From an uncultured bacterium (GTDB lineage: Bacteria > Acidobacteriota > Thermoanaerobaculia > Thermoanaerobaculales > Thermoanaerobaculaceae): a stretch of 64,000 nucleotides of DNA. The stretch covers positions 1 to 64,000 of the forward strand of contig CALEVZ010000037.1 of the NCBI GenBank assembly GCA_937924755.1. Reading direction: 5' to 3'. Of the stretch, positions 1 through 64,000 are shown in pieces. A program made the position numbers and the translations under genes. The notes beneath the pieces are model-generated. The model was given only the letters and a program-made list of their open reading frames with translations, did no database searches and had not been told where the DNA came from. The number at the start of each line of letters is the position of its first letter. Position 1 is the stretch's first letter.

Positions 1-2
1 CC

Positions 3-104
3 GTCTCGCACGTGTTCATCTGGCAGTCGCTGATCATTCTGGTGGGCGTGGTGTTGTGGCTCCTTTGGGTGCAACGGTATGCGCCGAGCCCCGCGAGCCG
101 ATAG
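3..104 (+). CDS. C-terminal fragment of a membrane protein, probably exosortase (XrtH-like), truncated by the window edge
   Basis: Open frame from base 3: VSHVFIWQSLIILVGVVLWLLWVQRYAPSPASR*; hydrophobic C-terminus, directly upstream of an exosortase-associated-like membrane protein. Family call is inference. Confidence 0.45.
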   Translation, partial: VSHVFIWQSLIILVGVVLWLLWVQRYAPSPASR

Positions 105-672
105 CGTCGCCGGGCTGCTGCGTCGGCTGCCGCTGGCGGTGCTGCTCGCCATGGGTGTGTGGCTCGCGGTGCGGCCCTTCTATAACCCGGCGCTGGTCTG
201 GGTGACGCAGGGGGTCGCACGGCTGCTGGAATACCCGCGCGCCACGGTGATCACGGTGGATGGTTCGTACGCCATCATCGGGCGCTCCGATTTGCGAGTG
301 GACTCGGGCAGGCTGAAGTACTCCCTCACCCAGATTCACTTCAACCTGGTGCCGTTTTTGGCGCTGTGCTTGGCGTTTCAAGGGGCACTCAAGGGAGGTG
401 GGTGGCGCCGGGTGGCAGGGGCGACGGGCATCCTCGCGGTGTCGCACGTATTCACGTTGCTCCTGCAGGTGAAGGCCTTCTTTGCATTTAACCTGGGCCC
501 GTGGAGTGCGGCGCACTACAGCAACTTAGAGCGGGATCTGATCGGTGGCGCCCGCTACTTCTTCGATATTCCGGTAACCTTCGCGTTGCCCCTGCTGTTG
601 TGGGTGGCTGCCTACCCCGACCGCGTTCTGGCCCTGCTGGGACTGGCTGCCGAGGAGCAAGCCGAGGTGTAG
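79..672 (+). CDS. Multi-pass membrane protein resembling exosortase H-associated membrane protein
   Basis: 197 aa, several TM segments, overlaps the 3' end of the upstream exosortase-like fragment. Confidence 0.55.
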   Translation: MRRAPRADSVAGLLRRLPLAVLLAMGVWLAVRPFYNPALVWVTQGVARLLEYPRATVITVDGSYAIIGRSDLRVDSGRLKYSLTQIHFNLVPFLALCLAFQGALKGGGWRRVAGATGILAVSHVFTLLLQVKAFFAFNLGPWSAAHYSNLERDLIGGARYFFDIPVTFALPLLLWVAAYPDRVLALLGLAAEEQAEV

Positions 673-677
673 CAGCA

Positions 678-707
678 TGGGAGGCAGTCGTGCCAGGCTA
701 CCTCCCA
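678..707 (+). terminator. Hairpin downstream of the exosortase-associated gene, possible terminator
   Basis: TGGGAGG ... CCTCCCA 7-bp stem just after the stop at 672; no clear T-tract. Confidence 0.35.
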
Positions 708-919
708 GCGTCAGAACCTTTGGAACAAGAGACCCCCGTCCGGTCCCCCAGGGGGTGGGTGGCGCAAAGGCCTCCCAGGTGCAACCGAGTCTCTCTTTAA
801 GGCACCCGTGCTGGTCGGGAGCTGGTCGTTGGGCTGTCGGGCCGCGGAGGTCGAAAGTGGGGCGGTGGCCACTTCTGCAGCGACGGCAGCGGTGCTAGGC
901 TTTCCCCGATGGAGGCTCC

Positions 920-2551
920 ATGCAGACCGCCTCGATCGTCGCCAACCGCGATACCGATGGCCCCGAGCTCCTGATCGCCCGCAGCCCGGCCACCGGTGAG
1001 GTGCTTGCTTCCCTCCGGGCGCTGGACGCAGAGGGCGCCGGCGCGGCGGTGGCGGCGGCGTTTTCTGCATTTGCCGGATACTCCCGCACCCCTTTCGCCG
1101 AGCGCCAACGATGGCTGGCCAGATGGCTGGCCATCATGGTGGACGAGCGCGAAGAACTGGCCCAGCTGGTGGCGCGGGAGAACGGCAAGCCGGTGGCGGA
1201 AGCGCTGCTGGTGGACGTGTTCCCGGCCTGCGACGCGCTGGCCTATCTATCCCGCCATGCGCACAGACTGCTGCGCTTCGAGCCGGTGCGTCCGCGGCAG
1301 ATCCTCTTCGCCCACTGGCGGGCCGGTTATCGCTTCGACCCTCTGGGTGTGGTTGCCGTGATCGCGCCGTGGAATTACCCGGTGGCCATACCGGTGATCG
1401 AGATCGCCGCCGCGCTGGCGGCCGGGAACACGGTGGTCTTCAAACCGGCTTCCGCCACCGCCCTGACCGGCCTGGCGGTGGCGGACATGGCCCGGCGGGC
1501 GGGGTTTCCGCCGGGGGTGCTGAACACCGTGGTGCTGCCCGGCAGGGCCACCGATGCCCTGGTGGACGACCCACGCGTGGCCAAGGTGCTGTTCACCGGC
1601 TCGGTGGCCATCGGCCGCCGGGTGGCGCAGCGCTGCGCGGCGCGCCTCGCACCCTGTCAGCTGGAGCTGGGGGGCAAGGATGCGGCGGTGGTGGCGGCGG
1701 ATGCGCACCGGGAGCGCACCGCCCAGGGGCTGGTTTGGGGCGCCTTCATGAACTCGGGGCAGACCTGCGCCTCCATCGAGCGGGTGTACGTGGAGCAAGC
1801 CGTTTTCGAGCCCTTGTTGCAACGGGTCGTGGAACTGACGCACCAGCTCAAGATCGGGGATCCCCTGGGCGAGGACACCGACCTGGGACCCATGACCACC
1901 GCCGAGCAGCGGGAGGAGGTCCATCGCCAGGTGTCGGCAGCGCTGGCGGCCGGTGCCAGAGCCCTGACCGGCGGCGTTCTCCCTGCGGGTAGCGGGTATT
2001 ACTACCCACCCACGGTGCTCGTGGGTGTCACCGACGATATGGACGTCATGACCGAAGAGACTTTCGGCCCGGTGTTGCCGATGGTGCCGGTGGCGAGCCT
2101 GGAGGAGGGGGTGCGGCGCGCCAACGCCTCCCGCTTTGGGCTGACCGCCTCGGTATGGACGCGCTCTCGGGCCACGGCGCTGCGCCTGCAGCGGGAGCTG
2201 GAAGCGGGGGTAGTCACGGTCAACGACCACGTGGTGGCGTTCGGCGAGGTCACCGGCAGCTGGGGCGGCTTGCGGGAGAGCGGCATCGGCCGCTCCCATG
2301 GCAGGTACGGTTTGCTGGAGCTGTGCAACATCAAATACGTCACCTGGGATGCTGGTACGGACCGCGCCATGCCCTGGTACTACCCCTATGATCAGGATTT
2401 TGGCCGTTTCATTCGAGCCGGGATTCCGGCACTGTACGCTGCGGGTAGGACTAAAGTGGTCTCGTTGCTGAAGCTGGCCAGAACGCGGCGGTTTCGCACG
2501 CGGGCGCGCCTGGGCTCGATTGTTGCCAACGCCGATCGCCTGTTTCCCTGA
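920..2551 (+). CDS. Aldehyde dehydrogenase family protein (NAD(P)-dependent)
   Basis: APWNYPVAIPV, FTGSVAIGRRVA, LELGGKDAAVV, NSGQTCASIERVYV, EETFGPVLP motifs. Confidence 0.95.
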   Translation: MQTASIVANRDTDGPELLIARSPATGEVLASLRALDAEGAGAAVAAAFSAFAGYSRTPFAERQRWLARWLAIMVDEREELAQLVARENGKPVAEALLVDVFPACDALAYLSRHAHRLLRFEPVRPRQILFAHWRAGYRFDPLGVVAVIAPWNYPVAIPVIEIAAALAAGNTVVFKPASATALTGLAVADMARRAGFPPGVLNTVVLPGRATDALVDDPRVAKVLFTGSVAIGRRVAQRCAARLAPCQLELGGKDAAVVAADAHRERTAQGLVWGAFMNSGQTCASIERVYVEQAVFEPLLQRVVELTHQLKIGDPLGEDTDLGPMTTAEQREEVHRQVSAALAAGARALTGGVLPAGSGYYYPPTVLVGVTDDMDVMTEETFGPVLPMVPVASLEEGVRRANASRFGLTASVWTRSRATALRLQRELEAGVVTVNDHVVAFGEVTGSWGGLRESGIGRSHGRYGLLELCNIKYVTWDAGTDRAMPWYYPYDQDFGRFIRAGIPALYAAGRTKVVSLLKLARTRRFRTRARLGSIVANADRLFP

Positions 2552-2564
2552 AAACGAGGTGGGT

Positions 2565-3338
2565 ATGCGCTGGGAGCTCATCATCCTGGACGGATCCGAC
2601 AAACGCTTCCCGCTCCCCCCTGCGGGAGAGGTCTTGGTCGGGTCGGCGGCTGAGTGCGCAATTCGCCTGGCGGTGGCGGATGTTTCCCGGCGTCACGCCC
2701 TGCTCACCGTGCGGCGGGGCAAGATCTCGGTGCTCGATCTGGGCAGCAAGAATGGCACCTTTGTCGCAGGACAACGGGTCAAGGAAGCAACGCTTGCGGC
2801 CGGCGATTTGGTGCGGTTTTCCTCTGTGTTGGCCCAGCTGATGCCGGTTGGAAGCAGCTGGGACGAGGGGGAGGGGCAGGCACGGGCAAGTGGGGTCGGG
2901 AGCCACCGCCAGTTGAGCCCAACCGATGAGATGCCTGCAGGGGAAGACACCCTTGGCATCGGCTGGCTGCTGGCCCGCTGGGGTCGGGAGGGCGGCAGCG
3001 CCATGGCGGTCACCCTGGAGTGGATCGTGCGGACGGCCGGGGCGCGCGGCGCTGCAGTGCTCCTCCTCGAAGGTGCCGACCGCGTCGTCGAGGCGGCCAG
3101 CGGCGAGATAGAAGGCGTTCTCGCCAGCGGCACCCTGGTGTCAACCCTGAGTCGGGCCTCGCAGCGGGCGAGGGCGCTTGAGACCATCGCCCTCGAAGAC
3201 GAGGCGGGGGAGGTCCTGGCCCTCAAATGCATCGAGACCTGCTGGCTTCTCCTGGCCCTGAAGGACGTCAGGCCCACCGCCGGTCAGATGGAGCTGTACG
3301 CTCGTGCGGTGACGGTGGCCCACCGCCTCGACCATTGA
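2565..3338 (+). CDS. FHA domain protein with C-terminal GAF-like region
   Basis: VGSAAECAIRL..DVSRRHALL..LDLGSKNGTFVAGQRV is a classical FHA signature; start chosen at ATG 2565. Confidence 0.85.
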   Translation: MRWELIILDGSDKRFPLPPAGEVLVGSAAECAIRLAVADVSRRHALLTVRRGKISVLDLGSKNGTFVAGQRVKEATLAAGDLVRFSSVLAQLMPVGSSWDEGEGQARASGVGSHRQLSPTDEMPAGEDTLGIGWLLARWGREGGSAMAVTLEWIVRTAGARGAAVLLLEGADRVVEAASGEIEGVLASGTLVSTLSRASQRARALETIALEDEAGEVLALKCIETCWLLLALKDVRPTAGQMELYARAVTVAHRLDH

Positions 3339-3339
3339 A

Positions 3340-4458
3340 GTGCACATTCAGGCGCCAGGCGCTGCTGGCGCCGGCGCGGCAGAGGAGGACGAAATTCGCG
3401 ACCGGAATGACGCTGCTGCTGGGCTTGTGGTGATCTCGGAGGTATGGCGCTCGGGCCGCATCGAGTCGGTGCACCTGGGGGCCGCGGCGGTGGTCGACGC
3501 TTCCGGGAGGCTCCTCGCCCGAGCCGGGGATCCCTCCCTGTCGACCTACCTGCGCTCGGCGGCCAAGCCAGTGCAGTTGACCGCGATGTTGGCGGCTGGT
3601 TTGGAAAGATTTCTGCCCCTTACCCCGGCCGAACTCGCCGTCTGCGCCGCCTCCCACGGTGGCGAGCCGGGCCACGTCGAACTCGTCAGCCGTTTGCTGC
3701 GCCGCGGCGGCCTGGGCGAGCACGACCTGCGGTGCGGCGCCGCCTGGCCCCTGGATGGGGAGGCGGCGCGCCAGCTGCTCCGCTTGGGTCGCCAGGCCAC
3801 TCCCCTCTACAACAACTGCTCCGGCAAGCACACCGCCATGCTCTTGACCTGCCGGGCCAATGACTGGCCGTTGGCCTCCTATCAGGCCCCGGATCATCCG
3901 CTGCAAAAGATAATAATGGCGGAAGTTGCGGCAATGGCGGGGGGCGTCCCGGGGGTTGGCGTCGACGGCTGCGGGGTGCCGACGTTTTATCTGTCGCTGC
4001 ACGCTGCCGCGCGCATGACCGCGGCGCTAATCGAGCGGGCCGACAGCGAAGAAGCCGCCCGCCGGGTGGTTGCGGCCATGACCAACCATCCATGGTTCAC
4101 CTCGGGTTCGCAACGCTTGGCCTACCAGCTCATGCAGGCGGTTCCGCAGCTGCTGGCCAAGGAGGGGGCGGAGGGCTTTTTCGTGGTCGGCATTCCCCGG
4201 CAACGATCCCCCTGGGGCAGGGCGGTGGCGCTGGCCGTGAAGGTGCTGGATGGGGCCGGTGAGGAGGCCAGGGGAAGGGAGCCGGGGGTGCTCGCTGCCC
4301 TTACCTCCCTCGGCGTCCTGTCGCAAAGGGAGCGCGGACTGCTTCAAGCCAGGGCGAATCCCCCGGTCCACAACTCACCCGGAGATGTGGTTGGGGAAGT
4401 GCGGGGAGTGCTGCGACTGGAGCCTGCCGAGGCAGAGAAAGGTCGGCGTCGCGTCTGA
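3340..4458 (+). CDS. L-asparaginase II family protein (Rhizobium etli type)
   Basis: EVWRSGRIESVHLG, RSAAKPVQ, CAASHGGEPGHV, YNNCSGKHTAML, GVDGCGVPTFYL motifs; start uncertain (GTG 3340 or 3427). Confidence 0.88.
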   Translation: MHIQAPGAAGAGAAEEDEIRDRNDAAAGLVVISEVWRSGRIESVHLGAAAVVDASGRLLARAGDPSLSTYLRSAAKPVQLTAMLAAGLERFLPLTPAELAVCAASHGGEPGHVELVSRLLRRGGLGEHDLRCGAAWPLDGEAARQLLRLGRQATPLYNNCSGKHTAMLLTCRANDWPLASYQAPDHPLQKIIMAEVAAMAGGVPGVGVDGCGVPTFYLSLHAAARMTAALIERADSEEAARRVVAAMTNHPWFTSGSQRLAYQLMQAVPQLLAKEGAEGFFVVGIPRQRSPWGRAVALAVKVLDGAGEEARGREPGVLAALTSLGVLSQRERGLLQARANPPVHNSPGDVVGEVRGVLRLEPAEAEKGRRRV

Positions 4459-4689
4459 CTACTCTTCGTCGTCCTCGTCTTCCTCCAGGTCGTCCAAGTA
4501 CTCCTCCTCATCTTCGTCGCCGTCGTCGTCTTCGAAATCCTGCTCGAAATCCTCGGGCAGGGCAAAGGCGTCGGGGTCGTTGTTCCCACACACATCGCAG
4601 GCCGCCCGGCGAATCTCGCCGTCCCGCCAGGTGAACTCGTCGACCTCGGACTCGCACTCCAGGCAAATGATGTAGTCGGGTTTGGCCAT
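4459..4689 (-). CDS. Short acidic zinc-ribbon protein (CxxC...CxxCGN, Asp/Glu-rich tail)
   Basis: MAKPDYIICLECESEVDEFTWRDGEIRRAACDVCGNNDPDAF..; GGAGGGA ribosome site before ATG at 4689; paralogous to 6568..6765. Confidence 0.8.
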   Translation of the reverse strand: MAKPDYIICLECESEVDEFTWRDGEIRRAACDVCGNNDPDAFALPEDFEQDFEDDDGDEDEEEYLDDLEEDEDDEE

Positions 4690-4775
4690 CACTCCCTCCG
4701 TCACTCACCTTCCTACCGCAGGCCGACTCTAGCGAGGCACGCCGGCTGACGCAAGATGGCCGTTCGCCGGTCTGT

Positions 4776-6578
4776 TCAGTCCTCCACGCGACGGACGGCC
4801 ACCCCCACCGCACCCGGGCCGGTGTGGGCGGCGAGGACCGCGGCGAGATTGACGATGGCGATGTCCGCCGCGCCCAGCCGGCGCATCAGACGTTCGGCCA
4901 CCGCTTCGGCGGCGCCAACGGCGTTGGCGTGGGCCACCAGCGCCCGCGCCCGGGCGCCGCGCGCCCAGCGAGCGGCACGGTCGGCGATCCGCCGCAGGGC
5001 GGCGGGAAAGCCGATGGCCACCCCGGCCTTCTCGGCCACTCCGTCGCGGTCGAGGGAGAGGATCGGCTTGAGGCGGAGCACCCCTGCCAGGCGGGCCATG
5101 GAAGGAGGAACGCGCCCGCCGCGGACGGCGGTCTCCAGGGAAGGAAAGGTGGCAAAGAGCTTGGTCGCGGCCGCCGCCCGCTCGGCGGCAGCGGCGATCT
5201 CCTCCAGGCTCGCCCCCTGGCGGCGGGCTTCGCCTGCCGCCTCCACCACCAGGCCGAGGGTGACGGAAAGCTGCTTGCTGTCGACGACGCGGATGCGTCG
5301 GGGGTCGACCTCGCGGCTGGCGGCCAGAGCCGCCTGATACGTCCCCGATAGGCCAGCGGAGAGATGCACGGACAGGATCGACTGGTGGGTTTCCAGCAGC
5401 TTCCGGTAGATGCGGCGGAACTCCCCGACTGCCGGCTGGGAGGTGCGCGGACTGACCGAGCTGGTGGCCAGCTTGCGGTAGAACTGGGCGGGGGTGATGT
5501 CCACGCCGTCGGTGAACGCCTCGTCCCCGAACGTGATGGACAGGGGGACGCGGACCAGCTGGAGGGCGTAGCAGGTGGTCTCGGGAAGATCACAGGAGGA
5601 GTCGGTGACCAGGGCGATGGAGGAGTGGTGGACCGCCAGCTGCTGCAGGACCATGTCGTCGATCTTGGTGCGGGCGACAGAAGCGAGTTCGGCAAGGGTG
5701 GAGAACAGGCGAAGAGGCTCGTTGGTGTGGATGTGGACGCGCAGCCGCGAACCGCCGCCGGCCAGCACCAGGGAATCGCCAAACGGCTGCAGAATTTCAG
5801 CGAGCCGTTTGCGGTCGAGGCCTCTGCCCTCCAGGAGGGCCTCCGCGCAGTAGCGGTATGCAAAGCTGGCCTGGGCGTGCGCGGCCGCAAACGGCCTCGC
5901 CTCCGCCTGGGCCGACAGTCCGGTGCGCAGCCAGGACGCGGCGCGGCGGTCGGCGAAGATGCTGGAAATGCCCTCCAGGAAGTACACGAACCCCTGTGCA
6001 CCGGCATCGACGACGTTGTTGACGGCCAGTATCCTGAGCTGGCGAGGGGTGTCGGCCAGGGCGAGGCGCGCCCGCTCCAGGGCGCGCGCCAGCAGCTCGG
6101 GAAATCCCCTTGCCGAGCGGGCATGCTCCTCCAGGGCGACCGACCACGCCTTGAGCACCGAAAGGATGGTGCCATCGACGGGTTGCGCCAGGGCATCGCG
6201 GGCGCTCTCGGCGCCGCGGCGGGCCGCGGCGACGAACTCCTTCATGCCCACCTGCACCGCACTGCCGACCGATTCGGCCAGGCCGTGGAGGAACTGGGCG
6301 AAGATCGCCCCCGAGTTGCCGCGCGCCCCCTCCAGAGCGGCGTCGGCGGCCAGGCGGATGCTCTGGCCGACGGTGAGCGTGCGAGTCGGGACGAGGGCCG
6401 CCGCGGCGGCGCGCAGGGTCGCCGCCAGGTTGGCGCCGGTGTCGGCGTCGGCGACGGGGAAAACGTTGATGCGGTTGAGGGTCTCCTGCTCGCGCAGCAC
6501 CGCCAGGGCGCCGGCTCGCAGGGCACGCGCAAAGCGAGGGCCGTTGAGGGTGCGCACCGATGGACCCTCACTCCACAT
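4776..6578 (-). CDS. DhaL/DAK2-type kinase domain fused to DegV (fatty-acid-binding) domain
   Basis: N-term NRINVFPVADADTGANL..GARGNSGAIFAQFL (DhaL); C-term VTDSSCDLPE..VPLSITFGDEAFTDGVDIT..TSQPAVGEF..LSAGLSGTYQAA (DegV). Confidence 0.92.
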   Translation of the reverse strand: MWSEGPSVRTLNGPRFARALRAGALAVLREQETLNRINVFPVADADTGANLAATLRAAAAALVPTRTLTVGQSIRLAADAALEGARGNSGAIFAQFLHGLAESVGSAVQVGMKEFVAAARRGAESARDALAQPVDGTILSVLKAWSVALEEHARSARGFPELLARALERARLALADTPRQLRILAVNNVVDAGAQGFVYFLEGISSIFADRRAASWLRTGLSAQAEARPFAAAHAQASFAYRYCAEALLEGRGLDRKRLAEILQPFGDSLVLAGGGSRLRVHIHTNEPLRLFSTLAELASVARTKIDDMVLQQLAVHHSSIALVTDSSCDLPETTCYALQLVRVPLSITFGDEAFTDGVDITPAQFYRKLATSSVSPRTSQPAVGEFRRIYRKLLETHQSILSVHLSAGLSGTYQAALAASREVDPRRIRVVDSKQLSVTLGLVVEAAGEARRQGASLEEIAAAAERAAAATKLFATFPSLETAVRGGRVPPSMARLAGVLRLKPILSLDRDGVAEKAGVAIGFPAALRRIADRAARWARGARARALVAHANAVGAAEAVAERLMRRLGAADIAIVNLAAVLAAHTGPGAVGVAVRRVED

Positions 6579-6765
6579 CGTCCTCGTCCGCCTCCTCGTC
6601 GGTCCCTGCGCTCATCTCTTCCAGCTCGTCCTCGGTGCAGAAGAGGCTGGGATCGTCATTGCCGCATGCCGGGCAGCTCGCCTCCAGCACCACCCCGCCG
6701 GACCACTCGAAGACGTACGTCGGAGTGTCGCACTCCAGGCACACCAGGTAATCGGGTTCGAGCAT
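6568..6765 (-). CDS. Short acidic zinc-ribbon protein, paralogue of 4459..4689
   Basis: MLEPDYLVCLECDTPTYVFEWSGGVVLEASCPACGNDDPSLF..; overlaps the DhaL-DegV start by 11 bp. Confidence 0.8.
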   Translation of the reverse strand: MLEPDYLVCLECDTPTYVFEWSGGVVLEASCPACGNDDPSLFCTEDELEEMSAGTDEEADEDDVE

Positions 6766-6846
6766 CGTCCCATGCTATACCAACCGCGTCACGGGACCAA
6801 CGCCTTCCCCTACGAACGGCAGGACGTGGTACTAATACCATGACGA

Positions 6847-7620
6847 ATGGATCTCGCCTCCCGTTTCTATGACCTCACCTGGCGGCGGGTGCGCCACCTG
6901 GGCGGGGTGACCTCCCTGGCGCTGGCGACGCTTCACCGCATGGTCACGCCACCCTTCCAGGGACGTGAAGTTCTGCGGCAGTTCGAGGCGCTGGTGGTCG
7001 ATTCATGGAAGCTGGCGGCGACCATCGCGTTTTTCACTGGTATGGTGATGGCGCTGCAGACGGCCTACGCCCTGGCTGCCTTCGGCGCCAAGCTGTACGT
7101 GGGCGAGGTGGTGGGCCTGTCCATGGTGCGCGAGCTGGCGCCGGTGCTCACGGCGCTGATGGTGGGGGGGAGGGTGGGGGCCGGGATAGCCGCCGAGCTG
7201 GGTACGATGGCGGTCAGCGAGCAGGTGGACGCCATGCGTTCGCTGGGCGCCGATCCCCTGCGCAAGCTGGTGGTGCCAAGGCTGTGGGCGCTGCTCGTAG
7301 GTCTGCCGCTGCTGGTGGTTCTCGCCAACGTGGCGGGCATCCTCGGCGGGATGGTCATCTCCACCTGGGAGCTGGATATCACGCTCGGCTTCTACTTTGC
7401 CCATGTGATGCGGCTGATGGACTACGGCGATTTCTTTTCGGGGCTGGGGAAAACGTTCTTCTTCGCCTTCGCCATCGGCATCATCGCCTGCTACAACGGG
7501 CTCTCGACCCAGGGCGGGGCGGGTGGGGTGGGCCGTGCCGCTACCGAGACCGTGGTGGCGGTGGCCATCTCCGTGCTGGTGCTGGATTTCTTCCTCACCA
7601 AGTTGTTCCTCTCCCTATGA
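6847..7620 (+). CDS. mlaE: MlaE family ABC transporter permease
   Basis: MVREL(A)PVLTALMVGGRVGAGIAAELGTMAVSEQVDAMRSLGADP is the MlaE/YrbE signature. Confidence 0.93.
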   Translation: MDLASRFYDLTWRRVRHLGGVTSLALATLHRMVTPPFQGREVLRQFEALVVDSWKLAATIAFFTGMVMALQTAYALAAFGAKLYVGEVVGLSMVRELAPVLTALMVGGRVGAGIAAELGTMAVSEQVDAMRSLGADPLRKLVVPRLWALLVGLPLLVVLANVAGILGGMVISTWELDITLGFYFAHVMRLMDYGDFFSGLGKTFFFAFAIGIIACYNGLSTQGGAGGVGRAATETVVAVAISVLVLDFFLTKLFLSL

Positions 7621-8369
7621 CGAGGCCGGGAACCGTGCTGGTGCAACTTCGCGGAGTCACCCGGCGGTTTGGCTCGCGGGAGGTCCTCAAGGGCATCGAT
7701 CTCGACCTGTGCGAAGGGGAAACGCTCGTCGTGCTAGGCCAGTCGGGAAGCGGAAAGTCCGTGCTTCTCAAACACATCAATGGCCTCCTGCGGCCCGATT
7801 CGGGAGGCGTGACGGTGCTGGGATGCGATGTGGGCCGGCTGCCGGAGCGGGATCTGGTGGAGCTGCGTCGACGGGTGTCCTACATCTTCCAGATGGGGGC
7901 CCTCTTTGATTCTCTAAACGTGGGTGAGAACGTCGCCTTTCCCCTGCGGGAGCACACCACCCTCGGGGAGGGGGAGGTGAGGGAACGGGTTGCCGCCTAC
8001 CTGGGACGGGTCGGACTGGCCGGGACGGAACGCCTGACAACGGCCGAGCTGTCGGGTGGAATGCGCAAAAGGGTGGCGTTGGCGCGAGGCCTCGTCCTCG
8101 AGCCGGCGGTCATCCTCTACGACGAACCCACGGCGGGTCTGGACCCCCTCACCGGCCTGGCGATCACCCGCCTGATCCGGGAGATCAGCGAAGGGGGAGA
8201 GACGGCGTCGCTGGTGGTGACCCACGACCTCGCCGTCGCCCGGGAGCTGGGCGGCAAGGTGGCCTTTCTCCGGGACGGCCGGTTCGTTTTTCGCGGCGAG
8301 CTGGAGCAGGCGGCTTGCGAGGACGGCCTGGTGGGTGAGTTCGTGCGAGCAGGAGGTGTCCGTGATTGA
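7617..8369 (+). CDS. mlaF: ABC transporter ATP-binding protein (MlaF family)
   Basis: GQSGSGKSVLLKHINGLL (Walker A), ELSGGMRKRVALARGL, ILYDEPTAGLDP; ATGA overlap with the permease. Confidence 0.94.
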   Translation: MTRPGTVLVQLRGVTRRFGSREVLKGIDLDLCEGETLVVLGQSGSGKSVLLKHINGLLRPDSGGVTVLGCDVGRLPERDLVELRRRVSYIFQMGALFDSLNVGENVAFPLREHTTLGEGEVRERVAAYLGRVGLAGTERLTTAELSGGMRKRVALARGLVLEPAVILYDEPTAGLDPLTGLAITRLIREISEGGETASLVVTHDLAVARELGGKVAFLRDGRFVFRGELEQAACEDGLVGEFVRAGGVRD

Positions 8370-9522
8370 GACCGATGCCCGGCGCCGGCTGAAGGTGGGG
8401 TTGTTTACCGCCGCCACGTTCATTCTCCTGGGGCTCTCGATCCTGGCGGTAGGGGAGAAGCAGGGGTTGTTCGTGCGGTACCAGAGTTATTCCACTCGCT
8501 TTCGCGATGTCGGGGGGCTGGCCGAGGGAGCCCCCGTGCGGCTGGACGGGGTGGTGGTCGGCTCGGTGCGCCGGGTGGTGTTGCCGGTCGACCCTCAGGA
8601 GCGGGACATCGTCGTCCACTTCCACGTGGAGAGGCGGGTGGCCGGGCGACTGCGCGACGACTCCCGCGTACGGCTGCGTACCCTCGGACTTTTGGGCGAC
8701 CGCTTCCTCGATCTCTCTTCCGGCTCGCCCGACCGCCCGCTGTTACCGCCCAGGGGCTTCGTACCCAGCCAGGAGCCGACGGACGTGGGGGAGGTGTTCC
8801 GCCAGGGCGGAGACGTGGTCACCAACATCCTGGCGATATCCGCATCGCTGCGGCGGGTACTGGACCGTGTCGACCGGGGCGAGGGCATCCTAGGGGAGCT
8901 GACCGTCTCTCCCGAGAGCGGAGAGCGGGTGATGGATCGCCTGACCTCGGTGCTGGAGCAAGCCGATGAGGTGCTCCGCGACGTGCGGGACGGCAGGGGA
9001 ATCATCGGTCGACTGCTGGTGCAACGCGGGGAGGACGAGCGGCTCTTTTCCCAGTTGGCCGACTTCGTGAGCGCGAGCAAGGCGGTGGCGGAATCCCTGC
9101 GACGCGACCTGGCGCGGGAGGATTCGGTGCTGGCCGCGCTGCTTCGTGATCCCACCTCCCGCGCCCGGTTGGATGCGGCAATGGAAAGAATCGCCGCTGC
9201 CTCCGCCGCCCTCGCCACGGTGGGCGAAGGGATGGCGGAGGGGAAGGGCACCCTGGGCCGCCTGGCGCGGGATGAGGGGTTCGGGGAGTCGTTTCTCGAC
9301 GACCTGGCCGGGCTAGCGAAGTCACTGCGCCAGGTCAGCGAAAAGCTGGACCAGGGCCAGGGGTCGGCGGGCAAGCTGCTGAACGACCCCGCGCTCTACC
9401 AGGACCTGGCGCACGTGGTGCGAGGCGTCAATCAGTCCAGGGCACTCTCCTGGCTCATTCGCAACCGCCGAGCCGCCGGCGAGAGGGCGGCGCTGGAGTC
9501 TGAGCGGGACGGCAACCGATAG
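8335..9522 (+). CDS. mlaD: MlaD / MCE family lipid transport protein
   Basis: N-terminal TM then RDVGGLAEGAPVRLDGVVVGSV (MCE domain); true start may be GTG 8362. Confidence 0.9.
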   Translation: MSSCEQEVSVIETDARRRLKVGLFTAATFILLGLSILAVGEKQGLFVRYQSYSTRFRDVGGLAEGAPVRLDGVVVGSVRRVVLPVDPQERDIVVHFHVERRVAGRLRDDSRVRLRTLGLLGDRFLDLSSGSPDRPLLPPRGFVPSQEPTDVGEVFRQGGDVVTNILAISASLRRVLDRVDRGEGILGELTVSPESGERVMDRLTSVLEQADEVLRDVRDGRGIIGRLLVQRGEDERLFSQLADFVSASKAVAESLRRDLAREDSVLAALLRDPTSRARLDAAMERIAAASAALATVGEGMAEGKGTLGRLARDEGFGESFLDDLAGLAKSLRQVSEKLDQGQGSAGKLLNDPALYQDLAHVVRGVNQSRALSWLIRNRRAAGERAALESERDGNR

Positions 9523-11213
9523 AGGATGATGCTGTGCCCAACCGTTGCCAGTGGTTGCCCGTGGTGCTCGACCTCGGCGAGGAGGGCGGTCAGCGCCCGA
9601 GCGGCTTCCCGCTCCCGCAGGGCCGCCAGGTACTCCGCGCCCACCGCGGCGGCCTGGCGGGAGAGGGCGACGTAGGGGGTGCGGGTGGGGGAGGCGAAGA
9701 AGTCGATCCCCCCGGGAAATAGGGCGGCTGGATCGGCGGAGCCCAGGTACACGATGGTGATGGGAGCCCAGCCGGAGCGGGTCGCCAGCCGGGCCGCCCG
9801 CTGCCAGTCCTGGCCCCAATCCAGGTTGGAATCGGCCAGGACCCGGGCGCCGCGCTCCACCCCGATGAGCTCGTTGAAGTGCGCCAGGTAGTGGGGAAAC
9901 GACGCCAGTGGGGAGATCATCAAGGTCAGCTTCGCGGCTAAGAGGGCGCCAGGCCGCCAACGGGCCGCGGCCACTCCCGCCGCCACCCCGGCCAGCGCCA
10001 CCATGGGCAGCAGGTGACGGGCGCCGATGTTGTAGGAACTGCCCAGCGAGATCAGCAGGTAGTACGCCGCGGCGAGCGCGGGCAGGAGCCCAAACCCCTG
10101 CACCGTGCGAATCTGCAGCAGTGCCACGACCACCAGCACCAGAAAGGGAAGTGAAACCTTCAGGACGAAGGCCACGGGAAAGTAGAGCCAGAACCCTCGG
10201 GTGGACGTGCGGCCAAAGAAGTAGTTGACGCCTTGCCCCAGGCGGTTGGTGCGGGCGACGTACCCCAGGCCGGTGCTCCACTGGACGATGCCCGGCCCCA
10301 CCACTGGGAGGTAGGCCACTTTTTCCACCGTCTGTCGGGAAGCGGGACCGCTGCGCAGGTAGGCGCTATAGGTTTCCGCCACCTCCCGGGCGCCGGCGTT
10401 GCGCAGTACCGGGGCGTACCCCAGGGGGATCGTGGCGGCTGCGACCAGGGCGACGCCGGCCAGGCCGCCCAAAAGTTGTGGCCGCTGCCGGCGCCAGGCC
10501 AGCGCCAGGGTCAGCAGGGCGATCCCCAGGACCAGGTAGACGGCGGCAAACTTGACGAGGAGGGCGGCGCCCGACCACAGCCCCACTGCCACCCACCGTC
10601 GCCCGCCGAGGTGTAGCCAGCGCTGGGAGGCGCGCAGGGTCCACATCCAGGTGGCCGCCGCCGCCACGTCGGTGTGCACCACGAAGGCGTGCCCCAGGAC
10701 CAGCGGCTGGGAGGCCACCGCCACCAGCGCCACCATTCCCGCTGCAGCTCCGGCCAGTTCCCGCCCCCACAGATAGACCCCGGCGAGCAGGAGCACCAAA
10801 AACGGCAGCATGGCCAGCCGCCCGGCGCGCAGGATGGCGATCCAGGGAACCGCGTTGTGGTGCAGGAAGCGGCGAATCTCCCGCGACAGGTTTTCCAGCC
10901 GCTGCACCGGTTCGCCCCCTGCGCCGCGCAGCTGAAGGGGAAGCAAAGCTGCACCGGCCAGGAGCTTGGCCAGAGGCGGATGCTCCGGGTTGAAATCGCC
11001 GTGGCCCTCGGCCATGTAAGTCCACGCCGCCAGCAGGTGATACGGCTCGTCGGCGGTGGCGAAGTTCTCCCAGCCGGCGGCGGCGGCCAGCACCACCGCC
11101 AGGGCGATGATCAGCGCGGCGACGCCCCACCCCATACCGCGGGGGGGGGAGTCGCAGGAGCCCGGCACACCGGCCGTGGGCACACTCACGGAGCGGCTCC
11201 CCGGGAAATCCAC
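9432..11213 (-). CDS. GT39/ArnT-like membrane glycosyltransferase
   Basis: ATADEPYHLLAAWTYMAEGHGDFNPEHPPLAKLLAG, multi-TM, LADSNLDWGQDW motif. Confidence 0.85.
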   Translation of the reverse strand: MDFPGSRSVSVPTAGVPGSCDSPPRGMGWGVAALIIALAVVLAAAAGWENFATADEPYHLLAAWTYMAEGHGDFNPEHPPLAKLLAGAALLPLQLRGAGGEPVQRLENLSREIRRFLHHNAVPWIAILRAGRLAMLPFLVLLLAGVYLWGRELAGAAAGMVALVAVASQPLVLGHAFVVHTDVAAAATWMWTLRASQRWLHLGGRRWVAVGLWSGAALLVKFAAVYLVLGIALLTLALAWRRQRPQLLGGLAGVALVAAATIPLGYAPVLRNAGAREVAETYSAYLRSGPASRQTVEKVAYLPVVGPGIVQWSTGLGYVARTNRLGQGVNYFFGRTSTRGFWLYFPVAFVLKVSLPFLVLVVVALLQIRTVQGFGLLPALAAAYYLLISLGSSYNIGARHLLPMVALAGVAAGVAAARWRPGALLAAKLTLMISPLASFPHYLAHFNELIGVERGARVLADSNLDWGQDWQRAARLATRSGWAPITIVYLGSADPAALFPGGIDFFASPTRTPYVALSRQAAAVGAEYLAALREREAARALTALLAEVEHHGQPLATVGHSIILYRLPSRSDSSAALSPAARRLRMSQESALD

Positions 11214-12652
11214 ACCTCGGCGGCGGACGTGGCGGTCGCCGGGGCCAGCCCCGCCGCTCGGGCGGCGGGGCGCAGGGCGCTCGGCGCCCCCCGAGGTGGC
11301 AGCAGGCAGGCCACCGGTCTGCCCCGTTGCACCTCAGCGGCGAGCCGCTGGCGCGCCAGCTCGGCGTCGGCCGGCGTTCCTCCTCCCTCGTACCAGCCGG
11401 GGTGGGCGTTGGCGGCCGGCGGGAACGTCTCCAGCTGGAAGAGCTCCCCGGCCTCGCCGAGGTGGTACCACAGGCCCAGGCGCCAGTATCCCTCGACGAG
11501 CACCGTCCCGCCATCGGGGAGGTGCGTGGCGACGATGTGCGCCAGCTGCTCCTCCGGCCGAGGCGGGGTGGTCTGCCACGACCGCAGGGCAACGCCGCAG
11601 GTCAAAACCCCAACGCCCACCAGGAGGGCCGCCCCCAGAGCGTGAGGGCGACCGCGGGCCGCCGCGGCGGCGAGGAGGCCCATGGCCGGGGCCAGGTACA
11701 GCGCCTCCCCTCGCCCCGGGTAGAATGCCGGCACCCCGAGGTGAGCCAGGGAGGCGAGAGCGGCGGCGGGAAGTAGGATTAGGGCCGCGGTCCCGATCAC
11801 CTCTCGCTGAGCCTTGGCCAGGGCAGCAGCGGCAAGAGCTAGAGTGATCACGGCGGTGACCGCGACGACGGGCAGCGGCGCGCTGGGGAGGTCGAGGGCG
11901 CTGCCGAAGGGCGCACCCGGGGGGAGAAGGGCGAGCGGAGCCACGAGCTGGCGCCAGGGTGACAATGATTGCCAGGCGCGCACCATCCACGCCAGCGAGG
12001 CAGGGGGCTGGGTCAGCAGGACCGGCACCCAGGGCAGGAAAGAGAGCGCCGCCAGTGCCGCGGCCAGCGCGGTACGCCGCCGGGCAGGGCCAGGGAAGGA
12101 AAGCCCGACCAGCGTCATCACGATCAGCAGGACGAGCCCCAGGCCATGGCTGAAGAGGGCCAGCACAGCGCCGGCGACCACTTGCCAGGTGCCCCGCTGA
12201 TGGACGACCACCTGCGCCAGTCCATCCCACACCAGGGCAACTCCCAGAAGAAGCAAGGAATAGGCCCGCCCCTCGGCCGACCAGGCGACGGCGAGAGGGT
12301 GAAAGGCCAAGAGCGCCGCCGCCCAGGCCGCGGCGCGCGGTCCTGCCACGGTCCGGGCAGCGCGGGCCGCCACCAGGATGGCCAGGCACCCGGCGACGAC
12401 GGCCACCAGGCGAGCGGCCGTCAGGGGAGCCATCCCCGCCGAGGCCAGCAGCTTTGCCAGGACGTAGGGCAGGGGTGGGCCCGAGTCCTGGGCCAGCGTT
12501 GGCACCAGCTCGCTCCAGGGGGAGGTGGCCAGCCAGGCCGTGAAGTATTCGTCGTGCCAGGGGCGACGCAGCAGCGCTGCGGCAGCGCGCACGGCCAGCC
12601 CGCTGCCCGTAATGAGGGCGACGGGCCCCCAGCCGGCCTGGAGTCGTGTCAC
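11186..12652 (-). CDS. GT39-like multi-pass membrane glycosyltransferase
   Basis: RPWHDEYFTAWLA..DSGPPLPYVLAKLL..WSAEGRAYSL; overlaps the downstream glycosyltransferase start; start chosen at GTG 12652. Confidence 0.78.
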   Translation of the reverse strand: MTRLQAGWGPVALITGSGLAVRAAAALLRRPWHDEYFTAWLATSPWSELVPTLAQDSGPPLPYVLAKLLASAGMAPLTAARLVAVVAGCLAILVAARAARTVAGPRAAAWAAALLAFHPLAVAWSAEGRAYSLLLLGVALVWDGLAQVVVHQRGTWQVVAGAVLALFSHGLGLVLLIVMTLVGLSFPGPARRRTALAAALAALSFLPWVPVLLTQPPASLAWMVRAWQSLSPWRQLVAPLALLPPGAPFGSALDLPSAPLPVVAVTAVITLALAAAALAKAQREVIGTAALILLPAAALASLAHLGVPAFYPGRGEALYLAPAMGLLAAAAARGRPHALGAALLVGVGVLTCGVALRSWQTTPPRPEEQLAHIVATHLPDGGTVLVEGYWRLGLWYHLGEAGELFQLETFPPAANAHPGWYEGGGTPADAELARQRLAAEVQRGRPVACLLPPRGAPSALRPAARAAGLAPATATSAAEVWISRGAAP

Positions 12653-12744
12653 CCGGCCAGTGTGCCGCCCGCGGCCGCCGCTGGTCAAGCAGCCCGAGGG
12701 GGCCCTCGCGTCAGGGGCCAACGGGAAGCGTGGCCTCGTTGCAG

Positions 12745-12773
12745 TTGCCAGGGGACACTCTCTTCTCTAAACT
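12745..12773 (+). promoter_or_regulatory. Candidate sigma70 promoter for UDP-glucose dehydrogenase
   Basis: TTGCCA - 17 bp - TAAACT, 45 bp upstream of ATG 12818. Confidence 0.5.
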
Positions 12774-12817
12774 CGCCGGCGGCCCGCGGAGGCATCGGCG
12801 GGGCTGCGGGAGGGGGC

Positions 12818-14140
12818 ATGCACATCGCAGTGGTGGGGAGCGGCTATGTCGGGCTGGTCACCGGCGCCTGTCTGGCTGACTTCGGCATGTACGTGACCTG
12901 CGTCGACAACGATGCCAACAAAATCGAGCGCCTGCGGCAGGGTCAGGTGCCCATCTACGAGCCCGGACTGGAGGCGCTCATCGCCAAGAACGCCCAGGCG
13001 GGGCGGTTGAAGTTCACCACCCAGTTGAAGGAGGCGGTGGAGACGGCGCTGGCCGTATTTATCGCCGTCGGCACGCCGCCCCGGGAGGATGGATCGGCGG
13101 ACCTCTCCTACGTGGTGGAGGTGGCCGAGGCGGTGGCGCAGTACATGAACGGCTACAAGGTGGTGGTGACCAAGTCGACGGTGCCCATCGGGACCGGCCA
13201 GCTGATCGAGGAGATCATCAGGAAGCGCAACGGCAACTATCCGTTTTCGGTGGTGTCCAACCCCGAGTTCCTGCGGGAGGGCTCGGCCATCGAGGACTTC
13301 ATGCGACCGGACCGGGTGGTGATCGGCGCCAAGGACCCCCAGGCCATCGCCATCATGAAAGACATCTACGCCCCCCTGTATCTCATCGAGACTCCCTTCG
13401 TCATCACCAACGTGGAATCGTCGGAGTTGATCAAGTATGCCTCCAACGCCTTCCTGGCCACCAAGATCACCTTCATCAACGAGGTGGCGACGCTGTGCGA
13501 ACGCATCGGCGCCGATGTCCACCATGTGGCCAGGGGGATGGGGCTGGATCGGCGGATCGGCGGGAAGTTCCTCCACGCCGGACCCGGGTACGGCGGCTCG
13601 TGCTTTCCCAAGGACACCAAGGCGCTCACCGAGATCGCCCATCGCGCGGGAATGAACTTCGAGATCGTCGAGACCGTCGTGCGTGTCAATGAGGCCATCA
13701 AGCAGCGGATGATCGAAAAGATCTTCGGCGCCTGCGGCGGCTCGGTGGCGGGGCTTGCGGTGGCGGTGCTGGGACTATCCTTCAAGCCCGAAACCGACGA
13801 CATGCGCGAGTCCGCAGCAATCCCCATCGTAGCCGCGCTGGTGGCAGGCGGGGCGCGGGTTCGCGCCTTCGATCCCGCCGCCATGGCCAACGCTCGGGAG
13901 CTGCTCGCCGCGGAGGTGGAGTACTGCGAGGACGCCTACGATGCCGCTCGAGGAGCCGATTGCATCGTCCTGCTGACGGAGTGGAACCAGTTCCGCTCCC
14001 TCGACCTGCGCCGCATCAAGGAAATCGTGCGCCGCCCCCTCCTGGTGGATCTGCGCAACGTCTACGAGCCCGAAAAAATGCGCGAGGCGGGGTTCGAGTA
14101 CGTGTGCGTCGGCCGGGCGGCGAAGGATCTGCCAAAGTAA
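12818..14140 (+). CDS. ugd: UDP-glucose 6-dehydrogenase
   Basis: MHIAVVGSGYVGLVTGACLADFG, VGTPPREDGSADLSYV, GPGYGGSCFPKDTKAL, SFKPETDDMRESAA. Confidence 0.96.
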   Translation: MHIAVVGSGYVGLVTGACLADFGMYVTCVDNDANKIERLRQGQVPIYEPGLEALIAKNAQAGRLKFTTQLKEAVETALAVFIAVGTPPREDGSADLSYVVEVAEAVAQYMNGYKVVVTKSTVPIGTGQLIEEIIRKRNGNYPFSVVSNPEFLREGSAIEDFMRPDRVVIGAKDPQAIAIMKDIYAPLYLIETPFVITNVESSELIKYASNAFLATKITFINEVATLCERIGADVHHVARGMGLDRRIGGKFLHAGPGYGGSCFPKDTKALTEIAHRAGMNFEIVETVVRVNEAIKQRMIEKIFGACGGSVAGLAVAVLGLSFKPETDDMRESAAIPIVAALVAGGARVRAFDPAAMANARELLAAEVEYCEDAYDAARGADCIVLLTEWNQFRSLDLRRIKEIVRRPLLVDLRNVYEPEKMREAGFEYVCVGRAAKDLPK

Positions 14141-14145
14141 GTCGA

Positions 14146-14178
14146 GGGGCCGCCTTCCGAGGGCGGCCCCGAGTTTTC
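14146..14178 (+). terminator. Rho-independent-type terminator after ugd
   Basis: GGGGCCGCC TTCCGAG GGCGGCCCC stem followed by GAGTTTTC, 6 nt after the stop codon. Confidence 0.8.
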
Positions 14179-14197
14179 AATCCCGGCGTGGGCGGGC

Positions 14198-14809
14198 TCA
14201 AATGGCCGCCTGGTAGAGCTCGCCGACCTTCCTCCAGTTGACCACGTTCCACCAGTTGGCGACGTACTCGGCGCGCCGGTTCTGATACTTGAGGTAGTAG
14301 GCGTGCTCCCACACATCGAGCCCCAGAATGGGGGTCTGTCCAGCCGACAACGGGGTGTCCTGGTTGGGGGTGGCGGTCACCGCCAGGCTACCGCCCGGGC
14401 CGACCACCAGCCACGCCCAGCCGGATCCGAACTGTCCCACCGCGGCCTTGGTGAACGTCTCCTTGAAGGATTCGAAAGAACCGAAGGTGCCCGCCAGCCG
14501 CTCGGCCACGGCGCCCTCGGGGGTGCCACCGGCGTTGGGGGCCATGATCTCCCAAAACAGCGAGTGGTTGACGTGCCCACCGCCGTGGTTTCGCACCACC
14601 GTACGGATGTTTTCGGGGACCTCGGCCAGCCGACGAAGGGTCTCGGTGGCGGTGAGATTCTCGAACGGTGTGCCGGTCACGGCCTTGACGAAGTTGTCCA
14701 GGTACACCTGGTGATGCTTGTCGTGGTGCAGGCGCATGGTCTGCTCGTCGATCCACGGCTCGAGGGCATCGTAGGCGTAGGGGAGGGGGGGAAGGGTGTG
14801 CTGACTCAT
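14198..14809 (-). CDS. sod: Superoxide dismutase, Fe/Mn family
   Basis: [35 protein letters not shown] and [29 protein letters not shown]. Confidence 0.97.
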
Positions 14810-14936
14810 ATCTTCACGATCTCCTTTGCTTTCAGCGGTCGGCGCCGGGAGGCGCTCCGGATAGGAAAACGAAAGCGAGTTGCGATATAATTCCATCCAG
14901 GGGTGATGTCCTGGGCCTCGAGGTCGTGCGCAGGCC

Positions 14937-14965
14937 TTGCAATCCTGTGCAGCGAGGGTGATACT
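14937..14965 (+). promoter_or_regulatory. Candidate sigma70 promoter for the PilZ gene
   Basis: TTGCAA - 17 bp - GATACT, 40 bp upstream of ATG 15006. Confidence 0.4.
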
Positions 14966-15005
14966 GTTCATCAAGAGAGCTTGCCGACCCTATGAGGAGC
15001 GTGCC

Positions 15006-15554
15006 ATGAACGAGAGACGAGCCGTCCGGCGTATCGCCCCTGAAAAGCCGCTCAGGGCCAAGGTGTATGCCACCTTCCCAGTCCGCGTTCTGGATATCTC
15101 GGAGCGTGGCGCGCAGCTGGAGGTGGAACGGAGCCTGCGCCCTAACGTGGGGTGCGAGCTGCGCTTTCCCGCCCCCGACGGCGAGTACGTCATGCGCGCC
15201 ACGGTCAGGCGGTGTCGCGCCTGGGGTTTCGCCATGAGCGAGAACGATCAGCGGGTGCTGGTGTTTCGCGCCGGGGTGGAGTTCGACAGCCCGCACCCGG
15301 AGCTGCTCCGCCAGCTACAACTGTCGGCCGAGCCACAGCCGAATCGGCAGTCGATTGGCGTCGGTCTGGCAACCGTCGGGCAGGTGGAGCAAGGGTTGTT
15401 CGCTGAGGCGGTAGAGGTGGCGGTGGACGCCAGTTCAATCGCTGCGGATCTCCCGCCCCTCCCTCAGGGGGCGACCGCGACGCCCCCATCGCCGCGGGGG
15501 CCGGTGAAGATTCGCATCCGTTCCGACCACGTGCGGCGGATCCTGCAGTCCTGA
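15006..15554 (+). CDS. PilZ domain protein (putative c-di-GMP receptor)
   Basis: NERRAVRRI..VRVLDISERGAQLEVE..RFPAPDGEYVMRATVRRC.. fits RxxxR and D/NxSxxG PilZ motifs. Confidence 0.7.
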   Translation: MNERRAVRRIAPEKPLRAKVYATFPVRVLDISERGAQLEVERSLRPNVGCELRFPAPDGEYVMRATVRRCRAWGFAMSENDQRVLVFRAGVEFDSPHPELLRQLQLSAEPQPNRQSIGVGLATVGQVEQGLFAEAVEVAVDASSIAADLPPLPQGATATPPSPRGPVKIRIRSDHVRRILQS

Positions 15555-15574
15555 GGGACGTCGGCCTGGCCAGG

Positions 15575-16894
15575 CTAATGTGAACCCGGCCTGGCCCCGG
15601 CCGCCAGGGCGCGAGCCGCCGCCAGAACCCCATCGAGGTCGATGGTGGTAAGGGTTCGGTCTTGCAGGAGCGGTCGCCCGCGTACGACGACGTGCCGCAC
15701 GTCGCTCGCCCGGGCGGCGTAGGCCAGATGGGCAAAGGGGTCGACCAGCGGCGTGGCGTGCGGACCGTTGACATCCAGGCAGAGGATGTCGGCCTCCTTG
15801 CCGGGGGTGAGGCTGCCGATGCGATCTGCCAGTCCCAGCACGCCGGCGCCACCCACGGTGAGGAGCTCGATGAGCTTTCGGGCCGGCAGGACGGTGGGGT
15901 CGCCGGTCACGCCCTTGTAGAGCAGCGAGGCGAGCTGGGCGTCGCGCAACGGATCGAGGGTATTGTTGGAGGCAGCGCCGTCGGTTCCGAAGCCGACCCT
16001 CAGCCCCGCCGCCAGCATCTGGGGAAGGGGAGCGATGCCGCTGCCCAGCTTGAGGTTGGACACGGGGTTGGTCGCCACCCCCACCTCCAGCTCGCGGAGG
16101 AGTGCCAGATCATCGGGAGAGATGTGCACGCAGTGGGCGGCGATGGTCCGTTCGGAGAGGATCCCCAAATCCGCCAGGTAGGCCGCCGGACTGAGCCCCT
16201 TGTCCCGTAGGAGCTGTTCCACCTCCTGGCGGGTTTCCGCCAGGTGGATCATAAGGGGTGCTTCGAACTCCTCGGCCAGCTCGGCGGCGCTGGCAAGGCG
16301 AGCGGCGGAGACGGAGTACGGGGCATGGGGTGCCACGGCGGGCCGGATCAGGGGATGGTGGCGAAAGCGTTCCAGCAGCTCCCGGGAGAGGCGAAGTGCT
16401 GCCTCCGGGCTGTCTGCCGCCGGCGTCGGGTAGTCCAGAATCCCCTCCGACACCAGGGCCCGCAGGCCGATGTCGGCGAGGACATCGCCCACCGTGGTGC
16501 CGAAGAAGTACATGTCGCAGACGGTGGTCACCCCGGCACGCAGGCTTTCGGCGGCGGCCAGGCGAGTTCCCAGCGCCACCGTCTGCGCGCTCATGAGCCT
16601 GCGTTCGGCGGGCCAAATGTGCTGCTCCAGCCACTCCCGGAGGGTGAGGTCGTCGGCGAAGCCGCGCAGCAAGGTCATCGCCAGGTGGGTGTGGGCGTTG
16701 ACGAACCCCGGCAGGATCAGCCCCCCGCCGGCATCCAGCCGCGGCGCCCCCGGCATCGTTGCGAGGACCTCCGCCGCGGCCCCGACGACGGCGATAAGAC
16801 CGTTGCGAATCCCCACCGCCCCATTGGCTATGGGTTGTGTGCCCGACTCCATAGTCAGCACCGTGCCGCCGTGAATGACCAGTTCGCTGCTCAC
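15575..16894 (-). CDS. Amidohydrolase, MTA/SAH deaminase-like
   Basis: GGLILPGFVNAHTHLAMTLLRGFADDLTLREWLEQHIWPAE; VAPHAPYSVS; HCVHISPDD; GTDGAASNNTLD. Confidence 0.9.
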   Translation of the reverse strand: MSSELVIHGGTVLTMESGTQPIANGAVGIRNGLIAVVGAAAEVLATMPGAPRLDAGGGLILPGFVNAHTHLAMTLLRGFADDLTLREWLEQHIWPAERRLMSAQTVALGTRLAAAESLRAGVTTVCDMYFFGTTVGDVLADIGLRALVSEGILDYPTPAADSPEAALRLSRELLERFRHHPLIRPAVAPHAPYSVSAARLASAAELAEEFEAPLMIHLAETRQEVEQLLRDKGLSPAAYLADLGILSERTIAAHCVHISPDDLALLRELEVGVATNPVSNLKLGSGIAPLPQMLAAGLRVGFGTDGAASNNTLDPLRDAQLASLLYKGVTGDPTVLPARKLIELLTVGGAGVLGLADRIGSLTPGKEADILCLDVNGPHATPLVDPFAHLAYAARASDVRHVVVRGRPLLQDRTLTTIDLDGVLAAARALAAGARPGSH

Positions 16895-16906
16895 GCCAGC
16901 TCTCCC

Positions 16907-17656
16907 TTACCAGGACCCGGAGGCCCCGCCGCCCCCGAACCCTCCTCCGCCCGGTGAGAACCCTCCGAAACCTCCCAGGCCGCCCCCCCCGTAGCCGGCG
17001 CCGAAGCCTCCAGGGACGCCCCCCCACCTTGACGAGCGTCGGCCGCCGAGGCGAGTGGGCGGTGGCCCACCGGCAGCTGCGGCCATCGCGAGGAGGAAGA
17101 TGAAGACGATCAGGATGATGGCCAGCAGGATCAACCCGAAAAAGGGCCGGCGCTCGCCCCCGGCCGAAGGTGGGGGCGAGCCGGAAAAGATCTGCTCCAG
17201 GGCGCCCGCCAGCGCCAGGACCCCGCCCCCGTAGTCGCCCCGGGCAAAGTGGGGGCGGACGGCGTGGTCCAGCAGGCGGCGGGCGACCGCGTCGGGGATC
17301 GAACCCTCGAGCCCGTACCCCACCTCTAAACGCATGCGGCGCTCGGCGAGAAAGGCGAAAAAGACCACCCCATTGTCGAGGCCCGCCCGCCCCACCCGCC
17401 ACGCCTCGGCGCAGCGGATGGTGAAGTCCTCCAGCACCTCGCCCTCCAGGCTGGGGAAGAACACCGCGATCACCTGATGACCGTGCTTGCGCTCCAGGTC
17501 GGCGAGGGCGGCCTCACCCCGCTGGACGTCCGCCTGATCGAGTCTGCCTGTAAAATCGCTCAGGTACCGGGTGGGTACCGGGGGGACGTCCAGCGCGAGC
17601 GCCGGTAGGCCCACTGACAGAGTCAAGGCCGCCAGGCAGTTGCGCAGGACGTTCAT
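16907..17656 (-). CDS. TPM domain protein (YgcG family), Gly-rich C-terminus
   Basis: Signal peptide, TPM domain (DFTIRCAEAWRVGRAGLDNGVVFFAFLAERRMRLEVGYGLEG), C-terminal GGGGFGGGGASGSW. Confidence 0.88.
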   Translation of the reverse strand: MNVLRNCLAALTLSVGLPALALDVPPVPTRYLSDFTGRLDQADVQRGEAALADLERKHGHQVIAVFFPSLEGEVLEDFTIRCAEAWRVGRAGLDNGVVFFAFLAERRMRLEVGYGLEGSIPDAVARRLLDHAVRPHFARGDYGGGVLALAGALEQIFSGSPPPSAGGERRPFFGLILLAIILIVFIFLLAMAAAAGGPPPTRLGGRRSSRWGGVPGGFGAGYGGGGLGGFGGFSPGGGGFGGGGASGSW

Positions 17657-17680
17657 GCGGGGCGTGACCCGAGCTTTACC

Positions 17681-18271
17681 CTAGAACTGAACCTGGGGCG
17701 GCCGATCGGAACCAGGTGTGGCGGTGAAGTAGGGACGCTCGGCAAACCCCAGCAGGGAAGCGATGAACACCGTGGGAATGCGGCGCCTTGCCGTGTTGTA
17801 GGCCTGTGCCGCCTCGTTGAACCGCCGGCGTTCCACGGCGATGCGGTTTTCCGTTCCCTCCAGTTGCACCTGCAGGTCCCGGAATGCTTCTGTGGCGCGC
17901 AGTTCCGGGTAGCGCTCGACCACCACCAGCAGCCGCGACAGCGCCGACGACAGGCCGTCCTGGGCCTGCTGGAAGCGCTCCAGCTGGGCGGCGTTGGGCA
18001 CCTGCCCGAGGTTGACCTGTCCCACCCGCGCCCGCGCCTCCACCACGGCGGTCAGGGTCTCGCGCTCGAAGTCGCGTGCACCCCGCACGGTTTCCACCAG
18101 GTTGGGAATTAGATCGGCACGCCTTTGGTAGACGTTCTCCACCTGGCTCCAGGCTGTCTTGACACCCTCGTCCAGGCGGACCAGGGAGTTGTAGGAGGAG
18201 GCGATCCAACCTCCGACGATCAGCAGTCCGATGACGCTCGCCACCAGACACCCCAGGAGTCCCTTTTTCAT
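17681..18271 (-). CDS. lemA: LemA family protein
   Basis: YNSLVRLDEGVKTAWSQVENVYQRRADLIPNLVETVRG; adjacent to TPM gene as commonly seen. Confidence 0.95.
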   Translation of the reverse strand: MKKGLLGCLVASVIGLLIVGGWIASSYNSLVRLDEGVKTAWSQVENVYQRRADLIPNLVETVRGARDFERETLTAVVEARARVGQVNLGQVPNAAQLERFQQAQDGLSSALSRLLVVVERYPELRATEAFRDLQVQLEGTENRIAVERRRFNEAAQAYNTARRRIPTVFIASLLGFAERPYFTATPGSDRPPQVQF

Positions 18272-18275
18272 CGAC

Positions 18276-19286
18276 TTACCTCCCATACACCGAATCCGGT
18301 GGGTCAGCAGGTCCCGCCCCGGCCTGACGGTGGGGGGGTATTGTAGCTGATTGCCAGAGCACGTCCTCCCCCGGCTGCGGGCGCCGTCGCCAGCGCCGGT
18401 GCATCCACACCCACTGCTCGGGGTGGGCGCGGATCTGCTGTTCGATACGCGCGCTCAGACGCGCCGTCAGCAGCCTGGCGTCCCGCTCGGGATCTTCGGA
18501 GAGTACCGGATCCCACGGTGGGTCGAAGGTGAGCAGCATGTCGCCGTTGGGCTGCCGCGCGGCAAAGGACGGCACGATGGGGCGCTTCGAGCGGCGGGCA
18601 AGCACCCCGGCGCCGGTGGGGGTCCACGCCGGAGTACCGAAGAACTCCACGAAACACCCCGGCGCGTCGATATCCTGATCGATGAGTAGCCCCAAGGTCG
18701 CTCCGGAACGACAGGCGGTGATCAGGGCCCGGCCCGCCCCCCTGCCCCGGCCAATGCTGGTGCCGCCGAAGCGCCCGCGCAGGGTGCGGATGATCGCATC
18801 AAAGCGGGGATCATCCAGGGCGCGCACGGCCACGGTCAGGGGGGTTCCCCGTGCCGCCAGGGCCAGGTTGAGCCACTCCCAGTTACCGCAGTGACCGGTG
18901 ACGATCACCGCTCCCTGGCCAGTAGAGATTCCCGCGTCCAGGTGCTCGAGACCGCAAAACGTCGTGCGGGCGAGCAGTTCTTCCGGGGCGACTCCCCACA
19001 GCCACACCACCTCGCCCGCCAGGCAGCCCAGGTGCCGGGCGCAGTCGCGGGCCAGGCGGTGGCGCCACTGGCGGTCGGCGGTGGGGAAGGCCAGGCGGAG
19101 GTGGTCCAGCATGCGCCGGCGTTCTCGCCGGGCCAGCCACCAGAGGAGGGTGCCGAGGCGTCTGCCTGCTCCCTGCCAGAACGCCAGGCCGGGCCGGGGG
19201 GAGATCCGCAGCAACCTGCGAAGCAATTCGTATCCCAGGCCGTAGCGCAGGTCGCGTAGTCTCGCGGGCACGGCTGAGTGTAGCAA
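18276..19286 (-). CDS. Lysophospholipid/lauroyl acyltransferase, LpxL/HtrB family
   Basis: VIVTGHCGNWEWLNLALAARG, LGLLIDQDIDAPGCFVEFFGTPAWTPTGAGVLARR, HPEQWVWMHRRWRRRP. Confidence 0.92.
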   Translation of the reverse strand: MLHSAVPARLRDLRYGLGYELLRRLLRISPRPGLAFWQGAGRRLGTLLWWLARRERRRMLDHLRLAFPTADRQWRHRLARDCARHLGCLAGEVVWLWGVAPEELLARTTFCGLEHLDAGISTGQGAVIVTGHCGNWEWLNLALAARGTPLTVAVRALDDPRFDAIIRTLRGRFGGTSIGRGRGAGRALITACRSGATLGLLIDQDIDAPGCFVEFFGTPAWTPTGAGVLARRSKRPIVPSFAARQPNGDMLLTFDPPWDPVLSEDPERDARLLTARLSARIEQQIRAHPEQWVWMHRRWRRRPQPGEDVLWQSATIPPHRQAGAGPADPPDSVYGR

Positions 19287-19358
19287 TTCGGGGCGCAGAG
19301 CGTAGTGCCCTGGCTCGGGGCAGAGGCGAGTATCATGCCACGACGGGAGGGGAGGGAG

Positions 19359-20003
19359 ATGGCGCCGCCGGGGGAGCTGTTCATCGTTTCGTCACCGTCT
19401 GGGGGAGGCAAAACCACAATCATACGCGGGGTGATGGAGGAGCTGCGGCGCCAGGGGCGCGCAGCCTATTTCTCCGTCTCCCACACCACTCGGCCGCCCC
19501 GGGAGGGCGAGCGCGACGGCGTGGACTACCACTTCGTCGAGCGCTCGGAGTTTCGCCGCATGGTGGAGCGCCGCGAGTTTCTGGAGTACGCCGAGGTGCA
19601 CGGCAACCTGTACGGCACCTCCCGGCGGGAGGTGGAAGGCCGGCTGGAGAGCGGCTGCGACGTCTTCCTCGATATCGACGTGCAGGGGGCGCGCCAGGTG
19701 CGAGCTTTCCTGCCGGCGGCCGTCAAGGTGTTCATCTTCCCGCCCTCCTGCGAGGAGCTGCGTCGGCGTCTCCTGGCCCGGCGGCAGGACTCTCCCGAGG
19801 TGATCGAGCGGCGGATTCGGAACGCTTTGAAGGAAATGCGCGAATACGCCGAGTTCGACTATGTTATTATTAATGATCGCCTGGAGCAGGCGATTCGCGA
19901 TCTCGCTCAGGTGGTCGCGACCTCGCGCCTGCGGCCTCGCGCCATGCAGGCGGTGGTGCAGCCGATCATCGATTCATTCGCGAGCGAGGTGGAGGAGGAG
20001 TAG
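19359..20003 (+). CDS. gmk: Guanylate kinase
   Basis: LFIVSSPSGGGKTTIIRGVME, FSVSHTTRPPREGERDGVDYHFV; start may be ATG 19335. Confidence 0.96.
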   Translation: MAPPGELFIVSSPSGGGKTTIIRGVMEELRRQGRAAYFSVSHTTRPPREGERDGVDYHFVERSEFRRMVERREFLEYAEVHGNLYGTSRREVEGRLESGCDVFLDIDVQGARQVRAFLPAAVKVFIFPPSCEELRRRLLARRQDSPEVIERRIRNALKEMREYAEFDYVIINDRLEQAIRDLAQVVATSRLRPRAMQAVVQPIIDSFASEVEEE

Positions 20004-20410
20004 TGGCTGATGTTGCCCTGGACAACGCGTTTCGCACCATTCTCATCGCCGCCGAGCGGGCCGAGCAGTTGATCAACGGCGCTCGGCCTCGTGTGGAAAG
20101 CCGTTTCGCCAAACCCGCCACCATCGCGCTGGACGAACTCTCGCGGGGACTGGTCCCCTGGCGCCCGGTGACCGCCGAGGAGTACGAGCAGCTGCGACTG
20201 CAGAAACTGGAGGCCCGCGCGGCCGAGGATCACGCTCCGATGTTCCTGCGGCCACCGTTGGCGGAACCTCTGCCCGCCGAGGAGACCGCCGAGGCCGAAG
20301 AGGAGCCGCTGGACGAGGACCTCGACGACGAGTTCGACGATGCCGACTATGACGATCTGGAGGATTTCGAGGAAGTCGTCGGCGACGAGGGCGGGGAGGC
20401 TGCTCCTTAA
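20003..20410 (+). CDS. rpoZ: RNA polymerase omega subunit with long acidic C-terminal tail
   Basis: Directly after gmk; LIAAERAEQLINGARPRVES..KPATIALDEL; acidic tail EEEPLDEDLDDEFDDADYDDLEDFEE. Confidence 0.85.
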   Translation: MADVALDNAFRTILIAAERAEQLINGARPRVESRFAKPATIALDELSRGLVPWRPVTAEEYEQLRLQKLEARAAEDHAPMFLRPPLAEPLPAEETAEAEEEPLDEDLDDEFDDADYDDLEDFEEVVGDEGGEAAP

Positions 20411-20586
20411 GGGGCGGCTGACGGATCGATGGCGAGGGACGTCGCGGGCTCGGCGGGGGACGTTGAAAAGGCCTCCGTGGCACCGTCGAGAGGCGTGAAA
20501 TGGGCTGGCGGTAGCGGCCCGGGGGGACGATCGGGCCGGCCCTGTGGCCCTGCTCGTGCGCGCGCCGTGAGGGGGAATTGGCGCCC

Positions 20587-21780
20587 GTGAGCGGCGTGGT
20601 CGTTCTGGGGATCTCCGGCGGAATCGCTGCGTTCCGAGCCGCGGAGCTGGCGCGGGCGCTGGTGAGGGAGGGGTACGAGGTCTTCCCCATCCTCACCCGC
20701 AACGCCGCCCGGTTCGTCTCACCCTACACCCTGTCGATCCTCACCGGGCATGCGGCGCAGGTGTCGTTGTGGCGGGGCGAGGGCGCGGCGGTGGACCACA
20801 TCGAGCTGGCGCGCCGGGCCGACCTGTTGCTCGTCGCCCCGGCCACCGCCGACGTGCTTGCCAAGATGGCCGCCGGCATCGCCGACGATGCGCTGACCAC
20901 CTATGCGGTGGCCCACCGTCGGGGAGTGGTGTTGGCGCCGGCGATGAATACCTTCATGTGGCGGCACCCGGCCACCCAGGCGGCGGTGGAGGTCCTGGCA
21001 CGACGCGGAGCGGTGGTGGTGGCGCCCGAGGTGGGCGAGCTGGCCTGCGGGGACGTGGGGGAGGGCAGACTGGCGTCGCTGGAGCGGATCCTCGCTGCCG
21101 CGCTGGCCGCCTTGCCCCGGCGTGGACCGCTGGCCGGGCTGCGGCTGCTGATTACCGCCGGGGCGACGCGGGAGCCGCTGGATGCGGTGCGCGTTTTGAC
21201 CAACCGCTCCTCGGGGCGGATGGGTCTGGCGCTGGTTTCGGCGGCGCGGCGCCTGGGTGCTGAGGTCCGGCTCCTGGCGGGGGGCGGCATGGCCGTATTT
21301 GAGGTGGTGGAATGCGAGCGTTTCGAGACCGCCGCCGAGCTCGCCCAGCGGCTGGCAGTCCGGGCCCCGGAGGCCGACTGCGTCCTGCACGCCGCGGCGG
21401 TGGCCGACTTTCGCCCCGCCCACCCGGTGGCGGGAAAAATGGATCGACGCGGTGGTGCTCTCACGGTGGAGCTCGAACCGGTTCCCGACCTCGCAGCGGG
21501 GATGGCTCGTCCGCAAGGCCGCCCCTACCTGGTCATCTTCGCCGCCAACGCTAGCCACGAGCTCAGCGAGAGGGCGCACGCCAAACTGGTGGACAAGGGC
21601 GCGGACGCGGTTGTGGCCAACCCCATCGACGAGTCGGGGGCGGGCATGGAGAGCGTCACCAATCGGGCGTTGCTGCTCTCCCGCCGGGGACTGCGGCGGG
21701 AGTTTCCCCTGCAGGACAAGGAATCCTTGGCTAGGGAGCTGCTTCTCACCTTGGCGCCGGAGCTTTTGCAGGGGCGATGA
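20587..21780 (+). CDS. coaBC: Bifunctional phosphopantothenoylcysteine decarboxylase/synthetase
   Basis: [65 protein letters not shown]. Confidence 0.95.
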
Positions 21781-22496
21781 ACCTGGCCACGGTCGAGCTG
21801 CTGAGATACCTCCGCGAGCTGGGTTGGAGCGATGTGGAGCTGCCGCCGCCTTCTCCCTTCGTTTCAGCTTCTCCCGTCGCCTCTCCGGCTCCTCTACCGC
21901 CGCCGGCAGCTGGCGGCAGTGCGGGCGAGATGCTGGCCGCGCTGGCGGCGCAGCTGGCCGATTGCCGGCGCTGCCGGCTGTGCGAGGGCCGCACCCAGGT
22001 AGTGTTCGGCGTGGGTAACCCGCAGGCCCGGTTGATGTTCATCGGGGAGGGACCGGGGCAGGAGGAGGACCGACTGGGCGAGCCCTTTGTCGGCCGGGCG
22101 GGGAGGCTGCTGGACGCCATGTTGCAAGCGCTGGGTTTGCCTCGCCGGGAGGTGTACATCGCCAACGTGGTCAAGTGCCGGCCACCAGGCAACCGCGATC
22201 CCCAGGATGATGAGGTGGCGGCCTGTCGGCCGTTTCTGGAACGGCAGGTGGAGCTGGTCAATCCGCAGGTCATCGTGACCCTGGGACGGGTTGCCGCGCG
22301 CCACCTGCTGGGTCGCTCGGAGGCGATGCGGGAACTGCGCGGCCGGTGGACGAGCTGGCGGGGACGCCGCGTGCTGCCCACCTACCATCCGGCGTTTTTG
22401 CTGCGAACTCCCTCCGCCAAGGCCGAAGCCTGGCGAGACCTGAAGGAAGTCAGGCGTTCACTGTCCCTTGCCAGAGGTGAGGCGGGTCCGGCGTAG
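21777..22496 (+). CDS. Family 4-type uracil-DNA glycosylase
   Basis: [64 protein letters not shown]; Fe-S cysteines present. Confidence 0.95.
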
Positions 22497-22528
22497 GGGT
22501 GCCCCCGTGGTATAGTGGAGGCACAGCG

Positions 22529-24244
22529 ATGCCTCGGGTGTGGCTTTTCTCGCGCTCGCTCCTCTACCCGCTCACGGCGGTTCTGGTGCTTCTCGCGGCG
22601 CTGCCCGTTCTCCTGGTCGGGTGGGGGTTTGTTCGCTCCAACAGCGAGCAGGTTTCGACCCTCGAGAAGCAATACCTCACCCGGCAGGCGGTGGGTCTGG
22701 GACGCGAGATCGAGCTCTTTTTCGTGGACACCGTCGGCCGCCTGGAGACCGTCGCCCAGGTGGTGCGTCCCCGCTCGCACCTGCCGGGGGGCGCGGGGGA
22801 GGCGGCGGCTGCTTTGCGGCAAATCGTCGAGTCCAACCGCCGTGTCATCCTCCTGCGCCTGTTGGACGAGAGTGGCAAGGGGCCTTTCGTGCAGAGCCGG
22901 GCTCTGCGCCCGGAGGCAGAAGAAGTTTTGGAGGCGAGGCTGGAGCAGGCATTTACCTTGAACCTCTCGGGGCGACCGGTACGCGACGAGTTGTTGCGCC
23001 TGCCCGGGGCCGGCGCGGTGGCGGTGGTATCGCTGCCGGTGGTGCAGCAGGGTGGGGTGGTGGTGGCCTCGCTGCAGGGCGCCGTGTCCCTCGACTGGCT
23101 GAGTGCGCGGCTGGCCGACGAGGCCGCCAGCGGACTGGTGGTGGACGTTATCGACCGCAGCGGAGAGGTGCTCTTTTCCACCAATCCGGAGCGCCTCGGG
23201 CAGAGCGCCGCCGGCCATCCCCTGGTGCGGCAGTTCATGCACACCCCGGTACGTCTCACCACCACCTACCAGGACCCCCTGACGCCCGCGGGTCCGCAGG
23301 TGCTGGGCAGTCTCTGCCCGGTGGAGGGGGTGCCGTGGGCGGTGGTGGCTGCCCGCGATCTCGACGTGGCTTTCGCGGCGGTGCGGGCGATGGGGCAGCG
23401 CACGGCGGTACTGGCCCTCGCCACCACCACCCTGGCGGTGCTGGCGGGGGGGGCCCTGGCGCGCCGCATCACCTCGCCCCTGCGCCACCTGGCGGAGGTG
23501 ACGACGGCGGTGGCCCGGGGAGAGTTCTCCCGACGCGTTCCGGTCACCTCTCAGAACGAACTGGGACAGCTCGCCTCCAACTTCAACTTGATGGCGGCGG
23601 AGGTGGAAAGTTATGTGCAGTCGCTACGGCGGGCGCTGCGCGAGAACCAGGAGTTGATGCTGGACTCCATTCGCGCCCTCGCCGCCGCCATCGACGCCAA
23701 GAACCCGTACACCCGCGGTCATTCGGAGCGCGTGAGCCAGTACGCCGTGGCCATCGGCCGCCATCTGGGGCTTTCCAGCGAGGAGATGCAGAACCTCGAG
23801 ATCGCCGCCATCCTCCACGATGTCGGGAAAATCGGCATTGAGGACAAGATCCTCCTCAAGCCCTCTGCCTTGAGTGAGCAGGAGTTCGCCCAGATGCGCG
23901 GTCACGTCCTCAAGGGCGCCTCCATTGTCAGTCCTATCAAGCGCTTGCATGAAATCCTCCCCGGTATCCGGTCGCACCATGAGAACTGGGGGGGAGGGGG
24001 ATACCCGGACGGCCTGGTGGGCGAAGAAATTCCGCTGATGGCGCGCATCATCGCCGCGGCGGATGTCTTTGATGCCATGACCACTCATCGGCCGTATCAG
24101 CCGGCCATGGTGCTGGATTCGGTGCTGGCGCGAGTCCGGGAGCTGTCCGGCACACGCCTGGATCCCCGCGTGGTGGAGGCGTTTTTCAAGGCGGTCAGAG
24201 CGGGGGAGCTGGTGCCCCTGGGAAGCGTGGAGGTGGCGTCGTGA
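22529..24244 (+). CDS. HD-GYP phosphodiesterase with N-terminal sensor and HAMP
   Basis: HAMP (RRITSPLRHLAEVTTAVARGEFSRRV), then HSERVSQYA..ILHDVGKIGIEDKIL..HHENWGGGGYPDGL. Confidence 0.93.
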   Translation: MPRVWLFSRSLLYPLTAVLVLLAALPVLLVGWGFVRSNSEQVSTLEKQYLTRQAVGLGREIELFFVDTVGRLETVAQVVRPRSHLPGGAGEAAAALRQIVESNRRVILLRLLDESGKGPFVQSRALRPEAEEVLEARLEQAFTLNLSGRPVRDELLRLPGAGAVAVVSLPVVQQGGVVVASLQGAVSLDWLSARLADEAASGLVVDVIDRSGEVLFSTNPERLGQSAAGHPLVRQFMHTPVRLTTTYQDPLTPAGPQVLGSLCPVEGVPWAVVAARDLDVAFAAVRAMGQRTAVLALATTTLAVLAGGALARRITSPLRHLAEVTTAVARGEFSRRVPVTSQNELGQLASNFNLMAAEVESYVQSLRRALRENQELMLDSIRALAAAIDAKNPYTRGHSERVSQYAVAIGRHLGLSSEEMQNLEIAAILHDVGKIGIEDKILLKPSALSEQEFAQMRGHVLKGASIVSPIKRLHEILPGIRSHHENWGGGGYPDGLVGEEIPLMARIIAAADVFDAMTTHRPYQPAMVLDSVLARVRELSGTRLDPRVVEAFFKAVRAGELVPLGSVEVAS

Positions 24245-25035
24245 ATCGCCGATGGTGTCACGTTCCGCTGCTTGCAGTTGTTCTCTTTGCCGGCCTGTAC
24301 GGATGCACGACCGCTCCCCCCGCAGCCCGCCGCGAGCAGTTGCCCCCCGAAATCGATGCCAACGATCCGCTGGCGCCGACGCTGTTGATGCAGCAGGGGC
24401 AGGCGCTGGTGCGGGAGGGGCGCATCGAGGAGGGGCGCGCCCGCCTGCAGGCCGCCCTCGCCCTCCAACCCAACAATCCGATCATCTTCAATCAGCTGGG
24501 GCTGGCGGAGATGACCGCCGGGCGGCCCTCCCGGGCGATTGAGCACTTTACCCGGGCCCTGCAGCTGGCCCCGGCGTTCTCCGATGCGCGCAACAACCGC
24601 GGCGCCGCCTACATGCAGGTGGGTCAGTTCTCCCTAGCCGAGGCCGATCTGTTGCAGGCGCTGGGTGATCGCTACTACCCTAACCGCGCCGGTGTGTACT
24701 TCAACCTGGGCTCGTTGAACCTGGCCAGGGGCAATTTGACGGCCGCCGTGGAAAATTTGCGCCGTGCCGTCGGACCCACTGGCCCCGTGGACGCGTACCT
24801 GCTGCTGGGCGACGTGGAGGAGCGGCTGGGGAGGTTTGAACTGGCGGAGTCGGCGCTGCGCGACGGCGTATCGCGTGCTCCGGAGAGAGCAGATGTACTC
24901 CTCGCCCTAGCTACCTTCCTGGATCGCCGCGGGCGTGGCGCCGAGGCCAGGAGCTATTTCGAAAAGATCATCCTGCTCGCCCCCGCCTCAAGCGAGGCGG
25001 AGCAGGCGCGCACACGCCTTAAGGTGGGGAGCTGA
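24241..25035 (+). CDS. TPR-repeat lipoprotein
   Basis: Signal with LYGC lipobox; tandem TPR helices (NPIIFNQLGLAEMTAGRPSRAIEHFTRALQLAP). Confidence 0.87.
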   Translation: MNRRWCHVPLLAVVLFAGLYGCTTAPPAARREQLPPEIDANDPLAPTLLMQQGQALVREGRIEEGRARLQAALALQPNNPIIFNQLGLAEMTAGRPSRAIEHFTRALQLAPAFSDARNNRGAAYMQVGQFSLAEADLLQALGDRYYPNRAGVYFNLGSLNLARGNLTAAVENLRRAVGPTGPVDAYLLLGDVEERLGRFELAESALRDGVSRAPERADVLLALATFLDRRGRGAEARSYFEKIILLAPASSEAEQARTRLKVGS

Positions 25036-25036
25036 C

Positions 25037-25399
25037 GTGCCGTTTCACTACCTCCTGACCAATCTGATGGCGGACGTACCTGGGCTGCGGGGGGCCGTCT
25101 TCGTCGACCCCGAGGGCGAGGCCATCGAGCACGTGAGCAGGGACGGCGGCCTGTACGAGTTGAAGCTCGAGGGAGCCTACCACGGTATCTTCCTGCGTCG
25201 AGCCAGCCAACTGGCCTCGGTGGTCGGAGCCGGCGAATTGGAGCGTCTGGTGGTGGCTGGCTCGGGGTTGCAGGTGGTGACCACCGCTTTGAAGGACGGG
25301 TATTATCTGGTGCTGGTGCTGGATGCCGGCGCCCCGATCTCAACCCTTCGCGGCCCGATGCTGCGCACCGTTGCCGCGCTGAACCGAGAAATTATCTGA
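25037..25399 (+). CDS. Roadblock/LC7 domain protein
   Basis: GLRGAVFVDPEGEAIEHVS..LVVAGSGLQVVTTALKDGYYLVLVLDAGAPISTLRGPMLRTVAAL; GTG start 25037. Confidence 0.7.
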   Translation: MPFHYLLTNLMADVPGLRGAVFVDPEGEAIEHVSRDGGLYELKLEGAYHGIFLRRASQLASVVGAGELERLVVAGSGLQVVTTALKDGYYLVLVLDAGAPISTLRGPMLRTVAALNREII

Positions 25400-25428
25400 C
25401 GTCGGCATCCCGGCCCGGGGGGTGATGC

Positions 25429-26334
25429 GTGGAGCTGTGGGAACGCCTGCGAAAGGGGCTGGGAGCCACCCGCGCCCTTTTCGGCGAGAGACTGATGGGC
25501 GAGGGCGGGAGGGTCCGTGTCGAGGCGCTGGAGGAAGCGCTGCTGGTGGCCGACGTGGGCGTCGAAACGGCGGAGGGGATCGTTCGTGACTTTGCTCGGG
25601 CCTCCCGTTCCGAAGTGGCCGATGCCGGTGGCGAGTTGGCATGGCTGAAAGCGCGCCTGCGCCGCCTGCTGTCGGACGACGGCACACCGCCGCAGCGCGG
25701 TATGCCCCACGTGGTTCTCGTCGTAGGCGTCAACGGCACAGGCAAGACCACCACGGTGGCCAAGCTGGCGGCCGCCGCCCGGGCGGCGGGCCGCAGCGTG
25801 GTGATGGTGGCCGCTGACACCTTCCGGGCCGCCGCGGTGGAGCAGCTGCAGAGCTGGGGGCAGCGTCTCGGCCTGGAGGTGGTGGCCCACCGGCAGGGCG
25901 CCGACCCCGCCGCGGTGGTTTTCGATGCCCTCAACGCCGCCAAGTCCCGCAAGCTCGACGAGGTGATCGTGGACACCGCCGGGCGACTGCACACCAAGCA
26001 CAACCTCATGGCGGAGCTGGAAAAGGTGCGCAGGGTGTGCGGTCGAGCAGTCACCGGGGCGCCCCAGGAGGTGCTGCTGGTGTTGGATGCCACCACCGGA
26101 TCCAACGGTCTTGCCCAGGCTCGAGAGTTTCGCGAGCACGCCGGCGTCACCGGTGTGGTGCTGACCAAGCTGGACGGGACGGCAAAAGGTGGAGTGGTCC
26201 TGGCGGTGGCCAGGGAGCTGGGCGTGCCGGTGAAGTGGGTCGGGGTGGGGGAGAGCGTCGAGGATTTGCTGCCGTTCTCCGCCGATGCTTTCGTCGAGGC
26301 ATTGCTGGAGCCGCTGCAGGGAGAGTCGAGGTGA
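25429..26334 (+). CDS. ftsY: Signal recognition particle receptor FtsY
   Basis: VNGTGKTTTVAKLAA, AADTFRAAAVEQL, DTAGRLHTKHNLMAEL, LTKLDGTAKGGV. Confidence 0.97.
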   Translation: MELWERLRKGLGATRALFGERLMGEGGRVRVEALEEALLVADVGVETAEGIVRDFARASRSEVADAGGELAWLKARLRRLLSDDGTPPQRGMPHVVLVVGVNGTGKTTTVAKLAAAARAAGRSVVMVAADTFRAAAVEQLQSWGQRLGLEVVAHRQGADPAAVVFDALNAAKSRKLDEVIVDTAGRLHTKHNLMAELEKVRRVCGRAVTGAPQEVLLVLDATTGSNGLAQAREFREHAGVTGVVLTKLDGTAKGGVVLAVARELGVPVKWVGVGESVEDLLPFSADAFVEALLEPLQGESR

Positions 26335-27434
26335 GCTGGGAAGCCCTGATGACTCAGGCGCTTTCCCTGGCGGAACGGGGGCGCTACGGAGCCAGTCCCA
26401 ACCCCATGGTGGGGGCGGTGGTGCTGGACACCGAGGGCAGGGTGGTGGGCGAGGGCGCCCACCTGCGTTGCGGTGGCCCCCATGCCGAAGTGGCGGCGCT
26501 AGCAGCAGCCGGTGAGCGGGCCTTGGGCGGCACGCTGGTGGTCACCCTGGAGCCCTGCGTACACCACGGGCGCACCCCCCCCTGCGTGGATGCGATCCTT
26601 GCCGCGGCGATTCGTCGCGTGGTCATCGGCTGCCTGGATCCCAATCCGGCGGTGTGCGGGCGCGGCGTGGAGGCGCTGCGCCGGGCCGGGGTGGAGGTCA
26701 TCGAAGGGGTCGAGTCCGCCGCCTGCCAGGCGCTGAATCGAAAGTTTTTTCATTACATGGAGACGGGTCTCCCCTACGTCACCCTGAAGATGGCGGTGAC
26801 GCTGGACGGCAAGCTGGCGGCCCGCGGGGGACGTTCCCGCTGGATCACCTCCGAGGCCTCCCGGCACGAGGGGTATGCGTTGCGGGAGGAGCACGACGCC
26901 CTGCTGGTGGGCGTTGGAACGGTGCTGGCCGATGACCCTCGTCTGCTGCGCCACCTGGGGCTCAACCCCGATCCCCATCTGCAGCGGGTGGTGCTGGATT
27001 CCCGGCTGCGCACCCCGCCGGAGTGCACTTTGCTACGCCACCGGCCCGCGGACGTGGTGCTGTTCTGCACGGAGCGCGCCACTCCTGCCGATCGCCGCGC
27101 CCTCGAGGGCAGCGGCGCACGGGTGGTGGAGGTGGGAAGCGATGAACGCGGCCGCTGCGACCTCCGGCAGGTCATGAAGTGGTTGGGAGGACGAGGGGTG
27201 AGCTCGGTGCTGGTGGAGGGCGGCGGGGAGACGCACTGGTCGTTCCTCAAGGAGGGGCTGGCGCAGCGGGTCCACGTCTTCCTGGCACCCATGGTGATGG
27301 GAGGCAGGGAGGCGGTCCCGGCCGTCGGGGGGGTTGGCTTCGCGTCGCCGCAGGAGGCCGTGCGGCTGGAGTTCGTCGAGGTGCGGCGGCTCGATGGCGA
27401 CGTTGTGCTGGTGGGCGAGGTGGTGCGTGTTTAG
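26331..27434 (+). CDS. ribD: Riboflavin biosynthesis deaminase/reductase
   Basis: YGASPNPMVGAVV, HAEVAAL, VTLEPCVHHGRTPPCVDAI, VTLKMAVTLDGKLAARGGRSRWIT; GTG start overlapping the ftsY stop. Confidence 0.96.
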   Translation: MSWEALMTQALSLAERGRYGASPNPMVGAVVLDTEGRVVGEGAHLRCGGPHAEVAALAAAGERALGGTLVVTLEPCVHHGRTPPCVDAILAAAIRRVVIGCLDPNPAVCGRGVEALRRAGVEVIEGVESAACQALNRKFFHYMETGLPYVTLKMAVTLDGKLAARGGRSRWITSEASRHEGYALREEHDALLVGVGTVLADDPRLLRHLGLNPDPHLQRVVLDSRLRTPPECTLLRHRPADVVLFCTERATPADRRALEGSGARVVEVGSDERGRCDLRQVMKWLGGRGVSSVLVEGGGETHWSFLKEGLAQRVHVFLAPMVMGGREAVPAVGGVGFASPQEAVRLEFVEVRRLDGDVVLVGEVVRV

Positions 27435-28065
27435 CGGCATGGTTGTGGCCCTCGGGGAGATCGCCCGGCTGCAGCGCACCGCGGGGGGGGCGATGCTGCA
27501 TATCCGCTGCACCTTCCCAGGGGAAAACCTGACCGACGGAGAAAGTATCGCCGTCAACGGCGCCTGCCTCACCGTCGCCACCCCGGTTGACGGAGGGTTC
27601 ATCGCCGACCTGTCCACCGAGACCTTGCGTCGCACCACCCTGGGGAACCTGTCCGTCCGGGCGAAGGTGAATCTGGAGAGGGCCCTTCGCCTGGGCGACA
27701 GACTGGGAGGGCATCTGGTCCTGGGTCACGTGGATGCCACCGCCCGCATCCTCGAGCTGCGCCGGGAGGGTGGTTTCCTGGTGATGCGGGTGGAGTTGCC
27801 CGGGTCACTGGCGCAGGAGGTGGCGGAAAAGGGCTCCGTGGCGGTCGACGGGGTCTCCTTGACGGTGGCCGCAGTGCACAGCGGGTGGTTCGAGGTGGCC
27901 CTCATCCCCACCACGCTCTCCTCCACGACTCTCGGCGAGCGACGTGTCGGTGACCGGGTGAACTTGGAAACGGACGTGCTGGCAAAGTACGTGCGGCGGG
28001 CGCTGGGCCACCGCGATGAAGGCGTTGCCGCGGTGTGGAAGGAGTGGCTCAGTGCGGAGGGTTGA
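27427..28065 (+). CDS. ribE: Riboflavin synthase alpha subunit
   Basis: Two lumazine-binding repeats: GESIAVNGACLTVA and GSVAVDGVSLTVA; LGDRLGGHLVLGHVD. Confidence 0.94.
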   Translation: MFSGMVVALGEIARLQRTAGGAMLHIRCTFPGENLTDGESIAVNGACLTVATPVDGGFIADLSTETLRRTTLGNLSVRAKVNLERALRLGDRLGGHLVLGHVDATARILELRREGGFLVMRVELPGSLAQEVAEKGSVAVDGVSLTVAAVHSGWFEVALIPTTLSSTTLGERRVGDRVNLETDVLAKYVRRALGHRDEGVAAVWKEWLSAEG

Positions 28066-29026
28066 GCCGGCCTTTCCCGACCTCCTGCCCATCACCCACC
28101 GCATCGGCGGCCAACCCTCCCGACCCGGGGCGCCTGTCCTGGATCCGGTGGAGATGCGGCTGCGCTGGAGTGCTTCCCCCGTCCTGTCAGCGCGACGCGG
28201 GGGGCCGTTGCCATCCAGGCCGGTGCGGGCGCTGGTCCACGCCGCGGCGCTGGCCGAGGAGCGGCAGTGGCTGACGCAGTTCCTCGAGGCCGGCAACGGG
28301 TTGCTGGTGGTTTGGGACGGCGATGGGTCGCTGGACACCCTCCCGGAGCCCCGGCTGGTCGGGCAGGTGGTGGTCGTCACGCCGCTACTGCCATCGGGCT
28401 GGGGCGGCTCGCCGGTGAGGTCGTTGCAGCCGTTCCTCGAACGCGGTTTGGATGCCGGGGTGCTGCTAGCGCTGGCACCGGTTGTGCGAGCCCTCGAGGA
28501 GGTAGACCGCAGCGTGATGGAGGGGCTCGAAGCCGGAGCCCAATTCATTGCGGCGATCCCCCTGGCGCTGCCGCCCGGCGATTGTCACCGCCTCTACGAA
28601 AGCCTCGCAGGCGAGGAGGGGGACGGGGAGCTGGAGAATCTGCTCTTTCATTCCGATCACGGGAGCCTAACCGAGGTGATGGAGCGGGACGCCAGTCGGC
28701 TGTGCGCCAGGGCGGGGGTGGACGAGTTCATCCCGGCCCCGGCCACCGCCACCTCCCCGCAGCGGGCGGCGCGGGCGCTGAGCCAGTTGCTGCTGTGGGC
28801 CAGGCGGCTGGATCTCCTGGACGGCTCCAGCTCGCCGGGGTGGCAGCTCCGGCGGGCCGCCTGGGCGCTGCGGGCGGCCGGCAAGGATCCGCTGATCCTG
28901 GCTGCCGAGGATAACCTGCGCATCGTGCCCGGCTTCGATCCCTGGGTGGAGGCCTTCACCCGCAGCTTGTGGCAGGGCGGCGGGGAACCCTTTGACAGCA
29001 TCCGGGAGCGGTGGCTTGCCGCCTAG
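28052..29026 (+). CDS. Conserved-looking protein of unknown function; C-terminal half resembles SplB/COG1533 radical-SAM-type barrel but no CxxxCxxC
   Basis: GGAAGGAG ribosome site before GTG 28052; sits between ribE and hemW; RSLQPFLERGLDAGVLLALAPVVRALEEVDRSVMEGLEAGAQFIAAIPLALP. Confidence 0.75.
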   Translation: MRRVEPAFPDLLPITHRIGGQPSRPGAPVLDPVEMRLRWSASPVLSARRGGPLPSRPVRALVHAAALAEERQWLTQFLEAGNGLLVVWDGDGSLDTLPEPRLVGQVVVVTPLLPSGWGGSPVRSLQPFLERGLDAGVLLALAPVVRALEEVDRSVMEGLEAGAQFIAAIPLALPPGDCHRLYESLAGEEGDGELENLLFHSDHGSLTEVMERDASRLCARAGVDEFIPAPATATSPQRAARALSQLLLWARRLDLLDGSSSPGWQLRRAAWALRAAGKDPLILAAEDNLRIVPGFDPWVEAFTRSLWQGGGEPFDSIRERWLAA

Positions 29027-30137
29027 CCCTCGCTACGGCCTGTACGTTCATCTTCCCTTCTGCCTCTATCGCTGTTCCTACTGTGCCTTCGTCAGCACCT
29101 CGGACCTCACCGTGGCAGCGGAGGTGGTGGAGGCCACCGCTACCGAGATTTGCCGCCACCGTCGGCGCCGGGTGCTGACCACCCTCTATCTGGGGGGTGG
29201 TACTCCCTCGCTTATCGCTCCGGAGCTGCTGGAGAAACTCTTTGCTGCCATAGCTTCCACATTCACGGTGGAGCCGGCAGCGGAGGTGACCTTGGAAGCC
29301 AACCCCGAGGACGTGACCCCCGCTGCCCTGGCCGCCTGGCGAAAGCTCGGCGTCACCCGCCTGTCGCTGGGGGTGCAGGCGCTCAATGATAGCGTGCTGC
29401 GCCTGCTGGAGCGCCGCCACGATGCCCGGCGCGCCCGGGCCGCGGTGGGCAGCGCTCTGGCCGCGGGCTTTTCGGTCTCCGTCGACCTCATGCTCGCCCT
29501 GCCCCGGCTGTCGCGGGAGGCAGTCGAGGAGGAGGTGAGAGAGGTGGTGGCCTTGGGACCCCAGCACGTCTCGGTGTACCTGCTGGAGGTCGACAAGCCT
29601 CACCGCCTGGCCGTTCTCGCCCGTGAACGGCCGGAGCTCTTTCCGGGCGAGGACGAGGCGGCGCGGAGCTACCTGGCGGCGGCTCGGGTCCTCACCGGTG
29701 CCGGCTTTTTCCATTACGAGGTTTCCAATTTCGCCCGGCCTGGCTTTCGAGCGCGCCACAACCTGCGCACCTGGCGGCAGCGACCGCTGCTGGCAGCGGG
29801 GGTGGCGGCCCACGGCCACGGCGGCTGCGTCAGGTGGGGGAACCTGGAAGATCCCGCCGCCTATGCGCGCGCCGTGGCCCGGGGAGAGCGGCCGCTGGCC
29901 TGGCGCCTGGTGCTGTCCGAGGATGAGCTGGAGCGCGAGAAGGTCATGCTGGGGCTGCGTCTGGCCGAGGGCGTGGACTGGGCAACTGCTCGGGCGGTCG
30001 CCCGCCGCCTCCCCGCCTTCGCCCAGCGGCTGGACGACTTTCTCTCCCTGGGCCTGGCGCGCCGTGGCAACGGCCGCCTGCGGCTTTCGCGCCGCGGGTG
30101 GTTGGTGTCCAGTGAACTCTTGCAGGCGCTCTGGTAG
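28992..30137 (+). CDS. hemW: HemW / coproporphyrinogen III oxidase-like radical SAM protein
   Basis: YGLYVHLPFCLYRCSYCAFVS (CxxxCxxC), YLGGGTPSLI, EANPEDVT, RLSLGVQALND; exact start uncertain. Confidence 0.88.
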   Translation: MTASGSGGLPPSPRYGLYVHLPFCLYRCSYCAFVSTSDLTVAAEVVEATATEICRHRRRRVLTTLYLGGGTPSLIAPELLEKLFAAIASTFTVEPAAEVTLEANPEDVTPAALAAWRKLGVTRLSLGVQALNDSVLRLLERRHDARRARAAVGSALAAGFSVSVDLMLALPRLSREAVEEEVREVVALGPQHVSVYLLEVDKPHRLAVLARERPELFPGEDEAARSYLAAARVLTGAGFFHYEVSNFARPGFRARHNLRTWRQRPLLAAGVAAHGHGGCVRWGNLEDPAAYARAVARGERPLAWRLVLSEDELEREKVMLGLRLAEGVDWATARAVARRLPAFAQRLDDFLSLGLARRGNGRLRLSRRGWLVSSELLQALW

Positions 30138-30148
30138 ACTGCCGCACC

Positions 30149-30865
30149 ATGAGATGCAGCCTAACCTCCGCGCTGCTGTGGATCTCCGCGACAGCGACGT
30201 GGGCGGGGGACCTGGTTTTAGGTCCCGGCTTTTCCCCGGCCGAGCTCCGACAGCTGACGGCGGTGGTGGCGGATGCGGTTGCCTTTCCCCAGTTGGGGGA
30301 GGCCGCAGGGCTGGGAGTGACCGGCTTTCACCTGGTGGTGGCGGTTGGAGGACCCGAGGTGTCCACCCGGGAGAGCTGGTGGAATTCGGCCATGAAGGAC
30401 AGGGTGATGGCTGGGGTGCTCGTCTCCCCCCGGGTGGTGGCCCGCAAGGGGTTACCCCTTCGTCTGGACGTTGGTGCCCAGGTGGGGAAGGTGTTCGGCC
30501 ACACCTTCTGGGGCGCCGAGACGGCCTGGGGGTTGGTGGATGAAGGCATGCTGCTGCCATCGGTGGGCGTGGGGGTGGCCTACGGACGGCTGGAGGGTGC
30601 GCCGGTGGGGGTGGAGACCGGCGAGGCGCGGTTGACCATCTCCAAGGGCCTGACGGTGGTAACTCCCTTCGCGTCCGTGGGATGGCGGCGAGAGCGGGGC
30701 TCGGCCACCCTCGGAGAACCGCTGCCCACGACGGTGGCGGTTGAAGACGAGCGGATGACGGGGGTGGCCGGGGTGATCTTCGCCCTGCCGCCCCTGCGGG
30801 TGGTGGCCGAGGTCCGCCGCGCCGCTGCCACCGGGGCCTTTGTCGGCGTAGGGGTGGGATTGTGA
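30149..30865 (+). CDS. Putative outer-membrane beta-barrel protein
   Basis: Signal peptide, alternating Gly/aromatic strands (LLPSVGVGVAYGRLEGAPVGVETGEARLTISKG..TPFASVGWRRERG), C-terminal GVGVGL. Confidence 0.6.
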   Translation: MRCSLTSALLWISATATWAGDLVLGPGFSPAELRQLTAVVADAVAFPQLGEAAGLGVTGFHLVVAVGGPEVSTRESWWNSAMKDRVMAGVLVSPRVVARKGLPLRLDVGAQVGKVFGHTFWGAETAWGLVDEGMLLPSVGVGVAYGRLEGAPVGVETGEARLTISKGLTVVTPFASVGWRRERGSATLGEPLPTTVAVEDERMTGVAGVIFALPPLRVVAEVRRAAATGAFVGVGVGL

Positions 30866-31302
30866 TCAACGGGCGATGCCTTGGGGTGGCGGTAGCGGCA
30901 GTGATTTTAGGGCTTTCGGGGTGTGGGCCGAAGGAAAGCCCGGAGGATCGGGTGACGCGGCTGCGCTGGCAGTACGAGGTGGAGCCGGACGGCTTCCAGC
31001 CCCGGGTGACCCCGGAGGGCACCCCCGAAGTGGTGCTATCCGTGCGGGTTGTCAACAAGGGGAAGGAAAGCCTCGATGCCCTGACTCTGCTGGTGCGGGT
31101 GAAGGGTGCTTCCGGTGAGGATCGGGAGGTGCGCCGATTGACGCTGGACACTCGCGGTCTGCGCCCGGGTGTCAGCGTTCAGCTTTCGGGGGTGGTCACG
31201 GGCCTGGAGTTTGAGGAGGGGGACTCCCTGTTGCTGGAACGGGAGATCAATCCGCCCGCCGACCAGCGCCACCTCTACCCGGAGTATGCCACCGGGTCCT
31301 AG
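30862..31302 (+). CDS. Putative lipoprotein of unknown function
   Basis: MINGRCLGVAVAAVILGLSGCGPKE lipobox; beta-sandwich-like VVLSVRVVNKGKESLDALTLLVRV; ATGA-type overlap with upstream gene. Confidence 0.75.
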   Translation: MINGRCLGVAVAAVILGLSGCGPKESPEDRVTRLRWQYEVEPDGFQPRVTPEGTPEVVLSVRVVNKGKESLDALTLLVRVKGASGEDREVRRLTLDTRGLRPGVSVQLSGVVTGLEFEEGDSLLLEREINPPADQRHLYPEYATGS

Positions 31303-31317
31303 TCAGCCATCGATGGG

Positions 31318-31575
31318 TCAGTTGCTGCTGCCCGGTTCCAGGCCGAAGCGCTCCAGGAGGATCCTCTCCAGCCGGGGGCGGATCACCAGCTCGAAGGTGG
31401 TGTGGTTGGAGGGAAACAGGCGGTGGGAGGCGGTGCGCAGCGCTTCGATGAGGCGCAGGCCAGTGCACAGCGTCAGGTCACGGTCCTCGGCCAGCACCTG
31501 GGCAGTGATGTCCACCATCAGCCGTAACTTGCGCAGACTGCGCTCCTCGTCGTACAGCGGGTCGTGCTCGGCCAT
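31318..31575 (-). CDS. Small helical protein of unknown function (85 aa)
   Basis: MAEHDPLYDEERSLRKLRLMVDITAQVLAEDRDLTLCTGLRLIEALRTASHRLFPSNHTTFELVIRPRLERILLERFGLEPGSSN; good amphipathic pattern. Confidence 0.65.
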   Translation of the reverse strand: MAEHDPLYDEERSLRKLRLMVDITAQVLAEDRDLTLCTGLRLIEALRTASHRLFPSNHTTFELVIRPRLERILLERFGLEPGSSN

Positions 31576-31644
31576 GCCGGTTGCTGCAACGGCCGGCCTG
31601 GGCTGCCCATTTCCACGGCGCCTCGCTGCAACCGATGTTCGCCC

Positions 31645-32448
31645 ATGAGGTCCGGCCTGTTGTCCTGCGCCATGACGGCGGCGGAGCTGGGTGGGGACGT
31701 TGTCCGCCGCTACTTCCGTCGGCTCTCGGGTGGGCAGGTCGACGAGAAGGCGGCCAACGATTGGGTGACGGCCGCCGACCGGGAGAGCGAGGAGGCCATA
31801 TTCCAGTTCCTCGCCCGCGAGACTCCGGAGGTGGGTTTTTTGGCCGAGGAGCGAGGAGGCACCGTTGATGCTGGCCTCCGGTGGGTGGTCGATCCCCTCG
31901 ACGGCACCCTGAACTTCATGCGGGGGTTTCCCCACTTCGCGGTCTCGGTGGCTCTGGTGAACGGCGGGTCAGTGGAGGTGGGCGCCGTCCTTGATCCCGT
32001 GCGGGGCGAGATGTTCACCGCCCAGAGGGGTAGGGGTGCCGCCTGCAACGGCGACCGCCTGCGGGTGAGCGGGCGAGGGGCTCTGGCGGGGGCCTTCGTG
32101 ACCACCGGCTTCCCCTTTCGCATTCACCGGCACCTCGATGTGTTCCTGGCGGTTTTTCGCGAGGTCTTCCCGGTCGCCGGGGGGCTGCGGCGTCCCGGCG
32201 CGGCGGCGCTGGATCTGGCCCACGTGGGCGCAGGTATCTTTGACGCCTTCTTCGAGTTTGGTCTGGCCGCGTGGGATGTGGCCGCCGGCGCCTTGATCGT
32301 GCGGGAAGCCGGCGGTGTGGTCAGCAATCTGGACGGCGGTGAAGACGTGCTGACGCGGGGCAACATCGTCGCTGCAACGCCCGTGGTGCACCGCCAGCTG
32401 CTGTCCCTGATCCAGCGGCACTGCTGCGAGGCCACGCTGGCCTCTTGA
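31645..32448 (+). CDS. Inositol monophosphatase family protein
   Basis: VTAADRESEEAIFQFL, FLAEERGG, WVVDPLDGTLNFMRGFPHFAVSVAL, GAAALDLAHVGAGIFDAFFEFGLAAWDVAAGALIVREAGG. Confidence 0.94.
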   Translation: MRSGLLSCAMTAAELGGDVVRRYFRRLSGGQVDEKAANDWVTAADRESEEAIFQFLARETPEVGFLAEERGGTVDAGLRWVVDPLDGTLNFMRGFPHFAVSVALVNGGSVEVGAVLDPVRGEMFTAQRGRGAACNGDRLRVSGRGALAGAFVTTGFPFRIHRHLDVFLAVFREVFPVAGGLRRPGAAALDLAHVGAGIFDAFFEFGLAAWDVAAGALIVREAGGVVSNLDGGEDVLTRGNIVAATPVVHRQLLSLIQRHCCEATLAS

Positions 32449-32575
32449 CGTTTTCGGGTAAAACCTGGTGGCCAGCGGGTGACTGCAGGGTGGCACGGTT
32501 AGAATTGCGCTGGCTTCTTCTTGCACACCTGAGCTTCTTCTGCTAGTGTAGCGTCAAGTTGGCTGACGAGGGGAC

Positions 32576-33694
32576 ATGATCGGGGAAAAAGGACTTCGGC
32601 TGCGGGAGTCAGGCTCGAAGTCAGGACTTTTGCCGGTGCCGCGACGGCTCTTCCGCCGCGAGCGGGATCTCGAGCGCTACCTGAATCTCTGGCGGCTGTT
32701 CCTGCTGGGCAGCGTGCTGGCGGTCATCGCCGTGCTGCGCCTGGTGCGAGGGGTGGGCCCGGCGCCAGAAAACGCCGCTCTTCCTTTGGTCGTTGGGTAT
32801 TTTCTCGCCGCCGCCATCCTGCACGGTGCCTTGGGGTGGAAAGGCTGGCAGCCGTGGATACCGGCCTGGGTGGTGGGCGGCGATCTCGGCTTCATCGTTG
32901 CCGTCCACGCCTCCTTTCTTGCCGTGGATTTTCCCTTGGTTGCCACCAACTCCCAGATCGTGTTCCTTGGATACTTCGTGGTGGTGGCGCTGGCGGGGGT
33001 GCGCTCCGACCCGAAGTTGTCCACCTGGGTTGGTGTCGCTGCGCCGGTGTCCTACGCCGCCATCGTGTTCCTGGCCGTGACCTGGCGAGGTGTGGACATG
33101 GTGCCTGCTGACCCCACCTTTGGGGCGTTTCGGTGGGATGTGCAGGCGGTCCGGGTCGTCGTTCTGGCGGTGGTGACGCATCTGGTGACTGTGGACGTGG
33201 CGTTGGACAATGTGGATCGCACGGCGGCGCGCCAGGACCCCCTGACCGGGGTGTTCAACCGTCGCCATCTGGAGGAGTTCCTGAGCCGCCAGGTCAGCCT
33301 CTCGCTGCGACGGGGTCGACCACTGGCGATCCTCCTCCTGGATCTCGACGGGTTCAAGGCGTTCAACGACCGCCACGGGCATCTAGCCGGTGATCGAGCG
33401 CTGGTAGACGCGGCGAAAGCTCTGACTGCACGGTTGCGTTCCAACGATATGGTGGCCCGGTACGGGGGCGACGAGTTCGTTGTGGTGCTTCCCGATGTCG
33501 CCGGGGAAGAAGCTCGCCGCGTCGCCTGGAAGCTGGTCGGGGCGGGGCCAGAAGGCCTTCGCTTCTCCGTGGGGGTCGCGTGCCTGAGCAAGCAGCACCG
33601 CACCGTCCGCGAGCTCCTGGATGCCGCGGATGAAGCCCTGTTGCGAATCAAGCGGGCCGGCGGTGGGGTTGGGGTGGTCGGCGAAGGCGGGTAG
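32576..33694 (+). CDS. Membrane-anchored diguanylate cyclase (GGDEF)
   Basis: Several TM helices then DPLTGVFNRRHLEEFL..DLDGFKAFNDRHGHLAGD..ARYGGDEFVVVLPD. Confidence 0.95.
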   Translation: MIGEKGLRLRESGSKSGLLPVPRRLFRRERDLERYLNLWRLFLLGSVLAVIAVLRLVRGVGPAPENAALPLVVGYFLAAAILHGALGWKGWQPWIPAWVVGGDLGFIVAVHASFLAVDFPLVATNSQIVFLGYFVVVALAGVRSDPKLSTWVGVAAPVSYAAIVFLAVTWRGVDMVPADPTFGAFRWDVQAVRVVVLAVVTHLVTVDVALDNVDRTAARQDPLTGVFNRRHLEEFLSRQVSLSLRRGRPLAILLLDLDGFKAFNDRHGHLAGDRALVDAAKALTARLRSNDMVARYGGDEFVVVLPDVAGEEARRVAWKLVGAGPEGLRFSVGVACLSKQHRTVRELLDAADEALLRIKRAGGGVGVVGEGG

Positions 33695-33895
33695 GGGAGA
33701 GCGTGTCCGCTCCAAGATCGTGATCCATCACGACGGACGTCGGCGACGAAGGCAATCCCCCGGATCTCTTCCGCCGGTTCGGGAGGAGGAGGTGGACGTC
33801 GCCCGCTTCAGCTCCACGACGACAGGCCGCCAGCAAGGTGGGTGTTACCGGCGACCGATGGGATGTGTCGCGGCTTCGGGCCTGCGAGTCTCGCC

Positions 33896-34441
33896 CTAGA
33901 GGGGGACGCCCAGGAGGGCGCGAATCCTCTGACGGCAGGGCCACACCAGCAGCAGCCCCAGCACCGCTGCCATCTCGAGGACCCAAAACCAGCGGGTGTC
34001 GGCCGACACGCACCACGCCGCCACGCCCATGACAGCCAGCGCCACCGCACGCACTAGCGCCACCCCCTGAGCGAGCAGGTGGGCGCGCAGAAGAGGTTCG
34101 GCGTCGGCACTGAGGGCGAAGACCCGGCGAGGGGAATCCATCATGGCCCGGCGGACAGGCAAAATGGTCAGCAGGTTGATTGCGGCGAGAATGAGGAGGA
34201 TGCCGACCAGCGCATCCCATTGGGCCAGCGGAGGAGCACCCGCAGGCCGCCCCAGCTGCGTAGGTAAAGCCGACAAGCCCACCAAGAACGCAGCCCCGAG
34301 ATGCATCCAGGTCAGCCGTCGCATGTGCCGGTGCATGGCTCTGCGCGCACTCCCCCCACGCCATCTCATCCTATGGGAGCAAAACCACTCGGTCAAATTG
34401 GCCGCGGATGATGAAGGGCGATCGACGTGAGGGTCGGACAT
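33896..34441 (-). CDS. Small multi-pass membrane protein of unknown function
   Basis: TM-like LTWMHLGAAFLVGLSAL, ALVGILLILAAINLLTILPV, FWVLEMAAVLGLLLVWP; start uncertain (MSDPH at 34441 or internal Met). Confidence 0.6.
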   Translation of the reverse strand: MSDPHVDRPSSSAANLTEWFCSHRMRWRGGSARRAMHRHMRRLTWMHLGAAFLVGLSALPTQLGRPAGAPPLAQWDALVGILLILAAINLLTILPVRRAMMDSPRRVFALSADAEPLLRAHLLAQGVALVRAVALAVMGVAAWCVSADTRWFWVLEMAAVLGLLLVWPCRQRIRALLGVPL

Positions 34442-34443
34442 AG

Positions 34444-34468
34444 CGAAACCCCGCACGGCGGGGTTTCG
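34444..34468 (-). terminator. Perfect 11-bp inverted repeat, terminator-like hairpin
   Basis: CGAAACCCCGC ACG GCGGGGTTTCG: AAACCCCGC/GCGGGGTTT layout typical of intrinsic terminators, immediately before ATG 34441 (minus). Confidence 0.75.
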
Positions 34469-34548
34469 ACTTGGCGGGAAGACCGCCCGGATCCTTGCAG
34501 TGGATGACGCGGCTGCGAGATCCGTTTAACGCCCGCGGCCTTGAGGGC
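34444..34548 (-). ncRNA. Candidate structured small RNA or attenuator leader
   Basis: Bounded by a promoter (34555-34583) and terminator-like hairpin (34444-34468) with further hairpins at 34473-34487 and 34489-34523; see findings. Confidence 0.45.
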
Positions 34549-34554
34549 ACTTTC

Positions 34555-34583
34555 AATATCGGTTGCGACCGGTCAGGTGTCAA
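34555..34583 (-). promoter_or_regulatory. Candidate sigma70 promoter with consensus -35
   Basis: On minus strand TTGACA - 17 bp - GATATT. Confidence 0.6.
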
Positions 34584-34608
34584 GGGTTCCTGGGGGACGG
34601 TGCGCCCG

Positions 34609-35556
34609 TCACGACCAGGCGGCCGCGATCGCCTCCATCACTCCCACGGCTGCCTCCAGGGCGGCCGTGCCCGCCTCCCCATCGACGAGTGGTCCAGGGA
34701 GGCCTCGGCAGGCGCGTTGAAACGCAAGATGTTCGGCGGCCAGGGGCTCTCCCCGCTCGACGGGCACCTCGAGCGGGAGGATCTCCGGCTCGGCGGCGGT
34801 GCGAAACAGGCGGTAGGCCGAGACCGTCTGCTCGGCGTAGTCGACCGAGAAGTAGGCATCCGGCTCGAAGAGCCGCAGCTTGCGCACCCGTTCGGACGAC
34901 ACCCGGCTGGCCGTCAGGGTGGCAATGCAGCCGTTGGCGAACTCCAGGCGGACGTTGGCCAGGTCCACCCGGCCGGAGAGCACCGGCACGCCGGCCGCCC
35001 GAATCTCACGCACCGGAAAGGTGGTGTTGAGGGCCTGGGCGAGCTGGATGTCGTGGACCATCAGATCGAGGACTACGTCGATGTCCAGGGACCGACGGGT
35101 GAAGGGAGAGAGTCGCTGGGCTTCCAGATAGCGAGGGCGAGGGTGCCGGGCGAGGACCGCCTGCACCGCCGGGTTGAAGAACTCCACGTGGCCGACTGCC
35201 AGCACCACGTGGCGCTCGGCGGCGAGCCGGGTCAGCTCCCGAGCCTCTTCCACCGTCGCGGCGATGGGCTTTTCCACCAGGACGTGGCGGCCGGCCGCCA
35301 GAAAGGCACCGGCCACCTCCCGATGGGTCACCGTGGGAGTGGCCACCACCGCGGCCTCCGCCAGCTCGACAGCCTCTTCGAGGGTGGCCAGGGCCGCCAC
35401 ACCGTGCTCCCGGCACACGTGCTCGCGCCGGTCGGCATCGATCTCCACCACGCCGACGCACTCCCACCCCGGCAGGGTGGCCGCCAGACGAACGTGATGG
35501 CGCCCGAGGTGGCCGGCGCCAATGACTGCTACCCGGATGGGGTGGGGGTCGCTCAT
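34609..35556 (-). CDS. Gfo/Idh/MocA family oxidoreductase
   Basis: RVAVIGAGHLGRHHVRLAATLPG, ATPTVTHREVAGAFLAAGRHVLVEKPIAATVEEAREL, VGHVEFFNPA. Confidence 0.93.
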   Translation of the reverse strand: MSDPHPIRVAVIGAGHLGRHHVRLAATLPGWECVGVVEIDADRREHVCREHGVAALATLEEAVELAEAAVVATPTVTHREVAGAFLAAGRHVLVEKPIAATVEEARELTRLAAERHVVLAVGHVEFFNPAVQAVLARHPRPRYLEAQRLSPFTRRSLDIDVVLDLMVHDIQLAQALNTTFPVREIRAAGVPVLSGRVDLANVRLEFANGCIATLTASRVSSERVRKLRLFEPDAYFSVDYAEQTVSAYRLFRTAAEPEILPLEVPVERGEPLAAEHLAFQRACRGLPGPLVDGEAGTAALEAAVGVMEAIAAAWS

Positions 35557-35646
35557 GGCGTTGTAGGGTACGTCTCACCACCCGCGGGAGCAAGGGTGAC
35601 AAGCGGCGTGCGGGCCTGTTTCGTAGCTGCTGTAGACTTGCCGGCC

Positions 35647-36408
35647 GTGATCGATTCCCACGCCCATCTGGCCATGTTTCCGCCCGCGGAGCGACTAAAA
35701 CTGCTTGCTCGCGCTCGAGATGTGGGAGTTCATACGGTGTTGGCGCCCGCCACTGGCCTGGAGGATCTCGCGGTGGTAGCGGCTCTTCCCCAAGAGCATC
35801 AAGGGGTCTTCGTTGCCTTGGGTTTTCACCCCCACCAGGCGCGGGAGCTGGATTCAGCGGCCAAGCGGGAGCTGGAGCGCGCCCTCGCCCACCCAGGGGT
35901 GGTGGCCATTGGAGAAATCGGGCTGGACTTCCACTACATGCACTCGCCCCGGGAAGACCAGCTGGCGGCCTTCCGATGGCAGCTTGAGCTGGCGGCCGAG
36001 CGGGGCCTGCCAGTGGTCCTCCACCATCGGCAGGCGTGGGAGCCGTTTCTGGCTGTTCTCGATGGTGCCCGACCGGTGCGCGGCGTTGCTCACTCCTTCA
36101 CCGAAGGGGAGGCAGGGGTGCGGGAGGTAGTGGCGAGGGGGCTCCTGGTGGGGATTTCCGGGATGGTGACCTTTCCCCGCGCCGACAACGTGCGGGCAGC
36201 AGCCCGAGTTGTACCGGCAGGTGCGCTGCTGGTGGAGACGGATGCGCCGTTTTTGAGCCCCGTTCCCCATCGCGGCAAGCCCAACGAGCCGGCCCGGGTG
36301 ACGCTGGTGGCGCAGGAGATCGCGCGCCTGCGCGGCGAGGAGCTCGGCGAGCTCGAACGCGCCACCGATGGGGCGTTCGCTGACCTCTTCGGCGTGGCGC
36401 TCCCTTAA
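35647..36408 (+). CDS. tatD: TatD family hydrolase
   Basis: VIDSHAHLAM, GFHPHQARE, AIGEIGLDFHY, PVVLHHRQAWE, LLVETDAPFLSPVPHRGKPNEPARV; GTG start 35647. Confidence 0.95.
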   Translation: MIDSHAHLAMFPPAERLKLLARARDVGVHTVLAPATGLEDLAVVAALPQEHQGVFVALGFHPHQARELDSAAKRELERALAHPGVVAIGEIGLDFHYMHSPREDQLAAFRWQLELAAERGLPVVLHHRQAWEPFLAVLDGARPVRGVAHSFTEGEAGVREVVARGLLVGISGMVTFPRADNVRAAARVVPAGALLVETDAPFLSPVPHRGKPNEPARVTLVAQEIARLRGEELGELERATDGAFADLFGVALP

Positions 36409-38822
36409 GGGATGGCCAGCGGGATGGTGGTGGGGTCCTTGGACAGATCGTCCACCACCGAGGCGAAGGCGATTACCCTGCCCCCCGGGCTGAGCACCCG
36501 AACCGTGGCAAAGGCCGACGACACGCCGGGCGGCAGCACCGCCTCGCGCAGGATCGCCAGCCGCCGCTCCCCCGGCACGGTGCGGGTCAGCGGTCCGCCG
36601 ATGGCGCTGCCGGCACCGCTGTAGAGCTGCACCTGAACGTCCACGGGCGACGTCCCCGGGTTGACGAACTCCAAATTGGTGTAAAACGGCGGGTCACTGC
36701 GCAGCCCGGCGAGGTAGCCGACGCGGTCGGAGGTGAGCATCGCTTCCACCGGCACCCCCGGGTAGCTCTGTCCGAAGGTGGGCGCGCCGGGGGAGGTTTG
36801 GGAGTAGGTCCTGGCCAGGACGGTGACGGGCTGCGTGGCGCTGACTAGGATGGTGCCCACGTGGTTGCCGGTGAGGGCGAAGAGGCTGTTCAGGACATCG
36901 CTCCAGAAAGCCTGCTGCTGCCCATCGAGCTGCCGGGTGGCGGTGGCCGACTGGGTGCTGGCATAAAAGGTCAGGGTCAGCTCCGCGGTGGCCGAGGAGG
37001 TGTTGAGCACCGCCAGGTCGGAGAGCCAGAAGGCGGGGGGAAAGCCGGGAGTGTGGGCAATCCCCGACACCCAGAAGGTCTGCGACTGAGTGGCACACGA
37101 GGCTCGATAGGTGAGGGTAATTGGCGGCGAGGGTGGGGAGGAGCCGCACGAACTGTTGGCGGTGACCCGAACGTACTTGGTGGCATCGGCGCCCTCCGTG
37201 AAGGTTACGGAGGAGGTGGGCGACGACAGCAGGCTGGTGGTCGAGGAGGTGAACGAGGCGTCGGTGGCCGTCTCCAGCGTGTACGACGTGGCTCCACTCA
37301 CCGGCGGCCAGGTGAGTTCCGTCTGAACCGTGCCGCCGCACAATGTGGCCGGGGAGGGGGTGGGTGCCACCGGCGACGGGGGTGGTGAGCAGGCGCCGGT
37401 AAGGCGCGCGCGCGCCAAGCTGGCGTCGATGATGGGCCTTATGACGTTATTGCGGGCATCCTGCACCAGCGAGCCGGTGCCGGCGATGGCGGCACGGATG
37501 TTCGCCGGGGCGGCGCTTGTCCCTTGACTCAGCAAGGCCGCCACCCCCGCCGCGTAGGGCGCCGCCGCCGAGGTGCCGCCGAAGCAGCCCACCAGTCCGC
37601 TGGTGCGGCGGGTGGTGGTGGCGCAATGGGAGGGGCCGAGGGCGTCCAGTTGGACCCCCGAATCGGAGTAGCAGGCGATCATGCCGGCTGCGGTGGAGCT
37701 CATGCTGCAGCCCGCATCGCCCGTGCACTGACCCTTGCCGAAGGATGCACCGCCAATGTTGGCGTCGATGACCGCGCCGATGGCCATGGAGTTGGACAGG
37801 CACCCCGGCCAAGCCACCCCGGTCTTGCAACCACCGTTGCCTGCCGCGGAAACCACCAGCACCCCGGCGACGGTCAGACTCTGGAAGGCCGTGTAGAGCG
37901 AGGGGCTGTCGGCGTCACAGGGCTGCGCGGGAACACCATCCTCTCCGGTGGCGCTGTAGTACCCACCGAGGGATAGGTTGGCCACCTTGACGTTGTGGGG
38001 GTTTCCTCCCGTGGTCACCATGCCGATGAGACGGTTGAGGCCGCTGAGAATCTGCGAGGAGGACCCCGACCCCGAAGCGTTCAGCACCTTGATGGCAACG
38101 ATGGTGGCGGCCGGAGCAACGCCGTTGGCGGAGCCGGCAGCAATGCCGGCCACGCTGGTGCCATGACCCTCGTCGTCCATGGGATCGTCGTCGTTGTTGA
38201 TGGCGTCCCACAGCTTGATAGTCTTGCTCCCTGCCGGTGACAGCTCGGGGTGGTTGTAATCCACGCCGGTGTCCAGGATAGCGATTCCCACCCCGGCGCC
38301 GGTTAGGCCCGCCCCGTGCAATGCCGGCACGTTCATCAGGGCTTTGCCCTCGGTGCGCATGGCGGTAGCGGTGCGGTTGGGCTCCAGCGATTCGATGCGG
38401 GGGTCGGCCGCCAGGGCGGGAATGGCCGCCGCCGGCAGGCGTATCGCCAGCACGGGCAGGTGGGAGTACCGCTCGAAGACCGCCATGCCGGCGGTCGCCA
38501 GGTCGGTGCTGAGCTCTCGAGCAGCCCCTTCAATCCAGGCCAGCTCCAAGGGATGACCGGGGGTCCGGCGCGTGACTTCCGCAACCATGGGGGGACGACG
38601 CAGTACGGCCAGCACTTCGATGGCCTCGGTCGGGGCTGCGGACCACGGTGGGAGGAGGTCCCTGGTCACCTTGGCGTACCAGGGTCGCTCATCGGCCGGC
38701 AGGGTGAAATCCAAATCAGCCACGGCTGCGGGCCAGCTCTCGGACGTCACCGCTCCGGCACCGGCAACGCCAGCCAGCAGGCCGAGAATGAAACACTTCA
38801 AGCTGGGACAGGTGCGCGCCAT
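36405..38822 (-). CDS. Secreted subtilisin-like S8 serine protease with C-terminal beta domains
   Basis: Triad motifs GVGIAILDTGVDYNHPEL (D), DDEGHGTSVAGIAAG (H), GTSAAAPYAAGVAALL (S); signal peptide; Fn3-like region. Confidence 0.94.
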   Translation of the reverse strand: MARTCPSLKCFILGLLAGVAGAGAVTSESWPAAVADLDFTLPADERPWYAKVTRDLLPPWSAAPTEAIEVLAVLRRPPMVAEVTRRTPGHPLELAWIEGAARELSTDLATAGMAVFERYSHLPVLAIRLPAAAIPALAADPRIESLEPNRTATAMRTEGKALMNVPALHGAGLTGAGVGIAILDTGVDYNHPELSPAGSKTIKLWDAINNDDDPMDDEGHGTSVAGIAAGSANGVAPAATIVAIKVLNASGSGSSSQILSGLNRLIGMVTTGGNPHNVKVANLSLGGYYSATGEDGVPAQPCDADSPSLYTAFQSLTVAGVLVVSAAGNGGCKTGVAWPGCLSNSMAIGAVIDANIGGASFGKGQCTGDAGCSMSSTAAGMIACYSDSGVQLDALGPSHCATTTRRTSGLVGCFGGTSAAAPYAAGVAALLSQGTSAAPANIRAAIAGTGSLVQDARNNVIRPIIDASLARARLTGACSPPPSPVAPTPSPATLCGGTVQTELTWPPVSGATSYTLETATDASFTSSTTSLLSSPTSSVTFTEGADATKYVRVTANSSCGSSPPSPPITLTYRASCATQSQTFWVSGIAHTPGFPPAFWLSDLAVLNTSSATAELTLTFYASTQSATATRQLDGQQQAFWSDVLNSLFALTGNHVGTILVSATQPVTVLARTYSQTSPGAPTFGQSYPGVPVEAMLTSDRVGYLAGLRSDPPFYTNLEFVNPGTSPVDVQVQLYSGAGSAIGGPLTRTVPGERRLAILREAVLPPGVSSAFATVRVLSPGGRVIAFASVVDDLSKDPTTIPLAIP

Positions 38823-38967
38823 GAACAACTCCTTCAGCAAAGATTCAACCCCCGCGGCGGGCAGGGTATTCTGCTCCCCCACGGGGGGTCAAGGCCGGGG
38901 GGAGGGGCGCGGACCCGCCTGGCCCGTCCGACACGACGCCGCGCCGGCGCGCGGCGGGAGGTGTCCT

Positions 38968-39477
38968 TTGGCGAGTGGTGCGATCGGAAAACGACTCTTC
39001 GCGGGTCTCGTCCTGGTGGTGGCCGGCGGTGTGCTCCTGGCCTCCAAGCTAATGAGGGTTGATCAGGCGCCGCTGTGGTTGTTGGGAGCTGGAGTGCTCC
39101 TCGGCCTGTACGGCATCCTGACGCGCGGGGCCGGGTGGGTTGAGGTGGGGATGTTGGGGTTGGGGCTGGGTGCCGGCATGCTGCTGGGTGACGTCACCGC
39201 AGCCGGCATCCCCAAAGGGGTGTGGCTCCCCCTCGCTCCCGGCGCGGCGCTGCTGCTGGCCTGGGTGATCGTTCGCCTGCTGGGATTTCAGCGACGTCGG
39301 TGGCCGCTGCCGCTGGCTGTGGTTCTGCTGGCGTTGGCGGCGGTCCGACTCGCCGACCCCCTGGCTTGGCGTCTCCCCCCGGACGCTGAACAGGTGATCC
39401 GGATCTGGTGGCCGGTAGCCCTCATCGTCGCCGGGGCGCTGCTCATCGTAGCCGCCTTGCGGCGTCGAGGGCGATGA
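38968..39477 (+). CDS. Small multi-pass membrane protein
   Basis: GGGAGG ribosome site before TTG 38968; RLFAGLVLVVAGGVLLASKL, LWLLGAGVLLGLYGIL, WPVALIVAGALLIVAAL. Confidence 0.7.
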   Translation: MASGAIGKRLFAGLVLVVAGGVLLASKLMRVDQAPLWLLGAGVLLGLYGILTRGAGWVEVGMLGLGLGAGMLLGDVTAAGIPKGVWLPLAPGAALLLAWVIVRLLGFQRRRWPLPLAVVLLALAAVRLADPLAWRLPPDAEQVIRIWWPVALIVAGALLIVAALRRRGR

Positions 39478-39521
39478 GCTGACAACCTTGCTCCCCCGCC
39501 CCTGAGAGCTCCCTTCGGGGG

Positions 39522-41096
39522 TCAATTGGCGAGGCGCAGCACGTCGCCGACGCGGATGGTGGTGTCGCTCAGCCCGTTGAGGTGCTGCAGGGCGGCCACC
39601 GTGGTGCCGAAGCGGCGGGCGATGGCAAAGAGGGTGTCGCCCCGCCTGACCACGTACTTGGTGGGCCGCGGGCCGGCGGCGACCGGCGCGGCAGCGACCG
39701 AGGCTGCCGCGTGTCCGCCGGTGGGGTCTCGGGGGACCACCAGCTGCTGGCCGATGCGCAGTCGCCGAGGGTCACGGATCCCGTTGGCAGCGCTAATGCT
39801 GGCTACCGATGACCCGTAGCGGCGGGCAATCGCTCCCAGGGTGTCTCCCTGCTGCACCACGTGGAGGAAGCGGCGCACCCGTTGGGCAGGAGGGATGGAG
39901 GCGATGATCTCGGCAATCTGTTGCTCCTGGCCGCAGGGGACCGCCAGCTGGTAGGTCCCTTTCACTGGTGTGAGTTTGTAGGTCAGCGCCGGGTTGAGGG
40001 CTGCCAGCTCCGCCTCGGACAGCGGCCCGCGTTCAGCGACGACGGCTAGATCCAGGGCCCCGATCACCTCCACTCTGGCCAGGCACTCGGGTAGCTCGAC
40101 GATGGGCGGTAGGTTGTAACGCTGCGGATCCTTGGCCACCACCAACGCCGCCCACATGGCCGGGACGTAGTTGCGGGTCTCCCGCGGCAAGTAAGGGCGC
40201 AATGCCCAGAAGTCCCTGGTGCCGCTGCGACGAATGGCGCGCTCCACCCGGCCCGAGCCGGAGTTGTAGGCGGCCAGGGCGAGTTCCCAGTCGCCGAAGT
40301 ACGCGAAGAGATCGGAAAGGTGGGCGACGGCGGCGCGGGTGGCCAGGTACGGGTCGTTGCGCTCGTCCACCAGCCCATCGCAGCGCAGAGAGTAGAGGCG
40401 GGCGGTGCCGGCCATGAACTGCCACAGACCCTGCGCGCTGGCGCGGGAGCGCGCCGCCGGGTTGAAGGCGCTTTCGATGAGGGGGAGAAACGCCAGGTCG
40501 AGGGGCAGGCCGGCGCGGCTCAGCTCCTCGCGGATGAAGGGCAGATAGCGGCCGGCTCGGCCCAGGGCGGCGATCAACCGTTCCCGGTAGGGACCGGTGA
40601 AGAAGTCCACCAGGGAGGCGACCTCGGGCCGCATGGTGACCGGAAGGTCGAAGGTCTCCTGCCGTGAGAGCTCGGCCAGCTCGGCTAACCGTTCGGCGGG
40701 AACCGGCCCGGGTTCGGGGAGGACGTCTTCCCAGCCGGAGCCGTTGGCGGCGAGCTCCTGGCGCAGCCGCTCCAGCTCATCGAGGACTCCCTCGGCGTAC
40801 GCCAAGAAGGCCGGTGAGCCGTTGTTTGAGATACGCGCTTCGGCGAGGGCTTGCGCGATCAGCAGCTCGCAGTCGCTGAAGTCGGCGGTCCCGCCGCGAC
40901 GGGCCGCCTCTTCGGCAGCCTCTAACAAGGCATCGATGGCGGGGGCCGGAGTGATTGTCGTCTGTTCGGAGGATGGGGTTGGCACCGCCGCCGGCACCGG
41001 GACAGGGAGTTCCTCGGTGCCCCGCCTGGGCTGCGTCGACTGGCAGGCGAGAGCACTGACCGCCAACCCTGCGAGGATGGCGATTTTTGGCTTCAT
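39522..41096 (-). CDS. Membrane-bound lytic transglycosylase (MltD-like) with LysM repeats
   Basis: SLT domain (LAFLPLIESAFNPAARSRASAQGLWQFMAGTARLYSL..AAYNSGSGRV) and two LysM repeats (HVVQQGDTLGAIARRYGSS; YVVRRGDTLFAIARRFGTT). Confidence 0.95.
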   Translation of the reverse strand: MKPKIAILAGLAVSALACQSTQPRRGTEELPVPVPAAVPTPSSEQTTITPAPAIDALLEAAEEAARRGGTADFSDCELLIAQALAEARISNNGSPAFLAYAEGVLDELERLRQELAANGSGWEDVLPEPGPVPAERLAELAELSRQETFDLPVTMRPEVASLVDFFTGPYRERLIAALGRAGRYLPFIREELSRAGLPLDLAFLPLIESAFNPAARSRASAQGLWQFMAGTARLYSLRCDGLVDERNDPYLATRAAVAHLSDLFAYFGDWELALAAYNSGSGRVERAIRRSGTRDFWALRPYLPRETRNYVPAMWAALVVAKDPQRYNLPPIVELPECLARVEVIGALDLAVVAERGPLSEAELAALNPALTYKLTPVKGTYQLAVPCGQEQQIAEIIASIPPAQRVRRFLHVVQQGDTLGAIARRYGSSVASISAANGIRDPRRLRIGQQLVVPRDPTGGHAAASVAAAPVAAGPRPTKYVVRRGDTLFAIARRFGTTVAALQHLNGLSDTTIRVGDVLRLAN

Positions 41097-42463
41097 TCGC
41101 CGCGCAGGAAGACGTTGAGGGTGAGCGTCACCTGGCGCAGGGGCTCACCGCCAGAAAGATCCACATCGATGGGCGGCAGCTCGCCGACGGTCTTGCCCCC
41201 GCTCCCTAACAGCTGAATGGTCACACGGCAGGCCGAGGCCTTCGCCAGCGCCCTTCCCACGTTCTCTTCGACCCGTCGTTTGACGTCACGCCGGGAGTTG
41301 AGGGAAGTGCGCAGCAGGGCGTCCAGGTCGAGGGAAGGCTGGGCCGCCGGTCGTGGCTCCGGGCGTGAAGTGGATGCCTTGCGGACGTTCTCCAGCTCGG
41401 CCAGGATATCCAGGGACGACGCCACCTTGACGTGGCGCATCGCAGGCGCTGCCGGAGGGCCAGTGTCGGGGGTGGTGGCAAACTCGACCTCCGGTGGAGA
41501 TTCTTCCTCGACCGCCTCCTCCAGGACTTCCTCGGCCTGGGGCGGCCCGGCGGCGGCCACCACCTCCTGGGCCTCGGGGAGGACCTCCACCGCTTCGGCG
41601 GCCGACGTGGTTTGGTGCTGGAACTCGGCGGGAGCGGCAACCCTCGCGGCTGCCGCGTCCTCACCTCCGGTTACGCTGGCCGGAGCCGAGATCTCGGCGA
41701 GGGGTGGCGCAGTGGACTTCACCGGTGCTGCCGCTGGCGCCAAGGGGGGCTCGACGAAGAGTTCCTGTTCCAGGCCCTGGGCTGCCGCCGCGCTGAGCGC
41801 CGCGGGGTCGAAGGACACCACAGGAGCGGCCCGCTCCGGGGCAGGCTGGACCACCTTTCCCGATTCTTGCACCGCCATGCGGCGGCGCAGGTTCTTCAGC
41901 GTCAGTTTGGTGATCGCCTTCAGCGTTTCAAAGACCCCGTCCCCCTGGACGGCAATGGCTTCGAAGGCCGGCAGTGTTCCCTCGGGGTTGAGGGCACGCT
42001 CGAGCTCTTCGATGCTCAAAATGTTGCGCAAGTCCCGCTTGTTGTACTGAAGGACCAGCGGAATGGTGGCGATATCCAGGCCCAGTTCGGCAAGGTTTTC
42101 CTGCAGGTTATGCAGGCTTTCGACGTTGGCATCCGCCATCGGCCGTTGCGAGTCGGCGACGAAAACCACGCCGTCGACCCCCTTCAGCACCAGCTTCCGG
42201 GTGGTGTTGTAGAAGACCTGCCCGGGAACGGTGTACAGCTGCAGGCGGGTGCGAAAGCCACCCACCTTCCCCACCTCCAGAGGAAGCAAGTCAAAGAACA
42301 GGGTACGGTCGGTCTCGGTTTCAAGGGAGACCATCTCACCCCGCGAACCGGGCGCGGTCTTGGCGTAGATGTAGGAGAGGTTCGTGGTCTTTCCGCATAG
42401 GCCGGGGCCGTAATAAACGATCTTGGCCGCCATCTGCATCGTGGCCCAGTTGAAGAAAACCAT
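41093..42463 (-). CDS. mglA: MglA-type small GTPase with long C-terminal extension
   Basis: AAKIVYYGPGLCGKTTNLSYIYAKT, LYTVPGQVFYNTTRKLVLKGVDGVVFVADSQ, QYNKRDL; followed by about 250 aa Ala/Glu/Pro-rich extension. Confidence 0.9.
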   Translation of the reverse strand: MVFFNWATMQMAAKIVYYGPGLCGKTTNLSYIYAKTAPGSRGEMVSLETETDRTLFFDLLPLEVGKVGGFRTRLQLYTVPGQVFYNTTRKLVLKGVDGVVFVADSQRPMADANVESLHNLQENLAELGLDIATIPLVLQYNKRDLRNILSIEELERALNPEGTLPAFEAIAVQGDGVFETLKAITKLTLKNLRRRMAVQESGKVVQPAPERAAPVVSFDPAALSAAAAQGLEQELFVEPPLAPAAAPVKSTAPPLAEISAPASVTGGEDAAAARVAAPAEFQHQTTSAAEAVEVLPEAQEVVAAAGPPQAEEVLEEAVEEESPPEVEFATTPDTGPPAAPAMRHVKVASSLDILAELENVRKASTSRPEPRPAAQPSLDLDALLRTSLNSRRDVKRRVEENVGRALAKASACRVTIQLLGSGGKTVGELPPIDVDLSGGEPLRQVTLTLNVFLRGE

Positions 42464-42465
42464 AC

Positions 42466-43374
42466 TTACCTACCCTCACCGTACGGCATCAAGGTGACGC
42501 TAGCATACGAGGAAGAAGCGGTCAATGCGCCGGCGCCGATGCTGGCGGCCATACCGGGGAAACCGGGCCTGGAGACCAGGTGTGGCAGCGCTGCTCGGGC
42601 AATAGCCCGGTAGACGGCGGCGAGGTCTTCGGGAAGCGCTGCGAGGTGGGCTTCGACGGTGCGCATGTCGGCACGAGCGAGAGGGCCGCTCAGCCGCTCC
42701 AAGCCACGAGCGAGCAGCGCCTGGTGGCACGAGCCACCGACCAGTGTTGCCAGGGCGGTATTTGCCTGCGAGCGAGAGAAGCCCGTGCGCAGTAGCATTT
42801 CCCGCGCCAGGGCGAGGAGAATGTGGGTGAGGTTACCGGCTACGGCAGCGGCGGCGTGGTAGAGGGGTTTGTCCGCCGCCGCCAGCCGCCTGGGCCGCAT
42901 GCCGAGCTGCCTCGCCAGAGAGAAGGAGACGCGGACGGCGGCGGGATCGCCCTCGATGGCGGCCACTGCACCCTCCAAGGTGGGTGGATCGGCGCTCGGG
43001 GGTGGGAAGGGAAAGAGAGGGTGGAGGGAGGCGACTGCCGCGCCGGTCTGGCGGAGCGGCTCGAGCGCAGAGGCGGGATGGAACCCCGAGGTGTGAACGG
43101 CTACCCGGCCGGCCATCGGCGGCAGACGAGGAGTGAGAGCCGAAGCCACAGCGGCGAGCGCATCGTCGGCCACGGCGATGAGGTAGCACCAGGCGTCGGG
43201 CAGGGGCGGGCGCAGGCTGTAGACGGGAAGGCCCGGAAACAGGCGGCGGGCCCGCCGGCGGGAGGAGGGAGAGCGAGATACGATCCCCGCCAGGGGTATG
43301 GCGGCCCTTCGCATCACGCCGGCCAGCCCCAGGCCGCATCTCCCCGCGCCCACAATGATGTAGTCACGACCCAT
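42466..43374 (-). CDS. Rossmann-fold protein with DUF2520-type C-terminus
   Basis: YIIVGAGRCGLGLAGVMRRAAIPLAGIVSRS; VAVHTSGFHPASALEPL; LYHAAAAVAGNLTHILLALA. Confidence 0.85.
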   Translation of the reverse strand: MGRDYIIVGAGRCGLGLAGVMRRAAIPLAGIVSRSPSSRRRARRLFPGLPVYSLRPPLPDAWCYLIAVADDALAAVASALTPRLPPMAGRVAVHTSGFHPASALEPLRQTGAAVASLHPLFPFPPPSADPPTLEGAVAAIEGDPAAVRVSFSLARQLGMRPRRLAAADKPLYHAAAAVAGNLTHILLALAREMLLRTGFSRSQANTALATLVGGSCHQALLARGLERLSGPLARADMRTVEAHLAALPEDLAAVYRAIARAALPHLVSRPGFPGMAASIGAGALTASSSYASVTLMPYGEGR

Positions 43375-43398
43375 CCCCGGTCATGGTACTCTAAAGTC

Positions 43399-43414
43399 CG
43401 TACCGGGCGGTACG
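43399..43414. promoter_or_regulatory. Perfect 7-2-7 inverted repeat at the hrcA promoter
   Basis: CGTACCG GG CGGTACG, just downstream of a TGGTACTCT extended -10-like box (43387-43392). Confidence 0.5.
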
Positions 43415-43436
43415 ACCCTGCGAGGATGGGCGGACC

Positions 43437-44471
43437 GTGGATGAGGCGTTAAGCGAACGAGAACGGGAGGTACTCTGTGAGGTAGTGGAGTTGTACCTCG
43501 GGTGTGGAGAGCCCGTCGCCTCGCGTTCCGTCGCCGAAGCTTCGGAACTGTCGCTTTCGCCCGCCTCGATTCGAGCGATCATGGCGCAGCTGGAGGAGAA
43601 GGGGCTCCTGCAGCAGCCTCACCCTTCGGCCGGGCGCGTCCCCTCGGACTTGGGGTTGACAGTTTACTTGGAACGTATTCTGCGCCAGCCCGCCCTGCCA
43701 GCCAACGAGCGCGAGCGACTTTGTCGACTGCTGCCCGCCGGCGGCACGCTGGAGGATCGACTCGATCATGCCAGCCGGGTGCTGGCGCAACTGGCCAATC
43801 AGGTGGGCATGGCGGTGCGGCCGGTGGCATCGGCAGCGCCCATGCGCTCCCTGCACTTTGTCAAGGTGGACGACAGCCAGGTGCTGGCAGTGCTGGTGAC
43901 CGGCGGCGGGGTGGTGGAATCTCGGGTTCTGGCGGTCGGCCGCTGTTTCGAGGACGAAGAACTGGGGAGAATCTCCAGATTCTGTACGGACACGTTCGCG
44001 GGACTTACTCTGAAGGAGATCCGCGACCGACTGGCGGTGATCGTCGAGCAGGAGAGAACCCGCTACGACGAACTCGTGGCGGCGGCGGTGGAACTGACCA
44101 ACATGGCCACCCGTAAGGCTCCCATAAGCAGCTCGTCGGTGTTCGTTCAGGGGGTCGAGAATCTGCTCGCCGGGGGGGAGGCGCACCGCGAGAACCTGCA
44201 GCGTGTGCTCGTGACGTTATCGGAGCGCACCGCACTCATGCACCTCCTGGATCGTTTCCTCGCCTCAACGGGACCCTACGTGGCTGTGGGCGGCGAACTG
44301 GCCTTCCTGGGGGCGCCGAGCCTCGGGATGGTGATCCGCTCCTTTCGGCTGGGTGGGGGCGAAGTCGGCCTGGTCGGGGTGATAGGGGTGCGGCACATGA
44401 ACTATCCTTACCTGGTGCCGGTGGTGGACTTCGTCGGTCAACGCCTGGCCGGGCAGGGGGGAGGGTCATAA
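43437..44471 (+). CDS. hrcA: Heat-inducible transcription repressor HrcA
   Basis: LSEREREVLCEVVELYLGCGEPVASRSVAEASELSLSPASIRAIMAQLEEKGLLQQPHPSAGRVPSDLGLTVYLE; upstream of grpE-dnaK. Confidence 0.95.
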   Translation: MDEALSEREREVLCEVVELYLGCGEPVASRSVAEASELSLSPASIRAIMAQLEEKGLLQQPHPSAGRVPSDLGLTVYLERILRQPALPANERERLCRLLPAGGTLEDRLDHASRVLAQLANQVGMAVRPVASAAPMRSLHFVKVDDSQVLAVLVTGGGVVESRVLAVGRCFEDEELGRISRFCTDTFAGLTLKEIRDRLAVIVEQERTRYDELVAAAVELTNMATRKAPISSSSVFVQGVENLLAGGEAHRENLQRVLVTLSERTALMHLLDRFLASTGPYVAVGGELAFLGAPSLGMVIRSFRLGGGEVGLVGVIGVRHMNYPYLVPVVDFVGQRLAGQGGGS

Positions 44472-45076
44472 TGCACGACGGGAAACAGGTGGACGACTTC
44501 GCCGCATTCGAGCAGCTCGACGATGGCACGGTTGAGATCCTCGATGACGGTCTGGGTGAACGGGAGGAGGCCGCCGCCAAGACGACCGAGGAGCTGGAGG
44601 AGCTGCGCGGTGAACACCAGCGACTGCGGGAGCTCTATCTGCGAAAACTCGCCGACTTCGACAACTATCGCAAGCGCCAGGAACGGGAAATGGCGGAGTT
44701 TCGCAAGTTGGCGAGCGCGGAACTGGTTCGCGACCTGTTGCCGGTCATGGACAATCTCGAGAGGGCGCTGGCGGTCCCCGCCGGCGGGGGCAGCGGACTG
44801 CGGGAAGGGGTGGAGTTGGTCTACCGACAGCTTCATGATACGCTGACCAAACATGGGCTGGAACAAATAGATCCACTCGGTGAACCGTTCGACCCGGCGC
44901 TGCACCAGGCGGTGCAGCGACGGGAGTCCGACGAAGTGGTGGCGAATACGGTGGTCGAGGTACTGCAGAAGGGGTTTCTCATGCATGGACGTCTGCTGCG
45001 CGCGGCGATGGTGGTGGTGGCGGTGCCTGCCGCGACCCCCCGAGTCTCGCCGCCGCCGCCCGGGGAGGGCGGATGA
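44471..45076 (+). CDS. grpE: Nucleotide exchange factor GrpE
   Basis: LRKLADFDNYRKRQEREMAEFRKLASAELVRDLLPVMDNLERAL; VLQKGFLMHGRLLRAAMVVVA. Confidence 0.95.
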   Translation: MHDGKQVDDFAAFEQLDDGTVEILDDGLGEREEAAAKTTEELEELRGEHQRLRELYLRKLADFDNYRKRQEREMAEFRKLASAELVRDLLPVMDNLERALAVPAGGGSGLREGVELVYRQLHDTLTKHGLEQIDPLGEPFDPALHQAVQRRESDEVVANTVVEVLQKGFLMHGRLLRAAMVVVAVPAATPRVSPPPPGEGG

Positions 45077-46920
45077 GTCGCGTCATCGGCATTGATCTGG
45101 GGACAACCAACTCCTGCGCCGCCGTCGTGGAAGGGGCACGGCCGGTGGTGATCCCGAACCGGGAGGGGGCACGTACCACTCCTTCGGTGGTGGCGCGGGC
45201 CAGCGACGGGGAGCTGCTGGTCGGGCAGATCGCCCGGCGCCAGGCGCTGACCAATCCGGCGAACACCGTGTACGCCGTCAAGCGGCTGATCGGACGGAAG
45301 TACGATACGCCGGAGGTGGAGCGGGCCCGCAAGCTGGTACCCTACTCCATCGTTCGCGCCCCCAACGGCGACGCCGCGGTCGAGCTGGGCGGCCGGGCGT
45401 GTTCGCCCCAGGAGATTTCGGCACACGTCCTGCGGGAGATCAAGGAGTTTTGCGAGGCCACCCTCGATGCCAAGGTCGAGGACGCCATCATCACGGTTCC
45501 GGCCTACTTCGACGACTCCCAGCGCCAAGCCACCAAGGACGCCGGTGCCCTGGCGGGACTCAACGTGGTGCGCATCATCAATGAGCCGACGGCGGCGTCG
45601 CTGGCGTACGGCTTTGGCCGGGGCGGGTCGGAAATCATCGCCGTGTACGACCTGGGTGGAGGCACCTTCGATATCTCCATCCTGGAGATCGGCGAGGGGT
45701 TGTACGAGGTGCGCTCGACGGCGGGGGACACCTTTCTCGGCGGTGAGGACTTCGATGCTCGCATCATCGATTTCCTGCTTGAGTATTTCTACCGCGAGAC
45801 CAAGGTGGACTTGCGCGGCGACTCCATGGCCATGCAGCGCCTCAAAGAGGCTGCGGAGTCGGCGAAGTGCGAGCTGTCCACGGCGCAGGTGGTCACCATC
45901 AATTTGCCCTTCATCGCCACCGACGGCGGTCAGGCGTTGCACCTGTCCTACACCATGACGCGGGAGCAGCTGGAGGCGCTGGTGGGTGACCTGGTGCAGT
46001 CCACCCTCGAGCCCTGTCTCAACGCCCTGGATGCGGCCAAATTGAAGCCCAGTGACATCCAGCAGGTCATCTTGGTGGGTGGGCAGACGCGCATGCCGCT
46101 GGTGTCCCGGACGGTGGAGGAGTTCTTTGGGTGTCGACCCAATCGCGATATCAACCCCGACGAGGTGGTGGCGGTGGGGGCAGCGATCCAGGGCGGCATC
46201 CTGCATGGGGAGATCAAGGACGTGGTGCTGCTGGACGTGACGCCCCTGTCCATGGGCATCGAGACCCACGGCGGCCTGTTCACCAAGCTCATCGAGCGCA
46301 ACGCCACCATCCCCACCCGCAAATCGCAGATCTTCACCACCGTCACCGACAACCAGCGCTCGGTGGAGATCCACGTGCTGCAGGGGGAACGGGAGCTGGC
46401 CAGCGAGAATCGTTCCCTGGGGCGCTTCGAGCTGGTGGGAATCCCCCCCGCGCCGCGGGGGGTGCCGCAGATCGAGGTTACCTTCTCCATCGACGCCAAC
46501 GGCATCGTCAGCGTCTCGGCGCGCGACTCGGCCACGGGCAGGGAGCAGTCCATCCAGGTGAGTCCGGCCAGCGGCCTGTCGCGGGAGGAGATCGAGCGGC
46601 TGATCGCCGAGGCGGACAAGTACCGGCGCGAGGATGCCCGGCGCAAGGAGGTCAGGCTCCTGCGCAATCGTCTGGAGGGGCTGCTTTACACCAACGAGCG
46701 CGTTTTTAAAGAGTTCGGCAATTCCCTCGATGCCGCCTCCCGGGAGGAGGTGGAAACCACTCTGGCCAAGGGGCGCCGCCTCTTGGACTCTGACGACCCG
46801 GAGTTGCTGAAACAGGCGATCGACAGCGTGCAGTCGTGCTCGCGTCACCTCACCGAGGTGATGCTGGTGGATCCGCGCCAGCTGCTGGTCGGGTTGTCCC
46901 TGGGCGAGTCGAAGCAATAG
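45073..46920 (+). CDS. dnaK: Hsp70 chaperone DnaK (short C-terminus)
   Basis: [69 protein letters not shown]. Confidence 0.96.
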
Positions 46921-46938
46921 TCAAGTCGAGAGGTTTCC

Positions 46939-48048
46939 GTGACATCGAAGCGCGATTACTACGAGGTTCTCGGCGTGAGCCGCAACGCCTCCCCGGAGGA
47001 GATCAAGGCGGCGTACCGGGCAACGGCGGTGAAGTTCCACCCCGACCGCAACCCCGGCAATCCTGACGCCGAGGAGAGGTTCAAGGAGGCCGCCGAGGCC
47101 TACGCGGTGCTCTCGGACCCCAACAAGCGGGCCCACTACGATCGCTTCGGTCACACGGGGGTGGGCGAGCAGCCGTTCAGCGGGTTCGACGCCACGGTGT
47201 TCGGGGATTTCGCCGACATTCTCGGCAACCTCTTCGGGTTCGAGGGGTTCTTCGGTGGGCGGCGGAGCAGCGGCGGGCCCTCTCGCGGCTCCGACCTGCG
47301 GGTGGGGATCACGGTGGAATTGCACGAGGTGGCGACAGGGGTGGAGCGCACCCTCACCATCCCCCGCGAGGAAAACTGCGAGCGCTGCGGCGGCTCCGGC
47401 CTGGCCGAGGGCGCCCGTCCAGAGACCTGCACGGCGTGTGGCGGGCGCGGGCAGGTGCGTTTTGCCCAGGGTTTCTTCACCATGCTGCAGACCTGCCCGC
47501 GCTGCGGCGGCGCCGGAAGGGTGATCACCCATCCGTGCGGCGACTGCGGCGGCAGTGGCCGCCAGCGGGTGCGACGCCAGGTGACCGTCAAGGTTCCGCC
47601 TGGGGTTGAAGACGGCACGCGCCTGCGGTTGGTCGGGCAAGGGGAGGCCGGGGCGCGCGGCGGACCGCCCGGTGATCTTTATGTGGTGGTGCAGGTTCCT
47701 CCCCATCGGCGGTTCGCCCGCGATGGCGCCGACCTGCACGTGGAGGAGGAGGTGTCCGCCTTTCACGCGGCACTGGGCACAACCATCGAGGTGGAGACTC
47801 TGGACGGCAAGGAGGAGGTTGCCGTGCCCCCTGGCAGCCAGTACGGCGACACCCTGGTGGTGCGGGGTAAGGGTCTCCCCAGGCTGCGCCACGCTGGTAC
47901 CGGCGACCTGGTGGTACACCTCAAGATCACTGTGCCGAAAAAGCTATCGCGACGCCAGCGCGAGCTTCTCGGGGAGATCCTGTCCGAGCTCGATAAGCCT
48001 TCGGTGTTCAAGCGGGTCAAGAAGATGATGGAAGGTGGAGGGGGATGA
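46939..48048 (+). CDS. dnaJ: Chaperone DnaJ
   Basis: DYYEVLGVSRNASPEEIKAAYR, HPD motif, four CxxCxGxG-type zinc motifs; GTG start. Confidence 0.97.
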   Translation: MTSKRDYYEVLGVSRNASPEEIKAAYRATAVKFHPDRNPGNPDAEERFKEAAEAYAVLSDPNKRAHYDRFGHTGVGEQPFSGFDATVFGDFADILGNLFGFEGFFGGRRSSGGPSRGSDLRVGITVELHEVATGVERTLTIPREENCERCGGSGLAEGARPETCTACGGRGQVRFAQGFFTMLQTCPRCGGAGRVITHPCGDCGGSGRQRVRRQVTVKVPPGVEDGTRLRLVGQGEAGARGGPPGDLYVVVQVPPHRRFARDGADLHVEEEVSAFHAALGTTIEVETLDGKEEVAVPPGSQYGDTLVVRGKGLPRLRHAGTGDLVVHLKITVPKKLSRRQRELLGEILSELDKPSVFKRVKKMMEGGGG

Positions 48049-48908
48049 GTTCCTACCTGGCGTTGGCCTGCGAGCTGGCGTCGGCGTTGGAGGAGAAGCT
48101 TACCGAGGCGATGGCGGGGTGGCCGGTGCTGGGCTGCCAGGTGGAGGACGTAAGCCCCGGCCGGGTGCTCGTTACCGTCTATCTCGAGCAGGGTAAGGCT
48201 GCGGCACTGGCCAGGATCGAGCGAGAGCTGGTGGCTTTCGGGGCGGTCAAGCTGGCCAGCGGTGAGCTGCCCGAGGCCGACTGGCTGGCCGAGTATAGGC
48301 GCCGCGTCACCCCCCGGGCCGTTGGGCGCCGGTTCTGGATCGACCCCCACCCCGCGCAGCCGACGCCGGCGCCGGAGGGGCGGATTCACCTGCTGATCGA
48401 ACCTCGCCAGGCCTTCGGCAGCGGCAGCCACGAGTCCACGGCGCTGGCGCTACAGTGCCTGGAGCAGATGAGCCTCGCCGGGCGCAGCGTCCTCGACGTG
48501 GGGACCGGCTCCTCCATCCTGGCTCTGGCGGCGGCGGCGCTGGGCGCCCGACCGGTGGTGGGGTTCGATATCGACCTCGAGGCGGTGTTCATCGCCGGCC
48601 AGACGGTCCAGGAGCAGCCTACTCGTTTCCCCGTGGCGCTCTTCGCCGGGACGGTGGAGGCCCTCGGGGCGGCGGCGCGCTTCGATGTGATGCTCGCCAA
48701 TCTGCTGCCGGCGCAACTTCATCCCATCCTGCCGGAGCTCGTCGGGCACCTTGCCGGGGGAGGTGAGCTGGTGGTGTCCGGGCTGCTGGCCAGCCAGCGC
48801 GCGGTCAGCGAGGTCGAACTGGCCCGCGCCGGTCTTCAGGTGACCGCGGCGTTGTCCATGGGTGAGTGGGTGGCGTTGCGCTGTCGGCGACGGTCGCCGG
48901 TTCCATGA
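48045..48908 (+). CDS. prmA: Ribosomal protein L11 methyltransferase
   Basis: FGSGSHESTALALQCLEQMSLAGRSVLDVGTGSSILALAAAALGARPVVGFDID; LANLLPAQL. Confidence 0.92.
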   Translation: MSSYLALACELASALEEKLTEAMAGWPVLGCQVEDVSPGRVLVTVYLEQGKAAALARIERELVAFGAVKLASGELPEADWLAEYRRRVTPRAVGRRFWIDPHPAQPTPAPEGRIHLLIEPRQAFGSGSHESTALALQCLEQMSLAGRSVLDVGTGSSILALAAAALGARPVVGFDIDLEAVFIAGQTVQEQPTRFPVALFAGTVEALGAAARFDVMLANLLPAQLHPILPELVGHLAGGGELVVSGLLASQRAVSEVELARAGLQVTAALSMGEWVALRCRRRSPVP

Positions 48909-49651
48909 CGCGGCTGGTCGTCACCGGGGTGGCGTTGCGGCCGGGTCGGATGCGGGTGCCGGCGACGGCGGCGCGGCACGCCCGGGTGGCGCGGGTCAAG
49001 CCCGGGGAGCCCATCGAACTGCTGGACCTTGAGGGTGCGGTGGCCACCGGACGCCTCGTCGGCTGGGATGGCGGCGCCTGCGAGGTCGAAATCACCCTCG
49101 TCGAATACGATCGGGGCGAGCCCCCGGCGCCTTTGGTCCTGGCCCTCGGCGTGCTGCACACCGAGGCGTTTTCCTGGGCGGTGGCGAAGGCCACCGAGCT
49201 GGGAGCTACGGTAATTCAGCCGGTTCTCTGCGAACGCGTGCAGCGCCGGGATCATCGCAGCCGCAGCGAGCGCTGGCGGCGAGTGGTGATGGCGGCGGTG
49301 ACGCAGTGTGGCAGGTCGAAACCTCCCGCCGTGGCCGAGCCGCTGCCGCTGGCCGATGTGTGTAGCCACGCGGTGGGGGTGCGGCTGGTGGCCGACCCGG
49401 CCGGTGCGGACGGGCCCCTCCCGCCCTCCGAGGCAGGCGAGGGGGCCGTCGTTCTTGTCGGACCGGAGGGTGGTTTCACCTCGACCGAGGTGGAGCTCAT
49501 TCGTTCCTCGGGTTTTGCCCGCCTGTGGCTGGGACCGCGCACCTTGCGGGCGGAAACCGCAGCGGTGGCGGCGCTGACGCTCGCCCAGCAGCACCTCGGC
49601 TGGCTTTCCGGGGGGGGAGCGGGGCTGCCTTGGCTGGCGCGGCAGGCATAG
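48905..49651 (+). CDS. rsmE: 16S rRNA m3U1498 methyltransferase
   Basis: HARVARVKPGE, KATELGATVIQPVLCERV, VLVGPEGGFTSTEVELI, LGPRTLRAETAAVAAL. Confidence 0.94.
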   Translation: MTRLVVTGVALRPGRMRVPATAARHARVARVKPGEPIELLDLEGAVATGRLVGWDGGACEVEITLVEYDRGEPPAPLVLALGVLHTEAFSWAVAKATELGATVIQPVLCERVQRRDHRSRSERWRRVVMAAVTQCGRSKPPAVAEPLPLADVCSHAVGVRLVADPAGADGPLPPSEAGEGAVVLVGPEGGFTSTEVELIRSSGFARLWLGPRTLRAETAAVAALTLAQQHLGWLSGGGAGLPWLARQA

Positions 49652-49678
49652 GCCACTGGGGCCGGCGAGGATGATTGG

Positions 49679-50149
49679 TTGTTGGTGACTAGCCTGGTAG
49701 GCTTGGATCTCGTGGCGCGGGTGATCGTCCATCGGCTCTCGGGAAGCAAAAAGGCGCGGGACGCCTGCCAGCTGGTGGAAAGCCTTTACCTGGCGGGTCG
49801 CCGTGTGCAGGTGTGGCTCGCCGACGAGCGCAAGGCGGCGATGTTCGATGAGTATCTGTGGACCTTTGCGGATGAGGCCTTCGTGCCACACGCCCGCTGG
49901 GAGGGCAACGGGGAGGTCGAGGAACCGGTGGTGGTGACCAGCGGTCCGCTGCTCCGGTGGGGGCAGGCGCAGGTGCTCATCCTGCTGGACCCACCGGAGG
50001 ACGTGGAGAACCTGTCCCTTTTCGAGGAGGTGCACGACTTCGTCACCACCGCCCCCACCGACGCTGGCCGCGCCGAGGCGTGGCGCGCCGCCGGCTTCGA
50101 GGTCGTTGAACAGCGCGGCGTGTCCCCGCCATCGCCGGGGCGCCGATGA
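49679..50149 (+). CDS. DNA polymerase III chi (HolC)-like protein
   Basis: KARDACQLVESLYLAGRRVQVWLADERKAAMFDEYLWTFADEAFVPHA; VLILLDPPEDVENLSLFEEVHDFV. Confidence 0.65.
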   Translation: MLVTSLVGLDLVARVIVHRLSGSKKARDACQLVESLYLAGRRVQVWLADERKAAMFDEYLWTFADEAFVPHARWEGNGEVEEPVVVTSGPLLRWGQAQVLILLDPPEDVENLSLFEEVHDFVTTAPTDAGRAEAWRAAGFEVVEQRGVSPPSPGRR

Positions 50150-50314
50150 GGGAGTCGGGTGAGAGTTTACGCTCCCCCGTACCTCCCCTAACGCATTCTT
50201 TAAAGAGAGGTAAGGAGGGGGAGAGGGAGGGTGGAGCGATTGTCGGAGGGCGGGGAGGAGCATGCTAAACTTCTTTCGCTCTCGCGATTCGCGGGCGCCC
50301 TGTGAGGAGCTACG

Positions 50315-50854
50315 ATGCAGAAGAGCGGCGCGGTGTGTTCTCTGGTTCTGATGGCTTGGGCGGCCAACCTGGCGGCGCAGGAACCGCCCGCCAAGATCGG
50401 CTTCGTGGACGTGGAACGGGCCATCGCCACGGTTGACGAGGGGAAGGCCCGGCTGGGGGAGCTGCGGGAGTGGGCGCGCCCCCGCGAGGAGGAGCTGGCC
50501 CGTCTGGGCCGGGAAATCGAGAGCCTCCGCTCCGAGGTGGCCACCAAGCGCGGGAGCGTGTCCGAAGAGGCGATGGCCGAGCTGAACCGGCGCCTGGTCT
50601 CCCGGCAGCGGGAGTTCGAGGACAAGCAGCGGGTTGCCCGCAGGGACTTCGAGGAGCGCCAGGCGGTCGTCCTGAAGGAAATGGGTGAGAAGCTCACCGC
50701 GGTGATCACTCAGTACGCGGACGGCAATCGGTATACCGCCGTATTCATCCTCGAACCCAACCAGCTGGTCTACCTGGCCAATTCCGCGGACCTGACCGAT
50801 ACGGTCATCAAGTTGTACAACGAAAAGTATCCCTACGCGGCCGGCAAGAAGTGA
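50315..50854 (+). CDS. OmpH/Skp family periplasmic chaperone
   Basis: Signal peptide; KIGFVDVERAIATVDEGKARLGEL..coiled coil..ITQYADGNRYTAVF. Confidence 0.9.
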   Translation: MQKSGAVCSLVLMAWAANLAAQEPPAKIGFVDVERAIATVDEGKARLGELREWARPREEELARLGREIESLRSEVATKRGSVSEEAMAELNRRLVSRQREFEDKQRVARRDFEERQAVVLKEMGEKLTAVITQYADGNRYTAVFILEPNQLVYLANSADLTDTVIKLYNEKYPYAAGKK

Positions 50855-51002
50855 AGTGTGAGCCAGTGAGGAGCGCCGAGTCGGCGCAGGCCGCGGGCCT
50901 GGGGATCGGCCGCCGGGGCACGCCCGCGGGTGAGTCCCCCGGTCGTGGCCCGGCATGCTCGCCCGGGCCCTCGCGCCGGTCGGCGTCAGGAAAGGATGAC
51001 CT

Positions 51003-51716
51003 GTGGCACGCAAACTGAAGCGGAAGGAGATCAAGCGCGACCAGTTCATCACCCTCATCGATCGGGCGATGGCCTGGACCGGGCAGAACTGGAAGACCGC
51101 CTCCATCGTCCTCGGTTGCGCCGTCGCCCTGGGTCTCGCCTACTGGGGGTTGACGCTGCTGGCCGCCTCCCGGGGAGGAGCGGCGGCCCGGGCGCTGGGT
51201 GAGGCGGTGGCGACGTTCGCCGCCCCGGTGGGTGGTTCCGCCGCGGCCGGGGAGGGACCGAGCTTTGCCACCAACGCCGAACGGCTCGACGCCGCGGAAA
51301 AGGCGTTTCGCCGGGTAGCCTCTCGCTACCGGTTTACCGCCCCCGCGCGCACCGCCCGACTGTACCTGGCGCGCATCGCCGAGGAGCGGGGCGACGTCGA
51401 CGGGGCCATCCGGTTGCTCTCCGAGCTAGCCGACCGGCGCAGCGACAACCCCGTGGTGGGACTGGCCACACTGGACCTCTTACGCCTGCGCTTGGCCAGG
51501 GGCGAGGGCAAGCAGCTGGTTAAGGAGCTGGAGGGCATGGTGTCCGGCAAGGACCAGCGTCTGCCCAGGGACCTCGCCCTCTTCCAGCTCGCCCGAGTGT
51601 GGGAGAGGGAGGGCAACATGGAGGAGGCCATCCGTCTGTACCGCAAACTCACCGAGGACTTTCCCGAGTCGCCCTACAAGTTCGAGGCGCAGCAGCGTCT
51701 TAGCGCCGCCTCGTGA
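51003..51716 (+). CDS. TPR protein with N-terminal TM anchor (YfgM-like)
   Basis: KRDQFITLIDRAMAWTGQNWKTASIVLGCAVALGLAYWGL; TPR helices; GTG start. Confidence 0.8.
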   Translation: MARKLKRKEIKRDQFITLIDRAMAWTGQNWKTASIVLGCAVALGLAYWGLTLLAASRGGAAARALGEAVATFAAPVGGSAAAGEGPSFATNAERLDAAEKAFRRVASRYRFTAPARTARLYLARIAEERGDVDGAIRLLSELADRRSDNPVVGLATLDLLRLRLARGEGKQLVKELEGMVSGKDQRLPRDLALFQLARVWEREGNMEEAIRLYRKLTEDFPESPYKFEAQQRLSAAS

Positions 51717-53041
51717 GCCCGCCCACCGCCGGCAAACAGCCCGTCTCGGGCTTCGCCGAAATCATCGCCATCAAGCGTGACGGCGGCGAGCTGAGCAGGG
51801 AGCAGGTGGCGCGCTTCGTGCGTGGTGCCAGCGACGGCAGCATCGGCGACGAGCAACTGGCGGCCATGCTGATGGCCCTGTGCATCCGCGGCGCCTCGCC
51901 CGCTGAAACCCTGGCCCTGGTGGAAGAGATGCGCGACTCGGGCGCCCGCTGGGAGCTGCGCGACCGCTTTCCTGTTCTGCTGGACAAGCATTCCACCGGG
52001 GGGGTGGGTGATTCTGTCTCGCTGGTTCTTGCGCCGCTGGTGGCGGCCTGCAGCATCCCCGTGGCCATGATGGCCGGGGCGGGCCTCGGGCACACCCAGG
52101 GGACCCTCGACAAGCTGGCGGCCATTCCGGGCTTTGCCGTGGCCCGCTCGCGGGGCGAGGCGCTGAGGCGCCTGGAGACGTGCGGGGTGTGCTTCGCGGC
52201 GCAGAGCGCCGAAATTGCACCTGCCGACCGCAAGTTATATGCACTGAGGGACGTGACGGCCACCGTGCCGTCGCTTCCGCTGATCGTGGCGTCCATCATG
52301 TCGAAAAAGCTGGCGCTGGGCGCGGCGGCCCTCGTCCTCGATGTGAAGATGGGGAGCGGCGCCTTCTGCAAGAACTCTCGCCAGGCCTGGGAGCTGGCCG
52401 AGGCGCTGGTTGGGGTGGCCCGCGCCGCCGGCATGCCCTGCCGGGCGCTGGTGACGGAGATGAACCAGCCGCTGGGCAGGCACCTGGGGTGTGCGTCGGA
52501 GGTGCGGGCGGCGCTGGAGGTGCTGGAGAACCGGGGCTCGGCGCGCCTGAAAGAGGTCACCCTGGCCCTCGCCGCCGCTGGCATGGCCCTTGTGGGGCAC
52601 GACGAACAGCACGCCCGCCGCGAGCTGGAGCGCGCCCTCGAGGAGGGCCGCGCGCGGCGGGAGTGGGACCGCATGGTGGCGGCGCACGGGGGGGACCCGG
52701 ATCCGCTCCGCCTGTTGCGCCCGCGCCAGTCGGTGGAGGTGGCTGCAGGCCGGGCCGGCTGGGTGATCGCCGTCGATGCCGAATCGCTGGGGTGGGTGGC
52801 CGTAGCGCTGGGGGCGGGGCGGCGGTTCGCCGGCGACACGGTGGATCCCGGCGCCGGTTTGGTGGTGCACGCGCGGCTGGGGGATGCCGTCGAGGTGGGC
52901 CAACCGTTGGCGACCCTGGAACTCGGGGTGCGGCAGGTGAACGTCGAAGCTCTGGCGGCCCGCACCGCTGCCGCCTTCACCGTGGGCGAGACGCCGCCCG
53001 CAGTCGCGCCGCTGATTGTGGCGTCGGTGGGAGGCGAGTGA
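51713..53041 (+). CDS. Thymidine/pyrimidine-nucleoside phosphorylase
   Basis: IIAIKRDGGELSREQVARFVRG, LDKHSTGGVGDSVSLVLAPLVAACSIPVAMMAGAGLGHTQGTLDKL, LDVKMGSGAF. Confidence 0.95.
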   Translation: MSPPTAGKQPVSGFAEIIAIKRDGGELSREQVARFVRGASDGSIGDEQLAAMLMALCIRGASPAETLALVEEMRDSGARWELRDRFPVLLDKHSTGGVGDSVSLVLAPLVAACSIPVAMMAGAGLGHTQGTLDKLAAIPGFAVARSRGEALRRLETCGVCFAAQSAEIAPADRKLYALRDVTATVPSLPLIVASIMSKKLALGAAALVLDVKMGSGAFCKNSRQAWELAEALVGVARAAGMPCRALVTEMNQPLGRHLGCASEVRAALEVLENRGSARLKEVTLALAAAGMALVGHDEQHARRELERALEEGRARREWDRMVAAHGGDPDPLRLLRPRQSVEVAAGRAGWVIAVDAESLGWVAVALGAGRRFAGDTVDPGAGLVVHARLGDAVEVGQPLATLELGVRQVNVEALAARTAAAFTVGETPPAVAPLIVASVGGE

Positions 53042-53045
53042 GGCG

Positions 53046-54965
53046 GTGCTGTACCGCCTGGAGGACGTGCGAGTCTCCTTCGGTGGCCGCGAGGTCTTGC
53101 GCGGCGTTTCTCTCCAGCAGGAGGCGGGGGAGAAGCTGGCCCTGCTGGGGCGCAACGGCAGCGGCAAGACCACGCTCTTGCGCCTGGTGCGCGGGGAGCT
53201 GGAGCCGGACTGCGGGGCGGTGGAGCGCTCCCGCACCCTGACCCTGGCGAGCGTGGAGCAGCACTTCGCCTGCTCCCCCACCGCGGGAGTGCTGGAGTCC
53301 TGCCTGGAGGCGTTTTCGGGGCTGCTCGACATCGAGCGGGAGATCGCCGCGCTGGAGAGCGGGCGCGAGGGGGGCAGCGGTGTCGCGGCTCGCCTCCATG
53401 AGTTGCACGACGCGCTGGCTCAGTTGGATGGCTACCGCGCCCGGCCCCGGGCGGAGGCGGCCCTGGCCGCCCTAGGGATCGGCCGCGACATGCTGGCCCG
53501 GCCCATTGGCACTCTCTCGGGCGGCGAGCGCACCCGGGTGGCGCTGGCTCGAGCCCTGCTGGCGCCCGCCTCCCTGCTGATACTGGACGAGCCCACCAAC
53601 CACCTGGACTTGCTGGGGGTGGACTTCCTCACCGAAGAGCTGGCGCGGCGGGAGGGGGCGGTGCTGGTGGTCACCCACGACCGGCAGCTGGTGGACCGCC
53701 TGGGGGGGGCGATCCTCGAACTCCACGCCGGTCGACTGGAGCGCTACCCGGCCGGCTACGAGCGCTACCGCCGGGAGCGCGCCGCCCGCCGGGAGCAGGC
53801 GCGCCGGGCGTGGGCGCTGCAACAGGAGGAGATCCAGCGCCAGGAGGAGTTCATCCGCCGCAACATCGCCGGGCAGAACACCCGCCAGGCGCAGGCGCGG
53901 CGGAAACTGCTGGCTAGGATGGAGCGCTTGGAACCGCCGGAGCCGGAGGTGCCGGCGGTGCGGCTGCGCTGGCCCGAGGCCGCCCGCTCCGGAGATCGGG
54001 TGCTGGAGGTCTCTCGCATGGCCGTGGGCTGGCAGGAGCCTTTGCTGCAGGACGTCACCTTCGTGCTCCGCCGGGGGGAGCGGCTGGCGGTGGTGGGGCG
54101 CAACGGCTCGGGCAAGACCACCCTGCTGCGGACGTTGGTGGGCTCGGTGCCCGCCCTGGGCGGCAGCATCCGGTTCGGTGCCGGGGTGGCGCCGGGGGTG
54201 TACGACCAGGAGAGCGCCGAGACCGGGGGGGAGTCCAGCGTGCTGGAGGGGCTACTGGCCTGCCGCCCCGACTGGGCCCCCGCCGACGCCCGCGCCTGGG
54301 CGGGCCGCTTCGGCTTCTCCGGCGAGGCGGCCGAGGCGCCGCCGCAGACCATGTCGGGGGGGGAGCGAGCCCGGGCCACCCTGGCCCGACTCCTGGCGCA
54401 GGCGCCCAACCTTTTGATTCTGGACGAGCCCACCAACCACCTGGACATCCCCACCTGCGAGGCGCTGGAGGAGGCCCTCCTCGACTACCCCGGCGCGGTC
54501 CTGGTGGTCAGCCACGACCGCCGCCTGCTCTCCCGGGTTGCCACCGGCGCGCTGCTGCTGGCCGGGGGGCAGGCGCATCTCTGCCAGTCGGTGGAGGAGG
54601 CCTTCGAACGGCTCGGGCTGACGCGGGAGGCAGTGGTGGAAAAGCGGGAGGCGCCCCCCCCGGCCCGCCGCTCGGCCCTGGAGGAGGAACGTCGGCGTCT
54701 CAGGCGGGACGCCGCGCGTGCCCGCCAGCGGGCTGAAGAGCTCGCCGCTGCGGTCCAGGCGGGGCAGGACCGCCTCACCGACATCGACGCGCTTCTCTGC
54801 TCGCGGGAGGTCTTTTCTGACCCTCCGCGGGCCAGCGCTTTGGCTGCCGAGGCCGAGGAGCTGCGGCAGCACTTGGAGGAGCTTCTGGAGGCCTGGACCG
54901 ACGCGGAGGAGGACGCCGAGGCCCTAAAAGCCCGCCTGACTGCCCTGTCAGCGGCGGACTCGTAG
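53046..54965 (+). CDS. ABC-F family ATPase
   Basis: Two NBDs (LLGRNGSGKTTLLRL; VVGRNGSGKTTLLRT), LSGGERTRVALARALL and MSGGERARATLARLL, two DEPTNHLD motifs. Confidence 0.97.
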   Translation: MLYRLEDVRVSFGGREVLRGVSLQQEAGEKLALLGRNGSGKTTLLRLVRGELEPDCGAVERSRTLTLASVEQHFACSPTAGVLESCLEAFSGLLDIEREIAALESGREGGSGVAARLHELHDALAQLDGYRARPRAEAALAALGIGRDMLARPIGTLSGGERTRVALARALLAPASLLILDEPTNHLDLLGVDFLTEELARREGAVLVVTHDRQLVDRLGGAILELHAGRLERYPAGYERYRRERAARREQARRAWALQQEEIQRQEEFIRRNIAGQNTRQAQARRKLLARMERLEPPEPEVPAVRLRWPEAARSGDRVLEVSRMAVGWQEPLLQDVTFVLRRGERLAVVGRNGSGKTTLLRTLVGSVPALGGSIRFGAGVAPGVYDQESAETGGESSVLEGLLACRPDWAPADARAWAGRFGFSGEAAEAPPQTMSGGERARATLARLLAQAPNLLILDEPTNHLDIPTCEALEEALLDYPGAVLVVSHDRRLLSRVATGALLLAGGQAHLCQSVEEAFERLGLTREAVVEKREAPPPARRSALEEERRRLRRDAARARQRAEELAAAVQAGQDRLTDIDALLCSREVFSDPPRASALAAEAEELRQHLEELLEAWTDAEEDAEALKARLTALSAADS

Positions 54966-55100
54966 AGCGGTCCTGGAAAGCGGTCGGGCGGGGCCGTGCT
55001 CGCGGCTTGACGCTGACACAGACCTGGCTGTTGATGCAAAGAAATCGCCCGCCACCGGCGGCGGTGGCGGGCCGGAATGGGATGGGAGGTTCGGGAGGCG

Positions 55101-56942
55101 CTACAGCACCGCCTCCATGGGTGCCATTTCGCCGGCGCGAATGGCCACCGCTTTGGCGGTGACGCCGGGCAGCACCCGATAGGCGAAGTGAATGGCCAGC
55201 TGCACCTTGTTGTGGTAGAAGGCGGCCTCGCCGTCGTCCTCGATCACGGCGCGGCAGGCCTTCTTGTCGCTGGCGTCCACCCCCTTGGCGGCGAAGATGG
55301 CGGCCAGCTTCTCCCGGGCCACGATGGCCTGCTCCAGGAGGAAGTGGGCGCCCAGCACGTCGCCCACCATGTCCAGTAGCGGCACGGAGTTGAGCAGCAC
55401 CACCATCATCGCGTCCGGGCGCTTGCCCAGGCCCTTGGAGAGGTCCTCGATTTGCTTCAAAGCCGCCGCCAACATCCAGGCAGGTTCCATCAGCTGCGGG
55501 TCGTTGCGCAGCTTCTTGAAGGTTTCCTCGGCCTTGCCAAGGAGGTCGCGGATGGGCTTGCCGCCCTTCAAGGGCAGCTTGCGGGCGACGAAGTCCAGCG
55601 CCTGGATGCCGTTGGTGCCCTCGTAAATGGAGGCGATCTTGGCGTCGCGCAGGTACTGCTCGGCGGGGTACTCCATGGTGTAGCCATAGCCGCCGAAGAC
55701 TTGCAGGCACCACTCGGTGACGCGAAAGCCCCAGTCGGAGGCCCATGCCTTGCAGATGGGGGTGAGCACGTCGACGTAGGACTGGTAGCGCTCCGCCTCC
55801 TCCCCTTCGCTCAGCCGGCTCATGTCGACGTAGTACGAGGTCTGCATGAGCAGGGCCCGCATGGCGTGCACGTAGGCGTTGGAAGTGAAGAGCATGCGGC
55901 GCACGTCGGGGTGCTCGATGATGGCGACTTGGGGCGCGTCAGCGTCCTTGAGCTTGGAGTAGTGGCGCCCCTGCAAGCGGGTCTTGGCGTAGGCCAGCGC
56001 TGCCTGGTAAGCCGCCGCGGCCAGCGCAGCTCCCTGCAGTCCCACCTCGATGCGGGCGGGGTTCATCATGTAAAACATCAGCTTCATGCCTTCCTGCTCC
56101 TGGCCCAGCAGGAAGCCTTCGCAGGCGTCGTTCTGCCCGAAAACCAGCGAACAGGTGGGTGACCCGTGGATACCCAGCTTGTGCTCGATGTTGGAGCAGG
56201 CCACGTCGTTGAACTCGCCGAGGGAGCCGTCGGGGTTGACGCGGTACTTGGGCACCACGAACAGGGACAGTCCCTTGGTGCCCGGCTCGGCGTCGGGGGT
56301 GCGTGCCAGCACGGCGTGGATGATGTTCTCGGTGAGATCCTGATCCCCGGAAGTGATGAAGATCTTCTCCCCTTGGATCAGATAGCGGCCGTTGGGCTGC
56401 TTGATGGCGCGGGTCTTGGATGCGCCCACGTCGGAGCCGGCCTGGGGCTCGGTGAGGCACATGGTGCCCGCCCACTGCCCCGAGTACATGCGCTCACAGA
56501 ACAGCTGGCGCATCTCGTCGGTGCCGAACTTCTCCACCAGATACCCGGCGCCGCGCGTCAGCAGGGCGGTGAGCGACAGCGAAATGTTGGACCCGAAGAA
56601 GAACTCGTTGACCGCCGTGCCTATCACCTCAGGCAGCCCCATGCCGCCGTACTCGGGGTTGTTGATGCAACCGATCCAGCCACCCTCCTTGATCTTCTGG
56701 TACGCGTCGTGGAAGGAGGGCGGAAGGTAGACTTTGCCGTTTTCCCACCGGGCTCCGACGCGGTCTCCTTCGACGTTGGCGGGTCCCAGCACCTCCTGGG
56801 ACAGCTTGAGGGCTTCCTGCAGGACCATCTGGACCGAATCGGGGTCCCACTCGGAGAACCTTTCGTGTGCGAGCAGCTCCCGCGTCGGGAGCCACTCGAA
56901 GAGCTGAAACAGCACGTCCCGCATATCAGCCTGGTACGCCAC
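55101..56942 (-). CDS. Acyl-CoA dehydrogenase (long form with extra C-terminal domain)
   Basis: [89 protein letters not shown] before GTG 56942. Confidence 0.96.
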   Translation of the reverse strand: MAYQADMRDVLFQLFEWLPTRELLAHERFSEWDPDSVQMVLQEALKLSQEVLGPANVEGDRVGARWENGKVYLPPSFHDAYQKIKEGGWIGCINNPEYGGMGLPEVIGTAVNEFFFGSNISLSLTALLTRGAGYLVEKFGTDEMRQLFCERMYSGQWAGTMCLTEPQAGSDVGASKTRAIKQPNGRYLIQGEKIFITSGDQDLTENIIHAVLARTPDAEPGTKGLSLFVVPKYRVNPDGSLGEFNDVACSNIEHKLGIHGSPTCSLVFGQNDACEGFLLGQEQEGMKLMFYMMNPARIEVGLQGAALAAAAYQAALAYAKTRLQGRHYSKLKDADAPQVAIIEHPDVRRMLFTSNAYVHAMRALLMQTSYYVDMSRLSEGEEAERYQSYVDVLTPICKAWASDWGFRVTEWCLQVFGGYGYTMEYPAEQYLRDAKIASIYEGTNGIQALDFVARKLPLKGGKPIRDLLGKAEETFKKLRNDPQLMEPAWMLAAALKQIEDLSKGLGKRPDAMMVVLLNSVPLLDMVGDVLGAHFLLEQAIVAREKLAAIFAAKGVDASDKKACRAVIEDDGEAAFYHNKVQLAIHFAYRVLPGVTAKAVAIRAGEMAPMEAVL

Positions 56943-56982
56943 GATGTCCCTCCTTCCTGTTCTGTCGCGCCTCCGAGAAAGC

Positions 56983-57002
56983 TCGAATGAACGCTCATTC
57001 AT
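56983..57002. promoter_or_regulatory. Inverted-repeat operator resembling FadR-type (TetR family) fatty-acid-regulator sites
   Basis: TCGAATGA ACGC TCATTCAT; core GAATGA-N4-TCATTC is a perfect palindrome 43 bp upstream of the acyl-CoA dehydrogenase start. Confidence 0.6.
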
Positions 57003-57125
57003 TTTGAATTGCCCTTCCGAAGAATGCAAGGGGTGGAGCCCAAGTCGGAGGGTTGCGCGGCAGATCGGGCAGGGGCGCGCTGGCAAGGGTACTGAACCTG
57101 AGCGATAATCCACCGGGAGGTGGAG

Positions 57126-58064
57126 ATGCGCTCAGCGCGGGCGGTGGTTACCGGAGGGGCGGGCTTTCTCGGCTCCCATTTATGCGAAAAGCTGCTGGCC
57201 GAGGGTATGGAAGTGGTGTGCATCGACAACCTCCTCACTGGGTCGCTGAGCAACATCGAGCACCTGTTCGGCCGCCAGGGTTTCGTGTTTCTCCATTACG
57301 ACGTCACCAACTACCTGCACGTTCCTGGCGAAGTTGATTTTGTACTCCACTTCGCCTCTCCCGCTTCGCCCATCGACTACTTGGAGCTGCCCATCCAGAC
57401 CCTCAAGGTGGGTTCGCTGGGCACCCACAAGGCGCTGGGGCTGGCCAAGGCCAAGGGCGCTCGCTTCCTGCTGGCCTCCACCTCGGAGGTGTACGGCGAC
57501 CCGCTGGTCCACCCGCAGCCGGAATCGTACTGGGGCAACGTCAACCCGGTGGGTCCGCGGGGGGTGTACGACGAGGCGAAGCGCTTCGCCGAGGCCATGA
57601 CCATGGCCTACCATCGCTTTCACGGTCTGTCGACCCGGATCGTGAGAATTTTTAACACTTACGGGCCGCGCATGCGGGCCAACGACGGCCGCGTGGTGCC
57701 GGCCTTCATCTCCCAGGCGCTGACCGGGCAGCCGCTGACGGTGTTCGGCGATGGCTCGCAAACCCGTTCCTTTTGCTACGTCGACGACCTCATCGAAGGG
57801 ATCGTGCGGGTGCTGCTTGGGGAGGTCTGCGAACCGGTGAACGTGGGCAACCCGGCGGAGATGAGCGTCTTGCAGTTCGCCCAGGCGATCATCCAGCTCA
57901 CCGGTTCGGCCTCTCCCATCGAGTACCGGCCGTTGCCGGTCGACGACCCCAAGGTGCGCCAGCCGGACATCACCCTGGCTTACACCCGCCTGGGCTGGCG
58001 CCCCAGGGTGCCGCTGCAGGAGGGGTTGCGGCGCACCATCGAGTACTTCGCAGCACGGCGTTAG
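57126..58064 (+). CDS. NAD-dependent epimerase, UDP-glucuronate decarboxylase-like
   Basis: [85 protein letters not shown]. Confidence 0.93.
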
Positions 58065-58542
58065 CTCTCGATCGCCTCGCGTGCGGCCCGCTGCCGGCGT
58101 CTTTCAATGGCCCGCCGCACCGCCACGTAGGTCAGAACCCCCCCTACGGGAGAGGTGATGCCGGCGCCGGCAAACCAGGCGTAGAGCAACGGCCGGAGTG
58201 CCGAGGCGTGTTCCCGCCAGGCGCTGACGGAGAGGAGCAGGCCATGGTCAGGCAAGACCACCTGGGAAATGCCGGCGCCGGTGATCCAGGCGCCGAGGCT
58301 GACGGCGGCGGCGAAGTACGGCGGCAGCGTCCACGGGTTAATCAGCAAGGTCCCGAGCAGGACGTCGATCTTGTTGAGACGAAAGGCGAAGGCGAGGATT
58401 AGGGCGAGCCCGGTGTGCAGGCCCAGCAGGGGTGACAGACTCACCGCCACCCCCACCGCCCAGGCTGCCGCGAGCCGGCCGGCGGATTCATCGGCGCCCA
58501 CCAGTCGGCGGAAGCGGGCGCGCGCGGCCCGGGCGAAGGCTC

Positions 58543-58546
<4 letters not shown>
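58061..58546 (-). CDS. DUF2062 domain membrane protein
   Basis: [51 protein letters not shown]. Confidence 0.88.
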
Positions 58547-60917
<2,371 letters not shown>

Positions 60918-60921
<4 letters not shown>

Positions 60922-61358
60922 GGTTCCTCTTCGCGAATGGGCACGCTCATCACCTCGCGGTCGTCGTCGCCGCGGGGGAGGATGATTTCCAGCACTCCCG
61001 CCTCGAGCCGGGCTGTCACCCGCTCTCGAATGATCCCCGGCGGCACGCGAATCTCCAGAAAAAATCCCCCGTGGTTGCGTTCGGCGAGGTGAAAGTGGGT
61101 TGCAACCTGGCGGTTGGCGGTGGCAGACCGGCGGCCAGCAAGCCGCAGACGGTTGCGGGTGAGGGTGAGCCGCAGATCGGCGCGGGCGATGCCGGGCACA
61201 TCGATACGCACAATGAAGCGGTCGGGCAGCTCGACCAAATCCAGCGGCGGCGTCCAGGCGGCCGCTCGCTGCTCCGGCGGGCTGGCGAGCAGGGTGAGGA
61301 GCTCGTCGAGCTGACGCGCCAGAGCAGCCAGTTCCCAGCCTGCAAGGGCTCGATTCAT
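60918..61358 (-). CDS. Small heat shock protein, Hsp20 family
   Basis: Alpha-crystallin domain: [66 protein letters not shown]. Confidence 0.92.
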
Positions 61359-61825
61359 TGCTCCTTCCTCCGCCGCCTCGGGCGCAGCTTGCGAAGTTCC
61401 ACGAGGAACTGGTCCACGTCTTCGAAGCGACGGTACACCGAGGCGAAGCGGACGTAGGCCACCTGGTCCAGTTCGCGCAGCCGCTCCATGAGGATGTGGC
61501 CGATCTCCTCCGAGCTGATCTCGCGCTCGTCCTTGCGACTCAGGGCGGCTTCGACCGCCTCGGCGCTCGCTTCCAACTCCTGCAGCGACACGGGCCGTTT
61601 CTCGCAGGCGCGCAGCAGGCCGGCGAGGACCTTGCCCCGGTCGTAGGGCTCACGGCGGCCGTCGCGCTTGACCACCAGGGCAGGAACCTCCTCGATGCGC
61701 TCGTAGGTGGTGAACCGTCGGGCGCAGGCGGTGCACTCCCGCCGCCGGCGGATTTGACTGGCGGCGGCCAGCTCCCGAGAATCCACCACCCGGTCTTCCC
61801 CGTGCCCGCAGTAGGGGCAGCGCAT
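61355..61825 (-). CDS. nrdR: Transcriptional repressor NrdR
   Basis: [48 protein letters not shown]-cone [30 protein letters not shown]. Confidence 0.97.
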
Positions 61826-61827
61826 AC

Positions 61828-62919
61828 TCACTCCTGCCGGCGGGCGGCCAGTTCGGCTGCCGCCGAAGGGCGAAAACCGACCGAGGCCATGTAACCGAGA
61901 CCGGCCACGGTGATGGGGAAGAAACACACGGCGTGGTGGACGATGGCGAAGGCGGTGGCAGTGGCCAGATCCACGCCCAGCAGGGTGGCGAGGGCGAACT
62001 GGATGGCGGCGTGGAAAGAGCCCACCCCCGCCGGGGTCGGCACCGCCAGGCCGATGACGCTCACGCCGATGACCACGGCCGAGACCGCTAAACCCAGGGA
62101 CAGCCCGAACCCCCTCGCCAAAAAGTCGATCTGCAGGATCGCCGTACCCCACACCAGAGCACTCCAGACCGAGAGCAATGCCAGCCGCTTGAGGCTGCGC
62201 ACCGCCTCGAGACCGTCGAGCAGGTGGTCGAGAAAACGTTCTACCCGCTCCCGCCAACGCTTTGGTGCCAGGCGCGCGGTGGCTGGCACGGCGGTGCGTC
62301 GGAAACGCAGGAGCACCAGTACCGCAGCAAACGCCGCCGCGAGTCCCAAGGCGGCTGCGAAGGCGGTGGGGCGGAGAGCAGGGGCGGCGGCGGGCGCCAG
62401 CTGCTCGGCGGCCATTGCCACGCCCGCGGCGAAGACCGCCAGTAGGGTCGCCAGGTCGATCAGGCGCTCGGTCAAGATCGAGGCGAGGGTGGCGGCAGCG
62501 GGCAGGCCGGTCTTCCGGGCGAGGAGGAGAGGGCGCACCAGTTCACCGAGGCGCCCGGGGAGGATGGTGTTGATGGCGAACCCCGCGGCGGTACAGCCGA
62601 TGAGAGCCGGAGCCGGGACAGTTCCCACGGGCTGGAGAATCGCCCCCCAGCGCAGGGCTCGGAGGGCGTACGAGAGCAGGGAGAAGCCAACTGCGGCGGC
62701 GACCCAGCCGAGCTGCACCCGTTTGAGCGTCTCGGCCACCTGAGCGAGCGGTGCCTGCCAGAGGAAGAACGCCAGCAACACCAGGGCCAGAAGAGAGGTG
62801 ACCACCACTTGGATGGGCGATAGGTGGGACGCCGAGGGGGCCGTTGCCGGCAAGCCGCCCAGTGACGCGTCGAGCGCTTTTCTTTCTGCCAGCACGCCGG
62901 CTTCGCCCTCCTTCAGCAC
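61828..62919 (-). CDS. Lysylphosphatidylglycerol synthase TM-region / YbhN (UPF0104) family membrane protein
   Basis: Multi-[46 protein letters not shown]; start may be GTG 62895. Confidence 0.9.
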
Positions 62920-62944
62920 AGGGTTAGGGTAGTATCCTTAAATC

Positions 62945-63895
62945 ATGAGGGCAACCTCGCCCCTGCTCGCCTTGGTCCACCAGGACTGCGCCGGGCATCA
63001 GCCCATCTGGGGCCACCCGGAAAGGCCGGAGCGTTTGGCAGCCGCCCGGGAAGGGGCTCGGCGCGCCGGGGCGCGGGAGGCGGAAATCGATATCGATGAC
63101 GTCCGGGCCCTGGCGGCGGTGGCGCGCGTCCACCACCCGGATCTGGCGCCGCGGTTGGCGTCGGCCTGCCGCGGCACTACCCCTGCCACCTTCGACTGCG
63201 CCGACAACTCCATCAGCGCCGGCACGTACAACGCCGCGCTGGGGGCGGTCCGTGCCACCCTGGCGGGGGTCGATGCTCTCCTGGCGGGCCAGGCGCGCTG
63301 CGCCTGGGTGGGGGCGCGTCCTCCAGGGCACCACGCCCTGCACCGGCGGGCCATGGGGTTCTGCTTCTTCAACAACGCGGCCATCGCCGCCGAGGAGCTG
63401 CGGGCGCGGGGCGCGGCCTCGGTGGCGGTGGTGGACTTTGACGTCCACCACGGCAACGGCACCCAAGATCACTTTTTTGCCCGTAGTGACGTGTTTTTCC
63501 TTTCGGTACACCGCTATCCGTTCTATCCCGGCAGCGGTGCCGGAGACGAGATCGGCGGTGGGGAGGGGCGGGGGTTCACCCGTAACTACCCCCTCGCCGC
63601 CGGAGCCGGGGATGACATCTACGTCGCCGCCGTTGAGGCGGGCCTCGAAGATGTGATGCGGGTCACTCGCCCCGATGCCTGGGTGGTGTCCGCAGGCTTT
63701 GATGCCCACGTCGCCGATCCTCTCGGAGGGATGAACGTGTCGTCCAACGGCTTCGAGCGAATCGGCAAGCTGATCGCCTCAGCGGCAGCGGGAAAGCCGA
63801 TTCTGGCTGTGCTGGAAGGGGGGTATCAGGTGAGCGCGCTGACAGAATCGGTGCATGCTTTTCTCAGTGGTCTGGTTGGGAGCGGTAGGGCTTGA
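62945..63895 (+). CDS. Histone deacetylase family protein
   Basis: GARPPGHHALHRRAMGFCFFNNAAIAAEEL, VVDFDVHHGNGTQDHFF, VVSAGFDAHVADPLGGM, LEGGYQ. Confidence 0.95.
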   Translation: MRATSPLLALVHQDCAGHQPIWGHPERPERLAAAREGARRAGAREAEIDIDDVRALAAVARVHHPDLAPRLASACRGTTPATFDCADNSISAGTYNAALGAVRATLAGVDALLAGQARCAWVGARPPGHHALHRRAMGFCFFNNAAIAAEELRARGAASVAVVDFDVHHGNGTQDHFFARSDVFFLSVHRYPFYPGSGAGDEIGGGEGRGFTRNYPLAAGAGDDIYVAAVEAGLEDVMRVTRPDAWVVSAGFDAHVADPLGGMNVSSNGFERIGKLIASAAAGKPILAVLEGGYQVSALTESVHAFLSGLVGSGRA

Positions 63896-63920
63896 CTTTT
63901 CCGCAACCCGCCTCTATGTT
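63892..63920 (+). promoter_or_regulatory. Candidate sigma70 promoter
   Basis: TTGACT - 17 bp - TATGTT, overlapping the stop of the deacetylase gene and ahead of ATG 63971. Confidence 0.55.
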
Positions 63921-63970
63921 TCAAGCAACGAGGCGTGCTTTTTTGAGGCCAGAATCGTTTGGAGGACGGG

Positions 63971-64000
63971 ATGCACAGAAACCACGGCACCGCGGTTGCC
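63971..64000 (+). CDS. Possible start of the next gene, truncated by window edge
   Basis: GGAGGACGGG then ATG: MHRNHGTAVA...; promoter-like sequence upstream. Confidence 0.35.
   Translation, partial: MHRNHGTAVA

Follow-up and report, generated by a model that had tools for sequence, protein, structure and literature searches.

A predicted stand-alone structured small RNA gene present once per genome in most Thermoanaerobaculales

Results

The 64,000-nucleotide stretch of DNA analysed here (the window) carries on its minus strand what we consider, with a probability of roughly 85%, to be a small RNA gene of the stand-alone kind, whose structured product of about 105 nt would act in trans. The element was previously uncatalogued and most probably represents a new family of such RNAs. 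Comparison among relatives delimits the gene, which occurs as a single copy, and reveals selection on its sequence, the stems P1, H1, H2 and the terminator, and independence from the neighbouring genes. The features listed next all lie on the minus strand.

34555..34583, minus strand: sigma-70-type promoter of the RNA gene, TTGACA-17-GATATT (-35 TTGACA at 34583-34578, -10 GATATT at 34560-34555)
34444..34548, minus strand: predicted small RNA, about 105 nt, with a start placed near 34548 by the promoter; conserved by covariance model in 31 of the order's 37 genomes
34538..34548, minus strand: P1, 5'-terminal hairpin GCC/GGC, found in nearly all relatives
34533..34537, minus strand: CGCGG, identical in 31 of 31 copies; may form the 5' side of a pseudoknot
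34488..34524, minus strand: H1 hairpin, CGGATC/GATCCG plus GCAG/CTGC with an internal loop; 7 of 10 pairs change on both sides in the alignment A3
34508..34512, minus strand: CCGCG within the loop of H1, identical in 31 of 31 copies; may form the 3' side of the pseudoknot
34473..34487, minus strand: H2 hairpin, GGCGG-TCTTC-CCGCC; always paired, with the middle C-G pair replaced by U-A in 2 rows and by U-G in 3
34444..34468, minus strand: terminator hairpin, a perfect 11 bp, CGAAACCCCGC/GCGGGGTTTCG; both partners change in 3 pairs, and every cell is paired
34368..34396, minus strand: promoter-like site of the membrane-protein gene, TTGACC-17-TAGGAT, outside the RNA gene
33896..34336, minus strand: downstream membrane-protein gene, a neighbour outside the RNA gene, with a likely start at ATG 34336; the starts in relatives follow the second promoter-like site

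Promoter and extent of the RNA gene

Two sigma-70-type matches occur in 10 kb, compared with 0.5 in shuffles, and the promoter of the RNA gene is the better one. The RNA has a promoter of its own in every copy, as TTGAC(A/G)-17/18-NNNATT is found immediately 5' of it in 31 of 31 copies. Predicted transcripts in the relatives are 104-113 nt long; the 97 nt listed for locus L059 arose because the script halted at an inner match. Identity between the two families that carry the RNA (f1 and f2) reaches 98% in the -35 box, 85% in the -10 box and 79% in the RNA core, and is near random in the promoter spacer (34%), in upstream DNA (31%) and in downstream DNA (29%).

Distribution of the RNA

In a DNA search of the family, ten other genomes yielded the stretch at 73-81% identity, and a covariance model (R1) was built from 11 sequences. 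R1 detects exactly one copy, promoter included, in each of 31 of the 37 Thermoanaerobaculales genomes, spread over two families and over 14 of 16 genera. It found no copy in the 112 genomes that make up the rest of the class. A 32nd genome (G034) holds a copy that is cut off at a contig edge. Two genomes (G004 and G016) have neither the RNA nor any close counterpart of the oxidoreductase gene that flanks it, which may mean that their assemblies lack the locus. The remaining case concerns genera g2 and g6 (G001, G005 and G008), where the oxidoreductase is present with no RNA after it; the RNA is therefore not indispensable.

An exact-pattern scan of GTDB r220 (approximately 85,000 species) returned 27 stretches, all from metagenome-assembled genomes of Acidobacteriota under titles such as Thermoanaerobaculales, Thermoanaerobaculum, Sulfomarinibacter and Holophagae. 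All 27 are recognised as the RNA by R1 and, to judge from positions and scores, come from the same genomes as the R1 set. An exact-pattern scan of viral contigs gave no match. Among the weak hits elsewhere in the phylum and class, six loci (25-29 bits) were inspected as candidate homologues beyond the order and proved to be terminators or apparently coding DNA; no copy of the element was found in the class or phylum outside the order.

Fold and covariation

For a 111-nt stretch spanning the element the folding energy is -52.3 kcal/mol, compared with a mean of -40.1 in shuffled sequences (z -3.5, 0/200 shuffles). Removal of the last hairpin brings the z score to about -1.3 in the window and to a mean of -1.0 over the 31 sequences. 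Because the excess comes mostly from this one hairpin, stability alone is insufficient for the claim, and the above-chance status of the element rests on conservation and covariation in relatives. The alignment A3 (31 sequences) was scored for a structure made up of H1, H2, the terminator and the possible pseudoknot. Paired cells amount to 97.6%, and 11 of the 31 pairs change on both sides. Such two-sided changes are seen in 39 cells, where shuffles average 10.2, and none of 500 shuffles, which retain shared ancestry, reaches any of five measures. In slid controls the paired cells fall to 29-44%.

These results bear on a simpler reading of the locus, namely a promoter and an ordinary terminator with the sequence between them conserved for another reason, such as a short peptide. 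The large share of the folding excess held by the last hairpin is in keeping with it, as is an 11-codon GTG frame in some f2 copies; that frame, however, is absent from most copies and from f1, and no frame is conserved across the 31 copies, for which reason the peptide was rejected. Neither a bare terminator nor a peptide would explain the covariation of H1, H2 and P1, and we regard this reading as very improbable.

Much of the initial annotation of this DNA is borne out by the comparison. It had read TTGACA, 17 bp and GATATT on the minus strand, and these elements lie where it put them, with a corresponding promoter in all 31 copies; the hairpin GGCGG-TCTTC-CCGCC (34473-34487), the perfect 11-bp terminator-like hairpin (34444-34468) and the absence of a convincing ORF over the element likewise agree with what we find. 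For a third hairpin of about 11 pairs at 34489-34523 the place was right (H1, 34524-34488) and the text of the strands was garbled. P1 had been missed. The annotation made its proposal depend on conservation and covariation of the stems in relatives, and both are present among the 31 sequences.

P1 begins at the predicted transcript start and is longer in relatives (GUCC/GGAC, GCCCGG/CCGGGC). Its first three pairs vary between G-C and A-U, between C-G, U-A and U-G, and between C-G and U-A, a pattern to be read with the bias towards pairing that comes from registering the 5' strand by folding. The RNA also has its own terminator, in the form of a covarying hairpin in all copies; the T-rich tract 3' of it is present in many f2 copies and is short in f1, including the window, and f1 terminators have no good U-run.

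Minimum-energy folds of single sequences contain H1 in 18 of 31 cases and H2 in 23 of 31, and the 5' block has competing pairings. In some of these folds the 5' GCGGG pairs with the 3' strand of H2. Loci L076 and L078 change both sides of H2 with no matching change in the 5' block, which favours H2 over that pairing. A 5-bp H-type pseudoknot may join CGCGG (34533-34537) to CCGCG (34508-34512), with no spacer between the 5' strand of H1 and CCGCG. Both of its strands are invariant and therefore offer no covariation, and a 5-bp match occurs in 13% of composition-matched shuffles, so that the pseudoknot remains a suggestion only. CsrA-type GGA motifs were considered and rejected, as ACGGA is not conserved and ACGGG, ACGAG and ATAGA occur.

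Neighbouring genes

Upstream of the RNA, all f1 loci carry a GFO/IDH/MocA oxidoreductase gene, and most f2 loci carry either a cytidine deaminase gene or a Pal-like gene in divergent orientation (Pfam was applied to the proteins of the window, and gene names outside it come from reading the sequences). The initial annotation placed the start of the downstream membrane protein at ATG 34441, directly after the last hairpin, and offered as one option a riboswitch or attenuator controlling 33896..34441. Neither proposal fits the comparative evidence. When the membrane protein is read from 34441, its homologues align with it from about residue 27-47 onwards. In the window and in 7 of 7 g5 loci examined, TTGACC-17/18-TANNNT lies between the RNA terminator and the membrane gene, and in the relatives it is followed by a ribosome-binding-like stretch and then by an ATG. 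The gene thus probably starts at ATG 34336 and not at ATG 34441.

A cis-acting leader of this kind would draw support from the orientation of many downstream genes, since the membrane-protein gene follows on the same strand in nine f1 genomes and a TrmH/SpoU-like methyltransferase gene does so in 13 f2 genomes, down to 35 nt past the RNA. In 9 of the 31 genomes, however, the downstream gene is convergent (a GTPase-like gene in three, a GAF/PAS sensor in six), and no function is common to the downstream genes. The oxidoreductase and membrane genes also adjoin each other with no RNA between them in G008 and G001, and the membrane gene has its own promoter-like site past the terminator. The RNA is thus kept independently of its flanking genes and does not consistently stand upstream of a co-directional gene that it could control. 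Synteny, empty sites and the second promoter-like site led us to reject the leader, which we judge extremely unlikely.

Comparison with known RNA families

The annotation had put the element forward as a candidate for something undescribed, to be checked against Rfam. No Rfam 15 family reaches its gathering cut-off at the element in the window, and in 20 relatives no family matches the element at E<=0.5. The open-licence literature, which covers the field incompletely, yielded no description of such an RNA. Matches to isrJ (RF01393; 21.2 of 37), RsmY (RF00195; 21.5 of 57) and the rnk leader (RF01772; 17.2 of 55) fall far under the gathering scores and were dismissed as terminator-driven, the feature shared with the element being the terminator-like hairpin AAACCCCGC/GCGGGGUUU; of the RsmY matches, the better one falls on the opposite strand.

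A diverged housekeeping RNA (6S or SRP) overlooked by the Rfam models would also appear as a single-copy, order-wide gene with a constitutive-looking promoter. The search for 6S RNA (RF00013) gave no match in the window's genome at E<=10, at the element or elsewhere, which is in keeping with such a reading; this absence means little, since the 6S model exceeded its cut-off in only 4 of 14 controls. 6S RNA is a long bulged helix and SRP RNA has an apical motif. The fold of the element contains neither, and together with the lack of any Rfam family in the relatives this makes an overlooked housekeeping RNA a most improbable explanation.

Acido-Lenti-1 RNA (RF01687) and Acido-1 are structured RNAs reported from Acidobacteria (PMC2864571) and, like the new element, are lineage-restricted structured RNA candidates. 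Acido-Lenti-1 differs in being a motif of 46 positions, and the new element has no Rfam match. An Acido-Lenti-1 RNA (53.6 bits) was observed at L074:2272-2318, approximately 660 nt from the new RNA gene and not overlapping it.

Discussion

A stand-alone sRNA of about 80-105 nt was the other option of the initial annotation, and it is the one favoured by the conserved promoter and terminator, the covarying stems, the single copy and the changing neighbours. Transcription, the pseudoknot, action in trans and any involvement of Hfq are inferences. RNA polymerase would start at the conserved TTGACA/NATATT promoter, and the 5' end would fold at once into P1 and then H1. The loop of H1 (CCGCG) may pair back to the 5' CGCGG to form the H-type pseudoknot; H2 would form next, and the terminator hairpin would end transcription. 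The released RNA would act in trans, most likely by regulating mRNAs, with or without the help of Hfq, or by binding a protein.

Hfq was found in 36 of the 37 genomes of the order, which makes an Hfq-assisted sRNA possible. In most of these genomes, those of the window (G000) and its relatives, there is a strong Hfq-like match and a second, weaker one, which often lies in a longer open frame. The element resembles stand-alone sRNAs of the Hfq type in its length, its own promoter, its 3' terminator hairpin and the presence of Hfq in the order. It differs from them in conserving stems and two short complementary G+C blocks rather than a long single-stranded seed, and in the weak U-run of f1. This mainly structural conservation counts against a simple antisense RNA. 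A further conceivable role is that of a compact pseudoknotted RNA with an order-specific, near-housekeeping function through protein or ligand binding, a functional kind undescribed before, which we hold to be unlikely.

To our knowledge, small RNAs have been little studied in Acidobacteriota. The predicted gene would add a sharply bounded, covariation-supported RNA family that is found once per genome in nearly all of one order, and the likely start of a neighbouring membrane-protein gene is corrected alongside. The family comes with a covariance model ready for use and with defined ends on both sides, and genera g2 and g6 provide natural lines without the RNA.
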